Below, piece by piece: positions 1 to 64,000 of a stretch of DNA of 64,000 nt. Numbering within the stretch: the stretch's first letter is position 1; each line of letters starts with the position of its first letter. The stretch spans positions 4,340,001-4,404,000 of the forward strand of contig NZ_CP046622.1 in NCBI RefSeq assembly GCF_009755665.1, given 5' to 3'. A model generated the notes under the pieces. It had not been told where the DNA came from. It ran no database searches and saw nothing but the letters and a program-made list of their open reading frames with translations. The DNA is from Variovorax paradoxus. GTDB taxonomy: Bacteria > Pseudomonadota > Gammaproteobacteria > Burkholderiales > Burkholderiaceae_C. The position numbers and the translations under genes were made by a program.

Positions 1-67
1 CCAGGTCGGCAAGCGGCATGACGGCATGCCAGAACTTGCGGAAGACGGGTTGTTGGGTGACGAGCAT
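1..67 (-). CDS. Partial N-terminus, probable Rieske-type oxygenase
   Basis: Only the first 22 codons lie in the window, read leftward from an ATG at 67; the rest runs off the left edge. The peptide begins MLVTQQPVFRKFWHAVMPLA. An aromatic residue pair followed by a hydrophobic 'MPLADL' is the way many large subunits of Rieske non-haem iron oxygenases begin, just before the [2Fe-2S] domain. That assignment is inference from a short stretch, since no cysteine or histidine ligand is visible. The gene is divergent from a NitT/TauT-type binding protein, so uptake and oxidation of one substrate is plausible. Confidence 0.5.
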   Translation of the reverse strand, partial: MLVTQQPVFRKFWHAVMPLADL

Positions 68-113
68 GCGTGGACTCCTTCTGTTGTTGCGCGTGGGTAC
101 GAACGAAACTGAA

Positions 114-344
114 AGAGCAATTTCCTGCCGCGGGGGCTGAACGCTTCTACTCTGCGCACTTGCCATGCAAATTGCGCGCCCGCATTGTGGCGCGGGCCGG
201 CGCACCCTCCAAGCACCCGATCGCACTGCCCGAGCAAAAGACCGTGGCATGCGGCTTGGCATGGCTCGTGCATGAACCTGCGCAAGAGTAGAAGCGTTCA
301 GCAGCGCACGCACCACCGTTGTGCGCCCGCCCGGAAATTGCTCT
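114..344. repeat. Inverted-repeat elements in a divergent promoter region
   Basis: The gap between the two divergent genes (68-402) holds two sequence blocks that recur in inverted orientation. A 12-base block AGAGCAATTTCC at 114-125 reappears reversed at 333-344. A 22-base block at 137-158 reappears reversed at 279-301 with one inserted base. The spacing between blocks differs on the two sides (11 versus 31 bases), so this is not one simple stem. Apart from these repeats and no convincing reading frame, nothing else is seen in the gap. Each copy sits upstream of one divergent gene, which fits shared operator sites; a degenerate mobile hairpin is the alternative. Confidence 0.6.
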
Positions 345-402
345 TGAAGTGCCTCCTGCCTTGAGCGGGAGGGTTCAAGACCCGAGAATTCCGAGGCCCC
401 AC

Positions 403-1428
403 ATGCAACGTCGATTCTTTCTTGCGGCCAGTGCCGCCACCCTTGCCGCTCCTGCTGTGTTCGCCCAGGGCGGCGGCAAGCTGACTCCGCTCAAGTTCAC
501 GCTCGATTTCCGCATCAACGGCCAGACTGCGCCGTTCTTTCTTGCGCACAGCAAGGGCTACTACAAGGACGAAGGCCTGGACGTGACCATCGACACCGGC
601 GCCGGCTCTGTCGCGTCTATCACGCGCATTGCGAGCGGCGTCTACCCGTTGGGCCTGGGCGACATCAGCTCTCTGGTCGAGTTCAACGCGCAGAACCCGG
701 GCACCCCGATGGTGCAGGCCGTGTACCAGTACTACAACCGCGCACCCTTCGTGATCATCGGCCGCAAGGACCGCGGCGTGACCGGCGACTTCAAGAGCCT
801 TGCGGGCAAGAAGGTGGCCGCGGCGGCCGTTGAATCCACCCGCCGCGCCTGGCCGATGGTGGCGCGCAAGCAAGGCATGCGCAGCGATGCCTTCCAGTGG
901 CAGACCACCGACTTCAGCGCGCGCGACAACGTGATGGTGCGCGGCGACGTCGATGCAGCCACTTACTTTCATGATTCCGCCATTTCGCTCTTCGCGCGCA
1001 TGAAGGCCGAAGAGCTTTCAGTGCTCAAGTATGCGGACGCGGGCGTCGACCTGTACGGCAACGCCATTCTCGCGAGCAGCAACCTCATTGCGCAGAACCC
1101 CAAGCTGGTTGCGGCCTTTCTGCGCGCCACCAACCGCGCCATCGTCGAGACCTTTGCCAACCCGGCACCCAGCATCGCGGCCATGCGCCAGCGCGAGCCC
1201 ATCCTCGACGAAAAGATGGAGTTCAAGCGCTGGGGCGTCACCGCGCAATACGTCGGCGCGGCGGACACGCGGGGCCATGGCCTGGGCGACATCAGGAAGC
1301 TCACGCTCGAGCAGCAGGTCGACGAAGTCGTCGACGTATTCGGCCTCAAGGTCAAGCCCGCGTCCGACGCCATCTTCAACACTTCGATGCTGCCATCGCG
1401 CAGCGAACGCACCCTTTCCAGGACATGA
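403..1428 (+). CDS. NitT/TauT-type ABC transporter substrate-binding protein
   Basis: A 341-residue periplasmic binding protein. The N-terminus MQRRFFLAASAATLAAPAVFAQ carries a twin arginine in an RRFFL context, followed by a hydrophobic stretch and an A-x-A cleavage site near residue 22, so Tat export is possible. The mature part has the NMT1/ThiY-like order: a 'LDFRINGQTAPFFLAHSKGYY' type opening, a GAGS segment and a GDISSL segment. The family binds sulfonates, nitrate, pyrimidine precursors or aromatic acids. The ATG at 403 is preferred to an earlier frame start because it gives the signal peptide. No permease or ATPase gene is adjacent. The stop overlaps the next start (ATGA), implying co-translation with the deaminase. 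Confidence 0.85.
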   Translation: MQRRFFLAASAATLAAPAVFAQGGGKLTPLKFTLDFRINGQTAPFFLAHSKGYYKDEGLDVTIDTGAGSVASITRIASGVYPLGLGDISSLVEFNAQNPGTPMVQAVYQYYNRAPFVIIGRKDRGVTGDFKSLAGKKVAAAAVESTRRAWPMVARKQGMRSDAFQWQTTDFSARDNVMVRGDVDAATYFHDSAISLFARMKAEELSVLKYADAGVDLYGNAILASSNLIAQNPKLVAAFLRATNRAIVETFANPAPSIAAMRQREPILDEKMEFKRWGVTAQYVGAADTRGHGLGDIRKLTLEQQVDEVVDVFGLKVKPASDAIFNTSMLPSRSERTLSRT

Positions 1429-1970
1429 GCCAAGACATTACCCAAGGCATGAACATCAGCAACAGCCACACCGTACCCCCTGAAGAAACCACCCTCGACG
1501 AGCGCGACGAACGCTACCTGCGCAAGGCCATCGTCTGGTCGCACGCGGCGCGGCGGCGTGGCAACCGGCCTTTCGGATCGGTCATCGTCTCGGCCGCGGG
1601 CGAGGTGCTGGCCGAAGCCGGCAACAGCAACACCGAGACCGGCGACTGCACCGCGCATGCGGAGGTGAATGCGCTGCGCGCGCTGGCCGGGAAAGGCCTC
1701 ACGCGCGAAGAGCTTGCGGGCGCCACCATCTATGCATCGGGCGAGCCCTGCGTGATGTGCGCGGGCGCCATCTTCTGGTCGAACATCGGCCGCGTGGTGT
1801 TCGGCATCGACGCCGAGCGGCTGCGCGTGTTCCGCGGCGAGCGGCAAGACCAGCGCGACGCGGAGCTGTCGTGCCGCGATGTGTTTCGCGCGTCGCCGCA
1901 TCCTATCGAATGCATCGGACCTGCGTTGCTCGACGAAGCCAGTGCGGCCCACGACGGCGCCTGGAAATAG
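1425..1970 (+). CDS. Nucleoside/cytidine-type deaminase
   Basis: A 181-residue zinc deaminase of the CMP/dCMP superfamily. The zinc site is complete: H78-A-E80 supplies a ligand and the proton shuttle, and P108-C109-V-M-C112 supplies the other two ligands. It would hydrolyse the amine from a base such as guanine, cytosine or a pterin-like ring in the cytoplasm. Its ATG overlaps the stop of the binding-protein gene in an ATGA, and ureD follows after 40 bases, so the three probably share a transcript. Guanine deaminase is the closest guess from the ISGEPC-like spacing, but substrate cannot be read from the sequence. Confidence 0.85.
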   Translation: MSQDITQGMNISNSHTVPPEETTLDERDERYLRKAIVWSHAARRRGNRPFGSVIVSAAGEVLAEAGNSNTETGDCTAHAEVNALRALAGKGLTREELAGATIYASGEPCVMCAGAIFWSNIGRVVFGIDAERLRVFRGERQDQRDAELSCRDVFRASPHPIECIGPALLDEASAAHDGAWK

Positions 1971-2010
1971 GGCTCGCAAGAGACAGCGGCGGGGCGAATA
2001 GACTCGTTGG

Positions 2011-2841
2011 ATGCCCTGGCACGCCCACCTTCATCTCGACTACCGACAGGAATCCGCTCGCAGCGTTGCGCGCTTTCGCCATGACGGGCCGCTGCGCATC
2101 CTGCAGAGCCTCTATCCCGAAGGCGATGCGATCTGCCATAACGTGCTGGTGCATCCACCGGGCGGGCTGGTCGGCGGCGACACGCTGGACATCGACATCG
2201 AAGCGGCGGACGGCAGCCATGGGCTCATCACCACGCCGGGTGCTTCGCGCTTCTATCGTTCCGAAGGCGAACTGGCGCTGCAGCGCACGCGAATCCGGCT
2301 CGCCCAGGGTGCGCGGCTCGAATGGCTGCCGCTCGAGGCGATCTGCTACAGCGGCTGCAAGGCCGAGAACCGCCTCACCATCGAGGCCGAGCCCGGCGCC
2401 GAGATGATCGGCTGGGACGTGACTGCGTTGGGCTTGCCCAACGCGAGCCAGCCTTTTGAACGCGGTACGTATCTGCAGCACATCGAAGTGCCGGGCATCT
2501 GGCTGGAGCGCGGGCGCATCGACGCGGCCGACGAGCGGTTGCTGCAAAGCCCGCTGGGCTTCGGCGGGCATCGCTGCATTGCGTCGCTGTTCTTCGTGTC
2601 GGGTACGCCGGCCGCGCGTGCGCGGCGCGAGGCGCTGCTCGCGCTCGCACGCTCGGCCATCGATGCGCACGGCCTGCAAGAGAGCGCGGGCGCAACCAGC
2701 CCGCATGCGGAGATCGTCGTGCTGCGCGTGCTCGCGCCGGTGGTGGAGCCCGCCATGCAGCTGCTGCGGCAGGTGTGGCAGGCATGGCGCGCGGAGCTGT
2801 GGCAGTTGCCTGCAAGCTCGCCGCGCATCTGGACCACCTAG
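2011..2841 (+). CDS. ureD: Urease accessory protein UreD
   Basis: A 276-residue protein with the family landmarks: an early 'R..GPLRILQSLYPEG' segment, the 'HPPGGLVGGDTLDI' segment near residues 48-61, 'TTPGASRFYRS' and 'E..PLEAICYSGC'. UreD (UreH) binds apo-urease with UreF and UreG to install the nickel centre. It is full length for the family. Normally ureD heads or sits inside ureDABCEFG, but here no ureA, ureB or ureC follows: the next gene is on the opposite strand and begins four bases after the ureD stop. It could serve a urease encoded elsewhere or be a relic that is still intact. Confidence 0.9.
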   Translation: MPWHAHLHLDYRQESARSVARFRHDGPLRILQSLYPEGDAICHNVLVHPPGGLVGGDTLDIDIEAADGSHGLITTPGASRFYRSEGELALQRTRIRLAQGARLEWLPLEAICYSGCKAENRLTIEAEPGAEMIGWDVTALGLPNASQPFERGTYLQHIEVPGIWLERGRIDAADERLLQSPLGFGGHRCIASLFFVSGTPAARARREALLALARSAIDAHGLQESAGATSPHAEIVVLRVLAPVVEPAMQLLRQVWQAWRAELWQLPASSPRIWTT

Positions 2842-2845
2842 CCCG

Positions 2846-3679
2846 TCAAGCGGCCTTCGGCTCCGGAAGGATGGCCGTCAGCGCAAAGTCGACGAGGTGG
2901 AGCCAGGTCGCTTCGAGGCCCATGATGCTGTGATGGTCGGAGCCAGGAATGGTTTGCACCGCGACGGGTGTCGGCCACGCGGCAATGAGCTTCTGCGAAC
3001 GCTCGGGCAGCACCACGTCGTCATGCTCGGCCAGCAGCACCTGCGTCTTGGCGGCCACTTCCTTGCAGTGCGTCAGCGAATCGAAGCGGTGCCGCAGCAG
3101 CAATGAAAGCGGCACGAGCGGAAAGCGCCTCTTGGCCACTTCCAGCATCGAGTCGTAGGGGGTGACCAGTTGAAGGCTCGAAAACTCCTGCTGCGCCACC
3201 AGCTGGATGGCCACGCCCGTGCCCAGGCTTCGGCCGACCACGTGCAGGCGCACCTGCGGAAAGGCTTTGCGCAAGTGGCGGGCAAGCTGGATGGCGTCCG
3301 CAACGGAGGCGATCTCGGAGGGATGGCCTTGCGAATCGGCCACGCCCCGGTAGTTGATCGCGGCAAAGCCGAAGCCTTCCGGGAGCCAGTGCAATGCCTG
3401 CGCGGTGGCGCGCACGTCCTCGCCCCGTCCGGCGAAATAGATGAAGAGGTCCTGCAGTGCCTCTTCGCCATGCGGGTGATAGACGTACCCGCGCACCATG
3501 CCGCCCGGCACCGTGTGCGAGTAAGTAGAAAAGTCGTCCGACAGATGAACGACGGGGAGCTTTCGGGCGTTGAAAAGAATATGCCCCTGGCGTGTTGCCA
3601 GGAGCGTCCAGTACGCGGCGATGCCGCCAATGGCAGCGGCCGAAGCCGAGAGTGCGATGCGGAAGGCTTTGGATGACAA
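2846..3679 (-). CDS. Membrane-anchored alpha/beta hydrolase
   Basis: A 277-residue hydrolase. Residues 5-28 form one hydrophobic segment, either a signal anchor or an uncleaved signal peptide. The nucleophile elbow is G-R-S151-L-G-T-G, an acid candidate lies in the AEHDD segment near residue 218, and the histidine is in SDHHSIM near 248. The layout resembles the BEM46/ABHD13 group of serine hydrolases, whose bacterial substrates are mostly unknown. It converges on ureD and is followed on its own strand by no obvious partner. A DUF1161 gene lies just upstream in the same direction with a 33-base gap. Confidence 0.8.
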   Translation of the reverse strand: MSSKAFRIALSASAAAIGGIAAYWTLLATRQGHILFNARKLPVVHLSDDFSTYSHTVPGGMVRGYVYHPHGEEALQDLFIYFAGRGEDVRATAQALHWLPEGFGFAAINYRGVADSQGHPSEIASVADAIQLARHLRKAFPQVRLHVVGRSLGTGVAIQLVAQQEFSSLQLVTPYDSMLEVAKRRFPLVPLSLLLRHRFDSLTHCKEVAAKTQVLLAEHDDVVLPERSQKLIAAWPTPVAVQTIPGSDHHSIMGLEATWLHLVDFALTAILPEPKAA

Positions 3680-3712
3680 GGTTTTCTCCGGAAGAGGCTT
3701 TGCGCCGGGCCG

Positions 3713-4051
3713 CTACTTCTTGCAGTTGCCGCCGACGGAAACCGTCCCGTCCTTGCATTCCGTCAGGATGCGTTCGTCGCCCGCGCGCGGAGGCGCGCCT
3801 TTCGCGGCTGCATCCGGTGTGTATGGTGCGCCTTCGCGCTGATAGACGATTTTCTTGGTGCCGAGCTCGCAGCTGCCGACCACCTGGCCGCTCGCCTCGG
3901 CATTGGCATCGACGGTGGCTACGGTGAACCGAGTGACACCGGCGGCGGCAATCTTTGCTTCGATTTGGGTACGCAGGGCTTCGCAATTTTCAGCGGCGGC
4001 GTTGGCAGTGCCCGCCGAAGCAAGCGCGATGTAAATCAACCAGGGTTTCAT
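3713..4051 (-). CDS. DUF1161 family exported protein
   Basis: A 112-residue protein starting MKPWLIYIALASAGTANAAA, a short signal peptide with cleavage likely after TANA or NAAA. The mature part has the DUF1161 pattern: an early cysteine in 'ENCEALR', a 'KIAAAGV' turn, 'GQVVGSC', then 'GTKKIVYQR'; two further cysteines occur near the C-terminus. Function of the family is unknown; the paired cysteines suggest a small disulfide-bonded periplasmic protein. The frame stays open further upstream but the ATG at 4051 is chosen because it supplies the signal sequence. Confidence 0.8.
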   Translation of the reverse strand: MKPWLIYIALASAGTANAAAENCEALRTQIEAKIAAAGVTRFTVATVDANAEASGQVVGSCELGTKKIVYQREGAPYTPDAAAKGAPPRAGDERILTECKDGTVSVGGNCKK

Positions 4052-4203
4052 GATGAGTCTGTCTCGGACCGTGGGTACCGAGGGGTTTGCGAGCCAAGAG
4101 TCTAGCCCCGCATTTCCGGAAGAAGCATCCTCGCACACGCACTGGTAACCGCAGGTCACGGCCGCCTGGATGCAGACTCATCCGTCCGCCTACCTGTCGA
4201 AGC

Positions 4204-4623
4204 CTATTCGCAAGCGCTTCTGCCCGCAGGAGATTGACGCACTCTGTTCAGAAAAACGAGCTGGCTCTTCGCCGTGTCGCTGCCTTGCGACGCGGCCTTC
4301 ATCATCCAGCCGCGGGCTTCGCACCGGTCTGCCTTGACTGCCGATCCGTAGAGCGTGGGCCCCGCCAGCAGCACCATGCCCAGCATCTCCTGCGCCTCGG
4401 CACTGCCTTCTCCGGCAGCCTGACGGAGCTCATCGAGCATGGTGCGGTAGTCGCGGGCCGTCTGTGCTTCGAGTGCCAGCTGGAAGCGTTGCTCGGCATG
4501 CAACACGATCTTCGGTTCCGCCGGCTGCGCCGCGGAGAGCACCGCCATCAGGCAAAGACCACCGGCCAGCACGATGCGCCAGCGCAGCGACCAGCTTGCG
4601 ATTTGATTCAATTCGGATGCCAT
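4204..4623 (-). CDS. Small exported Sel1-repeat-like protein
   Basis: A 139-residue protein from the ATG at 4623, which has a GGTGGAG ribosome-binding site nine bases upstream. Residues about 14-32 form a hydrophobic signal segment ending near 'AQPAEP'. The remainder shows one and a half Sel1-type helical repeats: 'AEAQEMLGMVLLAG' followed by 'ARGWMMKAASQG'. Sel1 repeats usually mediate protein contacts. No enzyme signature is present and the genomic neighbours give no hint of a partner. Confidence 0.7.
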   Translation of the reverse strand: MASELNQIASWSLRWRIVLAGGLCLMAVLSAAQPAEPKIVLHAEQRFQLALEAQTARDYRTMLDELRQAAGEGSAEAQEMLGMVLLAGPTLYGSAVKADRCEARGWMMKAASQGSDTAKSQLVFLNRVRQSPAGRSACE

Positions 4624-4743
4624 GTCGATGTTCTCCACCAGTTGTTTGGGTGGAGGGCATCGTGGCAGCAAGCGCTTGCAAAAAGAAACTGGAATTCACA
4701 CAGGCGGCCTCAGGCCGCGCCTGAGGCCGCGCTTCATCCCGCT

Positions 4744-6009
4744 TCAGTTGGCGCTCAGGTCCATGAGCATGCGGGACAGCAGATAGAGCCGCGGCACCAC
4801 GCTTTCGACCTCGGCGTATTCGTCCGGCGTATGGATGCCGCCGCCCACGATGCCGAAGCCGTCGAGCACCGGCACGCCCACTCCGGCCACCAGGCTGGCA
4901 TCGGCCGCGCCGCCGCTGCTTTCGATGGTGAGCTTCTTGCCGATCTCGGCGTAGATGCCCTCGGCCATGGCCACGAGCTTGTCCGACGCAGGCGAACGCG
5001 GCATCGGGGGCAGGCCGCGGATGAGCCGCACGCGCACTTCGGTCTCGGGAATCAGCTTGTTCTGCGAGATGCGAACCAGGTCCTTCTCGACGCGGTCGAG
5101 CTCTTCAGGCGTGGCGGCGCGCACATCTCCCCTTGCGCTTGCGGTGGCGGGAATCACGTTGGTCGGCCCGTTGGCACTGAGCACCGTGAAGTTGACGGTG
5201 GTCTTCTTCGCCGCATCGCCCGTCTTCGCCAGCTGCAGCACCTGGTGCGCCACTTCCATCGCCGCATTGCGGCCCGCCTCGGGCGCAACGCCCGCATGCG
5301 AGGCAAGCCCCTTCACTTCGATGAGCGCCGTGGCCGAGCCCTTGCGCTCCACCACGAGTCCGTCGGCCGGGCGACCCGGCTCCAGGTTCAGCGCCACGTC
5401 ATGTTGCTTGGCGATGCGCTCGATGAGCGCGCTGGTACCCACCGACCCGACCTCTTCGTTCGTGTCGATGAGGAAGGTGATCTGCCCATAGTCCTTGAAG
5501 CCGATCGTCTGCAGGATCTTCAATGCCTGCAGGCCGGCGACCACGCCGCCCTTGTTGTCCATGACGCCGGGGCCATACGCACGCCCGTCCTTGATGTAGA
5601 ACGGCTTGGCCGCGGCCGTGCCGTCCTTGAACACGGTGTCGATGTGGGCGAGGATCAGGATCTTCTTCTTGCCTTGGCCCGTGATCGTGGCGACCACGTT
5701 GGTGCCGGGATGAGGTTCCGCCGGAAAGATCTCGATGCGCGCGCCAAGCTTGCGCAGTTCGTCGACTGCAATCTCGCGCACCTTGTCGAGCCCTTCGGTG
5801 TTGGCCGAGCCGGAGTCGATGTTGACCATGCGCTCCAGCAGTTTCAGCGCTTCTTCCTTCTGCTGCGTGGCTGCGTCCAGCGCACCCTGGTGGGGCTTCT
5901 GCGCCATGGCGGCACCGGCGAACAGTGCGCAAGCCAGCACCGCGCCTTGGCAGGCGGCGCGCAACGGCGCGGATTTATTGAAGTAGTGGCGCTTGTGAAG
6001 AAGAGTCAT
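4744..6009 (-). CDS. M20 family metallopeptidase, carboxypeptidase G2-like
   Basis: A 421-residue exported enzyme with a signal peptide (cleavage probably after AMA at residue 36). The two-zinc site of the M20 family is visible: H122-I-D124, D151 in 'GPGVMDNKGG', the general base and ligand pair E185-E186 in 'DTNEEVGS', E210 in 'NLEPG', and a histidine in 'GGGIHTPDEYAE' near residue 395. Carboxypeptidase G2 homologues remove C-terminal glutamate from folates and dipeptides in the periplasm. The family length matches. The adjacent gene to the right is cstA-ybdD on the same strand, but a terminator separates them. Confidence 0.88.
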   Translation of the reverse strand: MTLLHKRHYFNKSAPLRAACQGAVLACALFAGAAMAQKPHQGALDAATQQKEEALKLLERMVNIDSGSANTEGLDKVREIAVDELRKLGARIEIFPAEPHPGTNVVATITGQGKKKILILAHIDTVFKDGTAAAKPFYIKDGRAYGPGVMDNKGGVVAGLQALKILQTIGFKDYGQITFLIDTNEEVGSVGTSALIERIAKQHDVALNLEPGRPADGLVVERKGSATALIEVKGLASHAGVAPEAGRNAAMEVAHQVLQLAKTGDAAKKTTVNFTVLSANGPTNVIPATASARGDVRAATPEELDRVEKDLVRISQNKLIPETEVRVRLIRGLPPMPRSPASDKLVAMAEGIYAEIGKKLTIESSGGAADASLVAGVGVPVLDGFGIVGGGIHTPDEYAEVESVVPRLYLLSRMLMDLSAN

Positions 6010-6049
6010 GGATTCCGTTCTGTTGTTCGTTCGAGCTTGGACGAAAGAA

Positions 6050-6067
6050 AGCCCGCTTACGCGGGCT
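6050..6067 (-). terminator. Rho-independent terminator after cstA-ybdD
   Basis: A seven-base perfect stem, AGCCCGC and GCGGGCT, with a four-base loop. Read on the minus strand it is followed by TTTCTTTCG, a moderately T-rich tail. It lies 67 bases past the ybdD stop and before the M20 peptidase start, so it would end the cstA-ybdD transcript. Confidence 0.65.
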
Positions 6068-6134
6068 CCCTCAGGCTATCACCCGCATTCCGCGCGGGTC
6101 AAGCGAACAGAACGGACGGACGGGCGCCGTCGGC

Positions 6135-6341
6135 CTAGCAGCAGCGCCCTTTGCCCGCGCCGTAGCGCGCCTCGAGGCGCTCCCGGAAGAAAGCCTCGTA
6201 GCTCATCGGCGGCTGGCCCGGATGCGTGGCCGCCATGTGGCTCAGGTAGGCGTCGTAGTCGGGCAGCCCGACCATGAGCCGCAGCGACTGCTTGAGCGAG
6301 CGGGCAAAGTAGCGCCCGGCTTCCGGCAATGCGAGGGCCAT
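6135..6341 (-). CDS. YbdD/YjiX (DUF466) small protein
   Basis: A 68-residue protein with the DUF466 pattern: an N-terminal '[23 protein letters not shown]', then '[22 protein letters not shown]' and a cysteine pair at the very C-terminus. Genes of this family follow cstA or btsT almost everywhere and are thought to assist the transporter. Here the gap to cstA is only eight bases, supporting one transcript. The ATG at 6341 was chosen as the first that follows the cstA stop. Confidence 0.85.
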
Positions 6342-6349
6342 GGCTGTGC

Positions 6350-8416
6350 TCAGCGTGCGGCCGATGCGGCCATCGGTTCGAACGGTGTTTCTTGCGCGGT
6401 AGGCCGGTTGGCCGCCCGCGCCGCAAGGCATGCCTTGACGCTGTACACCAGCACGCTCAGCACCACGAACATGAACAGCGCGCACAGCGCGGCGTCGAGC
6501 CGGTCGTTGAAGACGATGCGCGACATGGCTTCGGTGGTCTTCGCGGGCGCCACCAGAACGCCGTTGGCCAGGCCTTCGGTGTACTTTGCGGCGTGCGAGA
6601 GAAACCCGATCTTCGGGTCGGGCGAGAAGATCTTCTGCCAGCCGGCCGTGAGCGTGCAGGCCAGCAGCCATGCGGCCGGCGCAATGGCCACCCACGCATA
6701 GCGCTCGCGCTTCATTCGGAACAGCACCACCACGCCGAGCAGCAGCGCCACCGCGGCCAGCATCTGGTTGGAAATGCCGAAGAGCGGCCACAGCGTGTTG
6801 ATGCCGCCCAGCGGATCGACCACGCCCTGGTAGAGAAAGTAGCCCCAGGCCGCCACGCACAGTGCGGTGGCAAACAGGTTGGCCGGCAGCGAGTCGGTGC
6901 GCTTGAGCGCGGGCACGAAGCTGCCCAGCAGGTCTTGCAGCATGAAGCGGCCCGCGCGGGTGCCGGCGTCCACAGCCGTCAGGATGAACAGCGCCTCGAA
7001 CAGAATTGCGAAGTGGTACCAGAAGGCCATCATGGCCTGCCCGCCGATCACCTGGTGAAGAATGTGGGCCATGCCCACGGCCAGTGTCGGCGCGCCGCCC
7101 GCGCGGCCGAGGATGGTGGTTTCGCCCACGTCCTTGGCGGTTTGCACCAGCATCTCGGGCGTGACCACGAAGCCCCAACTCGAAATGGTTTGCGCCGCCT
7201 GCTGCGCGGTGCTGCCCACCAGCGCGGCCGGGCTGTTCATTGCGAAGTAGATGCCCGGCTCGATGCACGAAGCCGCCACCAGCGCCATCACCGCCACGAA
7301 CGATTCGGCCAGCATGCCGCCGTAGCCGATGAAGCGCGCATGGCGCTCGTTGTCGAGCATCTTGGGCGTGGTGCCCGAGGAAATCAGTGCATGAAAGCCC
7401 GACACCGCACCGCACGCAATGGTGATGAACAGGAACGGGAACAGGCTGCCCGACCACACCGGTCCGTTGCCCTGCGCAAACTGAGTGACGGCCGGCATCT
7501 GCAGCGTGGGCATGACGAACACGATGCCGATGGCCAGCGCGATGATCGTGCCGATCTTCAGGAAGGTCGACAGGTAGTCGCGCGGCGCCAGCAGCAGCCA
7601 CACCGGCAGGCTCGCGGCGATGAAGCCGTAGCCCACGAGCATCCACGTGAGCGCCTTGCCGTCGAACGTGAAGAGCGGCGCCCATTCGGGGTTCTGGCTC
7701 ACGGCCTGTCCGCCGAAGATGGCGAGCATCAGCAGCACGAAGCCGATCAGCGACACCTCGCCGATGCGCCCCGGGCGAATGAAGCGCAGGTACACGCCCA
7801 TGAAGAGCGCCACCGGAATGGTGGCCGCCACCGTGAAGGTGCCCCACGGCGATTCGGCCAGTGCCTTCACCACGATCAGCGCCAGCACCGCAAGGATGAT
7901 GATCATGATCATGAAGGTGCCGAAGAGCGCGATCATCCCGGGCACCACGCCCATCTCCTGCTTGACCAGGTCGCCGAGCGAGCGGCCGTCGCGCCGCGTG
8001 GAGATGAACAGAATGATGAAGTCCTGCACCGCGCCCGCGAACACCACGCCCGCCAGCACCCACAAGAGGCCGGGCAGGTAGCCCATCTGCGCCGCGAGCA
8101 CCGGGCCCACCAGCGGGCCGGCACCGGCAATGGCCGCGAAGTGGTGGCCGAACAGCACGTTCTTGTCGGTGGGCACGTAGTCGAGCCCGTCGTTGTGGCG
8201 GTGCGCCGGCGTCTTGCGGTTGCCGTCCAGCACCAGCACCTTCTCGGCGATGAACAGGCTGTAGTAGCGGTAGGCGATCAGGTAGGTGCAGATCGCGGCG
8301 GTCACCACCCAGAGGGCGTTGACGCTTTCGCCGCGCGTGAGGGCAACGGTGCCCAGCGCAAAAGCGCCGAGCACGGCCACGGCGAGCCACACCAGGTGGC
8401 GGCGGATGCTGTGCAT
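6350..8416 (-). CDS. cstA: CstA/BtsT family carbon-starvation transporter
   Basis: A 688-residue polytopic inner-membrane protein, the normal length for CstA. It has around 16-18 hydrophobic segments. Family landmarks include '[31 protein letters not shown]' near residues 70-100 and '[14 protein letters not shown]' in the middle. Members take up peptides or act as pyruvate/proton symporters (BtsT) when carbon is scarce. Followed by ybdD after eight bases. The regulator is not obvious; a Cache-type two-component system lies far away at 41-43 kb and cannot be linked on this evidence. Which substrate it carries is not decidable here. Confidence 0.92.
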
Positions 8417-8537
8417 GGGAATGTCTCCTGGAATTGAACCCGGGAGTGTTCCGCGTCAGCCCCGAGCCCGCATCCGTCGCACCGCGCGGCCCGCGTGCGT
8501 GGCTTTGCGTAATGGAAAACCCGGAGAAAACCCAAAT

Positions 8538-9071
8538 TCAGAGCCGGCGCACCTGCAGCGGCTGGCGCGACCAGTACACGCCGTCGAGCCGGTCGAGCCG
8601 CACCTCGCCGCCGGTGGACGGCGCGTGCACGAACTGCCCTGCGCCCACATAAATGCCTGCATGCGATGGCGTGGATGCACCGAAGAGCACCAGATCGCCC
8701 GATCGGATGTCGGACGCCGGCACCGGCCGGCCGAACCCGGCCAAACGGGCCACCGTGCGCGGCATGGCCTGGCCGGCGCTGTTCTTGTACACATAGCCGA
8801 TGAGGCCGCTGCAATCGAACCCGCCCTCGGGCGTGTTGCCGCCATAGCGGTACGGCGTGCCGACCAGGCCAAGCGCATGGATCGCCACGCCGTTCGATTG
8901 CTCGGCCGTCAGGGGTGAGGTGCTGTAGGTGCCTGTCGAAGGGGGCAGGCGCGGGCTTGCGCAGCCCAGCGCCAGGAGGCAGGCGCCAATGGGGAGCAGC
9001 CGAAGCAACCGGAGCGGCAAAGGCATGCGGGAACGTGGCGTAGGTGCGGGTGCGTCTTGCAAGTCTTGCAT
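8538..9071 (-). CDS. NlpC/P60 family lipoprotein, cell-wall endopeptidase
   Basis: A 177-residue protein from ATG 9071; a start at 9026 giving 162 residues is equally possible since neither has a strong ribosome site. A hydrophobic segment ends in the lipobox LALGC, so the mature protein is a lipoprotein. The NlpC/P60 catalytic cysteine is in 'GGFDCSGLIGYVY', and the histidine is in 'SHAGIYVG', followed by 'FVHAPSTGG'. Such enzymes cut the stem peptide of peptidoglycan, typically between D-glutamate and diaminopimelate. It lies upstream of cstA on the same strand with a 121-base gap and no clear functional link. Confidence 0.85.
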   Translation of the reverse strand: MQDLQDAPAPTPRSRMPLPLRLLRLLPIGACLLALGCASPRLPPSTGTYSTSPLTAEQSNGVAIHALGLVGTPYRYGGNTPEGGFDCSGLIGYVYKNSAGQAMPRTVARLAGFGRPVPASDIRSGDLVLFGASTPSHAGIYVGAGQFVHAPSTGGEVRLDRLDGVYWSRQPLQVRRL

Positions 9072-9205
9072 GTGGAATGGCGGGTCTTGTGGACGTGGCC
9101 AGACTCTAACGCGAGCAGCGCACAGGCCTGAAAGAGCCCTCAAACCGGCCGTTGCTGGTACTGGTACACGTGATACGTGGACGGAATCGAGATCATCAAC
9201 GCGCT

Positions 9206-9682
9206 TCACTTCCCCCTCTCACGACAACTCATCTGAACTGGCGGAACCCGGTACATCGGCATGCCCTTGTCGGGAGCTCCGCCCTTGGGACTCAGCTGCA
9301 TCTCCATGTTTTCGATGCTGGCATACCGAAATTGGAGCGAGGTCTGATCAATGTGCAGGATATCAATGCATATCTGACTGCCCGGTTTCATCGACGGCTC
9401 ATTGCTGGCAGTGATGAGGGTGCAACTGCGGCTGCCCCGAATGTTGTAGCGCCCTTCAACAAGAGCAGGAGCACCTGTGGACGTCTCGCCTCCACAGACG
9501 GTTATTCTTCCGTTTTTGTACTCCTCGTATCCCAAACAGCTCTTCCCCTCATCGACGGAAGTGCACCACACGCCTTCAATAGCCCGGTCTAGTTTCTGGT
9601 CTTGTAGTGCTGCCGAGAAAGAAAAGGTTGTGGCGCTTCCTAGAGCGACTACAAGGACAAGCCGGCGAATTGTGCTGAACAT
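9206..9682 (-). CDS. Hypothetical exported protein, low-GC
   Basis: A 158-residue protein not recognised. Residues 1-24 form a signal peptide (MFSTIRRLVLVVALGSATTF then SFSAA). The mature part has six cysteines, including 'VWCTSVDEGKSCLGYEEY', 'ITVCGG', 'RSCTLI' and 'SQICIDILHID', and ends in 'MSCRERGK'. This spacing suggests a compact, disulfide-bonded periplasmic or secreted domain. Base composition is clearly lower in G+C than the flanks and codon choice is less biased, which suggests recent acquisition. Confidence 0.6.
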   Translation of the reverse strand: MFSTIRRLVLVVALGSATTFSFSAALQDQKLDRAIEGVWCTSVDEGKSCLGYEEYKNGRITVCGGETSTGAPALVEGRYNIRGSRSCTLITASNEPSMKPGSQICIDILHIDQTSLQFRYASIENMEMQLSPKGGAPDKGMPMYRVPPVQMSCRERGK

Positions 9683-9899
9683 TATTTCTGTTGGCCTTCA
9701 GATGGGCATTTGCATAGACTTAGAGCCACCGCGCGTGCCGGCTCGATCCCAGCGCGCGGCAACCATGCAGGATTGCAATGATATGGACTCGGGCAGTTTG
9801 CTATTGCCCCTCCTCAAAAACTCAGCGTTGCAGCGCCTCGCTTGATCAGCTCGTGCATCACGCTCGACCCCCGGCGCATTGGCGCCTGCAGCTGGGCGC

Positions 9900-10049
9900 G
9901 AAACATTTGAAGAGCAGCGAGTGCCGATCAAGATCATTGCCGACCACGCAAGGTACGAGTCGGAAGCAGCCTTCAACCGGGCGTTCAAGCGGCGCTTCGG
10001 CGTGCCGCCGGGAGACTGGCGGCGAAGGCAGGCACAAGGGTTGGGTTGA
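9900..10049 (+). pseudogene. Remnant of an AraC-type regulator C-terminus
   Basis: The open stretch ending at TGA 10047-10049 translates to a segment running 'VPIKIIADHARYESEAAFNR' then 'AFKRRFGVPPGDWRRR'. That is the second helix-turn-helix and C-terminal signature of AraC regulators (I-A-x-x-x-x-Y-x-S-x-x-A-F-x-R-A-F-K, then F-G-x-x-P). Only about 45 codons remain; no start, first helix or sensor domain can be joined in frame. It lies just before an intact but different AraC gene, so it looks like a leftover from a replaced regulator. The rest of the 9683-10094 gap holds nothing else recognisable. Confidence 0.65.
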
Positions 10050-10094
10050 TCGGGAGATGAACGGCGCCATGGCATCTGTTTGCAAAGAGTCTGC

Positions 10095-11114
10095 ATGAAA
10101 TCAGCAGGGTTGAAGGGCACCGTCTCCATCGAGCTCGTGCACGAGGCAATACACGCTGCGGCGCTCAGGAACATGGACATCAGCAGCGTGCTTGAAAGCG
10201 CAAAACTGGATCGCGATCTGCTGAACGCTCCGCGCGCCCGCATTTCGGCCGCGGCCTATTCGCGCATGTGGGTGGCCTTGGCCGACCTGATGGACGACGA
10301 GTTCTTCGGCCTCGACAGCCACGGGCTTCGCCGCGGAAGCTATGCGCTCATGACGCGCGCGGCCGTCAGCTCCGACAACCTGGAGCACGCGCTGCGCCGC
10401 ATCCTCAGGTTTCTTCACGCCACATTGGACGACTTTCACGGGGAGCTGGTCCGCTCGGCGGACGAGGCCCGCGTCATCTTGCATGACGGGGGCGTGCTGC
10501 GCCGGCTGTTCGGCTACGGCACCTGGTTCATCCTCGTTCATGGCCTGGCATGCTGGCTCGTGCACAGGCGGATTCCCCTGCGCGAGATGCAGTTCCGGTG
10601 CCCGCCTCCTGGCGATGACAGCCACTACCGTACGCGGTTCTGCGAGAACGTGAAGTTCAACGGCGAGACCACGCACATCACGTTCGCAAGCGATCTGCTG
10701 GATTTGAAGATCGCGGAATCTCCGGACACGGTCGACAATTTCTTGCGTGCGGCACCGGCCAACCTGCTGGTCAAGTACCGCAACGATGCAAGCACCAGTG
10801 CGCAGGTTCGCAACAGGTTGCGCAGCCAGTTGCCCGATGCCTGGCCGGAGCTGGAGAAGCTTGCGCAGGAACTCTGCGTTTCCGGCACCACGCTCCAGCG
10901 CCGCCTGCAACAAGAGGGCGTGAACTACCAGCGCGTGAAGGACGACCTTCGGAGGGACATTGCCATCGATCTGCTGTCGAGCGCGACATTGACGGTGGCT
11001 GAGGTCGCGGCCCGGACGGGCTTCCAGGAAACAAGCGCTTTTCATCGCGCTTTCAAGAAGTGGACAGGTGTCAGCCCCGGCGCCTATCGCTCCTCTCGCC
11101 CTGGCCGGGAATAG
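10095..11114 (+). CDS. AraC family transcriptional regulator (ArgR/OruR type)
   Basis: A 339-residue regulator. Residues about 25-205 match the layout of the arabinose-binding-like domain of the OruR/PhbR group, with 'ARISAAAYSRMWVALADLMDDEFFGL' and 'MTRAAVSSDNLEHALRR'. The C-terminal 100 residues hold two helix-turn-helix units, 'LAQELCVSGTTLQRRLQQEG' and 'TVAEVAARTGFQETSAFHRA', then the typical 'FKKWTGVSPGAYR'. ATG 10095 is preferred to an upstream in-frame start. It is upstream of and codirectional with the nitroreductase-ligase-MaoC operon (148-base gap) and is its likely activator. Confidence 0.88.
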   Translation: MKSAGLKGTVSIELVHEAIHAAALRNMDISSVLESAKLDRDLLNAPRARISAAAYSRMWVALADLMDDEFFGLDSHGLRRGSYALMTRAAVSSDNLEHALRRILRFLHATLDDFHGELVRSADEARVILHDGGVLRRLFGYGTWFILVHGLACWLVHRRIPLREMQFRCPPPGDDSHYRTRFCENVKFNGETTHITFASDLLDLKIAESPDTVDNFLRAAPANLLVKYRNDASTSAQVRNRLRSQLPDAWPELEKLAQELCVSGTTLQRRLQQEGVNYQRVKDDLRRDIAIDLLSSATLTVAEVAARTGFQETSAFHRAFKKWTGVSPGAYRSSRPGRE

Positions 11115-11262
11115 GCGCTCCCAGGAAGAGCTTCGCATGCCCAAAGGCCCCGATCGAATCGAGGCGTCCGGGCATGGGCTTCGGTCTCTCGCAGAACTAA
11201 CCTCCGCTCGCACCCGCAGCTGGCGTGCGCCAAGCGCTTGTTGAAAGCAAGGAACCCCTGGA

Positions 11263-12003
11263 ATGAACCGAATGATGGCACCGCCGCTCAGCGCAGAAAC
11301 TCTGCAAGCGGCAGTCGATTGGGCAATTGCCACCCGGCGCAGCGTGAGAGCGTATTTGCCAAGGCCTGTGCCACGGGAAGAAATCGAAGCGATCCTATCG
11401 ACCGCGCGCTACAGCGCTTCAGGCATGAACATGCAGCCCTGGCATGTGCATGTGCTGACCGGGCCTGCGAAGGCGAGCTTGTCCGCTGCCATTGCGGCGC
11501 TCGACGACGATCCCCGCAGATCTGGCGAACTGCTGGAGCCTTACGACTACTACCCGCGTGAATGGTTCTCCCCTTACCTCGAGCGGCGCCGCAAGGTCGG
11601 CTGGGACCTTTACGGCCTGCTTGGCATTGCCAAGGGCGACAAGCAGCGCATGCACCTGCAGCATGGCCGCAACTACCGGTTCTTCGATGCGCCTGTGGGC
11701 CTGTTCTTCACGGTCGACCGCTCGCTCCAGGAAGGAAGCCTGCTGGACTACGGCATGTTCCTGCAGAGCGTGATGGTGGCCGCACGAAGCCGGGGCCTTC
11801 ACACCTGCCCGCAAGCCGCCTTCCTGAAGTTTCATCGCCAGATCGGCGAGCTGCTGGAAATACCCGCGGGCCAGATGCTCGTTTGCGGCATGAGCCTGGG
11901 CTACGCGGACGATTCGTCGATCGAAAACTCCCTCGTCACCGAGCGGGAGCCGGTTTCCTCATTCACGACGTTCCACAACAATGCAAAGGAGACAAGAGCA
12001 TGA
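11263..12003 (+). CDS. Nitroreductase family flavoprotein
   Basis: A 246-residue FMN-dependent oxidoreductase. 'ATRRSVRAYLPRPVPREEIEAIL' near residues 23-46 and 'ARYSASGMNMQPWHVHVL' near 49-66 form the conserved FMN-binding start of the NfsA/NfnB fold. 'MFLQSVMVAARSRGLHTCPQAAF' matches the dimer-interface helix. These enzymes reduce nitro groups, quinones or enones with NAD(P)H. Its stop overlaps the ligase start in an ATGA, so it is translationally coupled to an acyl-CoA pathway, which hints at reductive processing of an aromatic or unsaturated acid rather than general detoxification. Confidence 0.88.
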   Translation: MNRMMAPPLSAETLQAAVDWAIATRRSVRAYLPRPVPREEIEAILSTARYSASGMNMQPWHVHVLTGPAKASLSAAIAALDDDPRRSGELLEPYDYYPREWFSPYLERRRKVGWDLYGLLGIAKGDKQRMHLQHGRNYRFFDAPVGLFFTVDRSLQEGSLLDYGMFLQSVMVAARSRGLHTCPQAAFLKFHRQIGELLEIPAGQMLVCGMSLGYADDSSIENSLVTEREPVSSFTTFHNNAKETRA

Positions 12004-13655
12004 GCGCGGAATCCTACGGAAAAGGCCTCGACCGCTGCGAGGCCAATCATGTGCCGCTGACGCCACTGGGCTTTCTCGATCGCGCCGCTCTGGCGCATCC
12101 GGAACGCCCGGCCGTGGTGCACGGCGATCTGTCGCGAACCTGGGCGCAGACGCGCGAGCGCTGCCATCGCCTTGCTTCGGCGCTGGTGATCCGCGGCGTT
12201 CAGCCGGGGGACACCGTTTCTGTGCTGGCGCCCAACACACCCGCCATGCTGGAAGCGCATTTCGGCGTCCCGCTGGCAGGCGCCGTTCTCAATGCGATCA
12301 ACCACCGCCTGGATGCCGAAGCGATTGCGTTCATCCTGCGCCACGGCGAATGCAAGTTGCTGATGGTCGACCGCGAGTTCTCTGCAACGGTCGCCTCTGC
12401 CTTGAAGCTGCTCGATGAGCCTCCCGCGGTCATCGACATCAACGACCACCTCGCGCCACCCGGTGAACGCATCGGCGAGACCGACTACGAAGCCTTGCTC
12501 GCGAGCGGAGACCCGGCCTTTCCCGGCCGCTGGCCGAGCGATGAATGGCACCCCATTGCCCTGAACTACACCTCCGGTACCACGGGAGACCCGAAGGGCG
12601 TGGTCGCCAGCCACCGCGGCACCTACCTCATGAGCCTGCTGCAGATCACGAACTGGGCCATGCCGCGGGCGCCGAAGTATCTGTGGACGCTGCCCATGTT
12701 CCACGCGAACGGATGGTGCTTCACCTGGGCCGTCACGGCGGCGGCCGGCACCCATGTCTGCCTGCGCAGAGTGTCGGCCGAGGCGGTGCTGGCGGCTATC
12801 GACAGGCACGAGATCGATCATCTGTGCGCGGCGCCGGTCGTCATGGCCATGCTCGCGGACTCGGCGCAAAACATCAAACTGTCTCGCCCCGTGCGCGTGC
12901 TGACCGCGGGCTCCCCTCCTCCGCTTGCCGTGCTCAACAGCGTGTTGGCCATGGGTTTCGACGTGGAGCACGTCTTCGGCATCACGGAGGTTTGCGGCAC
13001 GCCGGTGAGTTGCGCGTGGCAAGACGGCTGGGACGATCTTCCCAAAGACGAGCAAGGCAAGCTGCGGGTGCGCCAGGGCGTGCGCGCCTCCATGTTCGAA
13101 GGCCTCATGGTCGGCGATGCGGACACCCTGGCACCCGTTCCGCACGACGGAAAAACCGCGGGGGAGCTCATGCTGCGCGGCAACACGGTGATGATGGGCT
13201 ACTTCAAGAACGAGGCCGCAACGCGCAAGGCGCTCGCCAACGGATGGTTCCGTACCGGGGACGTCGCGGTGCTCCACGGCAACGGCTATGCGCAGATCAC
13301 CGACCGTTCGAAAGACGTGATCATTTCGGGCGGCGAGAACATCTCTTCCGTCGAAGTCGAGGACGTCGTCCACGGTCACCCCGCAGTCTTGCATGCCGCC
13401 GTGGTCGCCCAGCCCGACGAGAAATGGGGAGAGGTGCCCTGCGTGTTCATCGAACTCAGGGCCGGTGCCATGGCGCCGTCGGAGCAAGAAATCATTGCCT
13501 TCTGCCGGGAGCGGCTGGCGCATTTCAAGTGTCCGCGCCGCGTGATCTTCAGCAGCTTGCCGAAAACGGCCACGGGAAAGATCCAGAAATTCCGGCTGCG
13601 CCAGCAAGCCGGAAGCCAGCAAGCCATCACCGGGCTCGCGAGGCCGCATGACTGA
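12000..13655 (+). CDS. AMP-dependent acyl-CoA synthetase
   Basis: A 551-residue ligase of the ANL superfamily. It has the P-loop 'YTSGTTGDPKGV' near residues 188-199, 'FGITEVCG' in the A5 region, 'GWFRTGDVAVL' with the ATP-ribose aspartate, the hinge 'DRSKDVIISGGENIS', and catalytic lysine K527 in 'TATGKIQK'. It activates a carboxylic acid as the acyl-adenylate and then the CoA thioester. Sequence style resembles medium-chain and methylmercaptopropionate-type ligases (DmdB-like) more than benzoate-CoA ligases, but the substrate is not readable. The ATG at 12000 overlaps the nitroreductase stop, and the 3' end overlaps the MaoC gene by eight bases. Confidence 0.9.
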   Translation: MSAESYGKGLDRCEANHVPLTPLGFLDRAALAHPERPAVVHGDLSRTWAQTRERCHRLASALVIRGVQPGDTVSVLAPNTPAMLEAHFGVPLAGAVLNAINHRLDAEAIAFILRHGECKLLMVDREFSATVASALKLLDEPPAVIDINDHLAPPGERIGETDYEALLASGDPAFPGRWPSDEWHPIALNYTSGTTGDPKGVVASHRGTYLMSLLQITNWAMPRAPKYLWTLPMFHANGWCFTWAVTAAAGTHVCLRRVSAEAVLAAIDRHEIDHLCAAPVVMAMLADSAQNIKLSRPVRVLTAGSPPPLAVLNSVLAMGFDVEHVFGITEVCGTPVSCAWQDGWDDLPKDEQGKLRVRQGVRASMFEGLMVGDADTLAPVPHDGKTAGELMLRGNTVMMGYFKNEAATRKALANGWFRTGDVAVLHGNGYAQITDRSKDVIISGGENISSVEVEDVVHGHPAVLHAAVVAQPDEKWGEVPCVFIELRAGAMAPSEQEIIAFCRERLAHFKCPRRVIFSSLPKTATGKIQKFRLRQQAGSQQAITGLARPHD

Positions 13656-14091
13656 ATTCGAACCCGCCGCCGCGGCACCCATAGTGCCCGGCTACCGTTT
13701 CTCGCGGACGCACGCCTTCGACGAAGAGCAAGTCAGGAGGTTTGCCCTGGCCGCGGGAGACGACAACCCCCTGCACCACGATGCGGAGTTTGCAAGAGGC
13801 ACGCGCTTCGGCGGATTGATAGCAAGCGGCACGCACACCACGTCGCTGTTGATGGGGCTGACCGCCAGCCACTTCGCCAAGAAAGGAAATGTGCTGGGAA
13901 TCAACTTCTCGGTCGACCTGCTGCGTCCCGTGCGGGCGAGCGAGACGGTGCTCATCGAATGGAATGTCTTGTCGATCGCGGCCCGCCCGAGAGGAGGCAG
14001 CATCATCGAGATGCAGGGCTGGGTAAAAAGCGCGGATGACCGGACCAGCGTTCTTGCACATGGCACGGTGCTGCTCAATGAGTACAACTGA
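13648..14091 (+). CDS. MaoC-like (R)-hydratase domain protein
   Basis: A 147-residue hotdog-fold protein. The hydratase-2 signature D38-x-N-P-x-H43 is present in 'LAAGDDNPLHHDAEFA', followed by 'FGGLIASGTHT'. Members hydrate trans-2-enoyl-CoA thioesters. As the last gene of the coupled cluster (its start lies inside the ligase 3' end) it would act on the thioester made by the ligase. Together with the nitroreductase this gives a three-step unit: CoA activation, reduction and hydration. Confidence 0.87.
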   Translation: MTEFEPAAAAPIVPGYRFSRTHAFDEEQVRRFALAAGDDNPLHHDAEFARGTRFGGLIASGTHTTSLLMGLTASHFAKKGNVLGINFSVDLLRPVRASETVLIEWNVLSIAARPRGGSIIEMQGWVKSADDRTSVLAHGTVLLNEYN

Positions 14092-14199
14092 GGCATCCCA
14101 TCGCGTCTTTGGCAGAAAACGAGGCTTTGTTGTCATTGCCGCGGTAAAGCGCAGCTCCTAGACTCGCCGCTCCAATGCCAGGAGCAAGGGGCCAGCGCC

Positions 14200-14841
14200 A
14201 TGTCAAAGCTTCGATTCAGGATCTCGATTTCGCTGGACGGGTTTGTCGCCGGTCCGCACCAAAGCTTGCAGGAACCGCTCGGGGTTGGCGGCGAGCAATT
14301 GCATGAATGGGTGGTCCCGCTGGAGGCCTGGCGCCGGCCGCATGGGCTGGATGGCGGCGTGGTGAACGAGAGCACGGCGGTGATGGAAGACGAACTCACC
14401 AATATCGGCGCGACCATCATGGGCCGCAACATGTTCGGCGGCGGCCCAGGGCCGTGGGACGAGACTAATCCCTGGAACGGCTGGTGGGGCCGCAATCCGC
14501 CGTTTCGTCACCCAGTGTTCGTGCTGACCCACCACGCACGCGAACCCTTGGTGATGGAAGGCGGCACGAGCTTCACGTTCGTGACCGACGGCATCGAGAA
14601 TGCACTGGACCAGGCCCGGCGCGCGGCAGGCGGAAAGGACGTGGCACTGGCGGGCGGGGCCAACGCCGCGCAGCAGTACCTGAAAGCCGGCCTCGTCGAT
14701 GAAATGCAGCTGCACCTTGCGCCGATCTTGCTCGGCGGTGGGGAACGCCTGTTCGACGGCGTCAACACCCTGCATTCCCTTGCCCTGGTGAAGACGGTCG
14801 CGGCGCCGAACGTGACCCACCTGAAATTCGCGAGAAAGTAA
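14200..14841 (+). CDS. Dihydrofolate reductase-like (RibD C-terminal) protein
   Basis: A 213-residue protein of the RibD C-terminal/DHFR fold. It opens 'FRISISLDGFVAGPHQS', has 'GATIMGRNMFGGGPGPW' near residue 70, and ends with 'GGANAAQQYLKAGLVDEMQLHLAPILLGGGERLF', the NADPH-binding and dimer region of the family. It is probably a reductase of unknown substrate rather than true DHFR, because riboflavin genes are not nearby. It ends two bases before a convergent VOC gene. Confidence 0.85.
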   Translation: MSKLRFRISISLDGFVAGPHQSLQEPLGVGGEQLHEWVVPLEAWRRPHGLDGGVVNESTAVMEDELTNIGATIMGRNMFGGGPGPWDETNPWNGWWGRNPPFRHPVFVLTHHAREPLVMEGGTSFTFVTDGIENALDQARRAAGGKDVALAGGANAAQQYLKAGLVDEMQLHLAPILLGGGERLFDGVNTLHSLALVKTVAAPNVTHLKFARK

Positions 14842-14843
14842 AG

Positions 14844-15215
14844 CTACCGCAACGGCTGCTGCACAAGCTGGAGCTCGTTGCCGGAAGGATCGCGCAGCGT
14901 TGCAAGAATGCCGCCCCATGCTTGCTGCTCCGGAAGACCGGAAAACGCAACGCCGAGCGAGGCCAGCTCGCTGTACTTCGACTGAACGTCCGCAACGTCG
15001 AACGACAGCCCAGTGAAGCGTCCGATAAGGGCCTGGTCTTCCGCGGGGGCATCCGCATCGACACGCTCGACGACCAGGCTCATCGGTCCTGCGTCGAACA
15101 CGCGAAAGCCCTCTTCGCTTCGCGGCGACTTGAGCTGCAAGCCAAGCAGCTCTTCGTAGAAGCGGGACGCGCCCGGCAGGTCTCGAACAAAAATGCGTGC
15201 GGTGCGAAGCTGCAT
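14844..15215 (-). CDS. VOC (glyoxalase/bleomycin-resistance fold) protein
   Basis: A 123-residue VOC-fold protein with the usual two beta-alpha-beta units: 'TARIFVRDLPGASRFYEELLGLQ' at the start and 'GILATLRDPSGNELQLVQ' at the end. Metal-ligand positions expected in glyoxalase I are only partly filled, with the final E in 'GNELQ' present. It could be a small dioxygenase, isomerase or a binding protein. Convergent with the RibD-like gene and facing away from map. Confidence 0.8.
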   Translation of the reverse strand: MQLRTARIFVRDLPGASRFYEELLGLQLKSPRSEEGFRVFDAGPMSLVVERVDADAPAEDQALIGRFTGLSFDVADVQSKYSELASLGVAFSGLPEQQAWGGILATLRDPSGNELQLVQQPLR

Positions 15216-15285
15216 GGTCTCTCCTGGCGAGCGTTGGTGGATGGCTAGGTCATACGAAAAACGGAGGGCGAATCCTTGCTTGCAA

Positions 15286-16083
15286 TCAGTGAAGCGTCAC
15301 GACGATGGGAGCACCCTTGGTGATGATCATCGTGTGTTCATACTGCGCCGACAAGTTTCCGCTTGCGCCTGCGAGCGTCCAGCCATCAGGCGCTTCCGTC
15401 ACGATGCGGCTCTTGGTCGAAAGAAACGGTTCGATGGTGATGACCATTCCCTCCTGTAGGATGCGCTTGTCCGAGGGATCGAAGTAGCCGGCAATGTGTT
15501 CCGGCTCTTCATGCAGCGCGCGGCCGACGCCGTGGCTTCCGAGGTTTTCGATGACCTTGAAACCATAGGCCTTTGCGGTACGCTCGATGGCCGCGCCAAT
15601 GGCGTTGATCGGCTGCCCCGCCCTGGCGCTCTTCATTGCTTCGGCAAGGGCCGTGCGCGTTGCGTGGCAGAGCCGGGTCTTCTGCGGGTTGGTCGGAGGC
15701 ACCACAATGGTCCCGCCGGTATCGGCAAAGTAGCCGTCGAGTTCCGCCGATACATCGATGTTCAGGACGTCCCCTGCCTTGATGATCCGGTCTCCGGGTA
15801 TTCCGTGCGCCGCTTCCTCATTGATGCTGATGCACGTCGCCCCCGGAAACTTGTATGTCAGCCTCGGTGCGGATCGCGCGCCCTGTTCTTTCAGCAGCTG
15901 CTCGCCCAGCGCGTCGAGCTCGCGCGTGGTCATGCCGGGTTCTGCCGCATCGAGCATCTGGCGCAGCACGAACGAGACTATTCTGCCGATCCGTTTCAAT
16001 GCTGCGACGTCGTCCTGGGTTTCGATGGTCATCTGAGGTATTTGTGGAAGATTCGGTTGAAAGATCTTTTTTGGCTGGCGCAT
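15286..16083 (-). CDS. map: Methionine aminopeptidase type I
   Basis: A 265-residue enzyme (or 248 residues from ATG 16032). All five metal ligands of type I MetAP are in place: D in 'NIDVSAELDG', D in 'YFADTGGT', H in 'LGSHGVGRALHEEP', E in 'MVITIEPF' and E in 'AQYEHTMII'; the substrate-site histidine is in 'EEAAHGIPGD'. It removes the initiator methionine from nascent proteins. It stands alone, not beside rpsB-tsf or secY, and has a longer, basic N-terminus, so it is probably a second copy beside a housekeeping one elsewhere. Confidence 0.9.
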   Translation of the reverse strand: MRQPKKIFQPNLPQIPQMTIETQDDVAALKRIGRIVSFVLRQMLDAAEPGMTTRELDALGEQLLKEQGARSAPRLTYKFPGATCISINEEAAHGIPGDRIIKAGDVLNIDVSAELDGYFADTGGTIVVPPTNPQKTRLCHATRTALAEAMKSARAGQPINAIGAAIERTAKAYGFKVIENLGSHGVGRALHEEPEHIAGYFDPSDKRILQEGMVITIEPFLSTKSRIVTEAPDGWTLAGASGNLSAQYEHTMIITKGAPIVVTLH

Positions 16084-16180
16084 TGGCCTTGGAGGGCATT
16101 ATCCGGTACCTATGGCGCCGGTACGCGCCAAACAAACGAGGGAGAGCCTTGAACGTGAATCTGCATCTTCAGGGGGCTGC

Positions 16181-16675
16181 GTGAGCGAAGCCCCTGTCCT
16201 TCAAGACCCCGACCTGCTGCGGCGGCTGCTGCGCGCAAAAGACCGTATGGACGCCGCATCGCACGAAGAATGGCCCGTGGGCCGGCTCGCAGAGGTAAGC
16301 GGCGTGTCCGAGGCCCACTTCGCGCGATCGTTCAAGCAGGCCTTCGGCATTCCGCCGCACCGCTATCTGCTCACCCGGCGCATCGAGCGCGCGATGGCCT
16401 TGCTGCGCGAAACCGACCGGTCCATCACCGACATCGCCTTCGACACGGGCTGGGCGAGCCTGGGCACCTTCGGGCGCACCTTTCGCGACATTACCGGCCA
16501 CAGCCCGAGCGCGGTGCGCTCGCAAGGCAAGCAGACGGTGCGCGAGCTCGGCGCGGTGCCCGAGTGCATTGTGAGCGCCGCGCGCCGGCCCGGGCTCACG
16601 ACCGCAGTTTCGGAGAAGCGGCGCCAGGCGGCAAACGGTACAAACAGGCCCGAACAAACACAGGAGAGTTCATGA
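16181..16675 (+). CDS. Short AraC-type helix-turn-helix regulator
   Basis: A 164-residue protein from GTG 16181, which has AGGGGG just upstream; an ATG at 16112 would add 23 residues. It is essentially a bare AraC DNA-binding domain: 'WPVGRLAEVSGVSEAHFARSFKQAFGIPPHRYLLTRRIERA' then 'SITDIAFDTGWASLGTFGRTFRDITGHSP'. No sensor domain is present. The stop overlaps the VOC start in an ATGA. This AraC-VOC pairing usually means the regulator controls its partner. Confidence 0.85.
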   Translation: MSEAPVLQDPDLLRRLLRAKDRMDAASHEEWPVGRLAEVSGVSEAHFARSFKQAFGIPPHRYLLTRRIERAMALLRETDRSITDIAFDTGWASLGTFGRTFRDITGHSPSAVRSQGKQTVRELGAVPECIVSAARRPGLTTAVSEKRRQAANGTNRPEQTQESS

Positions 16676-17079
16676 AGCAGGGCATTGATGTAGTCGGTTT
16701 GTATGTGCGCGATCAGGACGAGGCGCTTTCGTTTTATGTAGACAAGCTCGGGTTTCGCGTCCACACGGACGTGGGCAACGGCGGCTATCGCTGGCTCACC
16801 GTGCAGCACCCGGAGCAGCCCTCGTTCCAGCTTGGCCTTTTTCTGCCCGGCCCGCCGGTGCACGACGAGGCAACGGCGCAGGCGCTGCGCGCCATCGTGG
16901 CCAAGGGCGCGATGCCCCCGCTGGTGCTCACGGTGGCCGACTGCCGCGCCGCTTACGCCCAGATGCTTGCCAAGGGGGTGGAGTTCACGCAGGAGCCGGT
17001 AGAGCGCTATGGCACCCTGGACGCCGGCTTTCGCGACCCTTCCGGAAACGGGTGGAAGATGATCCAGGGCCGCGGCTGA
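16672..17079 (+). CDS. VOC family protein coupled to an AraC regulator
   Basis: A 135-residue VOC-fold protein: 'IDVVGLYVRDQDEALSFYVDKLGFRVHTD' at the start and 'GTLDAGFRDPSGNGWKMIQ' at the end. The last metal-ligand position holds W in place of the usual glutamate ('GNGWKM'), so a binding or resistance role is possible. ATG 16672 overlaps the AraC stop, with a GGAGAG ribosome site eight bases before it. Function not known. Confidence 0.83.
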   Translation: MKQGIDVVGLYVRDQDEALSFYVDKLGFRVHTDVGNGGYRWLTVQHPEQPSFQLGLFLPGPPVHDEATAQALRAIVAKGAMPPLVLTVADCRAAYAQMLAKGVEFTQEPVERYGTLDAGFRDPSGNGWKMIQGRG

Positions 17080-17133
17080 GCGCCGGCGGCACGCCGCCGC
17101 AGGGCACTGCGGGCGAGTTGCTAAAGTCCGCGC

Positions 17134-18771
17134 ATGTTCAGATCAAGGCTTTCACTGGCGTTTGCCGCACTGGTCACGCTGGTTTGCATCCAGGCGGCCT
17201 TCGTCTACTGGGGCTCGGCGCGCGTCAATGTCTACACGCAGCACAGCCGGCTGGCGAGCGACATCCTCTCCGAGCTGCTGGAACTGTCGGCCAACAAGCA
17301 GCGGCTGCGCGTATGGGCGTCGCAGCAGTTGATGAACGCGGGAGCCTCCAGCGAAACGCGCGACCGCTGGTTGGCGGGCATGCAGGCCAGCGCGGCCCGG
17401 CTCAACGAGCTGGCGCATCGCGACCTGGCCGTGTGGACCGAGATTGCGGCCAGCGATGGCTCCGCTGTACCCGCGGAGGTCACGCAGCTGGTCGACGCGG
17501 TAGACCTCTTGGACGCCAACATTGCCGACGTGCATGAGCGGTTGCTGCGCCTGACGCCGCTGGAGCGAGGTGCCGAGTTCTCGGCCGTATGGCAGGAGCT
17601 CAACCAGGTGTTCGACGTGACGCGCGGGCGCGACCTGCGCGAGCTGGTGAACGGCGCCATCGAGCGCCAGCGGCGCACGGTGCCGGTTGCCCGCGCCGCC
17701 ACCGAGCGCGGCCTCGAGGCGCTGCGCCTGAAGGCCATTGCGCTGGCGGCGCTCACGCTGGCCGCGGCCGTGCTGATGGCGGTGCACCTGAACCGCCGTC
17801 TGCAGCGGCCGCTCGAACGCCTGCTGGCCGGCACGCAGGCCCTGCAGGCCGGCAACCTCGACCACCGCCTGGCCCTGGGGTCGCACGACGAGTTCGACCG
17901 GGTGGCCGAGCATTTCAACGCCATGGCGGTCGAGCTGCAGCAGCACCGCAATGCCGCCGAAGCCGCCCGGCGCCGGCTGGAAGATGCGGTCGAAGCGCGC
18001 ACCGCGGAGTTGCGTAGCGCGCACGAAACCCTGCAGCAGATCGACCAGCGGCGCCGGCAGCTCTTTGCCGACCTCAGCCATGAGCTGCGCACGCCGGCCA
18101 CGGCCATTCGCGGCGAGGCCGAGATCGCGCTGCGCGGAAGCGACAAGCCGCTCGCCGAATACAAGCAGACGCTGGGGCGCATCGTCGGCGGCGTGAAGCA
18201 GCTGGCCGGCGTGATCGACGACCTGATGCTGATCGCCCGCGCGGAAGCCGACCAGCTCGTGATGCGGCCCGGCCAGGTCGAGTTGCAGCAGCTGGTAGCC
18301 GACGCCGCCGAACAGGCCGAAGCGCTCGGTGCGCTGCATGGCGTGCGGGTGCAGCTCGATGCGCAAGACGGCACCGCGGCGCAGCCGGTGCACGTGCATG
18401 TGGATGCCGACCGCGTTCGCCAGGCGCTGATGATCGTGCTGGACAACGCCGTGCGCTATTCGCATGCGGGCGGCACGGTGCGCCTTGGCTGGCGCGAGCG
18501 CGGCGAGCAGGTCGACATCGTCGTGCAGGACGAGGGCATCGGCATCGACCCGCACGAAATGCCCACGGTGTTCCAGCGCTTCCACCGCGGACGGCGGGCA
18601 CGCGACCACCGGGTGGAAGGCACGGGCATTGGGCTGTCGATTGCGCAGGCCATCGTGGGTGCACACCATGGCCACATCGGCATCGACAGCGTTCCCTTTG
18701 CCGGCACCACCGTCAGCATCAGCTTGCCGAAAGTGCGCGGCGACGAGACCGCGTTGCTGGAGGCGGCATGA
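17134..18771 (+). CDS. Membrane sensor histidine kinase
   Basis: A 545-residue kinase. A first membrane segment spans residues 8-27 and a second about 200-218, enclosing a helical periplasmic sensor of around 170 residues. A HAMP domain follows (about 220-272, 'NRRLQRPLERLLAGTQALQAGNLDHRL'), then a coiled linker. HisKA holds the phosphorylated H316 in 'FADLSHELRTP'; the HATPase domain shows the N box 'ALMIVLDNAVRYS', 'DEGIGI' and 'GTGIGLSIA'. Its gene overlaps the response regulator by four bases, so the pair is coupled. The periplasmic domain is not recognised. Confidence 0.92.
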   Translation: MFRSRLSLAFAALVTLVCIQAAFVYWGSARVNVYTQHSRLASDILSELLELSANKQRLRVWASQQLMNAGASSETRDRWLAGMQASAARLNELAHRDLAVWTEIAASDGSAVPAEVTQLVDAVDLLDANIADVHERLLRLTPLERGAEFSAVWQELNQVFDVTRGRDLRELVNGAIERQRRTVPVARAATERGLEALRLKAIALAALTLAAAVLMAVHLNRRLQRPLERLLAGTQALQAGNLDHRLALGSHDEFDRVAEHFNAMAVELQQHRNAAEAARRRLEDAVEARTAELRSAHETLQQIDQRRRQLFADLSHELRTPATAIRGEAEIALRGSDKPLAEYKQTLGRIVGGVKQLAGVIDDLMLIARAEADQLVMRPGQVELQQLVADAAEQAEALGALHGVRVQLDAQDGTAAQPVHVHVDADRVRQALMIVLDNAVRYSHAGGTVRLGWRERGEQVDIVVQDEGIGIDPHEMPTVFQRFHRGRRARDHRVEGTGIGLSIAQAIVGAHHGHIGIDSVPFAGTTVSISLPKVRGDETALLEAA

Positions 18772-19451
18772 ACATTCTCATCGTGGAAGACGATCCGCGC
18801 GTCGCCGATTTTCTGCTGCGCGGTTTGCGCGCCGAGGGTTATGGTGTGCAGCTTGCGCGCACCGGCACCGAGGGCCTGGAGCGCGCGCGCGGCGGCGATC
18901 TCTCGCTGCTGGTGCTCGACCTCATGCTGCCCGGTCTGAGCGGCCTCGAACTGTGCCAGACGCTGCGCGCCGAAGGCCACCATGTGCCGGTGCTGATGCT
19001 CACCGCCATGAGCACCCTCGAAGACAAGGTAAAAGGCCTGCGGCTCGGTGCCGACGACTACCTCACCAAGCCGTTTGCATTCGAGGAACTGCTCGCGCGC
19101 ATCGAAGCGCTGATGCGCCGCGGCCGCGAACAGCGCCCGAAGGCCAGCACGCTGCAGCTGGCCGACCTGGTGCTCGACCGCGAGAGCATGCAGGTCACGC
19201 GCGCCGGCCGGCCGGTCTCTCTGACGGCGCGCGAGCTGGCCTTTCTGGAGCTGTTGATGAGCGCCCCGGGGCGCGTGTACAGCCGCGAACGCATCCTGTC
19301 GAACGTGTGGGGCACCAACGAGGACCCGCTGACCAACGTGGTCGATGTGTATGTGCGCCGCCTTCGCAGCAAGATCGACGACGGCCATGCGCTTGCGCTG
19401 CTGAAGACCGTGCGCGGCTTCGGCTACCGGCTCGACGCACAGGAAAGCTGA
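18768..19451 (+). CDS. OmpR/PhoB-type response regulator
   Basis: A 227-residue regulator. The receiver has acidic E7-D8-D9, phosphoacceptor D51 in 'LVLDLMLPGLSG', the T in 'MLTAMS' and K in 'YLTKPFAFEEL'. The winged-helix output domain (about 125-225) has 'LTARELAFLELLMSAPGRVYSRERIL' and ends 'TVRGFGYRLD'. Partner of the upstream kinase. Repeated GTTCAT motifs downstream suggest it controls the next gene. Confidence 0.93.
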   Translation: MNILIVEDDPRVADFLLRGLRAEGYGVQLARTGTEGLERARGGDLSLLVLDLMLPGLSGLELCQTLRAEGHHVPVLMLTAMSTLEDKVKGLRLGADDYLTKPFAFEELLARIEALMRRGREQRPKASTLQLADLVLDRESMQVTRAGRPVSLTARELAFLELLMSAPGRVYSRERILSNVWGTNEDPLTNVVDVYVRRLRSKIDDGHALALLKTVRGFGYRLDAQES

Positions 19452-19467
19452 AAAGAAGCTCGCCCGC

Positions 19468-19529
19468 GTTCATGCGCTGTTCATCTGCACGTTAATGGTT
19501 TGTCATTCCGCGCAGGGCCTGGCGTTCAT
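19468..19529. promoter_or_regulatory. GTTCAT direct repeats, possible response-regulator sites
   Basis: GTTCAT occurs at 19468-19473 and 19479-19484, an 11-base period, with a near copy GTTAAT at 19491-19496 and another exact copy at 19524-19529. OmpR/PhoB-type regulators bind tandem sites spaced about one helical turn. The block lies immediately after the response regulator gene and before a secreted protein gene at 19621. Binding is inference. Confidence 0.35.
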
Positions 19530-19620
19530 CCGCTCCGCCAACACTTGATTCCTGCGCCGCGATGCGGTGCAGCGCCGACTGAAAACGGCGTAGCTTTCAC
19601 CTTACTGCACAGGAATCAAA

Positions 19621-20103
19621 ATGAAGATGCGACTTCTCGCGACCACCACCGCCACCAGCCTGCTGGCCCTTAGCTTCGCTGCCGGCGCCAATGCCGCCTC
19701 CGGAGCGGCGACTTGCGCCCCGGTGACGCAAGCGCAGGTGAGCGCGCTGTTCGACCGCTGGAACGATTCGCTGCGCACGCTGGACCCGGACAAGGTCACT
19801 GCCAACTACGCACCCGACGGCGTGCTGCTGCCCACCGTGTCGAACAACCCGCGCAGCACGCCTGCGGAAATTCGCGACTACTTCGTCAAGTTTCTGAAGG
19901 GCGAGCCACGGGGCACGATCGACAAGCGCATCATCCGCATCGGTTGCAACGTGGCGCAAGACGTGGGCACCTATACCTTCAAGTTCAAGGACGGCACATC
20001 GGTGCACGCGCGCTACACCTACGTGTATGAACTGGTGAACGGCCAGTGGCTCATCGCCCATCATCACTCGTCGGCAATGCCCGAGACGGTTGCGGGCAAG
20101 TAA
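19621..20103 (+). CDS. Exported SgcJ/EcaC-like (SnoaL/NTF2 fold) protein
   Basis: A 160-residue protein with a signal peptide ending near 'GANAAS' (residues 21-26). The mature part has the NTF2-like pattern of the SgcJ/EcaC group: 'ALFDRWNDSLRTLDPDKVTANYAPDGVLLPT', 'RSTPAEIRDYFVKFL' and 'HARYTYVYELVNGQWLIAHHHSS'. Such domains are often dimeric binding modules or small lyases; here a periplasmic stress role is possible. Candidate target of the two-component system just upstream. Confidence 0.8.
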   Translation: MKMRLLATTTATSLLALSFAAGANAASGAATCAPVTQAQVSALFDRWNDSLRTLDPDKVTANYAPDGVLLPTVSNNPRSTPAEIRDYFVKFLKGEPRGTIDKRIIRIGCNVAQDVGTYTFKFKDGTSVHARYTYVYELVNGQWLIAHHHSSAMPETVAGK

Positions 20104-20131
20104 ACGGCCGCACGCGCTGCCGCTGGCTTGC

Positions 20132-20551
20132 TCAGTCCTTCGCCTTCTTCGAGGCCTTGGGCTTGCCCGAACTGTTGAACGCCACCGCCTCCTGGACCAG
20201 CGCCTTGAACGCCGCCCCGTCGATTGTTTCTCCTTCGAGAATGTCGATGGCGCGGCGCACGTTTCCGTCGAGGCTCGAGTTGAAAAGCCGGGCCGGGTCT
20301 TTCAGCGAGGCGCCCTTGGCGAAGGTGAGCTTCACCTTGCCCTTGTAGGTTTCGCCGGTGCAGATGATGCCGTTGTGCGACCACACCGGCGTGCCCATCC
20401 ATTTCAGCTCCTCGACGACCTCCGGGTCCGCCTGCTTGATGAGTTCGCGCATCTTGCCGAGCGATTCACCGCGCCAGTCGCCGAGCTCGGCGATTTTTCT
20501 GGAGATGAGCTCCGGTGCCGGCAGCTCCTGGCTTGCGTCCGTCTTTTTCAT
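20132..20551 (-). CDS. DUF1801 domain protein
   Basis: A 139-residue protein. The DUF1801 (YdhG/YjbR-like) fold is indicated by 'MRELIKQADPEVVEELKWMGTPVWSHNGIICTGETYKGKVKLTFAKGASLKDP' and the following 'RAIDILEGETIDGAAFKALVQEAV'. The C-terminus is lysine-rich ('KPKASKKAKD'). The biochemical role of this family is unknown. The ATG at 20551 is used; a much longer reading frame upstream has no support. Confidence 0.85.
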   Translation of the reverse strand: MKKTDASQELPAPELISRKIAELGDWRGESLGKMRELIKQADPEVVEELKWMGTPVWSHNGIICTGETYKGKVKLTFAKGASLKDPARLFNSSLDGNVRRAIDILEGETIDGAAFKALVQEAVAFNSSGKPKASKKAKD

Positions 20552-20660
20552 GTCTCGTCCTGAAGGTTCTACGGGTACTTCGATTTCCAATGGCCGTGGA
20601 GGATAGCCGTGCGCGAGGGCAATGCAAGTCCTGCCGCCTGTCGTGTGGCACGATAAAAGC

Positions 20661-21221
20661 ATGCTCGAGCCATCACGCCGCATTCCATACCGAACCTGGC
20701 CAGGCGCGCTCGCTGTACTGCTTGCAATTGCGGGGTATGTCGGCGGCCTGAAACTGTGGGACAGCCGCACGCCGGGCAGCCGACCGTTGCCCGCGGGCGA
20801 AACGGTGGCCGTCGGGCACGCGCGGTTCGTTCCCGCCGAAGGGTGGGAAATGGACGTGTCCCGCTCCCGGGCGGGCAGGTCCTTGATGCTGTTCAAGGGC
20901 GGCCACAAGTTCTTGGTGACCACCGGGCCATGGGCGGGCGGGCCAGGCGGGCCGATGACGCGGCAGCAAAGGCTCATGGAGCGCGGCCAGGGCCTGCAGA
21001 TCGACGGCGACGTGTCCGGCTTTGTCACGCCGTGGGGCCTGCAGGGCAACACCTTTGCCTACTACGGTTCAAAGCTGGCAGGCCGGTTCTGGCAGGTGGT
21101 CGACCTGCAGCGCCGCTCGCTCGTGCAGATCGATGTCTACGGTGCCAGCGACGGCCTGAACGAGGCAATGGCCGACGCGCGCGACATGCTCGAATCGATG
21201 GACCTGGAGGCTCCGCAGTGA
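20661..21221 (+). CDS. Single-pass membrane protein upstream of PrsW
   Basis: A 186-residue protein not assigned to a family. One hydrophobic segment at residues 14-29 follows a basic start (N-in), so most of the chain, with 'VGHARFVPAEGWEMDVSRSRAGRSLMLFKGGHKF', would be periplasmic. The gene ends in a GTGA overlap with the prsW-like gene, so the two are co-translated; the protein could be a substrate, inhibitor or subunit of the protease. ATG 20661 gives a compact N-terminus. Confidence 0.7.
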   Translation: MLEPSRRIPYRTWPGALAVLLAIAGYVGGLKLWDSRTPGSRPLPAGETVAVGHARFVPAEGWEMDVSRSRAGRSLMLFKGGHKFLVTTGPWAGGPGGPMTRQQRLMERGQGLQIDGDVSGFVTPWGLQGNTFAYYGSKLAGRFWQVVDLQRRSLVQIDVYGASDGLNEAMADARDMLESMDLEAPQ

Positions 21222-22408
21222 ACCTCGAACTTGCCGACCAACAGGATCGCGCCGAATGGCCGGTGGGCACCGATTCGTTCTTCCAGCCGCGCCGTGCGGC
21301 CTTCTGGCTGCTGGCGGCGCTAATCGTCAACGGGTTGTTCTACACCTTCAACATGTTCTCGGTGGGGTTCCGGGTCGTTCCCATCACTGCGTTGCTGGGG
21401 CTGCTGGTGTGGGGTATCTACACGCTGGTTTTTCTTCTGGTGTTTCGTACGCTGGACCTGCTCGAGCAGCATCCGCCCGAGGCTTTTTTCCTCGCATTTG
21501 CGTGGGGCGGCCTGGGTGCGGTCTACTTTGCAGCGCCGGCGAACATTGCCATTCAAAGCCTGTGCGCCAAGCTGGTGTCGCCCGATTTCGTGGCGGTCTG
21601 GGGGCCAGCCATTGCGGGCCCGATCACCGAAGAGTTTTTGAAGCTCGCGGGCGTGGTGCTGCTGATTCTTGTGGCGCGCAACCAGTTCCAGACCTACCTT
21701 TCGGTGCTCATCGTGGGGGCCATGACGGGGCTGGGCTTCCAGGTGGTCGAAAACCTCACCTACACCGTCAACGCCTCCATGCATTTTCCGCTCGAGAACC
21801 AGGTGTACCCCGTGCTGCTGAACCTGCTGACGCGCGGGCTGCTGAGCGGGCTGTGGAGCCACGCGGCCTACACGACGATCGCGTCTTTCGGCGTCGCCTG
21901 GTTCCTGCTGCACCCCGAACGCCCCATGGCGGCAAGAATCGGCTGCGCCCTTCTGTGCTTTGCGCTGGCCTGGGCCATGCATTTCATCTGGAACTCGCCG
22001 TGGCTCGAAGATCTTTTCGACGGTGGCTACGGCGAGATGGCGGTGCTGCTTGTCGTCAAGGGCATTCCCGCGATGATTGCGGCCGGGCTCTTCTGGCGCG
22101 TGGCCGCCCGTGAGAACGGCGCTTACCTGCACGCCCTTGCGGCCTACTTCGTGCCCGAGCGCGATCTGATCCGTGACGACGAGTGGGTTCGCCTGGGCGC
22201 GCCTTTGTCGCGCTACAGGGTTCGCATCGAAATGGGCTGGACCTTCGGCCTGCGCGCACGGCGCCTGAAAACCCAGCTTCAGCGCGAGCAGCTGCGGCTC
22301 ATTCGCAAGGCCATGACCTACGGCCGCGGGGCGCAGACGCTGCGGCACGAGTTGGCGATACGGCGGCTGCGCGCCATGCTCGATCCGCTCATCGCACCCC
22401 GACCCTGA
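21218..22408 (+). CDS. PrsW-type intramembrane metalloprotease
   Basis: A 396-residue polytopic membrane protein starting with GTG 21218, which overlaps the previous stop and has CTGGAGG eight bases upstream. The PrsW/glutamic-type CPBP signature is present: E138-E139-x-x-K142 in 'GPITEEFLKLAG', E179 in 'GFQVVENL', H215 in 'WSHAAYTT' and H255 in 'AMHFIWNS'. PrsW cleaves an anti-sigma factor in Bacillus; the proteobacterial substrates are unknown. A charged C-terminal tail of about 90 residues extends into the cytoplasm. No sigma or anti-sigma gene is adjacent. Confidence 0.85.
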   Translation: MNLELADQQDRAEWPVGTDSFFQPRRAAFWLLAALIVNGLFYTFNMFSVGFRVVPITALLGLLVWGIYTLVFLLVFRTLDLLEQHPPEAFFLAFAWGGLGAVYFAAPANIAIQSLCAKLVSPDFVAVWGPAIAGPITEEFLKLAGVVLLILVARNQFQTYLSVLIVGAMTGLGFQVVENLTYTVNASMHFPLENQVYPVLLNLLTRGLLSGLWSHAAYTTIASFGVAWFLLHPERPMAARIGCALLCFALAWAMHFIWNSPWLEDLFDGGYGEMAVLLVVKGIPAMIAAGLFWRVAARENGAYLHALAAYFVPERDLIRDDEWVRLGAPLSRYRVRIEMGWTFGLRARRLKTQLQREQLRLIRKAMTYGRGAQTLRHELAIRRLRAMLDPLIAPRP

Positions 22409-22416
22409 GGCACTCG

Positions 22417-23313
22417 CTAGCCCTGGCGTGCAAAACGGCCCGGCGGCTGGCCCACATGGCGGCTGAACGCGGTGCTGAATGTGCTGGCGGAGCCGTAGCC
22501 CACGCGCTCCGCAACTTCCGCAATGCCCACGTCGCTGCGAGCCAGCAGGTCTTTGGCAATCGCCATGCGCCAGGCAAGCAGGTATTCCATGGGCGGCAGG
22601 CCCACGGCGCGCGAGAAGCGCTCGAAAAATGCCGAACGCGACAGTGCGGCCTTTCTTGCAAGATCGGCCACCGTCCACGATTGCGCGGGATCGCCATGCA
22701 GGTGCCGCAGCGCGGCCGACAACCGCGGGTCGGCCAACCCGCGGAGCAGCCCCGGCGGCGCGCACTCCCCAGGCGTGGAGCGCAAGGCTTCGATCAGCAG
22801 CAGTTCGACAAGGCGTTCGAGGACGAGATCGCGCCCCGGTTTCTGCTGGAGCGACTCTTCCCTCACGAGCTGCACCAGCACCGAAAGGCGCCCGATGTCC
22901 CGCACGTGCAGCAGCGTTGGAAGCAGCGATGCCAGCAACGATGCGTCCGGCGATTCGAAGGCAAAGTAGCCGCCGAGCATTCGCACGTCCGGAGGGCCTT
23001 CGCGCCTGCCGTGGCGAATTTCTTCCGTTGGCGCGGGCACCTTCTTGGCGTCTACAAACACCGGCCCTGCCGGTTCCAGGCCCGACATGGTGAACCCCGG
23101 CGTGGCCGGCATGAGGACGAAGTCGCCAGCGGCAAGGGCAAGAGGCTCTTGCCCGTCTACCGCAAGGACGCATTCGCCCTCGAGCATGGTGCAGAAGCTG
23201 GGCTCGCCGAACTCCGAGTAGCGCACCGCCCAAGAGCCCGCGCCGCTGATGACCTTCGAATACACCGCGCGCGGGCGCAGCAGCTTGACGATGTCGGCGA
23301 GCGGATCGGACAT
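22417..23313 (-). CDS. AraC regulator with N-terminal cupin
   Basis: A 298-residue regulator from ATG 23313, which has AGGAG six bases upstream. Residues about 1-195 form the Cupin_6 sensor ('SWAVRYSEFGEPSFCTMLEGECVL' and 'LAAGDFVLMPATPGF'); the rest is the AraC domain with 'WTVADLARKAALSRSAFFERFSRAVGLPPMEYLLAWRM' and 'GIAEVAERVGYGSASTFSTAFSRHVGQPPGRF'. It is divergent from the short-chain dehydrogenase at 23413, with 99 bases between, and very likely controls it. Confidence 0.9.
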   Translation of the reverse strand: MSDPLADIVKLLRPRAVYSKVISGAGSWAVRYSEFGEPSFCTMLEGECVLAVDGQEPLALAAGDFVLMPATPGFTMSGLEPAGPVFVDAKKVPAPTEEIRHGRREGPPDVRMLGGYFAFESPDASLLASLLPTLLHVRDIGRLSVLVQLVREESLQQKPGRDLVLERLVELLLIEALRSTPGECAPPGLLRGLADPRLSAALRHLHGDPAQSWTVADLARKAALSRSAFFERFSRAVGLPPMEYLLAWRMAIAKDLLARSDVGIAEVAERVGYGSASTFSTAFSRHVGQPPGRFARQG

Positions 23314-23412
23314 GCCGGACTCCTGCAAATAAAAGAAGGACTATAGGTTATTCAAAGTCCGGCTCCGCGCCGATATCGTGGCGCACCTTCAAACAAATTC
23401 AAAAGGAACCCA

Positions 23413-24156
23413 ATGAAGACCGTCCTGATCACCGGCTGCTCGTCTGGCTACGGCCTAGAAACCGCGCGCCACTTCCACGCGCAAGGCTGGCATGTCATTG
23501 CAACCATGCGCACGCCGCGCGCCGAGCTCATGCCTCTGTCGGAACGCCTGCGCGTGCTGCCGCTCGACGTGACAAAGCCAGAGAGCATTGCCGCCGCGAT
23601 TGACGCTGCGGGGCCCATCGACGTGCTGGTCAACAACGCGGGGCTGGGGCTCTTCGGGGCGTTCGAGGCAACGCCCATGGCCACCGTGCGCGAGATATTC
23701 GAAACCAACACCTTCGGCATGATGGCGATGACTCAGGCCGTGCTGCCGCAGTTCCGGCTCCGGAAGTCGGGTGTCGTCATCAACGTCACATCCACTGTCA
23801 CCCTAGCGCCCATGCCCCTGGTGGCGGCGTACACCGCGAGCAAGACCGCCATCGAAGGCTTCACCGAGTCGCTGGTGTTCGAGCTCGCCCCTTTCAACAT
23901 TCGCGCGAAGCTCGTCGAGCCAGGCTTTGGGCCGGGCACGCAATTCACGGCCAACGGCACGGAGCGCATGCAGGGCCTGATTCCCGAGGCGTACGCACCG
24001 TTGGCGCACAGCGTGTTCGCAGAATTGGGAAACCCGACGGCAGTGACCACCGCGGCCGATGTGGCCGAGGCGGTGTGGCGGGCAGCGAACGACCCCGCGC
24101 CGACGGTGCGGTATCCGGCCGGTGCGGATGCAATTGCGCTTTCCGGCGGCAAGTAA
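23413..24156 (+). CDS. Short-chain dehydrogenase/reductase
   Basis: A 247-residue classical SDR. The cofactor loop is 'TGCSSGYGLETA' near residues 7-18, 'NNAGLGLFG' follows, and the catalytic serine, tyrosine and lysine are in 'INVTSTVT' and 'YTASKTA'. Its catalytic pattern and length fit an NADP-dependent alcohol or ketone reductase. Paired with a divergent cupin-AraC gene, an arrangement widely seen for SDRs that reduce reactive or foreign carbonyls. Confidence 0.9.
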   Translation: MKTVLITGCSSGYGLETARHFHAQGWHVIATMRTPRAELMPLSERLRVLPLDVTKPESIAAAIDAAGPIDVLVNNAGLGLFGAFEATPMATVREIFETNTFGMMAMTQAVLPQFRLRKSGVVINVTSTVTLAPMPLVAAYTASKTAIEGFTESLVFELAPFNIRAKLVEPGFGPGTQFTANGTERMQGLIPEAYAPLAHSVFAELGNPTAVTTAADVAEAVWRAANDPAPTVRYPAGADAIALSGGK

Positions 24157-24305
24157 AGGCGCCGACGTCTACCGGCACATCGCCGCACATCAGGAGGCCA
24201 CGTCAGACTACAGCCGCGTAGCGCCAGGCCTTTTAGCGTCCTGCTTTTTGCAGAGCCGCAGCATGGCGATCCACTCCTGCTTGGCACTGCATCGGAGCGC
24301 TGGCC

Positions 24306-25094
24306 TTGAACCCTTCGGATGATCCGACAGAGCCGAGTTTTTCAAGCCGCAAACGCTGGCTCGGCAAGGCGTTTGCATGCGCCACCCTCGCTGCAGTTCT
24401 GCTGGGCGCATGGGCGGTCGCGACCGGCAGGCTGGGGATTCCGGACCGCTTCAATCCATGGGCGCCGCTCGACGTGAGTGCGCCGCCCGGCTGGCTGACT
24501 GGCTACAAGCTTTCGCGCGCCCGCAGCGAGCCTGCGCGCTGCCTTGCCGCGCTGGCACAAACCGGCATGCAGTACGACCTGTTGCCGGACCGGGTCACCG
24601 CGCCGGGCTGCGGCTTCAAGAACGCGGTGAGGCTGCGCTCCGCCGGCGTGCGCCTGGGCACGGCGCCTTCGCTGAGCTGCCCCATGGCGCTGTCCTTCTT
24701 CATGTGGGAGAGACACGCACTGCAACCCGCCGCCATGCAGCACTTCGGTCAGCCGGTGGCGGCGGTCGAGCACCTGGGCAGCTACGCCTGCCGCAACGTG
24801 AACCGCGGCGAAGGCGCCGTGCCGGGTGCTTCGCGCAGCCGGCATGCGACGGCCGATGCGCTCGACGTTGCCGGCCTGACGCTTGCCAACGGCCGGCGCA
24901 TCACGGTGCTGCAGGCCTGGCCCCGCAGCGGGTCCGCGGATGCTGCAAGCACCCACGATCCCGCCGCCCTGCTGCTGCGCGATGCACACCGCGGCGCCTG
25001 CCGCTTCTTCAACGGCGTCCTGGGCCCCGACTACAACGCGGCCCACCGGGACCACCTTCATCTGGAAACCGGCGGGTACGACGTGTGTCGCTAA
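24306..25094 (+). CDS. Extensin-like C-terminal domain protein
   Basis: A 262-residue protein that begins at TTG 24306 with GGAG nine bases before it; no better in-frame ATG is available. Residues about 20-40 form a signal anchor. The extensin-like domain has cysteines in 'ARCLAALAQTGMQYDLLPD', 'GCGFKNAVRL' and 'SLSCPMALSFFMWE', and the 'HATADALDVAGLTLANGRRI' and 'HRDHLHLE' motifs that in related peptidases of the LAS group bind zinc. A role in cleaving or remodelling the cell wall is likely but not shown. Confidence 0.75.
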   Translation: MNPSDDPTEPSFSSRKRWLGKAFACATLAAVLLGAWAVATGRLGIPDRFNPWAPLDVSAPPGWLTGYKLSRARSEPARCLAALAQTGMQYDLLPDRVTAPGCGFKNAVRLRSAGVRLGTAPSLSCPMALSFFMWERHALQPAAMQHFGQPVAAVEHLGSYACRNVNRGEGAVPGASRSRHATADALDVAGLTLANGRRITVLQAWPRSGSADAASTHDPAALLLRDAHRGACRFFNGVLGPDYNAAHRDHLHLETGGYDVCR

Positions 25095-25298
25095 CGGCGG
25101 CTTCGTTCAAGACTCGTCGTGGCGCAGACCCGTTGAAGCACCTTGCGAAAGAGATGAGAACCTTGGAGCTACATCGCCTGCGCCCGCCCTGAAAAGAGCT
25201 AGGCGGCCGCATTGGATTCACACACAATCCCGCCGGTGTTGAAGTTTGCGCACGGCAAACGCCCACCGCTCCCATTGCGAAACTACCAAGGACCGCCA

Positions 25299-26870
25299 AT
25301 GCATTGCCCGATCCGCCGCTCCCTTGCCACAACCGCTGCGGCCCTGAGCCTGGCTGCCCTGCTGGCCTCGTGCGGTGGTGGTGGTGGTGGTGGCGGCGGC
25401 GGAGGCGGCGGAGTGATCGGTGTTCCGGCGGCTCCTCCGCCCACCACGGCCCAGCTGCCCGAACGCGAGGCGCTCATTGCCCGCGCCCGGGCTCTCGAAC
25501 TGAACACGCCTTATGTGCCTCCTCCCGGCAACGTGCTGGAGCACCATACCTCCGGCTATGCGAAGACGATGTGTTCCGCCGTGTTCATCACGGGCATCGA
25601 TCCCGATGTTGCGGCCGAGAGCCTCGGCTACTTCGTGGGGCCTTATGAGCAGCGCAAGAACGTTGGCAAGCCAGTGGTCGACCGTGTGAAGAAGGAAGTC
25701 CGCATCTCGATCCCCAACGGCGCGACGCTCGTGGCGCGCCACTTTGGCTCGCAGGGCTGCGTTACGCTGCCGGCGGGCAGCGACGGCGTTTTCTTCACGC
25801 CCGTCGAGGTCAAGAGCACCCTGCCCGACCCTGCGACCCAACCCTGGCCAATGGGCGAGGTGCTGCCCGGCGACCCGCCGCCCGCGGAAGTCAACATGGC
25901 GAAGGTCAACGAGGCCGTCGAGGCGGCGTTCGGGGTGCCGGAGGCCTACACGGCCGCCTTCGTGGTCACGCACAAGGGGCGCATCGTCGCCGAGCGCTAC
26001 ATGAACGGCATCGGCCCGACGACGCCGCTCGAATCGTGGTCGATGGGCAAGAGCGTCGTTGCCACCATGATGGGCGTGCTCATCAACCAGGGTGTGTACA
26101 AGCTCGACCAGCAGGCACCGATTCCCGAGTGGCAAGGGGCCGGCGACGGCCGCCAGCAGATCAAGATTTCCGACATCCTGCAAATGTCGAGCGGGCTGCG
26201 CATCAAGGCGCCCGACGATCCGGACTTCGATCCCAACGGCACCTACCCCGATCACACCTACTACTACACGGGCCGCATCAACGCCTTCAACTACGCCGCC
26301 ACGCGCCCGCAGCAATGGCCGCCCGGCGCGGTGGGCCGCTACCGCAACACCGATCCGGTGCTCGCCAACTACCTGGTGCGCCTTGCGGTGGAAAAGCGCG
26401 GCGAGGAGTACCTCTCGTTTCCGCAACGCGCGCTGTTCGACAAGATCGGCATTCGCTCGATGGTGATCGAGACCGATCCTTACGGCAACTTTCTCACGCA
26501 GGGCTACGACTTCATGTCGGCGCGCGACTGGGCCCGCTTGGGCAACCTCTACCTGCAGGACGGCGTGTGGAACGGCGAGCGCATCCTGCCCGAAGGCTTC
26601 GTCAACTTCGTGAGCAGCGTTGCACCGGCATGGGCCGCGGACAAGCGCCCCATCTACGGCGGCTTCTTCTGGATCAACGGGATGAGTTCGCTGGCAGCGC
26701 CGACGTCTGCCTACTACATGCTTGGCGCCGGAGGCCAGTTCGTGCTGGTGATTCCTTCGCACGATCTCATCGTCGTGCGGATCGGGCATTCCAAGGGCCA
26801 GTGGTTCGCAACTTCGACGCTGAACAGGGCACTTGCGCTACTGACCGCCGCGGTGCCGCGCGTGCGCTGA
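25299..26870 (+). CDS. Serine hydrolase lipoprotein (class C beta-lactamase fold)
   Basis: A 523-residue lipoprotein. The signal peptide ends in LLASC, and the acylated cysteine is followed by thirteen glycines in a row, a very flexible tether. The catalytic domain of the beta-lactamase/EstB/6-aminohexanoate-dimer hydrolase group begins near residue 200: S-x-x-K in 'ESWSMGKSVVATMMG', a Y-x-N equivalent in 'GRYRNTDPVLANY', and the late 'MLGAGGQFVLVIPSHDLIVVRIGH'. Substrates of such enzymes are esters or amides. ATG 25299 has AAGGA eight bases upstream. It ends 13 bases from a convergent SDR gene. Confidence 0.85.
   Translation: MHCPIRRSLATTAAALSLAALLASCGGGGGGGGGGGGGVIGVPAAPPPTTAQLPEREALIARARALELNTPYVPPPGNVLEHHTSGYAKTMCSAVFITGIDPDVAAESLGYFVGPYEQRKNVGKPVVDRVKKEVRISIPNGATLVARHFGSQGCVTLPAGSDGVFFTPVEVKSTLPDPATQPWPMGEVLPGDPPPAEVNMAKVNEAVEAAFGVPEAYTAAFVVTHKGRIVAERYMNGIGPTTPLESWSMGKSVVATMMGVLINQGVYKLDQQAPIPEWQGAGDGRQQIKISDILQMSSGLRIKAPDDPDFDPNGTYPDHTYYYTGRINAFNYAATRPQQWPPGAVGRYRNTDPVLANYLVRLAVEKRGEEYLSFPQRALFDKIGIRSMVIETDPYGNFLTQGYDFMSARDWARLGNLYLQDGVWNGERILPEGFVNFVSSVAPAWAADKRPIYGGFFWINGMSSLAAPTSAYYMLGAGGQFVLVIPSHDLIVVRIGHSKGQWFATSTLNRALALLTAAVPRVR
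25374..25412 (+). repeat. Trinucleotide tract encoding 13 glycines
   Basis: Thirteen consecutive glycine codons, starting as GGT repeats and ending in GGC/GGA, directly after the lipobox cysteine codon. Uninterrupted triplet repeats of this type can vary in length by slippage without breaking the frame. Confidence 0.9.
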
Positions 26871-26883
26871 CACCGGCAAGCAA

Positions 26884-27678
26884 TCAGGACGCGGGGGCGC
26901 CCTTGCGCAAGGTCGGCAAGCCCACGCCGGCGGCATCGAAGCCGCCGTCCACCGCAAGCACCTGGCCGTTGATGAAGCTGGCCTCGTCGCTGCACAGAAA
27001 GCCCACCGTGTTGGCCATTTCTTCCGTCGTGCCGTAGCGGCCCAGTGGAATGGTGTCGTAGTAGTCGGAGCGGATTGCCACGGTGTGCACGAGCTTGGCC
27101 ATCTCGGTCTCGACCGGCCCCGGGGCGATCACGTTCACGCGCACGCCGGCATTGCCGAGTTCGACCGCATGCTGCTTGGTCAGGTGGATGAGCGCCGCCT
27201 TGCTGGTGCCATACGCAACCCGCAGCGTGCTCGCGCGCAGGCCGGAAATGGAGGCGACATTGACCACCGCACCGCGCCCGCGCGCCACCATCAGCGCACC
27301 GAACGCCTGAGTGCACAGGAACGCGCCGTCGAGGTTGGTGCCGAGCACCGTGCGCCACTCTTCGAACGAAGTCTGGAGCACCGGCTTGAACACCGCCACG
27401 CCCGCGTTGTTGACCAGTGCATCGACATGGCCGAAGCGCTCGACCACGGCCTTGGCGGCGCTGGCGACCTGCGACGGATTCGAGATGTCGCAGTGCAAGC
27501 CGAGCACCCTCTCGGGTTGAGCCAGATCGGCCACCGCCTGATCGAGCGTGGAGACATCGATGTCGAGCAGCGCGACGTTGTAGCCATGCGCGAGGAACCA
27601 GCGGCCGATGGCCAGGCCGATGCCGCGCGCACCTCCGGTGACGACAGCGACGCGAGACGGAGCGGAGAGATCAGTCAT
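26884..27678 (-). CDS. SDR family oxidoreductase
   Basis: A 264-residue classical SDR. Cofactor loop 'TGGARGIGLAIG' at residues 14-25, 'DISNPSQV', 'NNAGVAVF', catalytic S in 'NVASISG' and Y-x-x-x-K in 'YGTSKAA', and the C-terminal 'VLAVDGGFDA' typical of FabG-like enzymes. An acidic residue after beta strand 2 ('LLDIDVS') favours NAD over NADP. Substrate unknown. It lies 54 bases downstream of a methyltransferase gene on the same strand. Confidence 0.9.
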   Translation of the reverse strand: MTDLSAPSRVAVVTGGARGIGLAIGRWFLAHGYNVALLDIDVSTLDQAVADLAQPERVLGLHCDISNPSQVASAAKAVVERFGHVDALVNNAGVAVFKPVLQTSFEEWRTVLGTNLDGAFLCTQAFGALMVARGRGAVVNVASISGLRASTLRVAYGTSKAALIHLTKQHAVELGNAGVRVNVIAPGPVETEMAKLVHTVAIRSDYYDTIPLGRYGTTEEMANTVGFLCSDEASFINGQVLAVDGGFDAAGVGLPTLRKGAPAS

Positions 27679-27732
27679 GGAAGTTTCTACCGTGAGCAGA
27701 GTGGTGCAGGCGGAATTGTGCGCCCGAGGGAG

Positions 27733-28362
27733 TCAGCGACCGAACACCAACAGCAGGTTGTTCGCAGGCATCGGATGGCGGTCGCGCAACGAGAGGCCCG
27801 CTGCGCCCGCCTCTGCCGCCACGTCTTTCAGGCGGCGAATGCCCCAGGCGGAATTGCGTGAACGCAAGTCTTCATCGAACGCCAGGTTGCTGGGTGCGGG
27901 TGCAGCGTCTTCTTCGAAGTAAGGCCCGTAAGTGATCAACAACCCGCCGGGAAGCAGATGCCGCGCCGCCCCTTGCATCAGCGCGGCGCACGCCGCCCAC
28001 GGTGCGATGTGCAGCATGTTGGCGCAGTAGATCGCGTCGAACTTCGCTTCTTCTTCGCCTTGAACGAACGCAGGGCCTTGCGGTAGCCATTGCGGCGTCA
28101 TCACATCGAGCAGGAGCGGCGGCCGGAGATTGGGCAGTGCGGCTTCTTCGACGCGCCCCTCGAGAGCGGGGAGCATGCGGGCATCCGCGTCGGTAGGCTG
28201 CCATGTCCATCGAGGCATTGCCGCTGCAAACCAGGCAGCGTGCTGGCCGGTGCCGGATGCGATTTCCAGCGCAGCACCGCGCTCGCCGAGGATGCGTATC
28301 AACGCATCGAGGATGGGTTGCTTGTTGCGGTCGGCGGCTGGGCTGTGGGGTAAATCGGGCAT
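27733..28362 (-). CDS. DUF938 class I SAM-dependent methyltransferase
   Basis: A 209-residue protein. The opening 'SPAADRNKQPILDALIRIL' is the DUF938 hallmark, followed by the SAM-binding glycine loop 'ALEIASGTGQHAAWFA' and motif II 'WQPTDADARM'. 'FDAIYCANMLHIAPW' and 'LLPGGLLITYGPY' match later motifs. The family is widespread and uncharacterised in substrate. Read in the same direction as the downstream SDR. Confidence 0.88.
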   Translation of the reverse strand: MPDLPHSPAADRNKQPILDALIRILGERGAALEIASGTGQHAAWFAAAMPRWTWQPTDADARMLPALEGRVEEAALPNLRPPLLLDVMTPQWLPQGPAFVQGEEEAKFDAIYCANMLHIAPWAACAALMQGAARHLLPGGLLITYGPYFEEDAAPAPSNLAFDEDLRSRNSAWGIRRLKDVAAEAGAAGLSLRDRHPMPANNLLLVFGR

Positions 28363-28532
28363 TCTGGAATCGGCGCGGATGGAATGATCTGGAGGGTATC
28401 AGGACGAGGCTCACTCGAAGGCGTGAGCGGATCGGCACTGGATTTGAGAGATCTGGCACTTTGCGCGCCTTCAATGCGTGCCTAAACTCGCTTTCTCGTC
28501 ACATCGCCCAAAAGCAGAAAAAAGAGCTACCA

Positions 28533-28931
28533 ATGTTCAATCACATCATGATCGGCAGCAACGACATCGAGCGCTCTCAACGCTTCTACGATGCGGTTCT
28601 TCGCGTGCTCGGCGCGGAGGGCGGGCCTGTCCGCAATCTTGCGCCAACGGGCCATGTTCGCCTGTTCTACCGGCACGATGGAAATACGTTGGGGATCAGC
28701 GAGCCCATCGACGATCAGCCCGCCACGTGCGCAAACGGAGGAACCATCGGCTTCAAATGCGCGACCCCCGAGCTGGTGAAAGAGTTTCACGACGCTGCGG
28801 TGGCGCATGGCGGCGTATCTATCGAAGATCCCCCGGGTCTGCGTGACGAGGCGTTGGGCCGCTATTACCTTGCCTATGTGCGTGACCCCGATGGGAACAA
28901 GCTTTGTGCCATTCACCGGGTGCGTTCCTAG
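28533..28931 (+). CDS. VOC family protein
   Basis: A 132-residue VOC protein starting 'MFNHIMIGSNDIERSQRFYDAVL', with an H near residue 4 as first metal ligand, and ending 'YYLAYVRDPDGNKLCAIH'. The fold is clear, the reaction is not. One of four VOC genes in the window; the others are at 14.8, 16.7 and 37.2 kb. Distinct from them in sequence. Confidence 0.85.
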   Translation: MFNHIMIGSNDIERSQRFYDAVLRVLGAEGGPVRNLAPTGHVRLFYRHDGNTLGISEPIDDQPATCANGGTIGFKCATPELVKEFHDAAVAHGGVSIEDPPGLRDEALGRYYLAYVRDPDGNKLCAIHRVRS

Positions 28932-29144
28932 CCTTCACATCACCCCTGCAGGGAGGCCAAGCCATTGTGCTGGTCGGTGGCCAGACCTTCGACGTGTTCA
29001 ACCAGCTGTCAGCACAAGGTCTTTTCGAAGCGCGCTGGCTCCTTTGGGACAAGTCGGTCATCCAGGGTTCGAGCAGGGTTGCCGTGAAGCGCGGCCTTTG
29101 CGCCAGGCGCAGGACCCCAACGTGAACATGAGGAGAAGATTGGC

Positions 29145-29642
29145 ATGAGCGCTCAACGCAATGGAGGATGCCTGTGCGGCTCGGTACGCTTTGTCGCCCT
29201 GGGCGAGCCGATGCGCACCTTGCAATGCCACTGCAGGTTCTGCCAGCGAATGACGGGCTCCACGTCGTACGCGGAGTCGATGTATGCGGTGGATGCGGTC
29301 GAGTTCTCGGGCGAGCCGATGTCGCGGTACTCGCATCGATCGGAAAGCAGTTCAAGGCAGGTGCATGTTCATTTCTGCCCCAAGTGCGGCACCACGATCA
29401 CTCTCACATTCGAGCGTTGGCCCGAGTATCGAGCAATCTCTCGTGGGGCTTTCGACGATCCGAACTCGGTTTCGATCAGCTCGCATATCTGGACCAGCTC
29501 CGCGCAGACCGGCGTGGTGCTTCCTGCGGGAACAGACTGCTTCGAGTTTGCCCGCGCCGACCTGGCAGGCTCGCCTCAGGCTCCCGCGCGCTTCGATGCG
29601 CCGCAGATGGCGCGCACCGGCGCCTCGGATCCCCCGCCTTAA
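29145..29642 (+). CDS. GFA (CENP-V fold) family zinc protein
   Basis: A 165-residue protein of the glutathione-dependent formaldehyde-activating family. It has the zinc sites: C9-x-C11 in 'GGCLCGSVRF', 'CHCRFCQRMTGS' and 'CPKCGTTIT'. Members are claimed to join formaldehyde with glutathione, though many act as zinc-binding proteins of unknown function. The 3' end overlaps by four bases the end of the convergent LuxR-type gene. Confidence 0.87.
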   Translation: MSAQRNGGCLCGSVRFVALGEPMRTLQCHCRFCQRMTGSTSYAESMYAVDAVEFSGEPMSRYSHRSESSSRQVHVHFCPKCGTTITLTFERWPEYRAISRGAFDDPNSVSISSHIWTSSAQTGVVLPAGTDCFEFARADLAGSPQAPARFDAPQMARTGASDPPP

Positions 29643-30463
29643 AGACAAGCAGGCGATCTGCCCCCGCCTTTGCCTGCCTCGCGCTCCGGCAGCATGAGCG
29701 CGAACAGTTCGCTGCGAAAGTGGATTCCGAGCCTGCCGAAAGCGCGGTTGCGATAGGTCTTGACCGTGGGCAGCGCGAGGCCCATGTCCGATGCGATGCC
29801 CTCCTGGGTCATGCCGCGCAGCAGCCGAAGGCACACGTTCAACTCCTGCGTCGTGAGGGCCGGACAACAAACCAGCAGCCGCGCCCTGAGTTCGTCGGCC
29901 GCGTCGGCCACGTCGACGCGTATCAGGGCGATGTGCTTGCGCGTGAGTGCCATGAGCAGCCGCCCGGCAACGCCGAAGTCCGCCAGTTGCGCATCGCTGA
30001 GCGGACGCTGGTGGGTATGCCGATAAAAATTGACTGCAAACAGCGCGTCGCCGCAAGCAGCGGGCTCCTCCTCGACCACGGAGACGCGCTCCACCACCCC
30101 ATGGGCTTCGTACACCTTGGCACGATGTTCAGCAGGCACTTCCGGCGCGGTGATATGGCACACGCGCAGTTGCGGAGCACTCGCTTCGCGCAAGGTGCGG
30201 TCGCTTCGAATGGGGCCCGAGAGGTAGGCGCGCCAACATTCCTGGGTGGTGTCGGGCATTCCCCGGCTGCCGCTCAGAAAGATCGCCGGCCGCGACCCCG
30301 TGCGGTAGACCGAAAACGAGCCCACCGGCAGTGCCGACGCCATGGCCTCGAGAAGGCAGGCCCCGAAGCCCAGCTCGCCCACCGCGGGCACCACCATCGG
30401 CAGGCACTGCAACAGCGGCGCTCCGACGGGTTTGGCGGGCAGATCGGGAATCCAGGTGCGCAT
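29639..30463 (-). CDS. LuxR-type transcriptional regulator (orphan)
   Basis: A 274-residue regulator. The C-terminal region has a LuxR helix-turn-helix: 'LTTQELNVCLRLLRGMTQEGIASDMGLALPTVKTYRNRAFGRLGI' at about 205-250. The N-terminal 190 residues are not a receiver domain and not recognised as an autoinducer-binding domain; they are probably a small-molecule or PAS-like sensor. No kinase or synthase is next to it. Divergent from the DUF3237 gene with 71 bases between, so it may regulate it. Confidence 0.8.
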   Translation of the reverse strand: MRTWIPDLPAKPVGAPLLQCLPMVVPAVGELGFGACLLEAMASALPVGSFSVYRTGSRPAIFLSGSRGMPDTTQECWRAYLSGPIRSDRTLREASAPQLRVCHITAPEVPAEHRAKVYEAHGVVERVSVVEEEPAACGDALFAVNFYRHTHQRPLSDAQLADFGVAGRLLMALTRKHIALIRVDVADAADELRARLLVCCPALTTQELNVCLRLLRGMTQEGIASDMGLALPTVKTYRNRAFGRLGIHFRSELFALMLPEREAGKGGGRSPACL

Positions 30464-30534
30464 GGGGCAATACGGGGAATCCCGTCATCTTCCGGGATGA
30501 CAGCGCTGCCCGGCCACCGGACTTACGCTAGGGC

Positions 30535-31023
30535 ATGGCTTCCCTTCTTCAGCAAAACGATCCGCTTGCCGCACCTCGGCTCACCTGGTTTGCCGACGTA
30601 TCCGTAGAAGTGGGCGAGCCGTTGGTGCTCAGCGAAGGCGCTCAGGGGCTGCGCCGTGTGGTGCCCATTTTGGGTGGCCATGCCAAGGGTGATGGCTGGA
30701 ACGGACGAGTACTGCCAGGCGGCGCCGATTTTCAGCGCATCGCGAGCGAGACGGTCTCGGAGCTGGACGCGCGCTACGGCTTGGAGACGGACGCGGGCGA
30801 CCGCATCTATGTGCGCAACCGCGCAATGCGCACGGCGCCGGCCGAGGTGATGGCGCAACTGCTGCGCGGCGATCCCGTGGACCCTGCGCAGGTCTATTTC
30901 CGCTGTGCGCCTTCGTTCGAAACGCGCAGCGAATCGCTGCGCTGGATCACCGAGCGGATGTTCGTCGGTGTCGGCGTGCGCCACCCGGCCCAGGTCGTCA
31001 TGCGCTTCTTCGCGCTGCAGTGA
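30535..31023 (+). CDS. DUF3237 domain protein
   Basis: A 162-residue protein. The DUF3237 pattern is visible: 'ADVSVEVGEPLVLSEGAQGLRRVVPILGGHAKGDGWNGRVLPGGADFQRI', then 'ARYGLETDAGDRIYVRNRAMR' and 'FRCAPSFETRSESLRWITERMFVGVG'. This family adopts a lipocalin-like barrel and often sits with Bug receptors or aromatic catabolism genes, as here. It precedes the Bug receptor by 48 bases in the same direction. Confidence 0.85.
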   Translation: MASLLQQNDPLAAPRLTWFADVSVEVGEPLVLSEGAQGLRRVVPILGGHAKGDGWNGRVLPGGADFQRIASETVSELDARYGLETDAGDRIYVRNRAMRTAPAEVMAQLLRGDPVDPAQVYFRCAPSFETRSESLRWITERMFVGVGVRHPAQVVMRFFALQ

Positions 31024-31071
31024 TCCAACGCGCCAGCCACCACTTAATTTCAATACCGACAGGAGACCTGA

Positions 31072-32085
31072 ATGACAACCGCGCTTACCACGGGCGCGCG
31101 CCGCCGCGCGCTCATTGCCGCCACCACGCTGATCGGGCTCGGCGGCATGTCGTGGGCGTCGCAGGCGCTCGCCCAGACAGCCGCTTATCCCCAGCGGCCG
31201 GTGCGCCTCGTTGTCGGCTTCCCGGCCGGCAGCGGTCCGGACATCGTGGCGCGGCTGCTGGCCCAGAAGCTGTCCGAGGGGTGGGGAAACCTCGGCGTCA
31301 TCGTCGACAACAAGCCGGGCGCCGGCGGGTTGATCGCCGCCTCTGAAGTGGCCCGCGCACAGCCCGACGGCTACACGATCATGCTCGGCGAGACCGGCCA
31401 GCTGGCCATTGCGCCCAGCAGCTACAGCAAGCTCTCCTACGACCCGAAGAAGGACTTCGTGCCCGTCAGCCAGGTGGTCACCTCCAACTTCATGCTGGTG
31501 GTCAACCCTGCCAAGGTGCCGGCGCGCGACGTGAAGCAGTTCGTTGAGTGGAGCCGCGCACAGAAGGGACTGTTCATGGGCACCTTCGGCGCAGGCACGC
31601 CAGGCCACTTCGGCGCCTTTCTCTTCGGTGATGCCATCGGCATCAAGCCGGAGCCGGTGCACTACAAGACCACGGGCGATGCGCTGGGCGGCCTGTTCAG
31701 CGGCGATGTGTCGGGTGCCTTCGCGAGCGTGGGCCTGTCGGCAGCCAACGTGAAGGCCGGCAAGCTATTGGCACTGGCCTCCAGCGGCGATACGCGCAGC
31801 GCCAGCCTGCCCGACGTTCCGACCTTTCGCGAGCAAGGCTTTCCGCAGCTGGCCTTCAACTCATGGTTCGGCGTCGTCGCGCCGGCCAGGACGCCGCCCG
31901 AAATCATCGCCCGGCTCGAGACCGACATCCGCAAGGCCGTTCAGTCGGCCGAAGGCAAGGCCAAGCTGGAGGATGCGGGCTTCAGCGTTACCGGCACCAC
32001 GTCGAAGGAGTTCGCCCGCGTGATCGCCGCGGACACGGCGAGCTGGGGCAAGGTGGTCGCTGCAACGGGCTTCAAGGCGGATTGA
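31072..32085 (+). CDS. Bug family (TctC-type) substrate-binding protein
   Basis: A 337-residue periplasmic binding protein. An arginine-rich start and a hydrophobic segment end at 'ALAQTAAYPQRPVRLVVGFPAGSGPDIVARLLA', the Bug signature that lies just after the signal peptidase site near residue 35. The remaining pattern ('VDNKPGAGGLIAASEVARAQPDGYTI') is diagnostic. Such receptors bind small carboxylates, often feeding a tripartite tricarboxylate transporter, but no TctA/TctB genes are present. It follows a DUF3237 gene and probably forms a small unit with it. Confidence 0.92.
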   Translation: MTTALTTGARRRALIAATTLIGLGGMSWASQALAQTAAYPQRPVRLVVGFPAGSGPDIVARLLAQKLSEGWGNLGVIVDNKPGAGGLIAASEVARAQPDGYTIMLGETGQLAIAPSSYSKLSYDPKKDFVPVSQVVTSNFMLVVNPAKVPARDVKQFVEWSRAQKGLFMGTFGAGTPGHFGAFLFGDAIGIKPEPVHYKTTGDALGGLFSGDVSGAFASVGLSAANVKAGKLLALASSGDTRSASLPDVPTFREQGFPQLAFNSWFGVVAPARTPPEIIARLETDIRKAVQSAEGKAKLEDAGFSVTGTTSKEFARVIAADTASWGKVVAATGFKAD

Positions 32086-32186
32086 GCCCGCAGGCCCGAA
32101 CTACCTCAGCTCGTTGTTCAAAAAAAATTGACCAGCGGACGAGAGCCGGCGGTGCGGCGCATAGATCACTGAAAACGAGCGCTGAT

Positions 32187-32921
32187 TTATGCCGTGACAC
32201 TGCGGTTTCGCGCAACGATTTGCGCGTGCGTCAGCGCTCCGCCTGCTGATGCAAACTCCTTCATCAAGGCATCCCGATTGCGGGGCGCGCGGTCCTTTTC
32301 CGCTGCTTCGATCGCCAGCTTCAAATCACCGATGGCCAACTCGGTGCAGTACGCGGGCGTCCCCGGCTGTTGGCGCCAGGAGTCCTGAAGGCTCCCGGCG
32401 TCCAGCGCGTCGAACCCTGTTTGATCGACCAACTGCCGGGCTGTCGCCGTTGCCTTCGCATCGTCTCCAGCCACGGGAATCGCGAGACGACTGGGCGTAC
32501 CTGCAGGCCTTCCTCCCTCTTCCAAGGTCGCAGCCAGAACAGCGTTCCATGCTTTCACCACGGGACGTCCGATCTGTTCCTGGCTCCATACGCTTTCGGG
32601 CTTTCCGGCGTCCACCTCGGCAATCGCGCCATCGCGAGACGGATAGTAATTGGACGTATCGATGACCACGACCTCGGGCGCCACGTTCTCGAACAAGCTC
32701 GCGAGGTCTCGATGGCTTGCAAACGGAATCGCAAGGATGACGACCTCGGCATCGGCCACCGCGTTTTCCTTGGTCACCGGCGTGGCACCGACTTCGGCGG
32801 CGAGGTCCCGGATGGTTTGCGGCCCCTTCGAGTTGGCAAGCCTGACGTCATGGGCACTGGCTGCGAGCTTGCGGGCGAGGCACGCGCCGATATTGCCGGC
32901 GCCGATGATTCCGATCTTCAT
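32187..32921 (-). CDS. NAD(P)-binding F420-type oxidoreductase
   Basis: A 244-residue protein beginning 'MKIGIIGAGNIGACLARKLA', a Rossmann GxGxxG start. 'NSKGPQTIRDLAAEVGA' and 'ILAIPFASHRDLASLFENV' follow the NADP oxidoreductase coenzyme F420-dependent family, which in Proteobacteria act as ordinary NADPH reductases. ATG 32921 is used instead of a longer frame. It lies 19 bases after the Bug receptor gene of the tarD group, on the same strand, so it may reduce or oxidise an intermediate of that pathway. Confidence 0.82.
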   Translation of the reverse strand: MKIGIIGAGNIGACLARKLAASAHDVRLANSKGPQTIRDLAAEVGATPVTKENAVADAEVVILAIPFASHRDLASLFENVAPEVVVIDTSNYYPSRDGAIAEVDAGKPESVWSQEQIGRPVVKAWNAVLAATLEEGGRPAGTPSRLAIPVAGDDAKATATARQLVDQTGFDALDAGSLQDSWRQQPGTPAYCTELAIGDLKLAIEAAEKDRAPRNRDALMKEFASAGGALTHAQIVARNRSVTA

Positions 32922-32940
32922 GCTCTTTCTCTCCCCGCAC

Positions 32941-33918
32941 TCAGTCGGCGTATTCACCGGCGTCCTTGATGACCTTCGCCCAGCGGGTCTTCTCGGCTTC
33001 CACGAACTTCCTGTGGCCCGCCGGGGCCAGGCGGTCGTCATTTACTACGGTGAGGCCCAGCGCCTCTTCACGCTTGATGAGTTCCGGATCCTTCAAAGCG
33101 ACGCGAAGCGCCGCGTTCAGCTTGTCCAGCACCGCGGGCGGCGTTCCCTTGGGCGCATACAAGCCGTGCCAGACCTGCACGTCGAAGTCCTTGAGCCCGG
33201 ATTCCGACAGCGTGGCGGTGTCCTTGAGCGACGGCAGCGGCAGGCGCTTGAGGCTGGTTACGCCGTAGACCTTGACCTTCTTGCCCTCGATCTGCGGAAC
33301 AGCGTTGGTGGCCTGCTCGCACATGAGATCGACCTGCCCGCCAATGAGGTCCGTCATGGCCGGCGCGGTTCCCTTGTACGGTACCGCGGTCATGGTGGTC
33401 TTCAAGGCGCTTTGGAACATCAAGCCGCACAGGTGCGACGCAGAGCCCAGCCCCGCATGGGCCAGGTTGACCTTTCCGCCGTTCGTGGCAATCCACTTGC
33501 GCAAGTCCGCGAAGTTGTTGGCTTCCAGGGTCGGCTTGCCGATCACCACCGAAGGCGCCTCGTTGATCACGCCCAGCATTTCGAAGTCATCGGGCACCTT
33601 GTAAGAGAGCTTGCGATACAACGCCGGCGCGGTTGCCATGCCAATGTGATGCACCAGCAGCGTGTAGCCGTCCGGCGCGGCGCGCGCCACCTTGGCCGAG
33701 CCGATGGTGCCGCCCGCACCGGCAGCGTTTTCGACGACCACGGTCTGGCCGAGTGGCTTGCGAAGTGCCTCGGCCAGGTCGCGGGCAATCTTGTCGCTCG
33801 GGCCGCCGGCCGCGAACGGGACCACCAGCGTGACGGGCTTGTCGGGAAACTCTGCAGAGGCCAACGTGGCCGAAGCGAACAGGCCGATGCCGGCGGCGTA
33901 GCGCCAAATGCTCTTCAT
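32941..33918 (-). CDS. Bug family substrate-binding protein, likely tartrate receptor
   Basis: A 325-residue periplasmic receptor with a signal peptide cleaved near 'TLASAEF' (residue 22). The Bug motif 'FPDKPVTLVVPFAAGGPSDKIARDLAEAL' follows at once. It sits 30 bases downstream of the D-tartrate dehydratase gene in the same orientation. In known Bug systems the receptor is encoded beside the enzyme that uses its ligand, so D-tartrate is the inferred ligand. No membrane transporter genes are in the group. Confidence 0.9.
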   Translation of the reverse strand: MKSIWRYAAGIGLFASATLASAEFPDKPVTLVVPFAAGGPSDKIARDLAEALRKPLGQTVVVENAAGAGGTIGSAKVARAAPDGYTLLVHHIGMATAPALYRKLSYKVPDDFEMLGVINEAPSVVIGKPTLEANNFADLRKWIATNGGKVNLAHAGLGSASHLCGLMFQSALKTTMTAVPYKGTAPAMTDLIGGQVDLMCEQATNAVPQIEGKKVKVYGVTSLKRLPLPSLKDTATLSESGLKDFDVQVWHGLYAPKGTPPAVLDKLNAALRVALKDPELIKREEALGLTVVNDDRLAPAGHRKFVEAEKTRWAKVIKDAGEYAD

Positions 33919-33948
33919 GGTGTTGTCTCCTTGGGTGGGTTATTTGCT

Positions 33949-35115
33949 TCAGGCTGAAAGCGCTTGCATCTCCCGGTACAGATCGGCTTTGCCCTCGAAG
34001 CCGATCCCCGGCAAGTCAGGCAGGGTCACAAAGCTGTTTTCGACCTTCACGCCATCCGGGAACCCGCCGAACGGCTGAAACAGGTCAGGATACGACTCAT
34101 TGCCGCCGAGGCCAAGGCCGGCCGCAATGTTCAGCGACATTTGGTGACCGCCGTGCGGGATGCAGCGGCTTGCCGACCAGCCATGTTCCTTCAACATCTC
34201 CAGCGTGCGCAGGTACTCGACCAGGCCGTAGCTGAGCGCGCAATCGAACTGCAGCCAATCGCGGTCCGGGCGCATGCCGCCGTAGCGGATCAGGTTGCGC
34301 GCATCCTGCATCGAGAAAAGATCTTCCCCCGTGGCCATCGGATTCTTGTAGAAATTGCGGAGGGCCGCTTGCAGTTCGAAGTCCAACGGATCACCCGGCT
34401 CCTCGTACCAGAACAGGTCGTACTGCGACAGGGCCTTGGCATAGGCAATCGCGGTTTCCAGGTCGAAGCGGCCGTTGGCGTCGACGCAGAGCTTCTGGCC
34501 GTCTTGCAGCACTTCCATGATCGAGTCGATGCGGCGCAGGTCTTCGTCGAGAGAGGCCCCGCCGATCTTCTTCTTCACGACCGTGTAGCCGCGGTCGATG
34601 TAGCTGCGCATCTCGTCCTTCAGCTTTCCATGGTCTTGCCCCGGGTAGTAGTAGCCGCCCGCTGCGTAGACGAAGATCTTGCGGTTGGGCTTGCCGTCGC
34701 CGTAGCGGTCGGCCAGCAACTGAAACAGCGGCTTGCCTTCGATCTTGGCCACCGCGTCCCACACCGCCATGTCGATGGTGCCGATGGCCACAGACCGCTC
34801 GCCATGGCCGCCCGGCTTCTCATTGGTGAACATCGTGTTCCAGATCTTGTGCGGATCGAGGTTGTTGCCGCTGTCATCGACGAGGGACGACGGGTTCGCT
34901 TCCATGATGCGCGGGATGAACCGCTCGCGCATCAGCTTGCCCTGGCCGTAGCGGCCGTTGGAGTTGAAGCCGTAGCCGACGACCGGCTTGCCATCGCGGA
35001 TCACGTCGGTGATCACTGCGACAAGGCTCAGCGTCATCTTGCTAAAGTCGATGTAGGCGTTGCGAATGGGCGAGCTGATGGGGATGGTCTTCTCGCGGAT
35101 TTCGACGATCTTCAC
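33949..35115 (-). CDS. tarD: D(-)-tartrate dehydratase
   Basis: A 388-residue enolase-superfamily enzyme with GTG start 35115 (GGAG six bases upstream). It follows the known tartrate dehydratase throughout: 'ISSPIRNAYIDFSKMTLSLVAV', 'GYGFNSNGRYGQG', 'PGGHGERSVAIGTIDMAVWDAVAKI', and 'RPDRDWLQFDCALSYG'. Catalytic residues are in place: K183 in 'VVKKKIGGA', metal ligands D212, E238 or E239 and E264, and H321 in 'CIPHGGHQMSLN'. It dehydrates D-tartrate to oxaloacetate with magnesium. First gene of a three-gene unit with the Bug receptor and the oxidoreductase. Confidence 0.93.
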   Translation of the reverse strand: MKIVEIREKTIPISSPIRNAYIDFSKMTLSLVAVITDVIRDGKPVVGYGFNSNGRYGQGKLMRERFIPRIMEANPSSLVDDSGNNLDPHKIWNTMFTNEKPGGHGERSVAIGTIDMAVWDAVAKIEGKPLFQLLADRYGDGKPNRKIFVYAAGGYYYPGQDHGKLKDEMRSYIDRGYTVVKKKIGGASLDEDLRRIDSIMEVLQDGQKLCVDANGRFDLETAIAYAKALSQYDLFWYEEPGDPLDFELQAALRNFYKNPMATGEDLFSMQDARNLIRYGGMRPDRDWLQFDCALSYGLVEYLRTLEMLKEHGWSASRCIPHGGHQMSLNIAAGLGLGGNESYPDLFQPFGGFPDGVKVENSFVTLPDLPGIGFEGKADLYREMQALSA

Positions 35116-35218
35116 GGTTGTCTCCAGAACGGGTGAGTGGGAGACTGAATGGTCGGCCGTGCCGTCTTTTTCTGCCAATGTTCAATTTCTCAACTTCTAT
35201 GCGCTGGACGAACCGGAC

Positions 35219-36118
35219 ATGAACCTGATCTGGCTTGACGACTTCCTGGCGTTGGCGGCAACCGGAAATTTCTCGCGTGCGGCAGATGAGCGCCATAGCT
35301 CCCAACCCGCATTCAGCCGCCGCATTCGTGCGCTGGAAGAGTGGATCGGCGCCGACCTGTTCGACCGCAGCACGCAGCCCGCCACGCTCACCGAAGTTGG
35401 CGAGTGGTTTGCCGGCGTGGCGCAGGAATTGATCGCGAGGGTGGCCCGCGTACCGGGCGACGCCAGGAAGGTTGCAGAGGCGAGTTCGGTGACCCTGCGC
35501 ATTGCGTGCACGCATGCGCTTTCCATGACCTTCCTGCCGCGATGGATTCGCAGCCTCGAGTCGAGCATCACGCTTGGGCCGGTGCAGCTCATGTCCGATG
35601 TGCTTCAGCGTTGCGAATCTCTGATGCTGCAGAGCAAGGTCCAGTTTGTTCTGAGCCACGCACACCCTGATGCGCATGGCGCGCTCGATGCAGACACATA
35701 CAAATCAGCCCGGATCGGCGGGGACATGCTGGTCGCAGTGTCCGCACCCAATGGCGCCGGCAAGCCGCTGCACCAGCTTTCACGCAAGGGCGCATCGGCC
35801 GTGCCGGTGCTCTTTTACAGCGAGGAATCGGGGCTGGGGCGCATCATGCGTGCCTTGGTCAGCCGGCGGCTGGAGTCGCTGAATGTCCAGGTCGTTTTCA
35901 CGGCCCACCTCGCCTCGGTGCTCCGGACGATGGCGCTGGACGGCAGGGGCATCGCATGGCTGCCGCAGACCCTCGTGGAAGAAGACATCGGCCAAGGGCG
36001 CCTTGTTGCCGCAGCGAGCAGCGAGTGGGCCGTTCCGCTGGAGATCAGGCTCTACCGGGACAGTGAGCTCCTGGGGAAGGCGGCGAATGAGTTCTGGAGT
36101 GCTGCGATCAGGGGGTGA
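35219..36118 (+). CDS. LysR family regulator, divergent from tarD
   Basis: A 299-residue regulator. The N-terminal winged helix-turn-helix is 'LDDFLALAATGNFSRAADERHSSQPAFSRRIRALEEWIGADLFDR' (residues 6-50) and the effector domain fills the rest, with 'LRIACTHALSMTFLPRWI' near residue 95. Start ATG 35219 leaves 103 bases to the divergent tarD GTG, the normal LysR arrangement. It is the likely activator of D-tartrate use, responding to tartrate or its product. Confidence 0.92.
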   Translation: MNLIWLDDFLALAATGNFSRAADERHSSQPAFSRRIRALEEWIGADLFDRSTQPATLTEVGEWFAGVAQELIARVARVPGDARKVAEASSVTLRIACTHALSMTFLPRWIRSLESSITLGPVQLMSDVLQRCESLMLQSKVQFVLSHAHPDAHGALDADTYKSARIGGDMLVAVSAPNGAGKPLHQLSRKGASAVPVLFYSEESGLGRIMRALVSRRLESLNVQVVFTAHLASVLRTMALDGRGIAWLPQTLVEEDIGQGRLVAAASSEWAVPLEIRLYRDSELLGKAANEFWSAAIRG

Positions 36119-36149
36119 GCGACAGCGTTTAGTTGAGAATGGATGCGCT

Positions 36150-36380
36150 ATGCGATACCGCTTCAACGTTTTCGGGCGAATCATTGCCATCGAGCGAGTC
36201 GGTGACGAATGGGCGGCTCACCTTTCAGGAAACGACGGCAAGCGTCGGCCCGCAGGCCTCGCGATTCCGTCCGATGTGCCTCCCACCGAGCTGGCGCAGT
36301 ATCTCTACGACATTTACCACGAGTCTGCGACGCGCACGAACGGCGATGTCTTCGAGATTGCGCCCAGCCAGGACGCATAG
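36150..36380 (+). CDS. DUF7661-like small protein
   Basis: A 76-residue protein starting MRYRFNVFGRIIAIERVGDE, with 'GKRRPAGLAIPSDVPPTELAQYLYDIYHESAT'. This resembles the small DUF7661 family of Proteobacteria, function unknown. It is 31 bases after the LysR gene but its composition differs and it belongs rather with the odd patch to its right. ATG 36150 chosen because it gives the family start. Confidence 0.65.
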   Translation: MRYRFNVFGRIIAIERVGDEWAAHLSGNDGKRRPAGLAIPSDVPPTELAQYLYDIYHESATRTNGDVFEIAPSQDA

Positions 36381-36588
36381 CCCATCGTAATTGGCCAAAC
36401 GCCTGGAGCCGGTACATTTGGGCAGAAAAACCGACGTTCACCTGCGGCAGAATTCCGCCATCGCCGGGAATTGCTCTTTGGTCGCATCAAGTCGACGAGT
36501 CACGGTGCCACAGACTTCGCTCGCCAGTTTTTTCAGTCCGCAAACAACCCGCGTTCCCTAGTGGTCCGTCAACTCGATTGCTCGCCCG

Positions 36589-37125
36589 ATGTCGTCGATG
36601 TCTCCATGGCTACAGATAGCCGATCTCTTCGATAAGGACGATGGCTCCTTGCCCGACATTTTTGTGGACAACCTGTCCCCTGAACAGATAGAGCAGGTCT
36701 ACGACTGGGTGATGTCGCAGTGCGTTGTGGTTGGAGATCCTTCCGCTTGGCACGTGACCGAGCAAAAAGACATCCCTCTCAGAGCTGTCCCTGCTCCTGC
36801 CAAAGCATTCGTGAATGGTGAGATAGAGACTTTCCGGCATGGGCTGGGCGGCCTAACAATCGGCGGATGCGAGCTGCCTCTGCTGACCGTCAGCCTTGAA
36901 ACGCCGACCTGCATCTCCTTCGATTACCGAAGTGGTCCGGAATGGAACGAGCGGACGATCACTGCATTTCTCCAGTTTGTCTTGGGTATTCGCGAGCAAG
37001 CGCCGAATGCACGCATATGGCGTACCGAGGAGGGCGCGTGGGATCGACCAAGCTCGAAATTCACGGCCGCTCTCAATCAATTGCAGGAAGAAGCGACTGG
37101 CTCCGCAGCACAATGGCAACGATGA
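36589..37125 (+). CDS. Hypothetical protein
   Basis: A 178-residue acidic protein that I do not recognise. It is rich in D, E and Q, has no signal peptide and no membrane segment; 'LSPEQIEQVYDWVMSQCVV' and 'WNERTITAFLQFVLGIREQAPNARIW' are probably helices. It could be an immunity-like or SMI1/KNR4-like cytoplasmic protein from its size and acidity, but this is a guess. Lower G+C than the flanking chromosome. ATG 36589 or 36598 are both possible starts. Confidence 0.5.
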   Translation: MSSMSPWLQIADLFDKDDGSLPDIFVDNLSPEQIEQVYDWVMSQCVVVGDPSAWHVTEQKDIPLRAVPAPAKAFVNGEIETFRHGLGGLTIGGCELPLLTVSLETPTCISFDYRSGPEWNERTITAFLQFVLGIREQAPNARIWRTEEGAWDRPSSKFTAALNQLQEEATGSAAQWQR

Positions 37126-37204
37126 ATACGTCCCAACGAGTTCGCTCCTGGCGGCAGCCGGCCGACGCTGACACTCGGCGTTCTCCCAGCAACAAGGGGC
37201 ATTC

Positions 37205-37576
37205 ATGGATTCGCCACTAGGAACCATCATCATCTACGCCAGAGACATGCAAAAGGCTGCTGCTTTCTATGCCTGGCATTTCGGCTTCCTTACAGATGGT
37301 GAGGTCGTCGAGGGCCTGATCGAACTAAAGCATCCGGGCGGCGGCGCAGGCATGCTCATCCATCAAGCGGCCAAGTCCATCAAACTTGGCCAAGTAGGCG
37401 TGAAGCTCAGCTTTCATGTGAAAGACGTGGCAGCCTTTGCCGCACAAGCCAAGCTTCAAGGTCTTGTATTCGGCGCGGTGCACGAAGCCAACGGGTATGC
37501 GTTCGCGAATGCGAAAGACCTCGATAAGAATTCCATCAGCATCTCAAGCCGAGCGCACCGTGCTAACGCGGACTAA
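37205..37576 (+). CDS. VOC family protein, low-GC
   Basis: A 123-residue VOC-fold protein: 'LGTIIIYARDMQKAAAFYAWHFGFLTDGEV' at the start, then 'LIELKHPGGGAGMLIHQAAKSI' and 'LSFHVKDVAAFAAQAKLQGLVFG'. The usual terminal D-P-D-G-N motif is degenerate ('DLDKNSISIS'). Composition is low in G+C, matching the gene before it. Function unknown. Confidence 0.75.
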   Translation: MDSPLGTIIIYARDMQKAAAFYAWHFGFLTDGEVVEGLIELKHPGGGAGMLIHQAAKSIKLGQVGVKLSFHVKDVAAFAAQAKLQGLVFGAVHEANGYAFANAKDLDKNSISISSRAHRANAD

Positions 37577-37922
37577 AGGCAGCTGAGGGCTTCGTTGAAG
37601 TCAAGGTGAAGCAGTTCAACGAGCTTGGTCGCCTTGCTCACATGCTGGAATATGCTCGAGGCCCGAGATTCCTCCTTCTTGGCCGATGAAGTTCTCCGAC
37701 TCCAAACTGCAGTGACTATGCGCGCTTCATTGCGTGAATGAGTGCTATCGAAGGCTAATTCAACCTGAACGGCAAGCTCCTGAAGGCGTGTAGCCCACTA
37801 TGCGGAAGGGCCTCCGCGCAATGCACGGGCGCGATCTCCAAGCGACAATCGCACGTGTTGAACATGCTGCGGTCCGATGGCTCAATGCTGGCTCCGCTGC
37901 CTCATTCGAGAGGACAAATCAG
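37577..37922. other. Gap with no convincing gene
   Basis: 346 bases between the VOC gene and the next hydrolase. One short open stretch on the plus strand just after the VOC stop translates to about 40 residues ending in 'ARGPRFLLLGR' before a TGA at 37687-37689, but it has no good start or ribosome site and resembles nothing known. The frame of the hydrolase stays open upstream to 37800 without a family match. It may be the debris of a lost gene. Confidence 0.5.
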
Positions 37923-38576
37923 ATGGCGAGATTCGTTTTGGTTCCAGGAGGTTGGCACGGGGCATGGGCCTTCGATGATGTGAGCAAGGTGCTATCGAGC
38001 GAAGGCCACGACGTGCAGGCGCTCACGCTCTCGGGGCTGGGCAACGAGCCTGCGAACGGGGCCAATCTCGACTGTCATATCGATGAGGTGGTTCAGGCGA
38101 TTCGCGGGCGCGATACGCATGCCATTCTTGTCGGTCATTCCTATGGAGGAATGGTCATCACCGGCGCGGCTGACAGGGAGCCGTCGCGCGTAGAAGCGAT
38201 CGTTTATGCCGATGCCTATGTGCCGGACCACGGTGCGTCGGTTTGGTCGCTCACCACCCAGAACTATCGGGAGCGCTTCATCGCGGGCGTAGCGGCGGAT
38301 GGTTTGAATTGCGTGCCTTCGGCTCATCTTGACAAGCGATGCCGCCCACATCCGATCGCCACCTTTCTGCAGGCGATCAAGTTGACGGGCAATTGGCGCA
38401 ATGTCCGCAGCAAAGCCTTCATCGCCGCGTTCGGCTGGGAAGAAAGCCCTTTCATCGAGCTGTACGAACGCCTGCGGCTGAACCCTGAATGGGCTACGCA
38501 TCGTCTCGACTGCGCGCACGATATTCCGCGGCTGGCCCCGGCAGCTTTCGCGAAGATCCTCTTGGAGTACGTGTAG
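37923..38576 (+). CDS. Alpha/beta hydrolase (EstC/methylesterase-like)
   Basis: A 217-residue hydrolase starting 'MARFVLVPGGWHGAWAFDDV', the oxyanion-hole H-G-x-W region typical of the plant-type methylesterase/EstC group. Nucleophile in 'ILVGHSYGGMVI' near residue 72, histidine in 'DCAHDIPRLAP' near 201. ATG 37923 has AGGA eight bases upstream and gives the family N-terminus. It ends 14 bases before polB. Confidence 0.83.
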   Translation: MARFVLVPGGWHGAWAFDDVSKVLSSEGHDVQALTLSGLGNEPANGANLDCHIDEVVQAIRGRDTHAILVGHSYGGMVITGAADREPSRVEAIVYADAYVPDHGASVWSLTTQNYRERFIAGVAADGLNCVPSAHLDKRCRPHPIATFLQAIKLTGNWRNVRSKAFIAAFGWEESPFIELYERLRLNPEWATHRLDCAHDIPRLAPAAFAKILLEYV

Positions 38577-38590
38577 GAACCCGAGCTCTC

Positions 38591-40975
38591 GTGACATCAA
38601 CCGAACTCAAGGGCTTCATCCTCACCCGCCACTGGCGTGACACGCCCGCCGGTACGGAGATCGAGTACTGGCTGGCAACCGATGCAGGGCCGAGGAAAGT
38701 GTTGCTGACCTCGCGCCGCAGCGTCGCCTTCGTCGCCACCCGGCATCGGGCGGCGGTGGAAGCGCACCTGGCGGCCGCGCCGGACGTGCAGCTGCGTGAG
38801 CTTGAACTGAAGACATTCCATCAGGAACCTGTGCTCGGCGTGTATGCGAAGCACTTCCGCCAGCTCGGCCGGTTGGCCCGCGCCCTCCAGGCTCCGGGCA
38901 TTCCCTTGCTCGAGGCGGACGTGCGCCCGCACGACCGCTACCTGATGGAACGCTTCATCACAGCCGGCGTGCGGGTGGAAGGTGGGCGGGCAGAGCGCGC
39001 CACCATCGTCGACTGCAAGCTCAAGCCGGCGCCCGAATACCGTCCCGTGCTGAAGGTCGTGTCGCTGGACATCGAGACGAGCCAGAACGAAGCGCTCTAT
39101 TCCATTGCGCTGGACGGCACGCCGGAGCGCGTCGTCTTCATGCTGGGCGAGCCGCCACCAGAGCCGCCCTCCGGAACGGACGAATCCCTGGCCTACTCGC
39201 TGATCTATTGCGCGTCCCGCAAGGCCATGCTCGAGAAGCTCAACGACTGGTTCGAGCGGAACGACCCCGACGTGATCATCGGCTGGAACGTCATCCAATT
39301 TGACCTGCGCGTGCTTCAGAAGACAGCCGACGACTGCGGCGTGCAGTTGCTCCTGGGACGAGAACGCCGCCCGATCGAATGGCGAACTCACCCGGGCAAG
39401 CAGGGCTACCTGTTCGCGCCTATGCCGGGCCGAATCGTCATCGACGGCATCGACGCACTCAAGGCCGCGGTATGGAGCTTTCCGTCCTTCAGCCTCGAGA
39501 CCGTCTCGCAAGCGATGCTCGGTGAAGGCAAGGCCATCGGCGATGAATACGACAAGATGGCGGAGATCGAGCGGCGGTACCAGGAAGACAAGCCCGCGCT
39601 CGCGCTCTACAACATCCGCGACTGCGAGCTGGTGCTGCGGATCTTCGACAAAGCCAAGCTGCTGCAGTTCGTGATGGAGCGAGCCCAGACCACCGGCCTG
39701 CAGGCCGACCACTTCGGCGGCTCCATTGCCGCGTTCAGCCACCACTACATGCCCCGGATGCACCGCCTGGGCTACGTGGCGCCGAACGTGGGCGAAATCG
39801 CGAGCAAGGCCTATCCTGGCGGGTACGTGATGGACTCGAAGCCAGGGTTCTACGACTCGGTCGTGGTGCTGGACTACAAGAGCCTCTATCCCTCCATCAT
39901 CCGGACTTTCCTGGTCGATCCGGTGGGGCTCGTCGAGGGCTCGAACGCCGGCGACCCGGCCACGTGCGTCAGGGGACCGAAGGGCACCGTCTTTTCGCGC
40001 GACAGGCACTGCCTGCCCGCCATCGTGACCACGCTCTGGCACGCCCGGGACGAAGCCAAGGGGGCGAAGAACGAGCCGCTGTCGCAAGCGCTGAAGCTGC
40101 TCATGAACTCCTTCGCCGGCGTGCTGGGCGCGGCCGAGTGCCGCTTCTTCAACCCCGAGCTGGTGTCCGCCGTCACCTTGCGCGGGCACGAGATGATGAA
40201 GCTCACGCGCGAGTTCGTGGAGAAGCGGGGCTATGAGGCCATCTATGGCGACACCGACTCCATCTTCATCTGGCTCAAGCGCACCCATACCAACGAGGAG
40301 GCGCACGCCGTCGCGGCAAGCCTGGCGGCCGACATCAACAGCTGGTGGGCGCATACCCTGCGCGACGAGCAGGGCCTGGAGAGCTTTCTCGAGATCGAGG
40401 TGGACACCCACTACAAGAAGTTCTTCATGCCCACCATTCGCGGCTCGGAGGTGGGCAGCAAGAAGCGCTACGCGGGTCTCAGTGTCGATGCCGCAGGCAA
40501 GGAGGAGATGGTGTACCGCGGCCTGGAGATGGCGCGCAGCGACTGGACCCCGTTGGCGCGGCAGTTCCAGGAGGGCCTGCTTTCACGCATTTTCCAGGGC
40601 GAGCCCTACAGGGAATTCGTGACCGACTATGCGAAGTCGACGCTCGCCGGAGGCAAGGACGACTTGCTCATCTACCGCAAGCGCCTGCGCCATCGGCTCG
40701 ACGCCTACCTGGTCAACGTGCCGCCGCAGGTGCGCGCCGCTCGCATTGCCGACGAGCACAACGGTCGGATCGGCCGGCCCAAGCAATACCAGAAAGGCGG
40801 CTGGATTCAGTACGTCATGACCAGGAACGGGCCAGAGCCGCTGGAAACCCGCCATTCGCACATCGACTACGAACACTATCTGACCAGGCAGCTTCAGCCG
40901 ATTGCCGACGCCATTCTCCAGCCCATCGGAGAGAGCTTCCTGGCTTTGACGACTTCGCAGCGCGGGCTTTTCTAG
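38591..40975 (+). CDS. polB: DNA polymerase II (family B)
   Basis: A 794-residue polymerase with GTG start 38591, near the E. coli Pol II length. Proofreading exonuclease motifs: Exo I D160-x-E162 in 'SLDIET', Exo II D238 in 'NVIQFDL', Exo III D344 in 'YNIRDCELV'. Polymerase motif A 'DYKSLYPS' at 428-435, motif B 'LKLLMNSFAG' at 501-510, motif C 'YGDTDS' at 552-557. All catalytic acids are intact. In E. coli it restarts stalled forks and bypasses lesions under SOS control; no LexA-like site is seen before this copy, whose upstream is the hydrolase gene. Confidence 0.95.
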   Translation: MTSTELKGFILTRHWRDTPAGTEIEYWLATDAGPRKVLLTSRRSVAFVATRHRAAVEAHLAAAPDVQLRELELKTFHQEPVLGVYAKHFRQLGRLARALQAPGIPLLEADVRPHDRYLMERFITAGVRVEGGRAERATIVDCKLKPAPEYRPVLKVVSLDIETSQNEALYSIALDGTPERVVFMLGEPPPEPPSGTDESLAYSLIYCASRKAMLEKLNDWFERNDPDVIIGWNVIQFDLRVLQKTADDCGVQLLLGRERRPIEWRTHPGKQGYLFAPMPGRIVIDGIDALKAAVWSFPSFSLETVSQAMLGEGKAIGDEYDKMAEIERRYQEDKPALALYNIRDCELVLRIFDKAKLLQFVMERAQTTGLQADHFGGSIAAFSHHYMPRMHRLGYVAPNVGEIASKAYPGGYVMDSKPGFYDSVVVLDYKSLYPSIIRTFLVDPVGLVEGSNAGDPATCVRGPKGTVFSRDRHCLPAIVTTLWHARDEAKGAKNEPLSQALKLLMNSFAGVLGAAECRFFNPELVSAVTLRGHEMMKLTREFVEKRGYEAIYGDTDSIFIWLKRTHTNEEAHAVAASLAADINSWWAHTLRDEQGLESFLEIEVDTHYKKFFMPTIRGSEVGSKKRYAGLSVDAAGKEEMVYRGLEMARSDWTPLARQFQEGLLSRIFQGEPYREFVTDYAKSTLAGGKDDLLIYRKRLRHRLDAYLVNVPPQVRAARIADEHNGRIGRPKQYQKGGWIQYVMTRNGPEPLETRHSHIDYEHYLTRQLQPIADAILQPIGESFLALTTSQRGLF

Positions 40976-40989
40976 CCCACCCCAGCGGC

Positions 40990-41631
40990 TTACCCGCCCC
41001 CGAACTCCCGTGCATGCTCCACCGCATACTTGATCAACTCCGCCTGCCCTTCGATGCCCAGCCGCCTCTTGATGCTCTGCCGGTGCGCCTCCACGGTGCG
41101 AACGCTGAGCCCGAGGTCGCGCGCGATCTGTTTGCTCGATTCGCCCCTGCCCAGCGCGGTGAGTATTTCGCTTTCGCGCGGCGTGAGCAGCGGCTTGGGT
41201 GCCTGGTTGCGAAACAGCTTTTTTGAAACGGCCGGGCTCAGGAAGGTGCCGCCGGCCGACACGGCCTCTATGGCGGCAACGATCTCGGCGGCGGGCGCGT
41301 CTTTCAGCACGTAGCCGCGCGCGCCGACCTGCAAGGCCTTCTGCACGTACTCGGGGTTGTCGTACATGCTGAGCATCACCACATGCGGCGCGGGCTGGCG
41401 TTGCAGCACGAGCGCTGCCAGGTCGATGCCGTTCATGTCTTTCATGCCGACATCCATCAGCAGCAGGTCGGGGCGCAGCTCTTCGACGAGCGCAAGCGCC
41501 TCGGCTGCGCTGCCCGCCTCGCCGACGATCTCGAGGTTGGACATGGAGCCGAGCCGCGCGCGCAGGCCGTCGCGCACCAGCGGGTGGTCGTCGACCAGGA
41601 AAAGGCGGATGATTCGGGCGGGGTCTTTCAT
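40990..41631 (-). CDS. NarL/FixJ-type response regulator
   Basis: A 213-residue regulator. Receiver with D14-D15, phosphoacceptor D60 in 'LLLMDVGMKDMNG', S in 'MLSMYDN' and K in 'YVLKDAPAAE'. The LuxR-type output domain has 'LTPRESEILTALGRGESSKQIARDLGLSVRTVEAHRQSIKRRLGI'. Encoded 12 bases after the Cache kinase and its obvious partner. Confidence 0.93.
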   Translation of the reverse strand: MKDPARIIRLFLVDDHPLVRDGLRARLGSMSNLEIVGEAGSAAEALALVEELRPDLLLMDVGMKDMNGIDLAALVLQRQPAPHVVMLSMYDNPEYVQKALQVGARGYVLKDAPAAEIVAAIEAVSAGGTFLSPAVSKKLFRNQAPKPLLTPRESEILTALGRGESSKQIARDLGLSVRTVEAHRQSIKRRLGIEGQAELIKYAVEHAREFGGG

Positions 41632-41643
41632 CGCGTGATCCGG

Positions 41644-43008
41644 CTAGTCGGGCTTGGCACTCTGGGTCGGCACTTCGGCCACGATGGTTGTTCCGCCTTC
41701 GCCGGACCGCACGCTGAGGCGCCCGCCGATCGACTCCATGCGCTCGCGCATGTTGCGCAGGCCGATGCCGCGGCGCGGGTCGAGTTGCATGGCGTCCACA
41801 TCAAAACCCTCGCCGTCATCGCCAATTTCGAGCCGCACGCCGTCTTCGTCCGAGAAGCCGAGGGCAATGTGCACGCGGTTCGCCTTTGCATGCTTGCGCA
41901 CGTTGGTCAGCGCCTCTTGCGTGACGCGGAAGAGCGCTGTCTTGGCTTCTTGCGAGAGCTCGAAGGCCTCGCCTTCGATCATGATGGACGCATCGATGGC
42001 GCCCTCTTCCGCAAACTCGTCGCCCAGTCGTTGCAGCGCGGCGGGCAGGCCAAGGGTGTCGAGCAGCGCCGGGCGCAGGCGGTGCGAAATGCGGCGCACT
42101 TCGAGCAGCGAATCGTTGAGCCTTTGCAGCGCCTTGGTCAGTGCGGGTGGTGCGGCCTGGCTTTCACGGTCGAGCGCGTCCACGGCGGATTCGATGAGCA
42201 GCTTGGCGGACACCAGCGTCTGGCTGGTGCCGTCGTGCAGCTCTCGCGCCAGATGGCCGCGCTCTTCTTCTTGCGACTGGACCACGCGCCGCGCGAGCAG
42301 CCGCAGCTTGGCCTCGGCCACGCGGTGTTCGCTGAGATTGAGCAGCAGCCCGGTGGCGCTCACCACGCCCAGGCAGAGCGCGGCAATGCCGGCAATCCAC
42401 AGCAGCGTGGTGGTGACATTGGCGCTCATCTGCCGGTCGAGCGCCTGCATGGTGGTTTCGATGTCGTCCAGGTACAGGCCGGTGCCGACCATCCAGTTCC
42501 AGCGCGGCAGCGCGGTCACGTAGCCGAGCTTTGGCGCCATCTGCTCGCTGGAGGGTTTGCGCCATTCGTATTCGACATAGCCGCCGCCCGCGCGCGCCCC
42601 CGCAATCAGGTCTTGTATGGTGAAGCGGCCGCGGGAGTCGCGCATGTCCCAGAGGTTCTTGCCCACGAGGTCGGGCTGGCGCGAATGCATGAGTGAGCGG
42701 CCCTGCATGTCGTAGACGAAGAAGTAGCCATCGTCGCCGTAGTCGAGCGCGGCCAGGCGGCGCAGGGCCTCGTTGCGGGTTTCTTCGTCGTCCAGCCCCG
42801 CGTCGTACAGCGGCCGCACGATGCTTACCGCCAGGTCGACATAGCTGCGCAGTTCGCTGCGCCGCTGGTCCATGTAGCTTTTCTCGATGAGGGCACGCTC
42901 GCGCCGCGCCAGGTCATGCTCCTGGTGGCGCACCGCCAGGGCAACCAGCACCAGCGCGATGAGCAGCGGTGCAACGGCCAGCGCGACGATCTTGGTGCGG
43001 AGGTTCAT
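41644..43008 (-). CDS. Cache-domain sensor histidine kinase
   Basis: A 454-residue kinase. Membrane segments at about 7-26 and 206-226 enclose a periplasmic single Cache domain ('DYGDDGYFFVYDMQGRSLMHSRQPDLVGKNLWDMRDSRGRFTIQDLI', 'GYVTALPRWNWMVGTGLYLDDIE'), a sensor that often binds small carboxylates. Cytoplasmic part: HisKA_3 with the phosphohistidine in 'GHLARELHDGTSQTL', HATPase with 'VTQEALTNVRKHAKA', 'GDDGEGF' and 'GIGLRNMRERM'. It forms a two-gene unit with the NarL-type regulator. Carbon-source sensing is inference. Confidence 0.92.
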   Translation of the reverse strand: MNLRTKIVALAVAPLLIALVLVALAVRHQEHDLARRERALIEKSYMDQRRSELRSYVDLAVSIVRPLYDAGLDDEETRNEALRRLAALDYGDDGYFFVYDMQGRSLMHSRQPDLVGKNLWDMRDSRGRFTIQDLIAGARAGGGYVEYEWRKPSSEQMAPKLGYVTALPRWNWMVGTGLYLDDIETTMQALDRQMSANVTTTLLWIAGIAALCLGVVSATGLLLNLSEHRVAEAKLRLLARRVVQSQEEERGHLARELHDGTSQTLVSAKLLIESAVDALDRESQAAPPALTKALQRLNDSLLEVRRISHRLRPALLDTLGLPAALQRLGDEFAEEGAIDASIMIEGEAFELSQEAKTALFRVTQEALTNVRKHAKANRVHIALGFSDEDGVRLEIGDDGEGFDVDAMQLDPRRGIGLRNMRERMESIGGRLSVRSGEGGTTIVAEVPTQSAKPD

Positions 43009-43067
43009 CGGGGGAGAAGACTACCACCGGGGCGAGGTCTGTCCTGCCCGATAAAGCGCTGGACTGA

Positions 43068-44006
43068 TCAGTGCAGGCTGGTGGGCCGGCCCGATGCCAC
43101 CCATGCATCGAGCCCGCCGGTGAGCGGGAGCGCGCGGCGCGCACCGCGGGCCAGCAGCACGCGCGCGGCCTGGGCGGCCGACACCTCGTTGGGGCAATTG
43201 CAGTAAAGCACCACGTCGCGCCCGCCGATAACCGGCAGTTCTCCGTGCCGCTGCTGCAGCGCCTTGAGCGTGTACGACAGCGCACCCGGAATGCGGCGCG
43301 GGTCGACCTGCAGGCCCGCCTCGCCGCGCACGTCGATGACCAGCGGCGGCGCTTCGCCGGCCAGAAGATCGTGCAGCTCGTCCACGGTGATGCGCGACAT
43401 GCCGGTGAGCCGCATGAACGCGCGGCGGCGCCAGTAGCGCACCACCAGCATCACGGCCAGCACCACCACCAGCGCGAGCGTTGCGATGCCGCCGGCCTGC
43501 GCGAGCATGGCCAGCACCTCCTGGATCTGCTCGCGAAAGGCCCAGCCAAGCCCCAGGAAAACGCCGGTCCAGATGAGCGCGGCACCAATGTCGAACCCGA
43601 TGAAGCGCCAGACCGACATGCCCAGCGCGCCGGCCATCGGCGGCGCCACCACCGAGACGCCGGGCACGAACTTGGCGGCCACCAGCGAGAGGCCGCCCCA
43701 TCGGCCGATGAGCGATTCGCCGCGCCGCACGCATGAGTCGGGCGACAGCGAGATGCGGCACAGAAGGCGCATGAAACGGTAGCCGAAGCGCCGCCCGGCA
43801 TAGAACCAGGCGCCGTCGCCCAGCAGGTTGGCCAGCACTGCAGCCAGCACCACGCCCACCACCGAGACGTTGCCTGCCGCCAGCAGCGCGCCCGAAACCA
43901 CCAGCACGGCTGCGGCGGGCACCGGCAAACCGAGGCGCGCGGCAAAGCTCGCCGCGAAGACGATCGCGATCGCGTTCTGCACCAGCAGCGACATCAGCTG
44001 TGCCAT
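43068..44006 (-). CDS. DedA/VTT membrane protein fused to a rhodanese domain
   Basis: A 312-residue fusion. Residues 1-190 form the DedA/SNARE-associated membrane domain, with 'GDGAWFYAGRRFGYRFMRLLCRI' and 'VAAKFVPGVSVVAPPMAGALGM' as family motifs. Residues about 205-310 are a rhodanese domain: 'LLAGEAPPLVIDVRGEAGLQVDPRRIPGAL' and the active-site loop 'VLYCNCPNEVSAAQAARVL'. DedA proteins move lipids across the membrane; rhodaneses carry persulfide sulfur. The join through a basic linker 'RYWRRRAFMRLTGMSR' is seamless and no frameshift is seen. Confidence 0.9.
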   Translation of the reverse strand: MAQLMSLLVQNAIAIVFAASFAARLGLPVPAAAVLVVSGALLAAGNVSVVGVVLAAVLANLLGDGAWFYAGRRFGYRFMRLLCRISLSPDSCVRRGESLIGRWGGLSLVAAKFVPGVSVVAPPMAGALGMSVWRFIGFDIGAALIWTGVFLGLGWAFREQIQEVLAMLAQAGGIATLALVVVLAVMLVVRYWRRRAFMRLTGMSRITVDELHDLLAGEAPPLVIDVRGEAGLQVDPRRIPGALSYTLKALQQRHGELPVIGGRDVVLYCNCPNEVSAAQAARVLLARGARRALPLTGGLDAWVASGRPTSLH

Positions 44007-44043
44007 GGCAGCACCGCGAGGTGGGGGGTCACTTGTTCGGGGC

Positions 44044-45054
44044 CTAACGGGGCGCGTCGCCCTTGCGGTATTCGGCCGTGAGCTCGTCGAGCTTCTGCTT
44101 CAGGGCAGGGTCGAGCTTGTATTCCGCCGCTGCAAGAGTGGCGTCGAGCTGTTCGGGCCGGCTGGCGCCGAGCAGCGGCGCTGTGATGAGCGGGTTGGCC
44201 ATGACCCACGCCACCGCCAGCGTGGCCAGCGGCACCCCGGCTTCGTCGGCGAGCTTGTGCAACTGCGTCACGGTGTTGAAGCTACGCTCGTTCCAGTAGC
44301 GGTCTTGATACATGCCGCCCGCGGTGCCGAGCGTGAAGCGGGTGTTTTCCTCGGGCTTGGCGCCGGGCTTGTACTTGCCGGTGAGCAGCCCACCGGCCAG
44401 CGGGTTGTACGGAATCACGCCCAGGCCTTCTTCGCCTGCGAGCGGCAGCAGCTCGCGCTCTATTTCGCGGAACAGCAGGCTGTAGCGCGGCTGCACCGAC
44501 ACATAGCGCGTGAGCTTGTGCAGCTCGGCCTTGCCGAGTGCGCGGGCCAGCCGGTAGGCCAGGAAGTTGGACACGCCGATGTAGCGCGCGCGGCCGGACT
44601 TGACGATGACGTCGAGCGCCTCCAGGCTCTCTTCGAGCGGTGTCTCGCGGTCGTCGCTGTGCAGCTGGTACAGGTCGACATGGTCGGTCTGCAGCCGCTT
44701 GAGCGAAGCGTCGATGGCGTCGAGCAGGTGCTTGCGCGATGCACCCTGGTCCCAGCTGTTGGGGCCGACCTTGCCTACGGCCTTTGTGGCCACCACGAAG
44801 CGGCGGCGCCCGGTGGGACCTTGCTTTTGCAGCCATCGGCCGATGATCTCTTCGGTGCGACCCGTGGTCTCGACCGTGCCGCCCAGCGGGTACACGTCGG
44901 CCGTATCCAGAAAGTTGATGCCGCCTTCCGCGGCCTTGTCGAGGATGCGGTGCGACACGGCCTCGTCGGTCTGCAGGCCGAAGGTCATGGTGCCGAGCGC
45001 AAGGCGCGACACGGTCAGGCCCGTGCGGCCGAGCCGGGTGGTGGGAATGCTCAT
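44044..45054 (-). CDS. Aldo/keto reductase
   Basis: A 336-residue AKR. Catalytic tetrad: D and Y in 'INFLDTADVYPLG', K in 'FVVATKAVGKVG' and H in 'DLYQLHSDD'. The N-terminus 'IPTTRLGRTGLTVSRLALGTMTFG' and 'GVSNFLAYRLARAL' are typical of the YajO/potassium-channel-beta-like group, which reduces aldehydes with NADPH. Start ATG 45054 is taken; the frame extends further without homology. It stands between a membrane fusion gene and an exporter, with no shared pathway visible. Confidence 0.9.
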   Translation of the reverse strand: MSIPTTRLGRTGLTVSRLALGTMTFGLQTDEAVSHRILDKAAEGGINFLDTADVYPLGGTVETTGRTEEIIGRWLQKQGPTGRRRFVVATKAVGKVGPNSWDQGASRKHLLDAIDASLKRLQTDHVDLYQLHSDDRETPLEESLEALDVIVKSGRARYIGVSNFLAYRLARALGKAELHKLTRYVSVQPRYSLLFREIERELLPLAGEEGLGVIPYNPLAGGLLTGKYKPGAKPEENTRFTLGTAGGMYQDRYWNERSFNTVTQLHKLADEAGVPLATLAVAWVMANPLITAPLLGASRPEQLDATLAAAEYKLDPALKQKLDELTAEYRKGDAPR

Positions 45055-45142
45055 GGTGGTCTCGATCCGAAGCGATGAGAGAGGTGTGGAAGGGCGGCGG
45101 TCATCATAGACACGGCCGCGCAATCCTGCATGTCCCGGTCTT

Positions 45143-46399
45143 TCAGGTCGCTTCGAGCCGGCCGCCCTGCCGCGCGCCGGCGCGTGCGCTCATCACGGCC
45201 CAGCCGAAGATGCCGATGCCGGCCAGCGCCAACAGCGCCCCGACCCACCCGGTCGAGGTCCAGCCCAGGCCCGCCGCAATCGCCACGCCGCCGAGCCACG
45301 CGCCGAGCGCGTTGGCCATGTTGAAGGCCGAGTGGTTGAGCGCGGCGGCAAGCGTCTGCGCGTCGCCCGCTACGTCCATCAGGCGGATCTGCAGCGCCGG
45401 GCCGATGGCGACGGTAGTGCCGATAAGAAACACGTTGAACGCCGCGGTAAAGACGTTGTGCGCCGCGAACGTGAACATGGCGAGCACCAGCGCCGCATAC
45501 ACCAGCAGGCCGCCGATGGTGCGCATGAGCGACTTGTCGGCCAGCCGCGAACCGACGAGGTTGCCCGTGACCATGCCCAGGCCGAACAGCGCAAGCACGA
45601 AGGGCACGCCGCCCAAAGGCAAGCCAGCCACTTCGATGAGCGTGGGCTTGATGTAGCTGAACACGGAGAACATGCCGCCGAAGCCAATGGCGCCGATGCC
45701 GAGCGTGAACCACACCTGCTTGCGCTTGAGCGCGCCAAGCTCGCGCCAGGGGCTGGCACCCGCGGGCGCCGCAAGATCGGGAATGTCGCGGCGCAGCAGC
45801 GCCACGGCAATGAGCGCGATGACACCGACGAACACGAAGGCCGCGCGCCAGCCGAACAGCTGGCCGAGCCACGCGGCAATCGGCACGCCGACGAGCGTGG
45901 CGCCTGTGAGACCCAGCATGACAAGGCCCACGGCCCGCGCGCGCCGTCCGGGTGGCGCAAGCGTGGCCGCCACCAGCGCGGCAACGCCAAAGTAGGTGCC
46001 GTGCGGCAGGCCGGTCGCAAAGCGCAGCAGGTTGAGCGACATGTAGCCCGGCGCCATGGCGCTGGCAAAGTTGCCGGCGGCAAAAATGGCCATGAGCACA
46101 ATCAGCAGCGCGCGCCGGCGCCAACCCGCGGCAAGCACCGCGAGCACGGGCGCGCCGATGACCACACCCAGCGCATAGGCGCTGATGACGTGGCCCGCCT
46201 GAGGAATGGTGACGTCGATGTCGCGCGCAACCTCGGGCAGCAGGCCCATGATGACGAATTCACCCGTACCGATGGCAAAGCCGCCCACGCCGAGCGCGAG
46301 CACGGCCCGCAAGAAGTTGACGGGCCGAGGCGACGCAGACGAAGAAGAGGAAATGTCGGTGTCCGCGCCAACATCGGGCGCGGGTGGGGAGGCGTTCAA
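45143..46399 (-). CDS. MFS transporter, AraJ/sugar-efflux type
   Basis: A 418-residue transporter starting at TTG 46399, which has AGGAG seven bases upstream. Twelve predicted membrane segments. The first has the DHA1/AraJ marks 'GGFAIGTGEFVIMGLLPEVARDI' and 'ISAYALGVVIGAPVLAVLA'; 'GLPHGTYFGVAALVAATL' follows in TM4. These proteins export sugars or drugs by proton antiport. It is read in the same direction as urtE but lies downstream of the urt operon end. Confidence 0.9.
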   Translation of the reverse strand: MNASPPAPDVGADTDISSSSSASPRPVNFLRAVLALGVGGFAIGTGEFVIMGLLPEVARDIDVTIPQAGHVISAYALGVVIGAPVLAVLAAGWRRRALLIVLMAIFAAGNFASAMAPGYMSLNLLRFATGLPHGTYFGVAALVAATLAPPGRRARAVGLVMLGLTGATLVGVPIAAWLGQLFGWRAAFVFVGVIALIAVALLRRDIPDLAAPAGASPWRELGALKRKQVWFTLGIGAIGFGGMFSVFSYIKPTLIEVAGLPLGGVPFVLALFGLGMVTGNLVGSRLADKSLMRTIGGLLVYAALVLAMFTFAAHNVFTAAFNVFLIGTTVAIGPALQIRLMDVAGDAQTLAAALNHSAFNMANALGAWLGGVAIAAGLGWTSTGWVGALLALAGIGIFGWAVMSARAGARQGGRLEAT

Positions 46400-46520
46400 G
46401 GCCAGGCTCCTGGGAGGGTGCCCGGCGGCGACGGGCAGAGCCCGATTTTAGGGTAAACCCTGAACTGCTGCCGATACGCAGATGGCGAAGGGCCGATACC
46501 CGGAATGGGCTTTTATGGCT

Positions 46521-46539
46521 TCTGACCCGAACGGTCAGA
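46521..46539 (-). terminator. Hairpin overlapping the urtE stop codon
   Basis: TCTGACC and GGTCAGA pair perfectly over a five-base loop. The right arm contains the urtE stop codon. On the minus strand the stem is followed by AGCCATAAAAG, not a T run, so it may mark or protect the 3' end of the urt message rather than being a strong intrinsic terminator. Confidence 0.35.
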
Positions 46540-47227
46540 TAGCGACGAGCTGCCGCACGCCCTGTGCTTCCATGTCCTTGCCCAAGCCGCGCGCGATCAC
46601 CTCGCCGCGTTCCATCACCAGGTAGTCGTCGGCCAGCTCCTCTGCAAAGTCGTAGTACTGCTCGCACAGCACGATGGCCATGTCGCCGCGGTCGGCCAGC
46701 ATACGGATGACGCGGCCGATGTCCTTGATGATGCTGGGCTGAATGCCTTCGGTGGGCTCGTCGAGGATCAGGAGCTTGGGCTTGGGTGCAAGCGCGCGGG
46801 CAATGGCCAATTGCTGCTGCTGCCCGCCCGAGAGATCGCCGCCTCTTCTGTTGATCATCTGCTTGAGCACGGGGAACAGCTCGAACAGTTCTGATGGAAT
46901 GGGCGTGCTGCCGCTCTTGTAGGCCAGGCCCATGCGCAGGTTTTCTTCGACGGTGAGTCGCGCAAAAATTTCGCGGCCCTGGGGGACGAAGCCGATGCCG
47001 GCTCTTGCCCGCTCGTATGGCGTGGCCTTGTGGATCGGCTTGCCCTCGAGCTCGATGCTGCCGCTCTTGATGGGAACGAGCCCCATCAGCGACTTGAGCA
47101 GCGTGGTCTTGCCTACGCCGTTGCGGCCCAGCAGCACCGTGACCTTGCCGAGCGTGGCCTCGAAGCTCACGTCGCGCAGGATGTGGGAGCCGCCGTAGTA
47201 CTGGTGGATGTTCTTGACTGTCAGCAT
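46535..47227 (-). CDS. urtE: Urea ABC transporter ATPase UrtE
   Basis: A 230-residue ATPase of the LivF type. Walker A 'GRNGVGKTT' near residue 34, Q loop, signature 'LSGGQQQQLAIARAL', Walker B 'LLILDEPTEGIQPSIIKDIG' and the switch region 'VLCEQYYDFAEELAD'. The 'TEGIQPSI' and 'RRGGDLSGGQ' text is characteristic of UrtE over other branched-chain-type ATPases. It powers urea import with UrtD. Last gene of the operon, 12 bases after urtD. Confidence 0.93.
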   Translation of the reverse strand: MLTVKNIHQYYGGSHILRDVSFEATLGKVTVLLGRNGVGKTTLLKSLMGLVPIKSGSIELEGKPIHKATPYERARAGIGFVPQGREIFARLTVEENLRMGLAYKSGSTPIPSELFELFPVLKQMINRRGGDLSGGQQQQLAIARALAPKPKLLILDEPTEGIQPSIIKDIGRVIRMLADRGDMAIVLCEQYYDFAEELADDYLVMERGEVIARGLGKDMEAQGVRQLVAI

Positions 47228-47239
47228 GAAATCGATTCC

Positions 47240-48118
47240 TCAGCGGCCAAGATAAACCTCGATCACGCGCTCATCGGCCTGCACCTCGTCCAACGTGCCC
47301 TGCGCCAGTACCGATCCATCGCACAGCACCGTCACGATCTCGGAGATCGTGCGGATGAAGCTCATGTCGTGCTCCACCACCATCAGCGAGTGCTTGCCCT
47401 TGAGCGTGAGAAAAAGCTCGGCGGTGCGCGCCGTTTCCTCATCGGTCATGCCGGCCACGGGTTCGTCGAGCAGCAGCAGCTTCGGGTCCTGCATCAGCAG
47501 CATGCCTATCTCGAGCCATTGCTTCTGTCCGTGGCTCAGGTTGCCCGCCAGGCGCGACACGCTCTCGGCCAGGTGAATGGTGTGCAGCACTTCGGCCAGC
47601 CGGTCGCTCTGCGCCGAGTCGAGCCTGAACAGCATCGACGCCCGTACGCCCTTGTTGGTCTTGAGCGCGAGCTCGAGGTTTTCGAACACGGTGAGATGCT
47701 CGAACACGGTCGGCTTCTGGAACTTGCGGCCGATGCCGAGTTGCGCAATTTCGGCTTCGCGGTGGCGCAGCAGATCGATGGTGCTGCCGAAGAACACCGT
47801 GCCTTCGTCGGGCCGGGTCTTGCCGGTGATGATGTCCATCATCGTCGTCTTGCCCGCACCGTTGGGGCCGATGATGCAGCGCAGCTCGCCCGGCGCAATG
47901 TCGAGAGACAGCTTGTTGATGGCCTTGAAGCCGTCGAAGCTCACGCTCACGTCTTCAAGGTACAGGATGCGGCCGTGCGTCACGTCGACCTCGCCCGGCG
48001 TGGCAATGCGGCCGAAGCCAGCGGAACGGCCGCCGGACTCGGTGCTGCCACTCACATAGTGAATGCCGTGGGCGCGTGCGGCGCGCTCGGCGCCGGCTTC
48101 CATCAGGTCGGGTGTCAT
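47240..48118 (-). CDS. urtD: Urea ABC transporter ATPase UrtD
   Basis: A 292-residue ATPase of the LivG type. Walker A 'GPNGAGKTT' near residue 84, 'GIGRKFQKPTVFEHLTVFENLEL' Q-loop region typical of UrtD, signature 'LSHGQKQWLEIG', Walker B 'LLLLDEPVAGM' and switch H in 'VVEHDMSFI'. The N-terminal 45 residues precede the ABC core. ATG 48118 overlaps the stop of a 20-codon frame and has GGAGG seven bases upstream inside that frame. Confidence 0.94.
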   Translation of the reverse strand: MTPDLMEAGAERAARAHGIHYVSGSTESGGRSAGFGRIATPGEVDVTHGRILYLEDVSVSFDGFKAINKLSLDIAPGELRCIIGPNGAGKTTMMDIITGKTRPDEGTVFFGSTIDLLRHREAEIAQLGIGRKFQKPTVFEHLTVFENLELALKTNKGVRASMLFRLDSAQSDRLAEVLHTIHLAESVSRLAGNLSHGQKQWLEIGMLLMQDPKLLLLDEPVAGMTDEETARTAELFLTLKGKHSLMVVEHDMSFIRTISEIVTVLCDGSVLAQGTLDEVQADERVIEVYLGR

Positions 48119-48177
48119 TCAGAAACCTCCGCGCTTTGCGCTGCGGTATTCGCCTTGGGAGCGGCCCGGCGGCTCAT
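48115..48177 (-). CDS. 20-codon coupled reading frame between urtC and urtD
   Basis: A short frame beginning MSRRAAPKAN and ending AEVSE. Its ATG overlaps the urtC stop (ATGA at 48177-48174), and its TGA overlaps the urtD ATG (ATGA at 48118-48115). It contains the urtD ribosome-binding GGAGG. It is therefore placed to pass ribosomes from urtC to urtD. The peptide is basic at the start and has no hydrophobic stretch. Whether it is translated or functions as a peptide is unknown. Confidence 0.45.
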   Translation of the reverse strand: MSRRAAPKANTAAQSAEVSE

Positions 48178-49403
48178 GCGCGCGCTCCCTTCACTTCGGG
48201 CGCGAGCGGCGCATGCAGCGCCTCGGGCTCCATGCCCTGCGCGGCAGCCATGGCGCGCTGCGCTTCCTCGCGGCCGGCACTCGGTGCAGCGGGCGCCGCC
48301 TTCTCGCGGGACAGCCATTTCTTCACCAGCCCCACGATGCCGTTCGGCAGGAACAGCGTGACGGCAATGAACAACGCACCCAGAAAGTAAAGCCAGTATT
48401 CCGGGTACGCGACGGTGAGCCAGCTCTTCGCACCGTTGACGATGAAAGCGCCGATGATCGGTCCGATGAGCGTTGCGCGACCGCCCACGGCCGCCCAGAT
48501 CGCGATCTCGATGGAGTTGGCCGCGCTCATCTCGCCGGGGTTGATGATGCCGACCTGCGGCACATACAGCGCACCGGCAACGCCGCACATGATGGCCGAG
48601 ATGACCCAGATCGTGAGCTTGTAGGGCAGCGGGTTGTAGCCCGAGAACATCACACGCGTTTCCGCATCGCGAATGGCCTGCAGCACGCGGCCGAACTTGC
48701 TGCCGATGAGCCACCTGGCAAACAGGAAGAAGCCCAGCAGCGTAATGCCCGTGAGCGCAAACAGCGTCATGCGCATTTCTTGCGTCGCAATCGGAATACC
48801 CAGGATGCGCTTGAAGTCGGTAAAGCCGTTGTTGCCTCCGAAGCCCGTCTCGTTGCGGAAGAACAGCAGCATGGCCGCGAAAGTCATGGCCTGCGTGATG
48901 ATCGAAAAATACACGCCCTTGATGCGCGAGCGGAAGGCGAAGAAGCCGAACACGAAGGCGATGAGCCCCGGCACCGCGACGATGAGGATCAGCGTGGCGA
49001 TGAAGCTGTCGCTGAAGGTCCAGTGCCAAGGCAGCGTCTTCCAGTCGAGAAACACCATGAAGTCCGGCAGGTCGCTCTTGTAGTTGCCGTCGCGGCCGAT
49101 CTGCCGCATGAGGTACATGCCCATCATGTAGCCGCCCAGCGCGAAGAAGAGGCCATGGCCCAGCGAGAGAATGCCGGTGTAGCCCCAGATCAGGTCCATG
49201 GCCAGCGCGCAGATCGCGTAGCACATGATCTTGCCGACCAACGCCACGGCGTAGTCGCTCATGTGCACAGGGCTGTCCGCGGGCACCCATATGTTGAGCA
49301 CCGGCGCCACCGCGCACACCACGATCAGCGCAACGAAAAAGGCTGTCCAGCCCTTGCCGCTCAACAGCGGCCCCTTGGTGGGAAGTACGACCTCGCTGCT
49401 CAT
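48174..49403 (-). CDS. urtC: Urea ABC transporter permease UrtC
   Basis: A 409-residue LivM-type permease with about ten membrane segments. 'GYTGILSLGHGLFFALGGYMMGMYLM' near residue 75 and 'GGNNGFTDFKRILGIPI' are UrtC-type landmarks; 'AVGGRATLIGPIIGAFIVNGAKSW' is the conserved loop that contacts the ATPases. The start overlaps the urtB stop in an ATGA. A C-terminal tail of around 45 residues rich in A, P and E follows the last membrane segment. Confidence 0.94.
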   Translation of the reverse strand: MSSEVVLPTKGPLLSGKGWTAFFVALIVVCAVAPVLNIWVPADSPVHMSDYAVALVGKIMCYAICALAMDLIWGYTGILSLGHGLFFALGGYMMGMYLMRQIGRDGNYKSDLPDFMVFLDWKTLPWHWTFSDSFIATLILIVAVPGLIAFVFGFFAFRSRIKGVYFSIITQAMTFAAMLLFFRNETGFGGNNGFTDFKRILGIPIATQEMRMTLFALTGITLLGFFLFARWLIGSKFGRVLQAIRDAETRVMFSGYNPLPYKLTIWVISAIMCGVAGALYVPQVGIINPGEMSAANSIEIAIWAAVGGRATLIGPIIGAFIVNGAKSWLTVAYPEYWLYFLGALFIAVTLFLPNGIVGLVKKWLSREKAAPAAPSAGREEAQRAMAAAQGMEPEALHAPLAPEVKGARA

Positions 49404-50983
49404 GCTTCTGCGCTCCGGCCCTTCATGGCAAAGATGCCTTGAGGTCTCTTCTGAATGAAGATGATGATGAAAACGAGCACCGCGATCTTCGCGAGCACCG
49501 CGCCCGCCCAGCCCTCGATGAACTTGTTGAGAACGCCAAGACCCAGGGCCGCATACACGGTGCCCGCAAGCTGGCCGACGCCGCCCATCACGACCACCAT
49601 GAAGCTGTCGACGATATAGCTCTGGCCGAGGTCGGGCCCCACGTTGCCGATCTGGCTCAGCGCACAACCCGCAAGGCCCGCGATGCCGGAGCCAAGCGCA
49701 AAGGCGTAGGTGTCGATGCGCGCCGTGTTCACGCCCATGCACGAGGCAATGGGCCGGTTTTGCGTCACGCCGCGCACAAACAGGCCCAGGCGCGTGCGGG
49801 CGATGAGCCAGCCCATGGCCAGCAGCACCAGCGCCGCGAAGATGATGATGCAGATGCGGTTCCACGGCAGCGTGACGTTGCTCAGCATGGTGAAGCCGCC
49901 GCTCATCCAACCGGGGTTTTCCACGCCGACGTTCTGCGCGCCGAAGAGCGATCGCACAAGCTGCTGCAGCATCAGGCTGATGCCCCAGGTGGCAAGCAGC
50001 GTTTCGAGGGGGCGGCCGTAAAGAAATCGGATCACGCCGCGTTCGAGCACCGCGCCCACGAGCGCCGATGCCAGAAACGAAACCGGAATGGCTGCTACCA
50101 GGTACCAGCCGAATGCCGCCTCGGGCATGTACTTCTGGAAGATGCCCTGCATCACATAGGTGGCGTAGGCGCCGATCATCATCAGCTCGCCATGCGCCAT
50201 GTTGATGACGCCCATCAAGCCGTAGGTAATGGCGAGGCCTAGCGCGGCGAGCAGCAGCACCGAGCCCAGGCTGATGCCGCTGAACACGGCGTTGATGCGG
50301 TCGCCCCACACCAGCGAGCCGTCGATGCTTGCAATGGAAGCGACGATGGCGGCCTTGACGTCCGCCTCGGTTTCATCGGCCAGGCGCTGGTTGAGCAGCA
50401 GCTTGGTGTCGGGGCTGCTGTTGGCGCCGAGCTCCTTCGCGGCGGCCAGGCGCTTGGCCTTGTCGGCGCTGCCGAGCATGCTGGCAGCGCGCACCAGCTG
50501 GAGCTGCGCCTTGATGCCTGGGTTGGTCTCGGCGGCCAGCGCCTTCTCGACCATGGGTACACGCGACTCGTCGGGTTCCTTGAAGAGCGCCTGCGCGGCT
50601 TCGGCGCGCACCGCATCGTCCTTGCTCGTGAGCTTGAGCGCGGCCTGCGCGGCATCGAGCGCGCCGCGCATCAGGTTGTTGTTGACCACGTCCTCGGCCG
50701 TGTCGGGCACCTTCAACTCGGCGCCGGTCACGGGGTCGTAGCCTTTGTCGTCCTTCATCACGAAGACCTTGTCTTCGGTGTACTTGACCGCGCCTTCCGA
50801 CATGGCCTGGATGAAGGCCGCGGTTTTTTCGTCGGCCGTGAGCACGGCCTTGTTGAGGGCGGTGATGCGCGATTCGGATTCGCCCGAGGCAATGGCCTTG
50901 GCTTCGTCGGCGGTCAGCGCGTGGACGGCCGTCGCCATGAGCAGCAAGGCGGCGAGTGCACAGTGAAGGGGTCGTCGAAGCAT
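49400..50983 (-). CDS. urtB: Urea ABC transporter permease UrtB with long N-terminus
   Basis: A 527-residue LivH-type permease. A signal peptide (1-22, 'ALLLMATAVHA') is followed by about 200 mostly helical residues with HEAT-like pairs ('DDAVRAEAAQALFKEPDESRVPMVEKALAAETNPGIKAQLQLVRA') that should lie in the periplasm. The membrane part starts near residue 235 with 'GISLGSVLLLAALGLAITYGLMGVINMAHGELMMIGAY', the family signature. Such an extension is known in many proteobacterial UrtB. ATG 50983 gives the signal peptide. Confidence 0.94.
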   Translation of the reverse strand: MLRRPLHCALAALLLMATAVHALTADEAKAIASGESESRITALNKAVLTADEKTAAFIQAMSEGAVKYTEDKVFVMKDDKGYDPVTGAELKVPDTAEDVVNNNLMRGALDAAQAALKLTSKDDAVRAEAAQALFKEPDESRVPMVEKALAAETNPGIKAQLQLVRAASMLGSADKAKRLAAAKELGANSSPDTKLLLNQRLADETEADVKAAIVASIASIDGSLVWGDRINAVFSGISLGSVLLLAALGLAITYGLMGVINMAHGELMMIGAYATYVMQGIFQKYMPEAAFGWYLVAAIPVSFLASALVGAVLERGVIRFLYGRPLETLLATWGISLMLQQLVRSLFGAQNVGVENPGWMSGGFTMLSNVTLPWNRICIIIFAALVLLAMGWLIARTRLGLFVRGVTQNRPIASCMGVNTARIDTYAFALGSGIAGLAGCALSQIGNVGPDLGQSYIVDSFMVVVMGGVGQLAGTVYAALGLGVLNKFIEGWAGAVLAKIAVLVFIIIFIQKRPQGIFAMKGRSAEA

Positions 50984-51009
50984 TGTGAAAGTGGAAGTTG
51001 GGATTGGCT

Positions 51010-51121
51010 CCTTCGCCTTCCGGGGGAAGGTTGGGATGGGGGGCACGCGGCGCCTCGACAAGCGCAGTGCTCGAATCGACCGCCGTCAGCCCCCACCCCT
51101 GCCCTCCCCCGGAGGGGAGGG
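51010..51121. repeat. Inverted pair of REP-like elements between urtA and urtB
   Basis: Two imperfect copies of a G-rich element of about 35 bases, in opposite orientation: 51010-51044 and 51085-51121. Each has its own small stem (CCTTCC against GGAAGG on the left; CCCTCC against GGAGGG on the right) and a GGGG-rich tail. They align at roughly three quarters of positions. The pair can fold into a long stem in the urtAB transcript. Such elements commonly stabilise the upstream message or reduce expression of what follows. Confidence 0.65.
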
Positions 51122-51135
51122 AGAAAGAAACACAC

Positions 51136-52404
51136 TTACATCGACTTGCCAGCCGGCTGGTCCGGCTTCTTGTCGTTGCCTTCGATGTACGGGCTCCACG
51201 GCTTGGCCTTGACCGGACCGGGCGTCTTCCACACTACGCTGAACTGGCCGTCCGCCTTGATCTCGCCGATGAACACGCTCTTGTGCAGGTGATGGTTCTT
51301 CTCGTCCATCTTGGACACGATGCCCGAAGGCGCCGTGAAGGTCTGGCCGGCCATCGCTGCGATCACCTTGTCGGTGTCCGTGCTCTTGGCCTTCTCGACC
51401 GCCTGCTTCCACATGTGGATGCCGATCCAGGTGGCTTCCATCGGGTCGTTGGTGAGCGGTTTGTCCTTGTGGCCGGCGATGTTCTTGGCCTTGGCGTAGT
51501 CGCCCCACTGCTTGATGAACGCCGTGTTGGTCGGGTTCTTGATCGACATGAAGTAGTTCCATGCGGCCAGATGGCCGACCAGCGGCTTGGTGTCCACGCC
51601 GCGCAGTTCTTCTTCGCCCACCGAGAAGGCCACCACCGGCACGTCCTTGGCCTTCAGGCCCGCGTTGCCCAGTTCCTTGTAGAAGGGCACGTTGGAGTCA
51701 CCGTTGATGGTGGACACCACGGCCGTCTTGCCGCCGGCCGAGAACTTCTTGATGTCGGCGACGATGGTCTGGTAGTCGCTGTGGCCGAAGGGGGTGTACT
51801 TCTCGTCGATGTCGGTGTCCTTCACGCCCTTGCTCTTGAGGTAGGCGCGCAGGATCTTGTTGGTGGTGCGGGGGTACACGTAGTCGGTGCCCAGCAGCAC
51901 CCAGCGCTTGGCGCCGCCGCCTTCCTTGCTCATGAGGTAGTCGACAGCCGGAATGGCTTGCTGGTTGGGCGCGGCGCCCGTGTAGAACACGTTCTTGGAG
52001 AGCTCTTCACCTTCGTACTGCACGGGGTAGAACAAGAGTCCGTTCATTTCCTCGACCACCGGCAGCACCGACTTGCGCGACACCGAGGTCCAGCAGCCGA
52101 AGATCACCGAAACCTTGTCCTGGCCGAGCAGTTGCTTGGTCTTTTCGGCGAACAGCGGCCAGTTGGAAGCCGGGTCGACCACCACGGGCTCGAGCTGCTT
52201 GCCCAGCACGCCGCCCTTCTTGTTGATGTCGTCGATGGCCATCAGCACCGTGTCTTTCAACACGGTTTCAGAAATGGCCATCGTGCCCGACAGCGAGTGC
52301 AGCACGCCGACCTTGATGGTGTCGGCGGCAAAGGCCGGCGCAGCGGAGATGCTGGCCAGGGCGACGGCGGCGGTGAGCGCCTTGAGGGTGAAACGACGTT
52401 GCAT
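51136..52404 (-). CDS. urtA: Urea ABC transporter substrate-binding protein UrtA
   Basis: A 422-residue periplasmic receptor with signal peptide cleaved near 'APAFAAD' (residue 27). The mature part follows UrtA: 'IKVGVLHSLSGTMAISETVLKDTVLMAIDDINKKGGVLGKQLEPVVVDPASNWPLFAEKTKQLL', 'VSVIFGCWTSVSRKSVLPVVEEMNGLLFYPVQYEGEE', 'GTDYVYPRTTN'. This pattern separates UrtA from amide-binding AmiC and amino-acid receptors. It delivers urea to UrtBC. First gene of the operon; the long spacer to urtB carries REP-like repeats. Confidence 0.95.
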   Translation of the reverse strand: MQRRFTLKALTAAVALASISAAPAFAADTIKVGVLHSLSGTMAISETVLKDTVLMAIDDINKKGGVLGKQLEPVVVDPASNWPLFAEKTKQLLGQDKVSVIFGCWTSVSRKSVLPVVEEMNGLLFYPVQYEGEELSKNVFYTGAAPNQQAIPAVDYLMSKEGGGAKRWVLLGTDYVYPRTTNKILRAYLKSKGVKDTDIDEKYTPFGHSDYQTIVADIKKFSAGGKTAVVSTINGDSNVPFYKELGNAGLKAKDVPVVAFSVGEEELRGVDTKPLVGHLAAWNYFMSIKNPTNTAFIKQWGDYAKAKNIAGHKDKPLTNDPMEATWIGIHMWKQAVEKAKSTDTDKVIAAMAGQTFTAPSGIVSKMDEKNHHLHKSVFIGEIKADGQFSVVWKTPGPVKAKPWSPYIEGNDKKPDQPAGKSM

Positions 52405-52554
52405 GTGGACTCCTGCTCCGGGGTGGTTGAAACCTGCTCGCCGGGCTCGCCGGACGATGGAGGGGAGTCTGCGGATTCGACCGCGCGCGAGAAATACGCC
52501 GGGTGGCGTACACGGAGGTACTCAGGGCGGGAGTGTCGAGCCGCAACACAAAAA

Positions 52555-52586
52555 CCCATTTTGGGCTTTAAAATACCCAAAATGGG
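52555..52586. promoter_or_regulatory. Perfect inverted repeat at the MNT start, probable operator
   Basis: CCCATTTTGGG at 52555-52565 and its exact reverse complement CCCAAAATGGG at 52576-52586 are separated by ten bases. Each arm is itself almost palindromic. The right arm contains the ATG at 52582 and ends two bases before the ATG at 52588. A TAAAAT at 52569-52574 within the spacer is at the right distance to be a -10 element for a transcript starting at the ATG. No ribosome-binding site is seen, so a leaderless, self-repressed transcript is the simplest reading. Confidence 0.6.
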
Positions 52587-52587
52587 C

Positions 52588-53208
52588 ATGTCCTCGTCGC
52601 AAGTAAAACAGACCGCAAGGTCCGCCAGCCTGGCGGATGCCCTGTTCACGACCACCCAGCAGCGCGTGCTCGGCTATCTCTTCGGCCAGCCGGACCGGAG
52701 TTTCTTTTCCACCGAGCTGATCAAGTTGACCGGCGCAGGCTCCGGCGCCGTGCAACGCGAACTCAAACAGTTGGCAGACAGTGGCCTGCTCATCACATCG
52801 CGCGTCGGCAACCAGAAGCACTATCAAGCCAATGCCGCGGCTCCGATCTTCGACGAATTGAGCAGCATCGTTCGCAAGACCTTCGGACTCGCAGGTCCAC
52901 TGCGCGAAGCGCTGGAACCGCTGGCCGAAAAGATCGAAGCCGCGTTCGTGTTCGGCTCTGTGGCCAAGAAGAGCGACACGGCCGCGAGCGACATCGACCT
53001 GCTGCTGATCAGTGAAGAACTTGCGTATTCGGATCTGTTTCTCGCTCTCGATGCAGTGTCGGCACGTCTGGGCCGTACAGTGAACCCGACCATGTTCACA
53101 AGAAAAGAACTGATGCGAAAGCACAAAGACGGCGAATCGTTCGTGAAGCGCGTCATGGAGCAGCCCAAGCTCTGGATCATCGGCAACGCGCATGCCCTCC
53201 CCGCTTGA
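52588..53208 (+). CDS. Winged-helix/nucleotidyltransferase (MNT) fusion protein
   Basis: A 206-residue protein (208 from ATG 52582). Residues about 18-85 form a winged helix ('FTTTQQRVLGYLFGQPDRSFFSTELIKLTGAGSGAVQRELKQLADSGLLITSR'), an ArsR/MarR-like DNA-binding module. Residues 115-206 hold a minimal nucleotidyltransferase domain with G123-S124 and the catalytic acids D135-x-D137 in 'GSVAKKSDTAASDIDLLLI'. In HEPN/MNT pairs the MNT partner adenylylates and silences the HEPN toxin. The DNA-binding half suggests it also represses its own promoter. Overlaps the next gene by 17 bases. Confidence 0.85.
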   Translation: MSSSQVKQTARSASLADALFTTTQQRVLGYLFGQPDRSFFSTELIKLTGAGSGAVQRELKQLADSGLLITSRVGNQKHYQANAAAPIFDELSSIVRKTFGLAGPLREALEPLAEKIEAAFVFGSVAKKSDTAASDIDLLLISEELAYSDLFLALDAVSARLGRTVNPTMFTRKELMRKHKDGESFVKRVMEQPKLWIIGNAHALPA

Positions 53209-53620
53209 AAACCTGTGCGGCCCGACCAAGCCGCTCGCCGCAGAACCTCCGGATGCTCGCGAATTCGCGGGCCTGGTGCGTTCCGGACTCGCGCGCCTGG
53301 CGGACGCTCAGGTGATGCAACTTTCCGTCGAGGGCCGATTCGATCTTGCCTACAACGCAGCGCATGCCATGTGCCTCGCGGCGCTGCGTTGGCATGGCTA
53401 CCGCTCAGGCAACCGCTTCATTGTCTTTCAGGTGCTGCCTCATACATTGGAGCTGGGCCCGGAGGTGTGGCGGGTACTGGCCAAGTGCCATGAAATACGT
53501 AATCTCGGAGAGTACGAGGGCGACATGAATGTAGACGAGCGCATCGTTCGCGATCTGATCGCCGCATGCCAACGCGTCTCCTCTAAGCTTTCTGAACTGC
53601 CTCCACCCAAGCCCGACTAG
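53192..53620 (+). CDS. HEPN-like partner of the MNT protein
   Basis: A 142-residue, mostly helical protein: 'EFAGLVRSGLARLADAQVMQLSVEGRFDLAYNAAHAMCLAALRWHGY' then 'VLAKCHEIRNLGEYEGDMNVDERIVRDLIAACQRV'. Two long helix pairs, 'RFDLAYNAAH' and the 'H-E-x-R-N-x-x-E-Y' segment are how HEPN proteins linked to MNT domains look. The canonical R-x4-6-H ribonuclease motif is not clearly present, so it may be an inactive, divergent or differently acting member. Translation-coupled to the MNT gene. The 3' end overlaps the convergent esterase gene by four bases. Confidence 0.7.
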   Translation: MPSPLENLCGPTKPLAAEPPDAREFAGLVRSGLARLADAQVMQLSVEGRFDLAYNAAHAMCLAALRWHGYRSGNRFIVFQVLPHTLELGPEVWRVLAKCHEIRNLGEYEGDMNVDERIVRDLIAACQRVSSKLSELPPPKPD

Positions 53621-54684
53621 ACGTTCGCGGCCGAAATGAAACTCGGCGCCTCCAGCTTGAACTGCGCCGCCGCAAAGGCCCAGACCATCCGCGTCGCGTC
53701 CGGCCCGGCCGGGTCGCTGAAAAGCAGGCTGGCGGCGCCGCCGCTCCAGGCGTGGCCCAGGCCTGCAATCTCGCACAGCGTGACCAGCGTGCGGCCCTTG
53801 CGGCGGAACTGGGTCACGCGCATGGGGTGCCGTTTGCCACGCTGGAGCGTGCGCGCGAGGCCTGGCTTAGCACCTACCGCCGTGGCCCACACGGCCGCGC
53901 TATTGACGGCGTTGCTCGGCGCGACCACGGCGTCGGCATCGCCATGCAGCACCAGCATCGGTGGCAATGTCGCGAAGACGGCGGCGGCGCCCATTGCCTT
54001 GCCGACCGCGGTGGAGGGCATCGGCGGCGTGTGCTGGCCGCGCATCGCGCCCAAGGCGGTGGCCGAGGACTTCGCGGCGCCAGGCGCCACGCCTGAATGC
54101 ATGACCACGGCGCGAAATCGCAGCGGGTAGCGCGTTGCCAGCAGGGCCGCCATGCTGGCTCCGGCCGAGAGGCCGGCCAGCGCAATGCGCTCGCGGTCTA
54201 CCGGGTACAGCACGCAGGCCTGATCGATGGCAGCCATCAGCGTGGCGGCCTCGGCGTCGGCCTTGCCCGAGCGTCGCTCATACCAGTTCCAGCAACCTTG
54301 CGGGTGGGCCAGCCTGTCTTGCTCCAGATAAAGCACCAGAAAGCGCTGCCGTACCGCGAGCGCGTTCATGCGAGTGCTGGCCGCAAAGTCGCGCCCGGTC
54401 TGACCGCAGCCGTGCAGCATGACCATGAGCGGCAATCTCTCGCCGGGCTTCAGCTTCAGGTCGGCCGGGCGAAAGAGGTGATAGCCCCGCGCGCCGCCCG
54501 GGCCCAGCGCCATGCCGCTGAGCCAGTCGCCCCGGCCCGGCGGCGGCTTGAGGCGCTTTGCGGTGGCGCGCTGCACCTGCCCGGTCACGCGCTTGCTGTT
54601 GCTCAGCGTGAGCTTGGTCAGGGCCTTCAGGTTGCGCTCATAGGCGCGGGCAAAGAGAGAAGCAGCGGTGGAACGACGAACCAT
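53617..54684 (-). CDS. PHB depolymerase family esterase
   Basis: A 355-residue hydrolase. 'LPLMVMLHGCGQTGRDFAASTRMNALA' contains the oxyanion-hole histidine-glycine-cysteine typical of the PHB-depolymerase/feruloyl-esterase family. Nucleophile in 'IALAGLSAGASMAALL', aspartate in 'LVLHGDADAVVAPSNA', histidine in 'IAGLGHAWSGGAASL'. No signal peptide is obvious; the start is basic (MVRRSTAASLFARAYER), so it may act inside the cell on oligomers. It could also be an esterase without a PHB role. Confidence 0.87.
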   Translation of the reverse strand: MVRRSTAASLFARAYERNLKALTKLTLSNSKRVTGQVQRATAKRLKPPPGRGDWLSGMALGPGGARGYHLFRPADLKLKPGERLPLMVMLHGCGQTGRDFAASTRMNALAVRQRFLVLYLEQDRLAHPQGCWNWYERRSGKADAEAATLMAAIDQACVLYPVDRERIALAGLSAGASMAALLATRYPLRFRAVVMHSGVAPGAAKSSATALGAMRGQHTPPMPSTAVGKAMGAAAVFATLPPMLVLHGDADAVVAPSNAVNSAAVWATAVGAKPGLARTLQRGKRHPMRVTQFRRKGRTLVTLCEIAGLGHAWSGGAASLLFSDPAGPDATRMVWAFAAAQFKLEAPSFISAANV

Positions 54685-54754
54685 GGGCGCAGTGTGAAGG
54701 CAAAGCGCCGGCCGTCCAAACGGGCGGTGAAGGCCTGGAGCCCCGCCCCGTGCC

Positions 54755-55675
54755 TCAGTAGATCTCCGGCACCATCATGCTCGCCGGCACCGGCTGGCGC
54801 AGGTAGTCGGCGTGGCGCTCCCGTGCGGGCAGCTGAACCGGCGAATGCGCCACTTCCTGGTAGGGCAGCTGGCCCAGCAGGTGGCTGATGCAATTGAGCC
54901 GCGCCTTCTTCTTGTCGACCGCCTGCACCACCCACCAGGGCGCCTCTGGAATGTGGGTGCGCTCCAGCATGATTTCCTTTGCCTTGGTGTATTCCTCCCA
55001 GCGGCGGCGGCTTTCGAGGTCCATGGGGCTCAGCTTCCATTGCTTGAGCGGATCGTGAATGCGCCCGAGAAAGCGCATGTGCTGCTCGTCGTCGGTAATC
55101 GAGAACCAGTACTTGATGAGCTTGATGCCCGAGCGCACCAGCATTTTTTCGAACTCCGGCACGGTTCGGAAGAACTCCTCGTACTCGTCGTCGGTGCAAA
55201 AGCCCATCACGCGCTCGACGCCGGCGCGGTTGTACCAGCTGCGGTCGAACAGCACCATTTCGCCGGCCGCCGGAAGGTGCGCGGCATAGCGCTGAAAGTA
55301 CCACTGGGTGCGTTCGCGGTCGTTGGGCGCCGGCAGCGCGGCCACGCGCGCCACGCGCGGGTTCAGGCGCTGGGTGATGCGCTTGATGACACCGCCCTTG
55401 CCTGCCGCGTCGCGGCCCTCGAAAAGAATGACCACCTTCTGCTTGCTGTGCTGAACCCAGTCCTGCAGCTTGACGAGTTCGCCCTGAAGGCGGAACAGCT
55501 CCTTGAAGTAGGCCTGCCGCGCGGCCTTGTCGGTGGCGCGGGCGGCGGGATCGAGGTCGCCGATGTCGCGGTCTTCGATCTCCAGCTCCAACTCCTCGTC
55601 ATAGCTGTCGATCAAATCGCGGGCGATGCGTTGCATCAGTTCTTCGTGGTCTGGAAGTGCGCTCGTCAGCATCAT
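54755..55675 (-). CDS. ppk2: Polyphosphate kinase 2
   Basis: A 306-residue PPK2 of the short single-domain class. Walker A 'FEGRDAAGKGG' at residues 85-95 and Walker B with the lid in 'MVLFDRSWYNRAGVERVMGF' near 145; 'RERTQWYFQRYAAHLPAAGE' and 'RIHDPLKQWKLSPMDLESRRRWEEY' are family markers. It moves phosphate between polyphosphate and nucleoside diphosphates. ATG 55675 is used; no strong ribosome site. Divergent from the CorA/ZntB-type gene with 152 bases between. Confidence 0.94.
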   Translation of the reverse strand: MMLTSALPDHEELMQRIARDLIDSYDEELELEIEDRDIGDLDPAARATDKAARQAYFKELFRLQGELVKLQDWVQHSKQKVVILFEGRDAAGKGGVIKRITQRLNPRVARVAALPAPNDRERTQWYFQRYAAHLPAAGEMVLFDRSWYNRAGVERVMGFCTDDEYEEFFRTVPEFEKMLVRSGIKLIKYWFSITDDEQHMRFLGRIHDPLKQWKLSPMDLESRRRWEEYTKAKEIMLERTHIPEAPWWVVQAVDKKKARLNCISHLLGQLPYQEVAHSPVQLPARERHADYLRQPVPASMMVPEIY

Positions 55676-55827
55676 GGCAAGGAAGGAGGGATGTGTGAGG
55701 TGGAGCAAGGCATGCTGCACGCAGCGTATGACCGTTGCGTGACTGTTCGGCGTCGGCGGACACGAGGTTGTCACATAGGTCGAACACCATCCGTGCACCC
55801 CTTTGGCTTTCCTGATCCAGACGCACC

Positions 55828-56862
55828 TTGCCGGCACTCCATGACCTGGCCGCCAACTCGTATGGCGGCGACGAAGCCGGGCTGATCTGCGGCTACCTTT
55901 TCGACGCCGCCGCGCCGGAGCCGGTGCGGGCGATCGACTCGGCGCAGGCCGCGGCGTGGTTGGACACCGGTGCGCCTCCCTCGTCGGACTCCGCATTCCT
56001 GTGGCTCCACTTCAATTTGAGCCACGCCCAGGCCGAGCGCTGGCTGCTGCGCCACGCGCAACTCTCGGGCACCTTTTATGAAGCGCTGCACGAGGGCCTG
56101 CCCTCCACGCGCATCGAGCGCGCCGACGATTCGCTGATCGCGGTCATCAACGACGTGCACTTCGAATTCAGCTTCGAGCCCTCGGACATCTCCACGCTCT
56201 GGATCAGCGTGGGGCCGCGCCTGGTGGTCACGGCGCGCGCCAAGCCGCTGCGCTCGGTCGACGCGCTGCGAACGGCCGTCAAGGCTGGAGACGCCCCGCG
56301 CTCCAGCACCGAACTGCTCGAGCACCTGCTGCGCGCCCAGGCCGACGTGCTGGTAAAGATCGTGCGCGGCGTCACTTCGCGCATCGACCGCATCGAGGAC
56401 GAACTGCTGGCCGGCCGGCTCGACCACAAGCGCGCGCGGCTCGGCGTGCTGCGCCGGCTGCTGGTGCGGCTGCAGCGGCTGCTGGCGCCCGAGCCCGCCG
56501 CCCTGTTCCGCCTGCTGCAAGGGCCACCGGCCTGGATGGCCGAGCCCGATGCGCAAGAGCTGCGCGGCTCGACCGAAGAGTTTTCAGTGGTGCTGCGCGA
56601 CATGCAGGCGCTGCAGGAGCGCATCAAGCTGCTGCAAGAAGAAATTGCCGCCGATGTGAACGAGGACAACAACCGCAGCCTGTTCGTGCTGACGGTGGTA
56701 ACGGTGCTCGCGCTGCCCATCAACATTCTTGCGGGCCTGTTCGGAATGAACGTGGGCGGCATTCCGCTGGCCGAGCACAAGCACGGGTTCTGGATCGTGG
56801 TGGCCATCGTTGCGAGCTTTACCGCCGTGGCCGCGTGGACGGCTTTTCGCAAGAAGCGCTAA
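55828..56862 (+). CDS. CorA/ZntB family divalent metal transporter
   Basis: A 344-residue protein starting at TTG 55828; no closer in-frame ATG exists. A long acidic and helical cytoplasmic domain (about 1-280) is followed by two membrane segments near 285-305 and 320-338. The first ends in 'GLFGMNVGGIPLAEHKHG', the G-M-N signature with the V-G-G-I-P tail usual in ZntB-like members. Moves zinc or magnesium. Both a CorA and a ZntB reading are possible. Confidence 0.9.
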   Translation: MPALHDLAANSYGGDEAGLICGYLFDAAAPEPVRAIDSAQAAAWLDTGAPPSSDSAFLWLHFNLSHAQAERWLLRHAQLSGTFYEALHEGLPSTRIERADDSLIAVINDVHFEFSFEPSDISTLWISVGPRLVVTARAKPLRSVDALRTAVKAGDAPRSSTELLEHLLRAQADVLVKIVRGVTSRIDRIEDELLAGRLDHKRARLGVLRRLLVRLQRLLAPEPAALFRLLQGPPAWMAEPDAQELRGSTEEFSVVLRDMQALQERIKLLQEEIAADVNEDNNRSLFVLTVVTVLALPINILAGLFGMNVGGIPLAEHKHGFWIVVAIVASFTAVAAWTAFRKKR

Positions 56863-56884
56863 GCCGCGTCGGCTGCCGCAGTAA

Positions 56885-56915
56885 TGCTATTTATTTAATA
56901 GCAACCACAATAGCA
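56885..56915. repeat. AT-rich inverted repeat plus direct copy
   Basis: TGCTATT (56885-56891) pairs with AATAGCA (56897-56903) over a five-base loop, and AATAGCA recurs at 56909-56915. The block is strikingly AT-rich for this genome. It lies between the metal transporter gene and the PHP gene. I recall similar TGCTATT/AATAGCA elements between genes in Comamonadaceae, but that is not checked here. Confidence 0.45.
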
Positions 56916-56959
56916 TCCATGCGCCCGCATCGGTGTTGCAGACCCAATAGAATGATCAT

Positions 56960-57817
56960 GTGTCCTCTATTCTCAATGCCGATCTGCACTGCCATTCCGT
57001 GGTTTCCGACGGCACGCTGACGCCCGAAGAACTCGCGGCGCGCGCCGCTGCCAACGGGGTCGAGCTCTGGGCGCTCACCGACCATGACGAGGTCGGCGGC
57101 CAGCACCGCGCGGCCGCAGCGGCGCGCGCCAACGGCCTGCGCTATCTCACCGGCACCGAAATTTCGGTCACCTTTGCCAACGAAACGGTGCACATCGTCG
57201 GCCTGGGCTTCGATCCGGACGACGCCGCCATGACGCAGGGCCTCTACGACACGCGCGGCGGCCGCGGCAAGCGCGCGCAGGAAATGGCCGAGGGGCTGGC
57301 CAAGGTCGGCATTCACGGCGCTTACGAAGGCGCGCTCAAGTTCGTGGGCAACCCCGAACTGATCTCGCGCACCCACTTTGCGCGCTTCCTGGTCGAGCAA
57401 GGGCATTGCCGCGACACCCCCGAGGTGTTTCGCAAGTTCCTGACCGAAGGCAAGCCCGGCTATGTGCCGCACCGCTGGGCCTCGCTGAAAGACGCGGTCC
57501 AGTGGATCACGGCCGCCAAGGGCATGGCCGTCATTGCGCACCCGGGCCGCTACAAGTTCACCGCCAACGAGGAATACGCGCTGTTCCTCGAGTTCAAGGC
57601 ACATGGCGGGCAGGCGATCGAAGTTGTCACCGGCAGCCATACGACAGCCGAATACGTCGAATACGCCGACAAGGCGCTCGAGTTCGATTTCGCCGCCTCG
57701 CGCGGCAGCGATTTCCACAGCCCCGACGAAAGCCATTGCGATCTCGGCAAGCTGCCACCGTTGCCCGGCGCGCTCACGCCGGTGTGGGAACTGCTCAGCC
57801 ACCGCATCCAGCAGTGA
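56960..57817 (+). CDS. PHP-domain phosphatase, 3',5'-nucleotide bisphosphatase type
   Basis: A 285-residue PHP hydrolase starting at GTG 56960. The metal cluster of the PHP fold is complete: 'ADLHCHSVVSDGTLTPEE' (H10, H12), 'LWALTDHDEVGG', 'TGTEISV' with glutamate, 'ISRTHFARFLV', 'VIAHPGRY' and 'SDFHSPDE' near the end. E. coli YciV (Rnm/TrpH), of the same layout, removes the 3' phosphate from nucleotides and trims RNA. Its start of a run with yciO mirrors the enterobacterial neighbourhood. The stop overlaps the next start in a GTGA. Confidence 0.92.
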   Translation: MSSILNADLHCHSVVSDGTLTPEELAARAAANGVELWALTDHDEVGGQHRAAAAARANGLRYLTGTEISVTFANETVHIVGLGFDPDDAAMTQGLYDTRGGRGKRAQEMAEGLAKVGIHGAYEGALKFVGNPELISRTHFARFLVEQGHCRDTPEVFRKFLTEGKPGYVPHRWASLKDAVQWITAAKGMAVIAHPGRYKFTANEEYALFLEFKAHGGQAIEVVTGSHTTAEYVEYADKALEFDFAASRGSDFHSPDESHCDLGKLPPLPGALTPVWELLSHRIQQ

Positions 57818-58791
57818 GCCAGAGCCCCGGGCCCGGCACCGACAGCGCGGCAACCGCCGCACTGGCGAACGCCCGCGCCGCCGCACAGCAAACGCGCGAC
57901 GTCGAATCTGAACGCATCCTCGCGGGCATTGGCCTGGTGCTGGTGGCGGTGGCCTGCTTTGCCACGCTCGACACGGCAACCAAGACATCGACCGCCGCCG
58001 TGCCGATTCTCATGGGCGTGTGGTTCCGCTATGCCTTCCAGGCCGTGGCCACCACGGCGGTGCTGCTGCCCAAGCACGGCACGGCGCTGCTGCGCACGCA
58101 GCACCCGCGCTACCAGTTGCTGCGCGGTGCCCTGCTGCTGGCGTCGAGCACGCTGGCCTTTTTGAGCCTGCGCTACATGCCGCTGGCAGAGTTCACCTCC
58201 ATCGTGCTGATAGCGCCGCTGGTCATTACGCTCTTGGCGGCCACCACGCTGAAGGAGCACGTTTCGGTGCTGCGCTGGGCGCTGGTGGCGGGCGGCTTTG
58301 CCGGCACGCTGGTCATCTTGCGGCCGGGCGGCGATGCATTCAGCTGGGCCGTGCTGCTGCCCATCGGGCTGGTGCTGACCAATGCATGGTTCCAGGTGCT
58401 CACGAGCAAGCTGGCGCAAACCGAGAACCCGCTCACCATGCATTTCTACACCGGCTGGGTGGGCACGTTGATCGCATCCCTGGCGCTGCCGTTCGTGTGG
58501 ACGGCCCTGCCCTCGTGGCACTGGTGGGCGTTGCTGTGCCTCATGGGTTTCATGGGCACGGTGGGGCACTTCATTCTTATCCTCGCCTACCAGCGCGCGC
58601 CGGCCTCCACGCTCACGCCCTACCTTTATGCCCAGATCGCCTTTGCCATGCTGGGCGGCTGGCTCGTTTTTTCCCACGTGCCCGACCGTGTCTCGCTCAT
58701 CGGCATTTCGATGATTGCGGTTTGCGGCGCGGCCGGCGCCTGGCTCACGGTGCGCGAGCGCCGCGTGCCCATCGAGCCGGCAGAATCGTAA
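57814..58791 (+). CDS. EamA/DMT family transporter
   Basis: A 325-residue transporter starting at GTG 57814. Ten predicted membrane segments form two EamA repeats, the first with 'GVWFRYAFQAVATTAVLL' and 'LRGALLLASSTLAFLSLRYMPLAEFTSIVLIAPLVITLLA', the second with 'MGTVGHFILILAYQRAPASTLTPYLYAQIAFAMLGGWLVFSHVP'. Substrates of such exporters are amino acids or metabolites. Overlaps the PHP gene by four bases; yciO follows after 15 bases. A polar N-terminal tail of about 35 residues precedes the first membrane segment. Confidence 0.9.
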   Translation: MSQSPGPGTDSAATAALANARAAAQQTRDVESERILAGIGLVLVAVACFATLDTATKTSTAAVPILMGVWFRYAFQAVATTAVLLPKHGTALLRTQHPRYQLLRGALLLASSTLAFLSLRYMPLAEFTSIVLIAPLVITLLAATTLKEHVSVLRWALVAGGFAGTLVILRPGGDAFSWAVLLPIGLVLTNAWFQVLTSKLAQTENPLTMHFYTGWVGTLIASLALPFVWTALPSWHWWALLCLMGFMGTVGHFILILAYQRAPASTLTPYLYAQIAFAMLGGWLVFSHVPDRVSLIGISMIAVCGAAGAWLTVRERRVPIEPAES

Positions 58792-58806
58792 TCAGGAGTC
58801 TTCTTC

Positions 58807-59442
58807 ATGGCCCAGTACTTCGAAGTCCACCCCGACAACCCCCAGCAACGCCTGCTCAAGCAGGCCGCCACGCTGCTGCAGCGCGGCGAGATCGTGGCCG
58901 TGCCCACCGACTCGAGCTACGCGCTGGCCTGCCACCTCGACGACAAGGACGCGGTCGACCAGCTGCGCCGTATTCGCCAGGTCGACGAGAAGCACCATCT
59001 CACGCTGATCTGCCGTGACCTGAGCGAGCTGGCCAACTATGCGCGCGTCGACAACAAGCAGTACCGCCTGCTGAAGGCCGCCACGCCGGGCCCCTACACC
59101 TTCCTGCTCGAAGCCACCAAGGAAGTGCCGCGGCGCGTGAGCCACCCGCAGCGCAAGACCATCGGCCTGCGCGTGCCCGACCATAAGGTGCTGCTCGAAC
59201 TGCTGGCGCTGCACGGCGCGCCGCTCCTGGCCACGACCCTGATCGCACCCGGCGAAACCGAAGCACTGAACGATGCGCAAACCATTCGCGAGCGTTTCGA
59301 GAAGCAGATCGGCGCGGTGATCGACGCGGGCGCCTGCCCTTCGCAGCCCACCACCGTGGTCGACCTCACGCCCATGGGCGCGGGCGACGATCCGGTCGTG
59401 GTGCGGCAAGGCCGCGGCGCGCTGGCGGTGCTTGGTCTCTGA
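58807..59442 (+). CDS. yciO: YciO, Sua5/YrdC family protein
   Basis: A 211-residue protein. 'MAQYFEVHPDNPQQRLLKQAATLLQRGEIVAVPTDSSYALACHLDDKDAVDQLRRIRQVDEKHHLTL' and 'RKTIGLRVPDH' follow YciO closely. The family fold binds ATP, threonine and bicarbonate; TsaC makes threonylcarbamoyl-AMP for t6A tRNA modification, while YciO has weak or unclear activity. Read with the PHP gene as in enterobacteria. Confidence 0.92.
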   Translation: MAQYFEVHPDNPQQRLLKQAATLLQRGEIVAVPTDSSYALACHLDDKDAVDQLRRIRQVDEKHHLTLICRDLSELANYARVDNKQYRLLKAATPGPYTFLLEATKEVPRRVSHPQRKTIGLRVPDHKVLLELLALHGAPLLATTLIAPGETEALNDAQTIRERFEKQIGAVIDAGACPSQPTTVVDLTPMGAGDDPVVVRQGRGALAVLGL

Positions 59443-59485
59443 CGAGCGGCACCGAAGCTTTCAGTCTGTCTGACACAATCGCCCA

Positions 59486-60157
59486 GTGGATATTTCCAAC
59501 CTGATACAGACCGTACTTATTTACGCACTGCCCGTGGTTTTCGCGATCACGGTGCACGAGGCGGCGCACGGTTATGTGGCGCGCCATTTTGGCGACAACA
59601 CCGCTGAAGTCATGGGACGCGTGACGCTCAATCCCATCAAGCACATCGATCCCATCGGGACCATCCTGATGCCGTTGCTGCTGTACTTCGCAACCTCTGG
59701 TGCGTTCCTGTTCGGTTATGCCAAGCCGGTGCCGGTGAACTTCGGGCGCCTTCGCCATCCGAAACGCGACATGATCTGGGTGGCGCTGGCCGGCCCGGCG
59801 TCCAACTTTGTGCAAGCGATTCTTTGGGCCCTGCTGCTGGTCGGGCTCGTTGCAGCGGGCATCGATGAAACCTTTTTCATCAAAATGGCGCAAGGCGGCG
59901 TGCTGGTCAACCTGGTGATGTGGGCCTTCAACCTGTTTCCGCTGCCCCCTCTGGACGGCGGGCGCGTGCTCGCAGGCCTGCTCCCCAACGGCCCGGCGCA
60001 AAATTTCCTGGCGCGCATCGAGCCCTTCGGTTTCTTCATCGTGATGGGCCTGGTCATCGCCGGCATCGTCGGCACCTTCTGGCTGCGTCCGCTGATGGAC
60101 GTCGGCTACACGGTCATCAACGTGCTTATTTCCCCGCTCACGGCTTTGCTGCGTTAA
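59486..60157 (+). CDS. Site-2 protease family (M50) membrane peptidase
   Basis: A 223-residue membrane protein from GTG 59486. The zinc site H24-E25-x-x-H28 is in 'FAITVHEAAHGYVARHFGD' in the first membrane helix; the third ligand D is in 'NLFPLPPLDGGRVLAGLLP'. Five to six membrane segments. Proteases of this YwhC-like group cut membrane-bound regulators or remnants, but this one's substrate is unknown. Followed by trpS after ten bases. Confidence 0.92.
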   Translation: MDISNLIQTVLIYALPVVFAITVHEAAHGYVARHFGDNTAEVMGRVTLNPIKHIDPIGTILMPLLLYFATSGAFLFGYAKPVPVNFGRLRHPKRDMIWVALAGPASNFVQAILWALLLVGLVAAGIDETFFIKMAQGGVLVNLVMWAFNLFPLPPLDGGRVLAGLLPNGPAQNFLARIEPFGFFIVMGLVIAGIVGTFWLRPLMDVGYTVINVLISPLTALLR

Positions 60158-60167
60158 GTTCCTCTCC

Positions 60168-61499
60168 ATGGTTTCGTCTTCTTCAGCTCCCCTGCGCGTC
60201 CTGACCGGCATCACGCCGTCCGGCACGCCGCACCTCGGCAACTACGTCGGCTCGATCCGCCATTCGGTGCGGCAGAGCGTGGCGCCGGGCGTGGAGAGCT
60301 TTTTCTTCCTGGCCGACTACCACGCGCTCATCAAGGTGCAGGAGCCGGCGCTCATCCAGCGCTCCACGCTCGAAATTGCCGCCAGCTGGCTGGCTTGCGG
60401 GCTCGACCCCGAGCGCGTGACCTTCTACCGCCAGTCGGACATTGCCGAAATTACCGAGCTCACCTGGTTTCTGACCTGCGTGACCGGCAAGGGCGTGCTC
60501 AACCGCGCCCATGCCTACAAGGCCCAGCTCGACAAGAACGTGGCCAAGGGCGAAGACCCGGATTCCGACGTGACCGCCGGCCTGTTCATGTACCCGGTGC
60601 TGATGGGTGCAGACATCCTGATGTTCAACGCGCACAAGGTGCCCGTGGGCCGTGATCAGGTGCAGCACATCGAAATGGCGCGCGACATGGCGCAGCGCTT
60701 CAACCACCAGTACGGCGAGCACTTCACGCTGCCGGACGCCGAGATCGACGATGCCGTCGCCACCCTGCCCGGCTTGGACGGCCGCAAGATGAGCAAGAGC
60801 TACGGCAACACCATTCCGCTGTTTGCGCCGCGCGGCCAGCTGCAAAAGCAGATTGCGAGCATCGTCACCGACTCGCGCGCGCCCGGCGAACCCAAGGACA
60901 CCGAAGGCTCCGCGTTGTTCCAGATCTACCAGGCCTTTGCCACCGCCGAAGAGACCGAAACGCTGCGCAAGGCGTACGCCGAAGGCATCGGCTGGGGCGA
61001 CGCCAAGCAGATGCTGTTCGAGCGCATCGACCGCGAGGTGGCGCCGCTGCGCGCCCGTTATGAAGAGCTGATGAACAACCCGGCGGAGATCGAGCGCATT
61101 CTGCTTGTCGGCGCCGAAAAGGCCCGCAAGCTTTCGCGTCCCTTCATGACCGAACTGCGCCATGCAGTGGGGCTGCGCAACCTTGCGGCGGGCCGCGACA
61201 AGGGCGGCGCACGCAAGGCGGCCAAGGTCGCCAAGCCGAGCTTCAAGCAGTACCGCGAGCGCGACGGGCTGTTCTATTTCAAGCTGCTCGATGCGAACGG
61301 CGCAGCCCTACTCCAAAGCCGCGGTTTCGCGTCGCCGCAGGAGGCCGGGCGTGCGATTGCCACCCTGCAGCAACAGCGCGGCGCGGCATTGACCGCGCTC
61401 GCCGACCAGCTGGAGCCGATTGGCACGGAAGAATTGAGCGCCGCGAACGCGGCGCTGGAAGCACTGGCGGAGGCAGCGACCGCGACCAGCGGAAGTTGA
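60168..61499 (+). CDS. trpS: Tryptophanyl-tRNA synthetase with C-terminal extension
   Basis: A 443-residue class I synthetase, about 100 residues longer than the common bacterial enzyme. HIGH-type motif T20-P-H-L-G-N25, KMSKS at 207-211 in 'GRKMSKSYGN', and the 'GADILMFNAHKVPVGRDQVQHIEMARDMA' segment are conserved. The usual enzyme ends near residue 343. A basic linker follows and then residues about 364-402 read 'DGLFYFKLLDANGAALLQSRGFASPQEAGRAIATLQ', resembling a YegP/DUF1508 unit, then a short helical tail. Charges tRNA-Trp. Confidence 0.94.
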   Translation: MVSSSSAPLRVLTGITPSGTPHLGNYVGSIRHSVRQSVAPGVESFFFLADYHALIKVQEPALIQRSTLEIAASWLACGLDPERVTFYRQSDIAEITELTWFLTCVTGKGVLNRAHAYKAQLDKNVAKGEDPDSDVTAGLFMYPVLMGADILMFNAHKVPVGRDQVQHIEMARDMAQRFNHQYGEHFTLPDAEIDDAVATLPGLDGRKMSKSYGNTIPLFAPRGQLQKQIASIVTDSRAPGEPKDTEGSALFQIYQAFATAEETETLRKAYAEGIGWGDAKQMLFERIDREVAPLRARYEELMNNPAEIERILLVGAEKARKLSRPFMTELRHAVGLRNLAAGRDKGGARKAAKVAKPSFKQYRERDGLFYFKLLDANGAALLQSRGFASPQEAGRAIATLQQQRGAALTALADQLEPIGTEELSAANAALEALAEAATATSGS

Positions 61500-61571
61500 T
61501 CCGGCATATGTCCATCGGCTCACCCGCCGGGGACAGACGAGAGTAGACGGGCGATCACAAAGGAAGAAAAC

Positions 61572-62174
61572 ATGAGCATTTATGTCATCGACGACCATCC
61601 CCTGATGCGCGACGCAATCGTGATGGTGTTGCGGCGCCTGCGGCCGGCCGAAAACATCGTCGAGCTCGAGCGGCTGGACAAGCTCGCGAGCTCGGTTCAG
61701 CAGCGCGGCGCACCGACCCTTTTCTGCCTCGACCTGAAGCTGCCCGACACCAACGGCGTTTCGGGTGTGGTCGCAGTCAAGCAGGTCTACCCCAACGTGC
61801 CGATCGCCGTTTACTCGGCGGCACCGGCTGCGGACATGGAAGACGCGTGCATCGAAGCAGGCGCGGACACCTACATCGAGAAGTCGGCCAGCTCGGCCGA
61901 ACTGGCCGCCGTGCTGCGCGGCCTCTTGATGGCCGGTTCGGAGGAAGCGGACGAGCCCGCGCTGGCCAATAACAGCAAGCTGTCCAAGCGCCAGACGCAG
62001 TTGATCGCCATGCTTGACAAGGGCATGAGCAACCGCGACATCGCCACAGACCTGGAGATCAGCGAGCACACGGTGAAGGTGCACCTGTGGCGCCTGTTCC
62101 GCCGCCTGGGCGTGAAGAGCCGCACGCAGGCGCTGCACTACGCGCGGACCAACGGGCTGATTTCAAATAACTAG
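61572..62174 (+). CDS. NarL/FixJ-type response regulator
   Basis: A 200-residue regulator. Receiver: D7-D8, phosphoacceptor D54 in 'LFCLDLKLPDTNG', S in 'AVYSAAP', K in 'YIEKSASSAE'. Output domain has 'LSKRQTQLIAMLDKGMSNRDIATDLEISEHTVKVHLWRLFRRLGVKSRTQALHYAR'. The likely partner kinase is the convergent gene at 62366-63784, not a neighbour in the same direction. Confidence 0.92.
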   Translation: MSIYVIDDHPLMRDAIVMVLRRLRPAENIVELERLDKLASSVQQRGAPTLFCLDLKLPDTNGVSGVVAVKQVYPNVPIAVYSAAPAADMEDACIEAGADTYIEKSASSAELAAVLRGLLMAGSEEADEPALANNSKLSKRQTQLIAMLDKGMSNRDIATDLEISEHTVKVHLWRLFRRLGVKSRTQALHYARTNGLISNN

Positions 62175-62242
62175 TCTCGAGACTGAGGCTCGCCCCGAGG
62201 CTCCGCGCACTTCGTGCGCTTCTCCTTCCCCCTACCGGGGGC

Positions 62243-62279
62243 AACACCAGAGGCCCGGCGAAGCCGGTTCCTCGGTGTT
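62243..62279. repeat. Long intergenic hairpin
   Basis: AACACC pairs with GGTGTT, GAGG with CCTC and CCGGC with GCCGG around a GAA loop, giving an extended stem with small bulges at 62243-62279. It is preceded by a G/C-rich block with CCCCCTACCGGGGG (62228-62241). It resembles an interspersed repeat; other copies are not found in this window. Confidence 0.5.
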
Positions 62280-62316
62280 TCTGAAAGGGAGACTGGGGCG
62301 AATTGTTGGACTGCTG

Positions 62317-62343
62317 AAAACCGCGCTGAGGCGCGGTTTTTTT
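62317..62343. terminator. Bidirectional rho-independent terminator
   Basis: AAAACCGCGC and GCGCGGTTTT form a perfect ten-pair stem with a TGAG loop, followed by TTT. The A run on the other side makes it work in both directions. It lies 143 bases after the regulator stop and 23 bases before the kinase stop, ending both convergent genes. Confidence 0.9.
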
Positions 62344-62365
62344 ATGGCTGCAAGCCGGTCGGCAG

Positions 62366-63784
62366 TCAGCCGCCGCCCGAGGCGCTGACGCGGGCTTGGG
62401 CCACGGCTTCGTCGGCGTCGTGCAGTGCAACTCGGAATACGCTGCCGCTGCCGAGGCGCGAGCGCACGCTGACGGGGTGGCCGAGCACGTGGGAGAGCCG
62501 GGCGACGATGGCCAGGCCCAGGCCGAAGCCGTCGGACGTGCCGGCATGGTCGGCCACCTTGTAGAACTCCAGGAAAACGTCGCGCAGGTGTTCGGGGGCA
62601 ATGCCGATGCCGGTGTCCCACACCTCGATGCGCATGCCCTCGCGCGTTTGACGCGAAGCGAGCAGCACGCCGCCGTCGGAGGTGTACTTGATGGCATTTG
62701 CGATCAGGTTGCCGATCATGCGGCGCACGCGAATGGGGTCGGTCAGAAAGCTGCCTTCCGTCACGTGCACCCGGAAATCGAGCCCCCGGCTTTCGGCGAC
62801 CGGGCGGTACTGCAGCTCGAGGTCGTGCAGCAGCTCGGCCACGTCCACGCGCTCGATGTGCAGGCGCACTTGGCCTGAATCGATGCGTGCCAGGTCGAAC
62901 ATCGAATCGAACAATGCGTTCACCGCGTGCGTGGCGCGAACGATCTTGGGCGCGAGTTCCAGCACCAGTTCAGGCTCGTTGCGCAGCCAGTCGGCATAGA
63001 GCGACAGCGCCAATACCGGCTGGCGCATGTCGTGCGCGGCGCTCGCGAGAAAGCGGTTCTTCATGGCCACGGCAGCCACTGCGGCCTGCCGCTGCTGCGT
63101 GAGCGACTTGATCAGGATGTGGTTGTGGAACAGCAGCTCCAGGCTGTTGCGCGCCGTTTCGTGAATATGGCGGCCAGCCCGCAGCAGCAAGAACCAATGC
63201 AGGATGGGCAGGATCGGCATCAGGTAGCCGTACTGGAAATGCGGCTCCACGATGTTGATGCTCACCAGCCGGATCAGCACCGCCCCCAGCATGGTGATGA
63301 ACAGCGTGTTGACGTAGCGTTTGAGCAGCGGCGGGTGCAGCGCCAGCCCGTTGAGCGGGAACGTGCCCACGCCGGCGACGATGAGCCAACTCATGAACTG
63401 GTTGACCTGCGGCGTGCGCTCGAAGAACAGCAGGATCGATGCGCCCCATACGATGGCGCTGGTGCTCCACACGAAGCCGTAGCGCTCGGTGAACTGCAGC
63501 TGCGCCGCGGCGCTCCGGCCGGCGTAGCGCACCGCATAGACCCTGGCCCCCCAGGCGCGGAAGCCCGTGGCAGCAAAGCCGAAGGCAAGCCACGTGAGCA
63601 GCTCCCAGTGGGGCACGTAGCTCCAGTTCAGGCCGACCATCAACGGCATGAGCGCCGCCGAGACGATGTAGGAGCCGCGCGCGGAGCGCATCAGGCTGCG
63701 GATCAGCTCGCCGCGCACCCACGATTCGGCCTCGTCAGCTGAAGCCGGGACCGGTGTCACGCTTGCGATCGACGCATTGGCCAT
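62366..63784 (-). CDS. Membrane histidine kinase with multi-pass sensor
   Basis: A 472-residue kinase. Residues about 35-205 contain five to six hydrophobic segments as a membrane sensor without a large periplasmic loop. The H box is in 'NRFLASAAHDMRQPVLALSLYADWL' near residue 255, with M-R-Q-P in place of the usual E-L-R-T-P. The ATPase domain has 'MIGNLIANAIKYT', 'DTGIGI' and 'GFGLGLAIV'. The usual HWE or hybrid additions are absent. Convergent with a NarL-type regulator that has no other kinase nearby. Confidence 0.9.
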   Translation of the reverse strand: MANASIASVTPVPASADEAESWVRGELIRSLMRSARGSYIVSAALMPLMVGLNWSYVPHWELLTWLAFGFAATGFRAWGARVYAVRYAGRSAAAQLQFTERYGFVWSTSAIVWGASILLFFERTPQVNQFMSWLIVAGVGTFPLNGLALHPPLLKRYVNTLFITMLGAVLIRLVSINIVEPHFQYGYLMPILPILHWFLLLRAGRHIHETARNSLELLFHNHILIKSLTQQRQAAVAAVAMKNRFLASAAHDMRQPVLALSLYADWLRNEPELVLELAPKIVRATHAVNALFDSMFDLARIDSGQVRLHIERVDVAELLHDLELQYRPVAESRGLDFRVHVTEGSFLTDPIRVRRMIGNLIANAIKYTSDGGVLLASRQTREGMRIEVWDTGIGIAPEHLRDVFLEFYKVADHAGTSDGFGLGLAIVARLSHVLGHPVSVRSRLGSGSVFRVALHDADEAVAQARVSASGGG

Positions 63785-64000
63785 GTGGCGCTTCGCCCCC
63801 TCTTTATTCGACTACAGGAATTCCCTCAGCACGCCGGGCATGAAGAGGTGGCGATCTTAACGGCCCGGTACCGCTGTTTTGAGGGAAGAACGGGGTGCGG
63901 AGCGCACGAGGGCAAAACGATTCGGCTGTCACGAAAACGAAAGTCTCCGCTTTGGGCCGCTGCTCGCACCGGTGCTGCTTCTGGCTTGGCGCCGCGTCAG

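Follow-up and report, generated by a model that had tools for sequence, protein, structure and literature searches.

Modules that pair a HEPN protein with a minimal nucleotidyltransferase (MNT) are predicted to be the most abundant toxin-antitoxin systems of prokaryotes (PMC7641770), and in 2009 the authors who proposed them raised the possibility of a DNA-binding partner acting in trans (PMC2701414). In the Class I pair HepT/MntA of Shewanella oneidensis (SO_3166/SO_3165), termed 'type VII' in the wording of NCBIfam, the HEPN protein is the toxin and the MNT is reported to bind its own promoter; the published account predicts no DNA-binding domain, places the transcript start 30 nt upstream and describes two dissimilar palindromes (PMC4621449). 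HepT carries the motif RX4HXY, whereas MntA combines the motif GSx10DxD with a third aspartate, its second magnesium ion being held by D39, D41 and D71 (PMC7641770). Class II pairs, whose HEPN partner belongs to PF05168, are described as keeping GSx10DxD and a conserved tyrosine without Rx4H (PMC7641770). A further two-gene arrangement, PDC-M05 of the PADLOC collection, joins a nucleotidyltransferase (M05A) to a HEPN protein (M05B); it is presented as a computed candidate system with an antiviral role that is unconfirmed in print (PMC12988326), and PDC-M05A of Burkholderia cenocepacia is reported to be upregulated in phage infection (PMC12584637).

The window analysed here, a stretch of 64,000 nucleotides from Variovorax paradoxus, harbours two adjacent overlapping open reading frames (Table 1) whose products match the PADLOC profiles for PDC-M05A (PDLC04368, 1.1e-84) and PDC-M05B (PDLC04373, 3.1e-63), which is the combination by which PADLOC recognizes PDC-M05. 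The pair is therefore already listed as a candidate defence system; what is new is a conserved operator, a start codon placed inside it and the loss of the third metal ligand, features for which no description in PDC-M05 was found in a literature search that lay mostly outside subscription papers. The locus probably represents an autorepressed variant of the HEPN/MNT toxin-antitoxin module in which repressor and neutralizer are one chain. The winged helix of the first protein would bind as dimers to two palindromes lying two helical turns apart and would block RNA polymerase at the -10 element and the start site, while the nucleotidyltransferase domain would hold the HEPN partner in check, either by binding or by an altered nucleotidyl chemistry. 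The mRNA would begin at or within a few nucleotides of the first codon, the first gene would be translated without a Shine-Dalgarno sequence, and the overlapping HEPN gene would be made through coupling or from a weak site of its own. Titration or removal of the first protein would then derepress the operon and free the HEPN protein, which would act most likely on RNA; a role in phage infection is conceivable. The DNA-binding part is here fused in, and the likely operator is legible from the sequence and persists through half-site changes, so that binding, repression and release become directly testable.

Table 1. Features of the winged-helix/MNT-HEPN locus (positions in the 64,000-nucleotide window)
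Feature	Position	Strand	Remarks
Module, approximate extent	52529..53643	.	Estimated from three congeners with an empty site, two of them agreeing to 1 bp and the third deviating by 10-14 bp
Weak -35-like hexamer AACACA	52545..52550	+	3/6 to TTGACA, 18-bp spacer
Putative operator palindrome 1	52552..52568	.	Core CCCATTTTGGG 52555-52565; 17-bp extension inferred from relatives
-10 element TAAAAT	52569..52574	+	Between the palindromes, overlapping them
Putative operator palindrome 2	52573..52589	.	Core CCCAAAATGGG 52576-52586; start codon inside
ATG start	52582..52584	+	Predicted leader 0-1 nt
Alternative in-frame ATG	52588	+	Leader ~6 nt
PDC-M05A, winged-helix/minimal-nucleotidyltransferase fusion	52582..53208	+	208 aa; putative autorepressor and antitoxin
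Winged-helix domain, ArsR/MarR-like	52630..52839	+	Residues ~17-86
GS-x10-DxD motif	52954..52998	+	G125 S126 to D139 (D137, D139)
N168	53083..53085	+	Aligned with the third metal-binding Asp in MntA
PDC-M05B, HEPN-fold protein	53192..53620	+	142 aa; putative toxin; overlaps the MNT frame
Motif H100-x2-R103-N104-x2-E107-Y108-x-G110	53489..53521	+	End of helix 3

A first-pass annotation, made from the letters of the sequence, had proposed an overlapping gene pair whose first member fuses a winged helix to a nucleotidyltransferase with G-S and D-x-D. The overlap and the motif residues (G125, S126, D137 and D139) are present as proposed, and the fusion is supported by profile matches, predicted fold and conservation. 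The first protein scores above the cut-offs for Polbeta and NTP_transf_2, and its structural model has a pLDDT of 84.9 and a pTM of 0.60, the latter denoting a low-confidence arrangement of the domains. S126, S136, D137 and D139 never vary among 146 distinct proteins of the family (own included), and G125 is kept in 145. The position of N168 is occupied by N in 138 of these proteins, K in 4, S in 2, H in 1 and D in 1. When 15 rows from loci above the NCBIfam MntA cut-off are aligned with the family, the [VI]-D aspartate of the MntA type falls on N168 in 13; the alignment at this place is unconvincing for the row of L206, a second ORF, and for that of L219. The interval from D41 to D71 in MntA measures 30 residues, that from D139 to N168 here 29, and the NCBIfam MntA_antitoxin model gives the first protein 30.7 bits, below its cut-off of 60. 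As the third metal-binding aspartate is replaced, adenylylation of the HEPN partner by the MntA mechanism cannot be assumed, and the earlier description of a repressor and modifying enzyme in one chain stands as regards the union of DNA-binding domain and nucleotidyltransferase and is weakened as regards the modifying enzyme. The missing aspartate also raises the question of whether all MNT antitoxins act via AMPylation. Losing one carboxylate, even in a conserved manner, need not mean inactivity: the RelA/SpoT synthetases are described as enzymes in spite of lacking one of the three acids (PMC11646218). The same genome encodes a paralogue of the first protein on the minus strand (L002, C1:3672984-3676334), a stand-alone winged-helix/MNT protein of 216 aa that lacks both GS and DxD and beside which no HEPN gene was detected; this is possibly a domesticated regulator, and a similarly weak match occurs in the congener G122.

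The second protein is modelled as a four-helix HEPN fold (pLDDT 93.5). The top matches of a structure search with this model are HEPN proteins, none with a Foldseek E below 0.001, and the nearest solved structure is the HEPN-T protein AF0298 (2hsb). A profile built on the family reaches AF0298 at E 0.17 among the sequences of solved structures; fragments of AppA, found by the same comparison at E 0.03, align with residues 2-58 only and were judged a chance match. No Pfam HEPN family, PF05168 included, matches any of 63 members, in which respect the family differs from Class II pairs and from AF0298-like HEPN-T proteins, although its nearest fold is of the HEPN-T type; the V. paradoxus protein has no Pfam match at all. 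A profile comparison with 14 HepT-type rows of Class I found no relation (probability 0.8%). In 58 intact HEPN sequences, own included, the residues H58, R66, R71, R75, W93, R94, K98, H100, R103, N104, E107, Y108 and G110 are all invariant; the remaining 23 of 81 loci were omitted as truncated, broken or outside the limits on length or start. With distant clades added, all 63 sequences retain R103, N104, Y108 and G110, whereas H58 and H100 are no longer invariant.

The RX4HXY motif of HepT is replaced by R103-N-L-G-E-Y108. A formal R94-x5-H100 string does exist, with both residues invariant in the 58 sequences, but it lies in the middle of helix 3 and is lost in distant clades; R103 is preferred as the putative HEPN site, with R94-x5-H100 as a possible alternative. 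The weak profile alignment with AF0298 (E 0.17) sets R103 on its R and E107-Y108 on its D-Y. The protein resembles the AF0298-like HEPN-T type in that it is without Rx4-6H and keeps an arginine, an acid and a tyrosine; in AF0298-like HEPNs, according to Anantharaman and colleagues, the H is missing while the R and another, N-terminal H are kept (PMC3710099). The annotators' picture of a helical, HEPN-like partner without a clear R-x4-6-H thus holds for the fold and, in substance, for the motif, and their suggestion of a non-canonical HEPN can be narrowed to this type. The conserved tyrosine without Rx4H is shared with Class II pairs, which differ in that here a winged helix is fused to the MNT and the third aspartate is lost.

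These observations bear on what the nucleotidyltransferase domain does. It could be a classical adenylyltransferase antitoxin that AMPylates Y108 of the HEPN protein as MntA does Y104 of HepT, the asparagine at 168 being tolerated. The intact GSx10DxD, with S126, D137 and D139 in all 146 proteins, and the invariance of Y108 (63/63) are in keeping with this, as are the Class II pairs that retain motif and tyrosine (PMC7641770) and the RelA/SpoT synthetases that work one acid short (PMC11646218). On the other hand, D71 of MntA helps to bind the second Mg2+ (PMC7641770) and its counterpart is kept in 13 of 15 MntA-type rows against 1 of 146 proteins here, Y108 lies at R+5 and not at R+7 as in RX4HXY, and the MntA model stays under its cut-off; AMPylation in the manner of MntA is a tentative possibility. 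Alternatively, the domain might be a nucleotide sensor and not an enzyme: a ligand at GSx10DxD would alter the winged helix, the hold on the HEPN protein or both, making the chain a one-component sensor, repressor and antitoxin. This suggestion, which is tentative, draws on the substitution of the third ligand by a conserved asparagine (138/146) with the first two kept, on the presence of a winged helix in the same chain, on the paralogue that lacks GS and DxD and has no detected HEPN neighbour, and on the upregulation of B. cenocepacia PDC-M05A in phage infection (PMC12584637). The conserved active-site residues would suit an enzyme equally well, however, the ligand is hypothetical and the domain arrangement is of low confidence. 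A still more specific combination would have a large family of HEPN modules run by a nucleotide-gated sensor, repressor and antitoxin with asparagine for the third ligand. Its start codon would lie in the operator, so that a single protein-DNA contact would cover promoter and first codon; its leaderless mRNA would be read by intact 70S ribosomes once the HEPN protein had damaged normal initiation; and winged helix and operator would have drifted together at a constant 21 bp. This combination is unlikely to hold in full.

On one side of the module lies urtA, so named for its match and its neighbours, which encodes a urea-transporter-type periplasmic binding protein and starts at 52404, approximately 150 bp from the operator; on the other side lies a gene for a PHB-depolymerase-type esterase. 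Both are minus-strand genes. In three congeners the site is empty: one flank matches as far as 52527-52542, the other resumes at 53644-53654, and 24 to 44 bp separate them, so that operator and two genes emerge as a unit of about 1.1 kb. Among the matches listed, the module stands next to urtA in the V. paradoxus genome and in 6 of the 80 other congeners searched, and the match in another congener (G226) lies elsewhere. One congener, G236, has approximately 330 bp extra between urtA and the operator (L120, 1167-1500), which indicates that the urtA side of the site varies. Searching 200 family genomes with the first protein gave matches in 40 (E of 0.001 or less, own included), a few of them weak and confined to the winged helix. 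When the HEPN side was used as query, 29 of 31 family matches adjoined an MNT match, the remaining 2 being fragments; starting from the MNT side, a HEPN gene was detected beside 29 of 46 matches (both sets compared by eye), the HEPN being more divergent and easier to miss. In the 81 loci compared, the MNT frame is open throughout, and the HEPN gene was called intact in 61, open in one frame on recheck in two (L041 and L098), disrupted in 13, not found in 3 and at a contig end in 2. The HEPN gene is thus broken or not found next to an open MNT in 16 of 79 loci, a count that is biased by the choice of loci on MNT similarity and serves as a hint only.

This distribution matters for the possibility that the two genes form a housekeeping or domesticated regulator and not a toxin-antitoxin system, the HEPN protein being a harmless substrate-binding subunit. 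The lack of a clear Rx4-6H and the description of HEPN domains fused to nucleotidyltransferases as mostly inactive (PMC3710099) would be compatible with such a role. It is nevertheless improbable in view of the patchy occurrence (40/200, some weak), the position next to urtA in the own genome and 6 of 80 congeners among the matches listed, the empty sites, the broken or missing HEPN genes beside an open MNT (16/79 loci), and the invariant polar residues of the HEPN protein; toxicity can, moreover, persist in HEPNs that lack the motif, according to the same survey (PMC3710099). The searches gave no backing to the idea of a phage or plasmid element. None of 50,697 phage records yielded a match and no match was confirmed on viral contigs, while 18 of 72,556 plasmid records match, all below 60% identity; with so few plasmid and no phage matches, addiction is not evident. 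Several Legionella plasmids (among records H7-H12) carry a distant winged-helix/nucleotidyltransferase homologue, and in five of these six records the gene under the match is annotated as a DNA-binding protein.

Upstream of the first gene, direct reading of the letters confirms the perfect 11-base inverted repeat over the start codon that had been reported, composed of CCCATTTTGGG (52555-52565), CTTTAAAATA (52566-52575) and CCCAAAATGGG (52576-52586), together with a TAAAAT seven bases ahead of the ATG. Both arms are themselves palindromic, CCCA-N3-TGGG, with centres 21 bp apart, and the region is better described as two palindromes than as one inverted repeat; the 10-bp spacer between them holds most of the TAAAAT. 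The 32-bp double pattern occurs exactly once in the 5.57-Mb genome when both strands are read, and the next-best matches listed carry 2 mismatches and are GC-rich. Against an expectation of 0.09 occurrences of CCCAWWWTGGG in the window, 3 are present, two of them at the operator. The third exact CCCATTTTGGG, at 30664-30674, is a single copy inside ORFs on both strands and is probably due to chance, though it is a possible extra single site. In a palindrome search blind to sequence, the V. paradoxus locus (L156) scored 12, equal to the best of 12 shuffles (mean 8.9); this test alone is therefore not decisive for the own locus, and the weight comes from relatives.

The relatives examined comprise the own locus and the best 80 of at least 486 confirmed by a profile scan of contigs, and derive from Variovorax (75-92% identity for the named ones), other Burkholderiales, Rhodocyclaceae, Xanthomonadaceae and MAGs. 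The pattern CCCAN3TGGG-N10-CCCAN3TGGG stands upstream of the MNT gene in all 81 of these close loci with at least 13 of the 16 specified positions, 44 loci having 16, 25 having 15, 9 having 14 and 3 having 13; among controls, 4 of 2025 random windows reach 13 and none exceeds it, and 1 of 2025 shuffles reaches 13 or more. Column identity over 80 loci is 0.25-0.26 further upstream and 0.45 over the ten bases that directly precede arm 1, amounts to 0.79 in arm 1, 0.59 in the spacer and 0.88 in arm 2, and falls to 0.38 and then 0.33 beyond. These columns suggest that each element extends to approximately 17 bp, ATR-CCCA-N3-TGGG-YAT. TTG-type hexamers are found near the place equivalent to AACACA in many relatives.

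The sequence-blind search prescribed no fixed sequence, demanded agreement of four half-sites, allowed seven spacings and used 12 shuffles for each of 67 locus entries, own included, some of which had been fetched twice or are also among the 80. Forty-four entries beat all their shuffles, 43 of them at 21-bp spacing; judged by eye, half-sites of another type than CCC/GGG occur in 16 of these, among more distant loci, and all 16 keep the 21 bp; the other 23, with the tied own locus among them, did not beat the shuffles. The probabilities attached to these operator sets are overstated, the loci being related and partly shared by both. The half-sites include the types CCCA, TTCCC, TACTCA, GCCA/GCTA, ATGCT, CGTGC, GTTGC-N7-GCAAC, GTAGC-N7-GCTAC, GTAAC-N7-GTTAC and GATGC/GACGC, and by inspection the residues of the recognition helix likewise vary between half-site clades. 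Going by these alignments, the two-palindrome layout is a family trait, kept where the half-site letters have changed, and such change at fixed geometry is the trace expected of a co-evolving dimeric repressor. That the palindromes serve some other regulator, or the oppositely oriented urtA some 150 bp away, is very improbable, given that they stay with the MNT gene in relatives despite differing upstream DNA, are absent from the three empty sites read, and change their half-sites between clades at constant spacing.

The position of the start codon follows the same geometry. An A occupies the third and last free position of the palindrome in 74 of 81 second arms but in no more than 17 of the 81 first arms (Fisher p 8.6e-21), and an A there creates an ATG. 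At this place an ATG in open frame is found in 72 of the 81 loci, and TTG (3), GTG (1) and ACG (1), all open, in five more; 3 sites are out of frame and 1 has a broken TTA frame. A best -10 element with at least 4 of 6 consensus bases is present in 91% of loci compared with 10% of 1560 control draws, and it ends 7 nt before the start in 57 loci, 10 in 21, 6 in 2 and 5 in 1. The preferred place of the start codon thus appears to be the second palindrome, 5-10 nt downstream of the -10. The GCCA/GCTA clade has its -10 in the second palindrome, with a TGC-type extended -10 lying 5 to 7 nt before the ATG in 10 of 12 rows; for L150 and L018 of this clade the script picked another register. An ATG at +18 was considered as the start in many relatives and rejected, for it sits in or directly after the -10. 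In 32 loci no alternative in-frame start codon lies between the second-arm start and the fold. L009, L013, L054, L076, L184 and others have a start outside the palindrome, possibly a short leader, or are unclear.

No Shine-Dalgarno sequence is present in bases -16 to -4 of the V. paradoxus ATG (CTTTAAAATACCC), in agreement with the absence of a visible ribosome site noted at first. A Shine-Dalgarno 4-mer precedes 1% of 73 second-palindrome ATGs against 50% of 68 HEPN starts; the figure for 804 crude neighbour ORFs is 17%, a set that makes a poor yardstick. With leader lengths derived from the placement of the consensus -10, near-leaderless initiation looks conserved in much of the family, and the first-pass proposal of a probably leaderless start gains computational support from the conserved -10 gap and the lack of Shine-Dalgarno sequences in relatives. 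Lambda cI transcribed from PRM and tetR of Tn1721 are autoregulated DNA-binding proteins read from leaderless mRNA, as is predicted here; what sets the present module apart is a start codon placed within the putative operator itself, together with a nucleotidyltransferase on the repressor chain and a partner of the HEPN fold. Where that partner presumably targets RNA, a leaderless start conserved for the antitoxin suggests fail-safe synthesis of the antitoxin under translational damage. In a distant clade (L186 and L193) the MNT gene is preceded by TACCCA-type palindromes, the second of which encloses an in-frame ATG, an arrangement perhaps arrived at separately.
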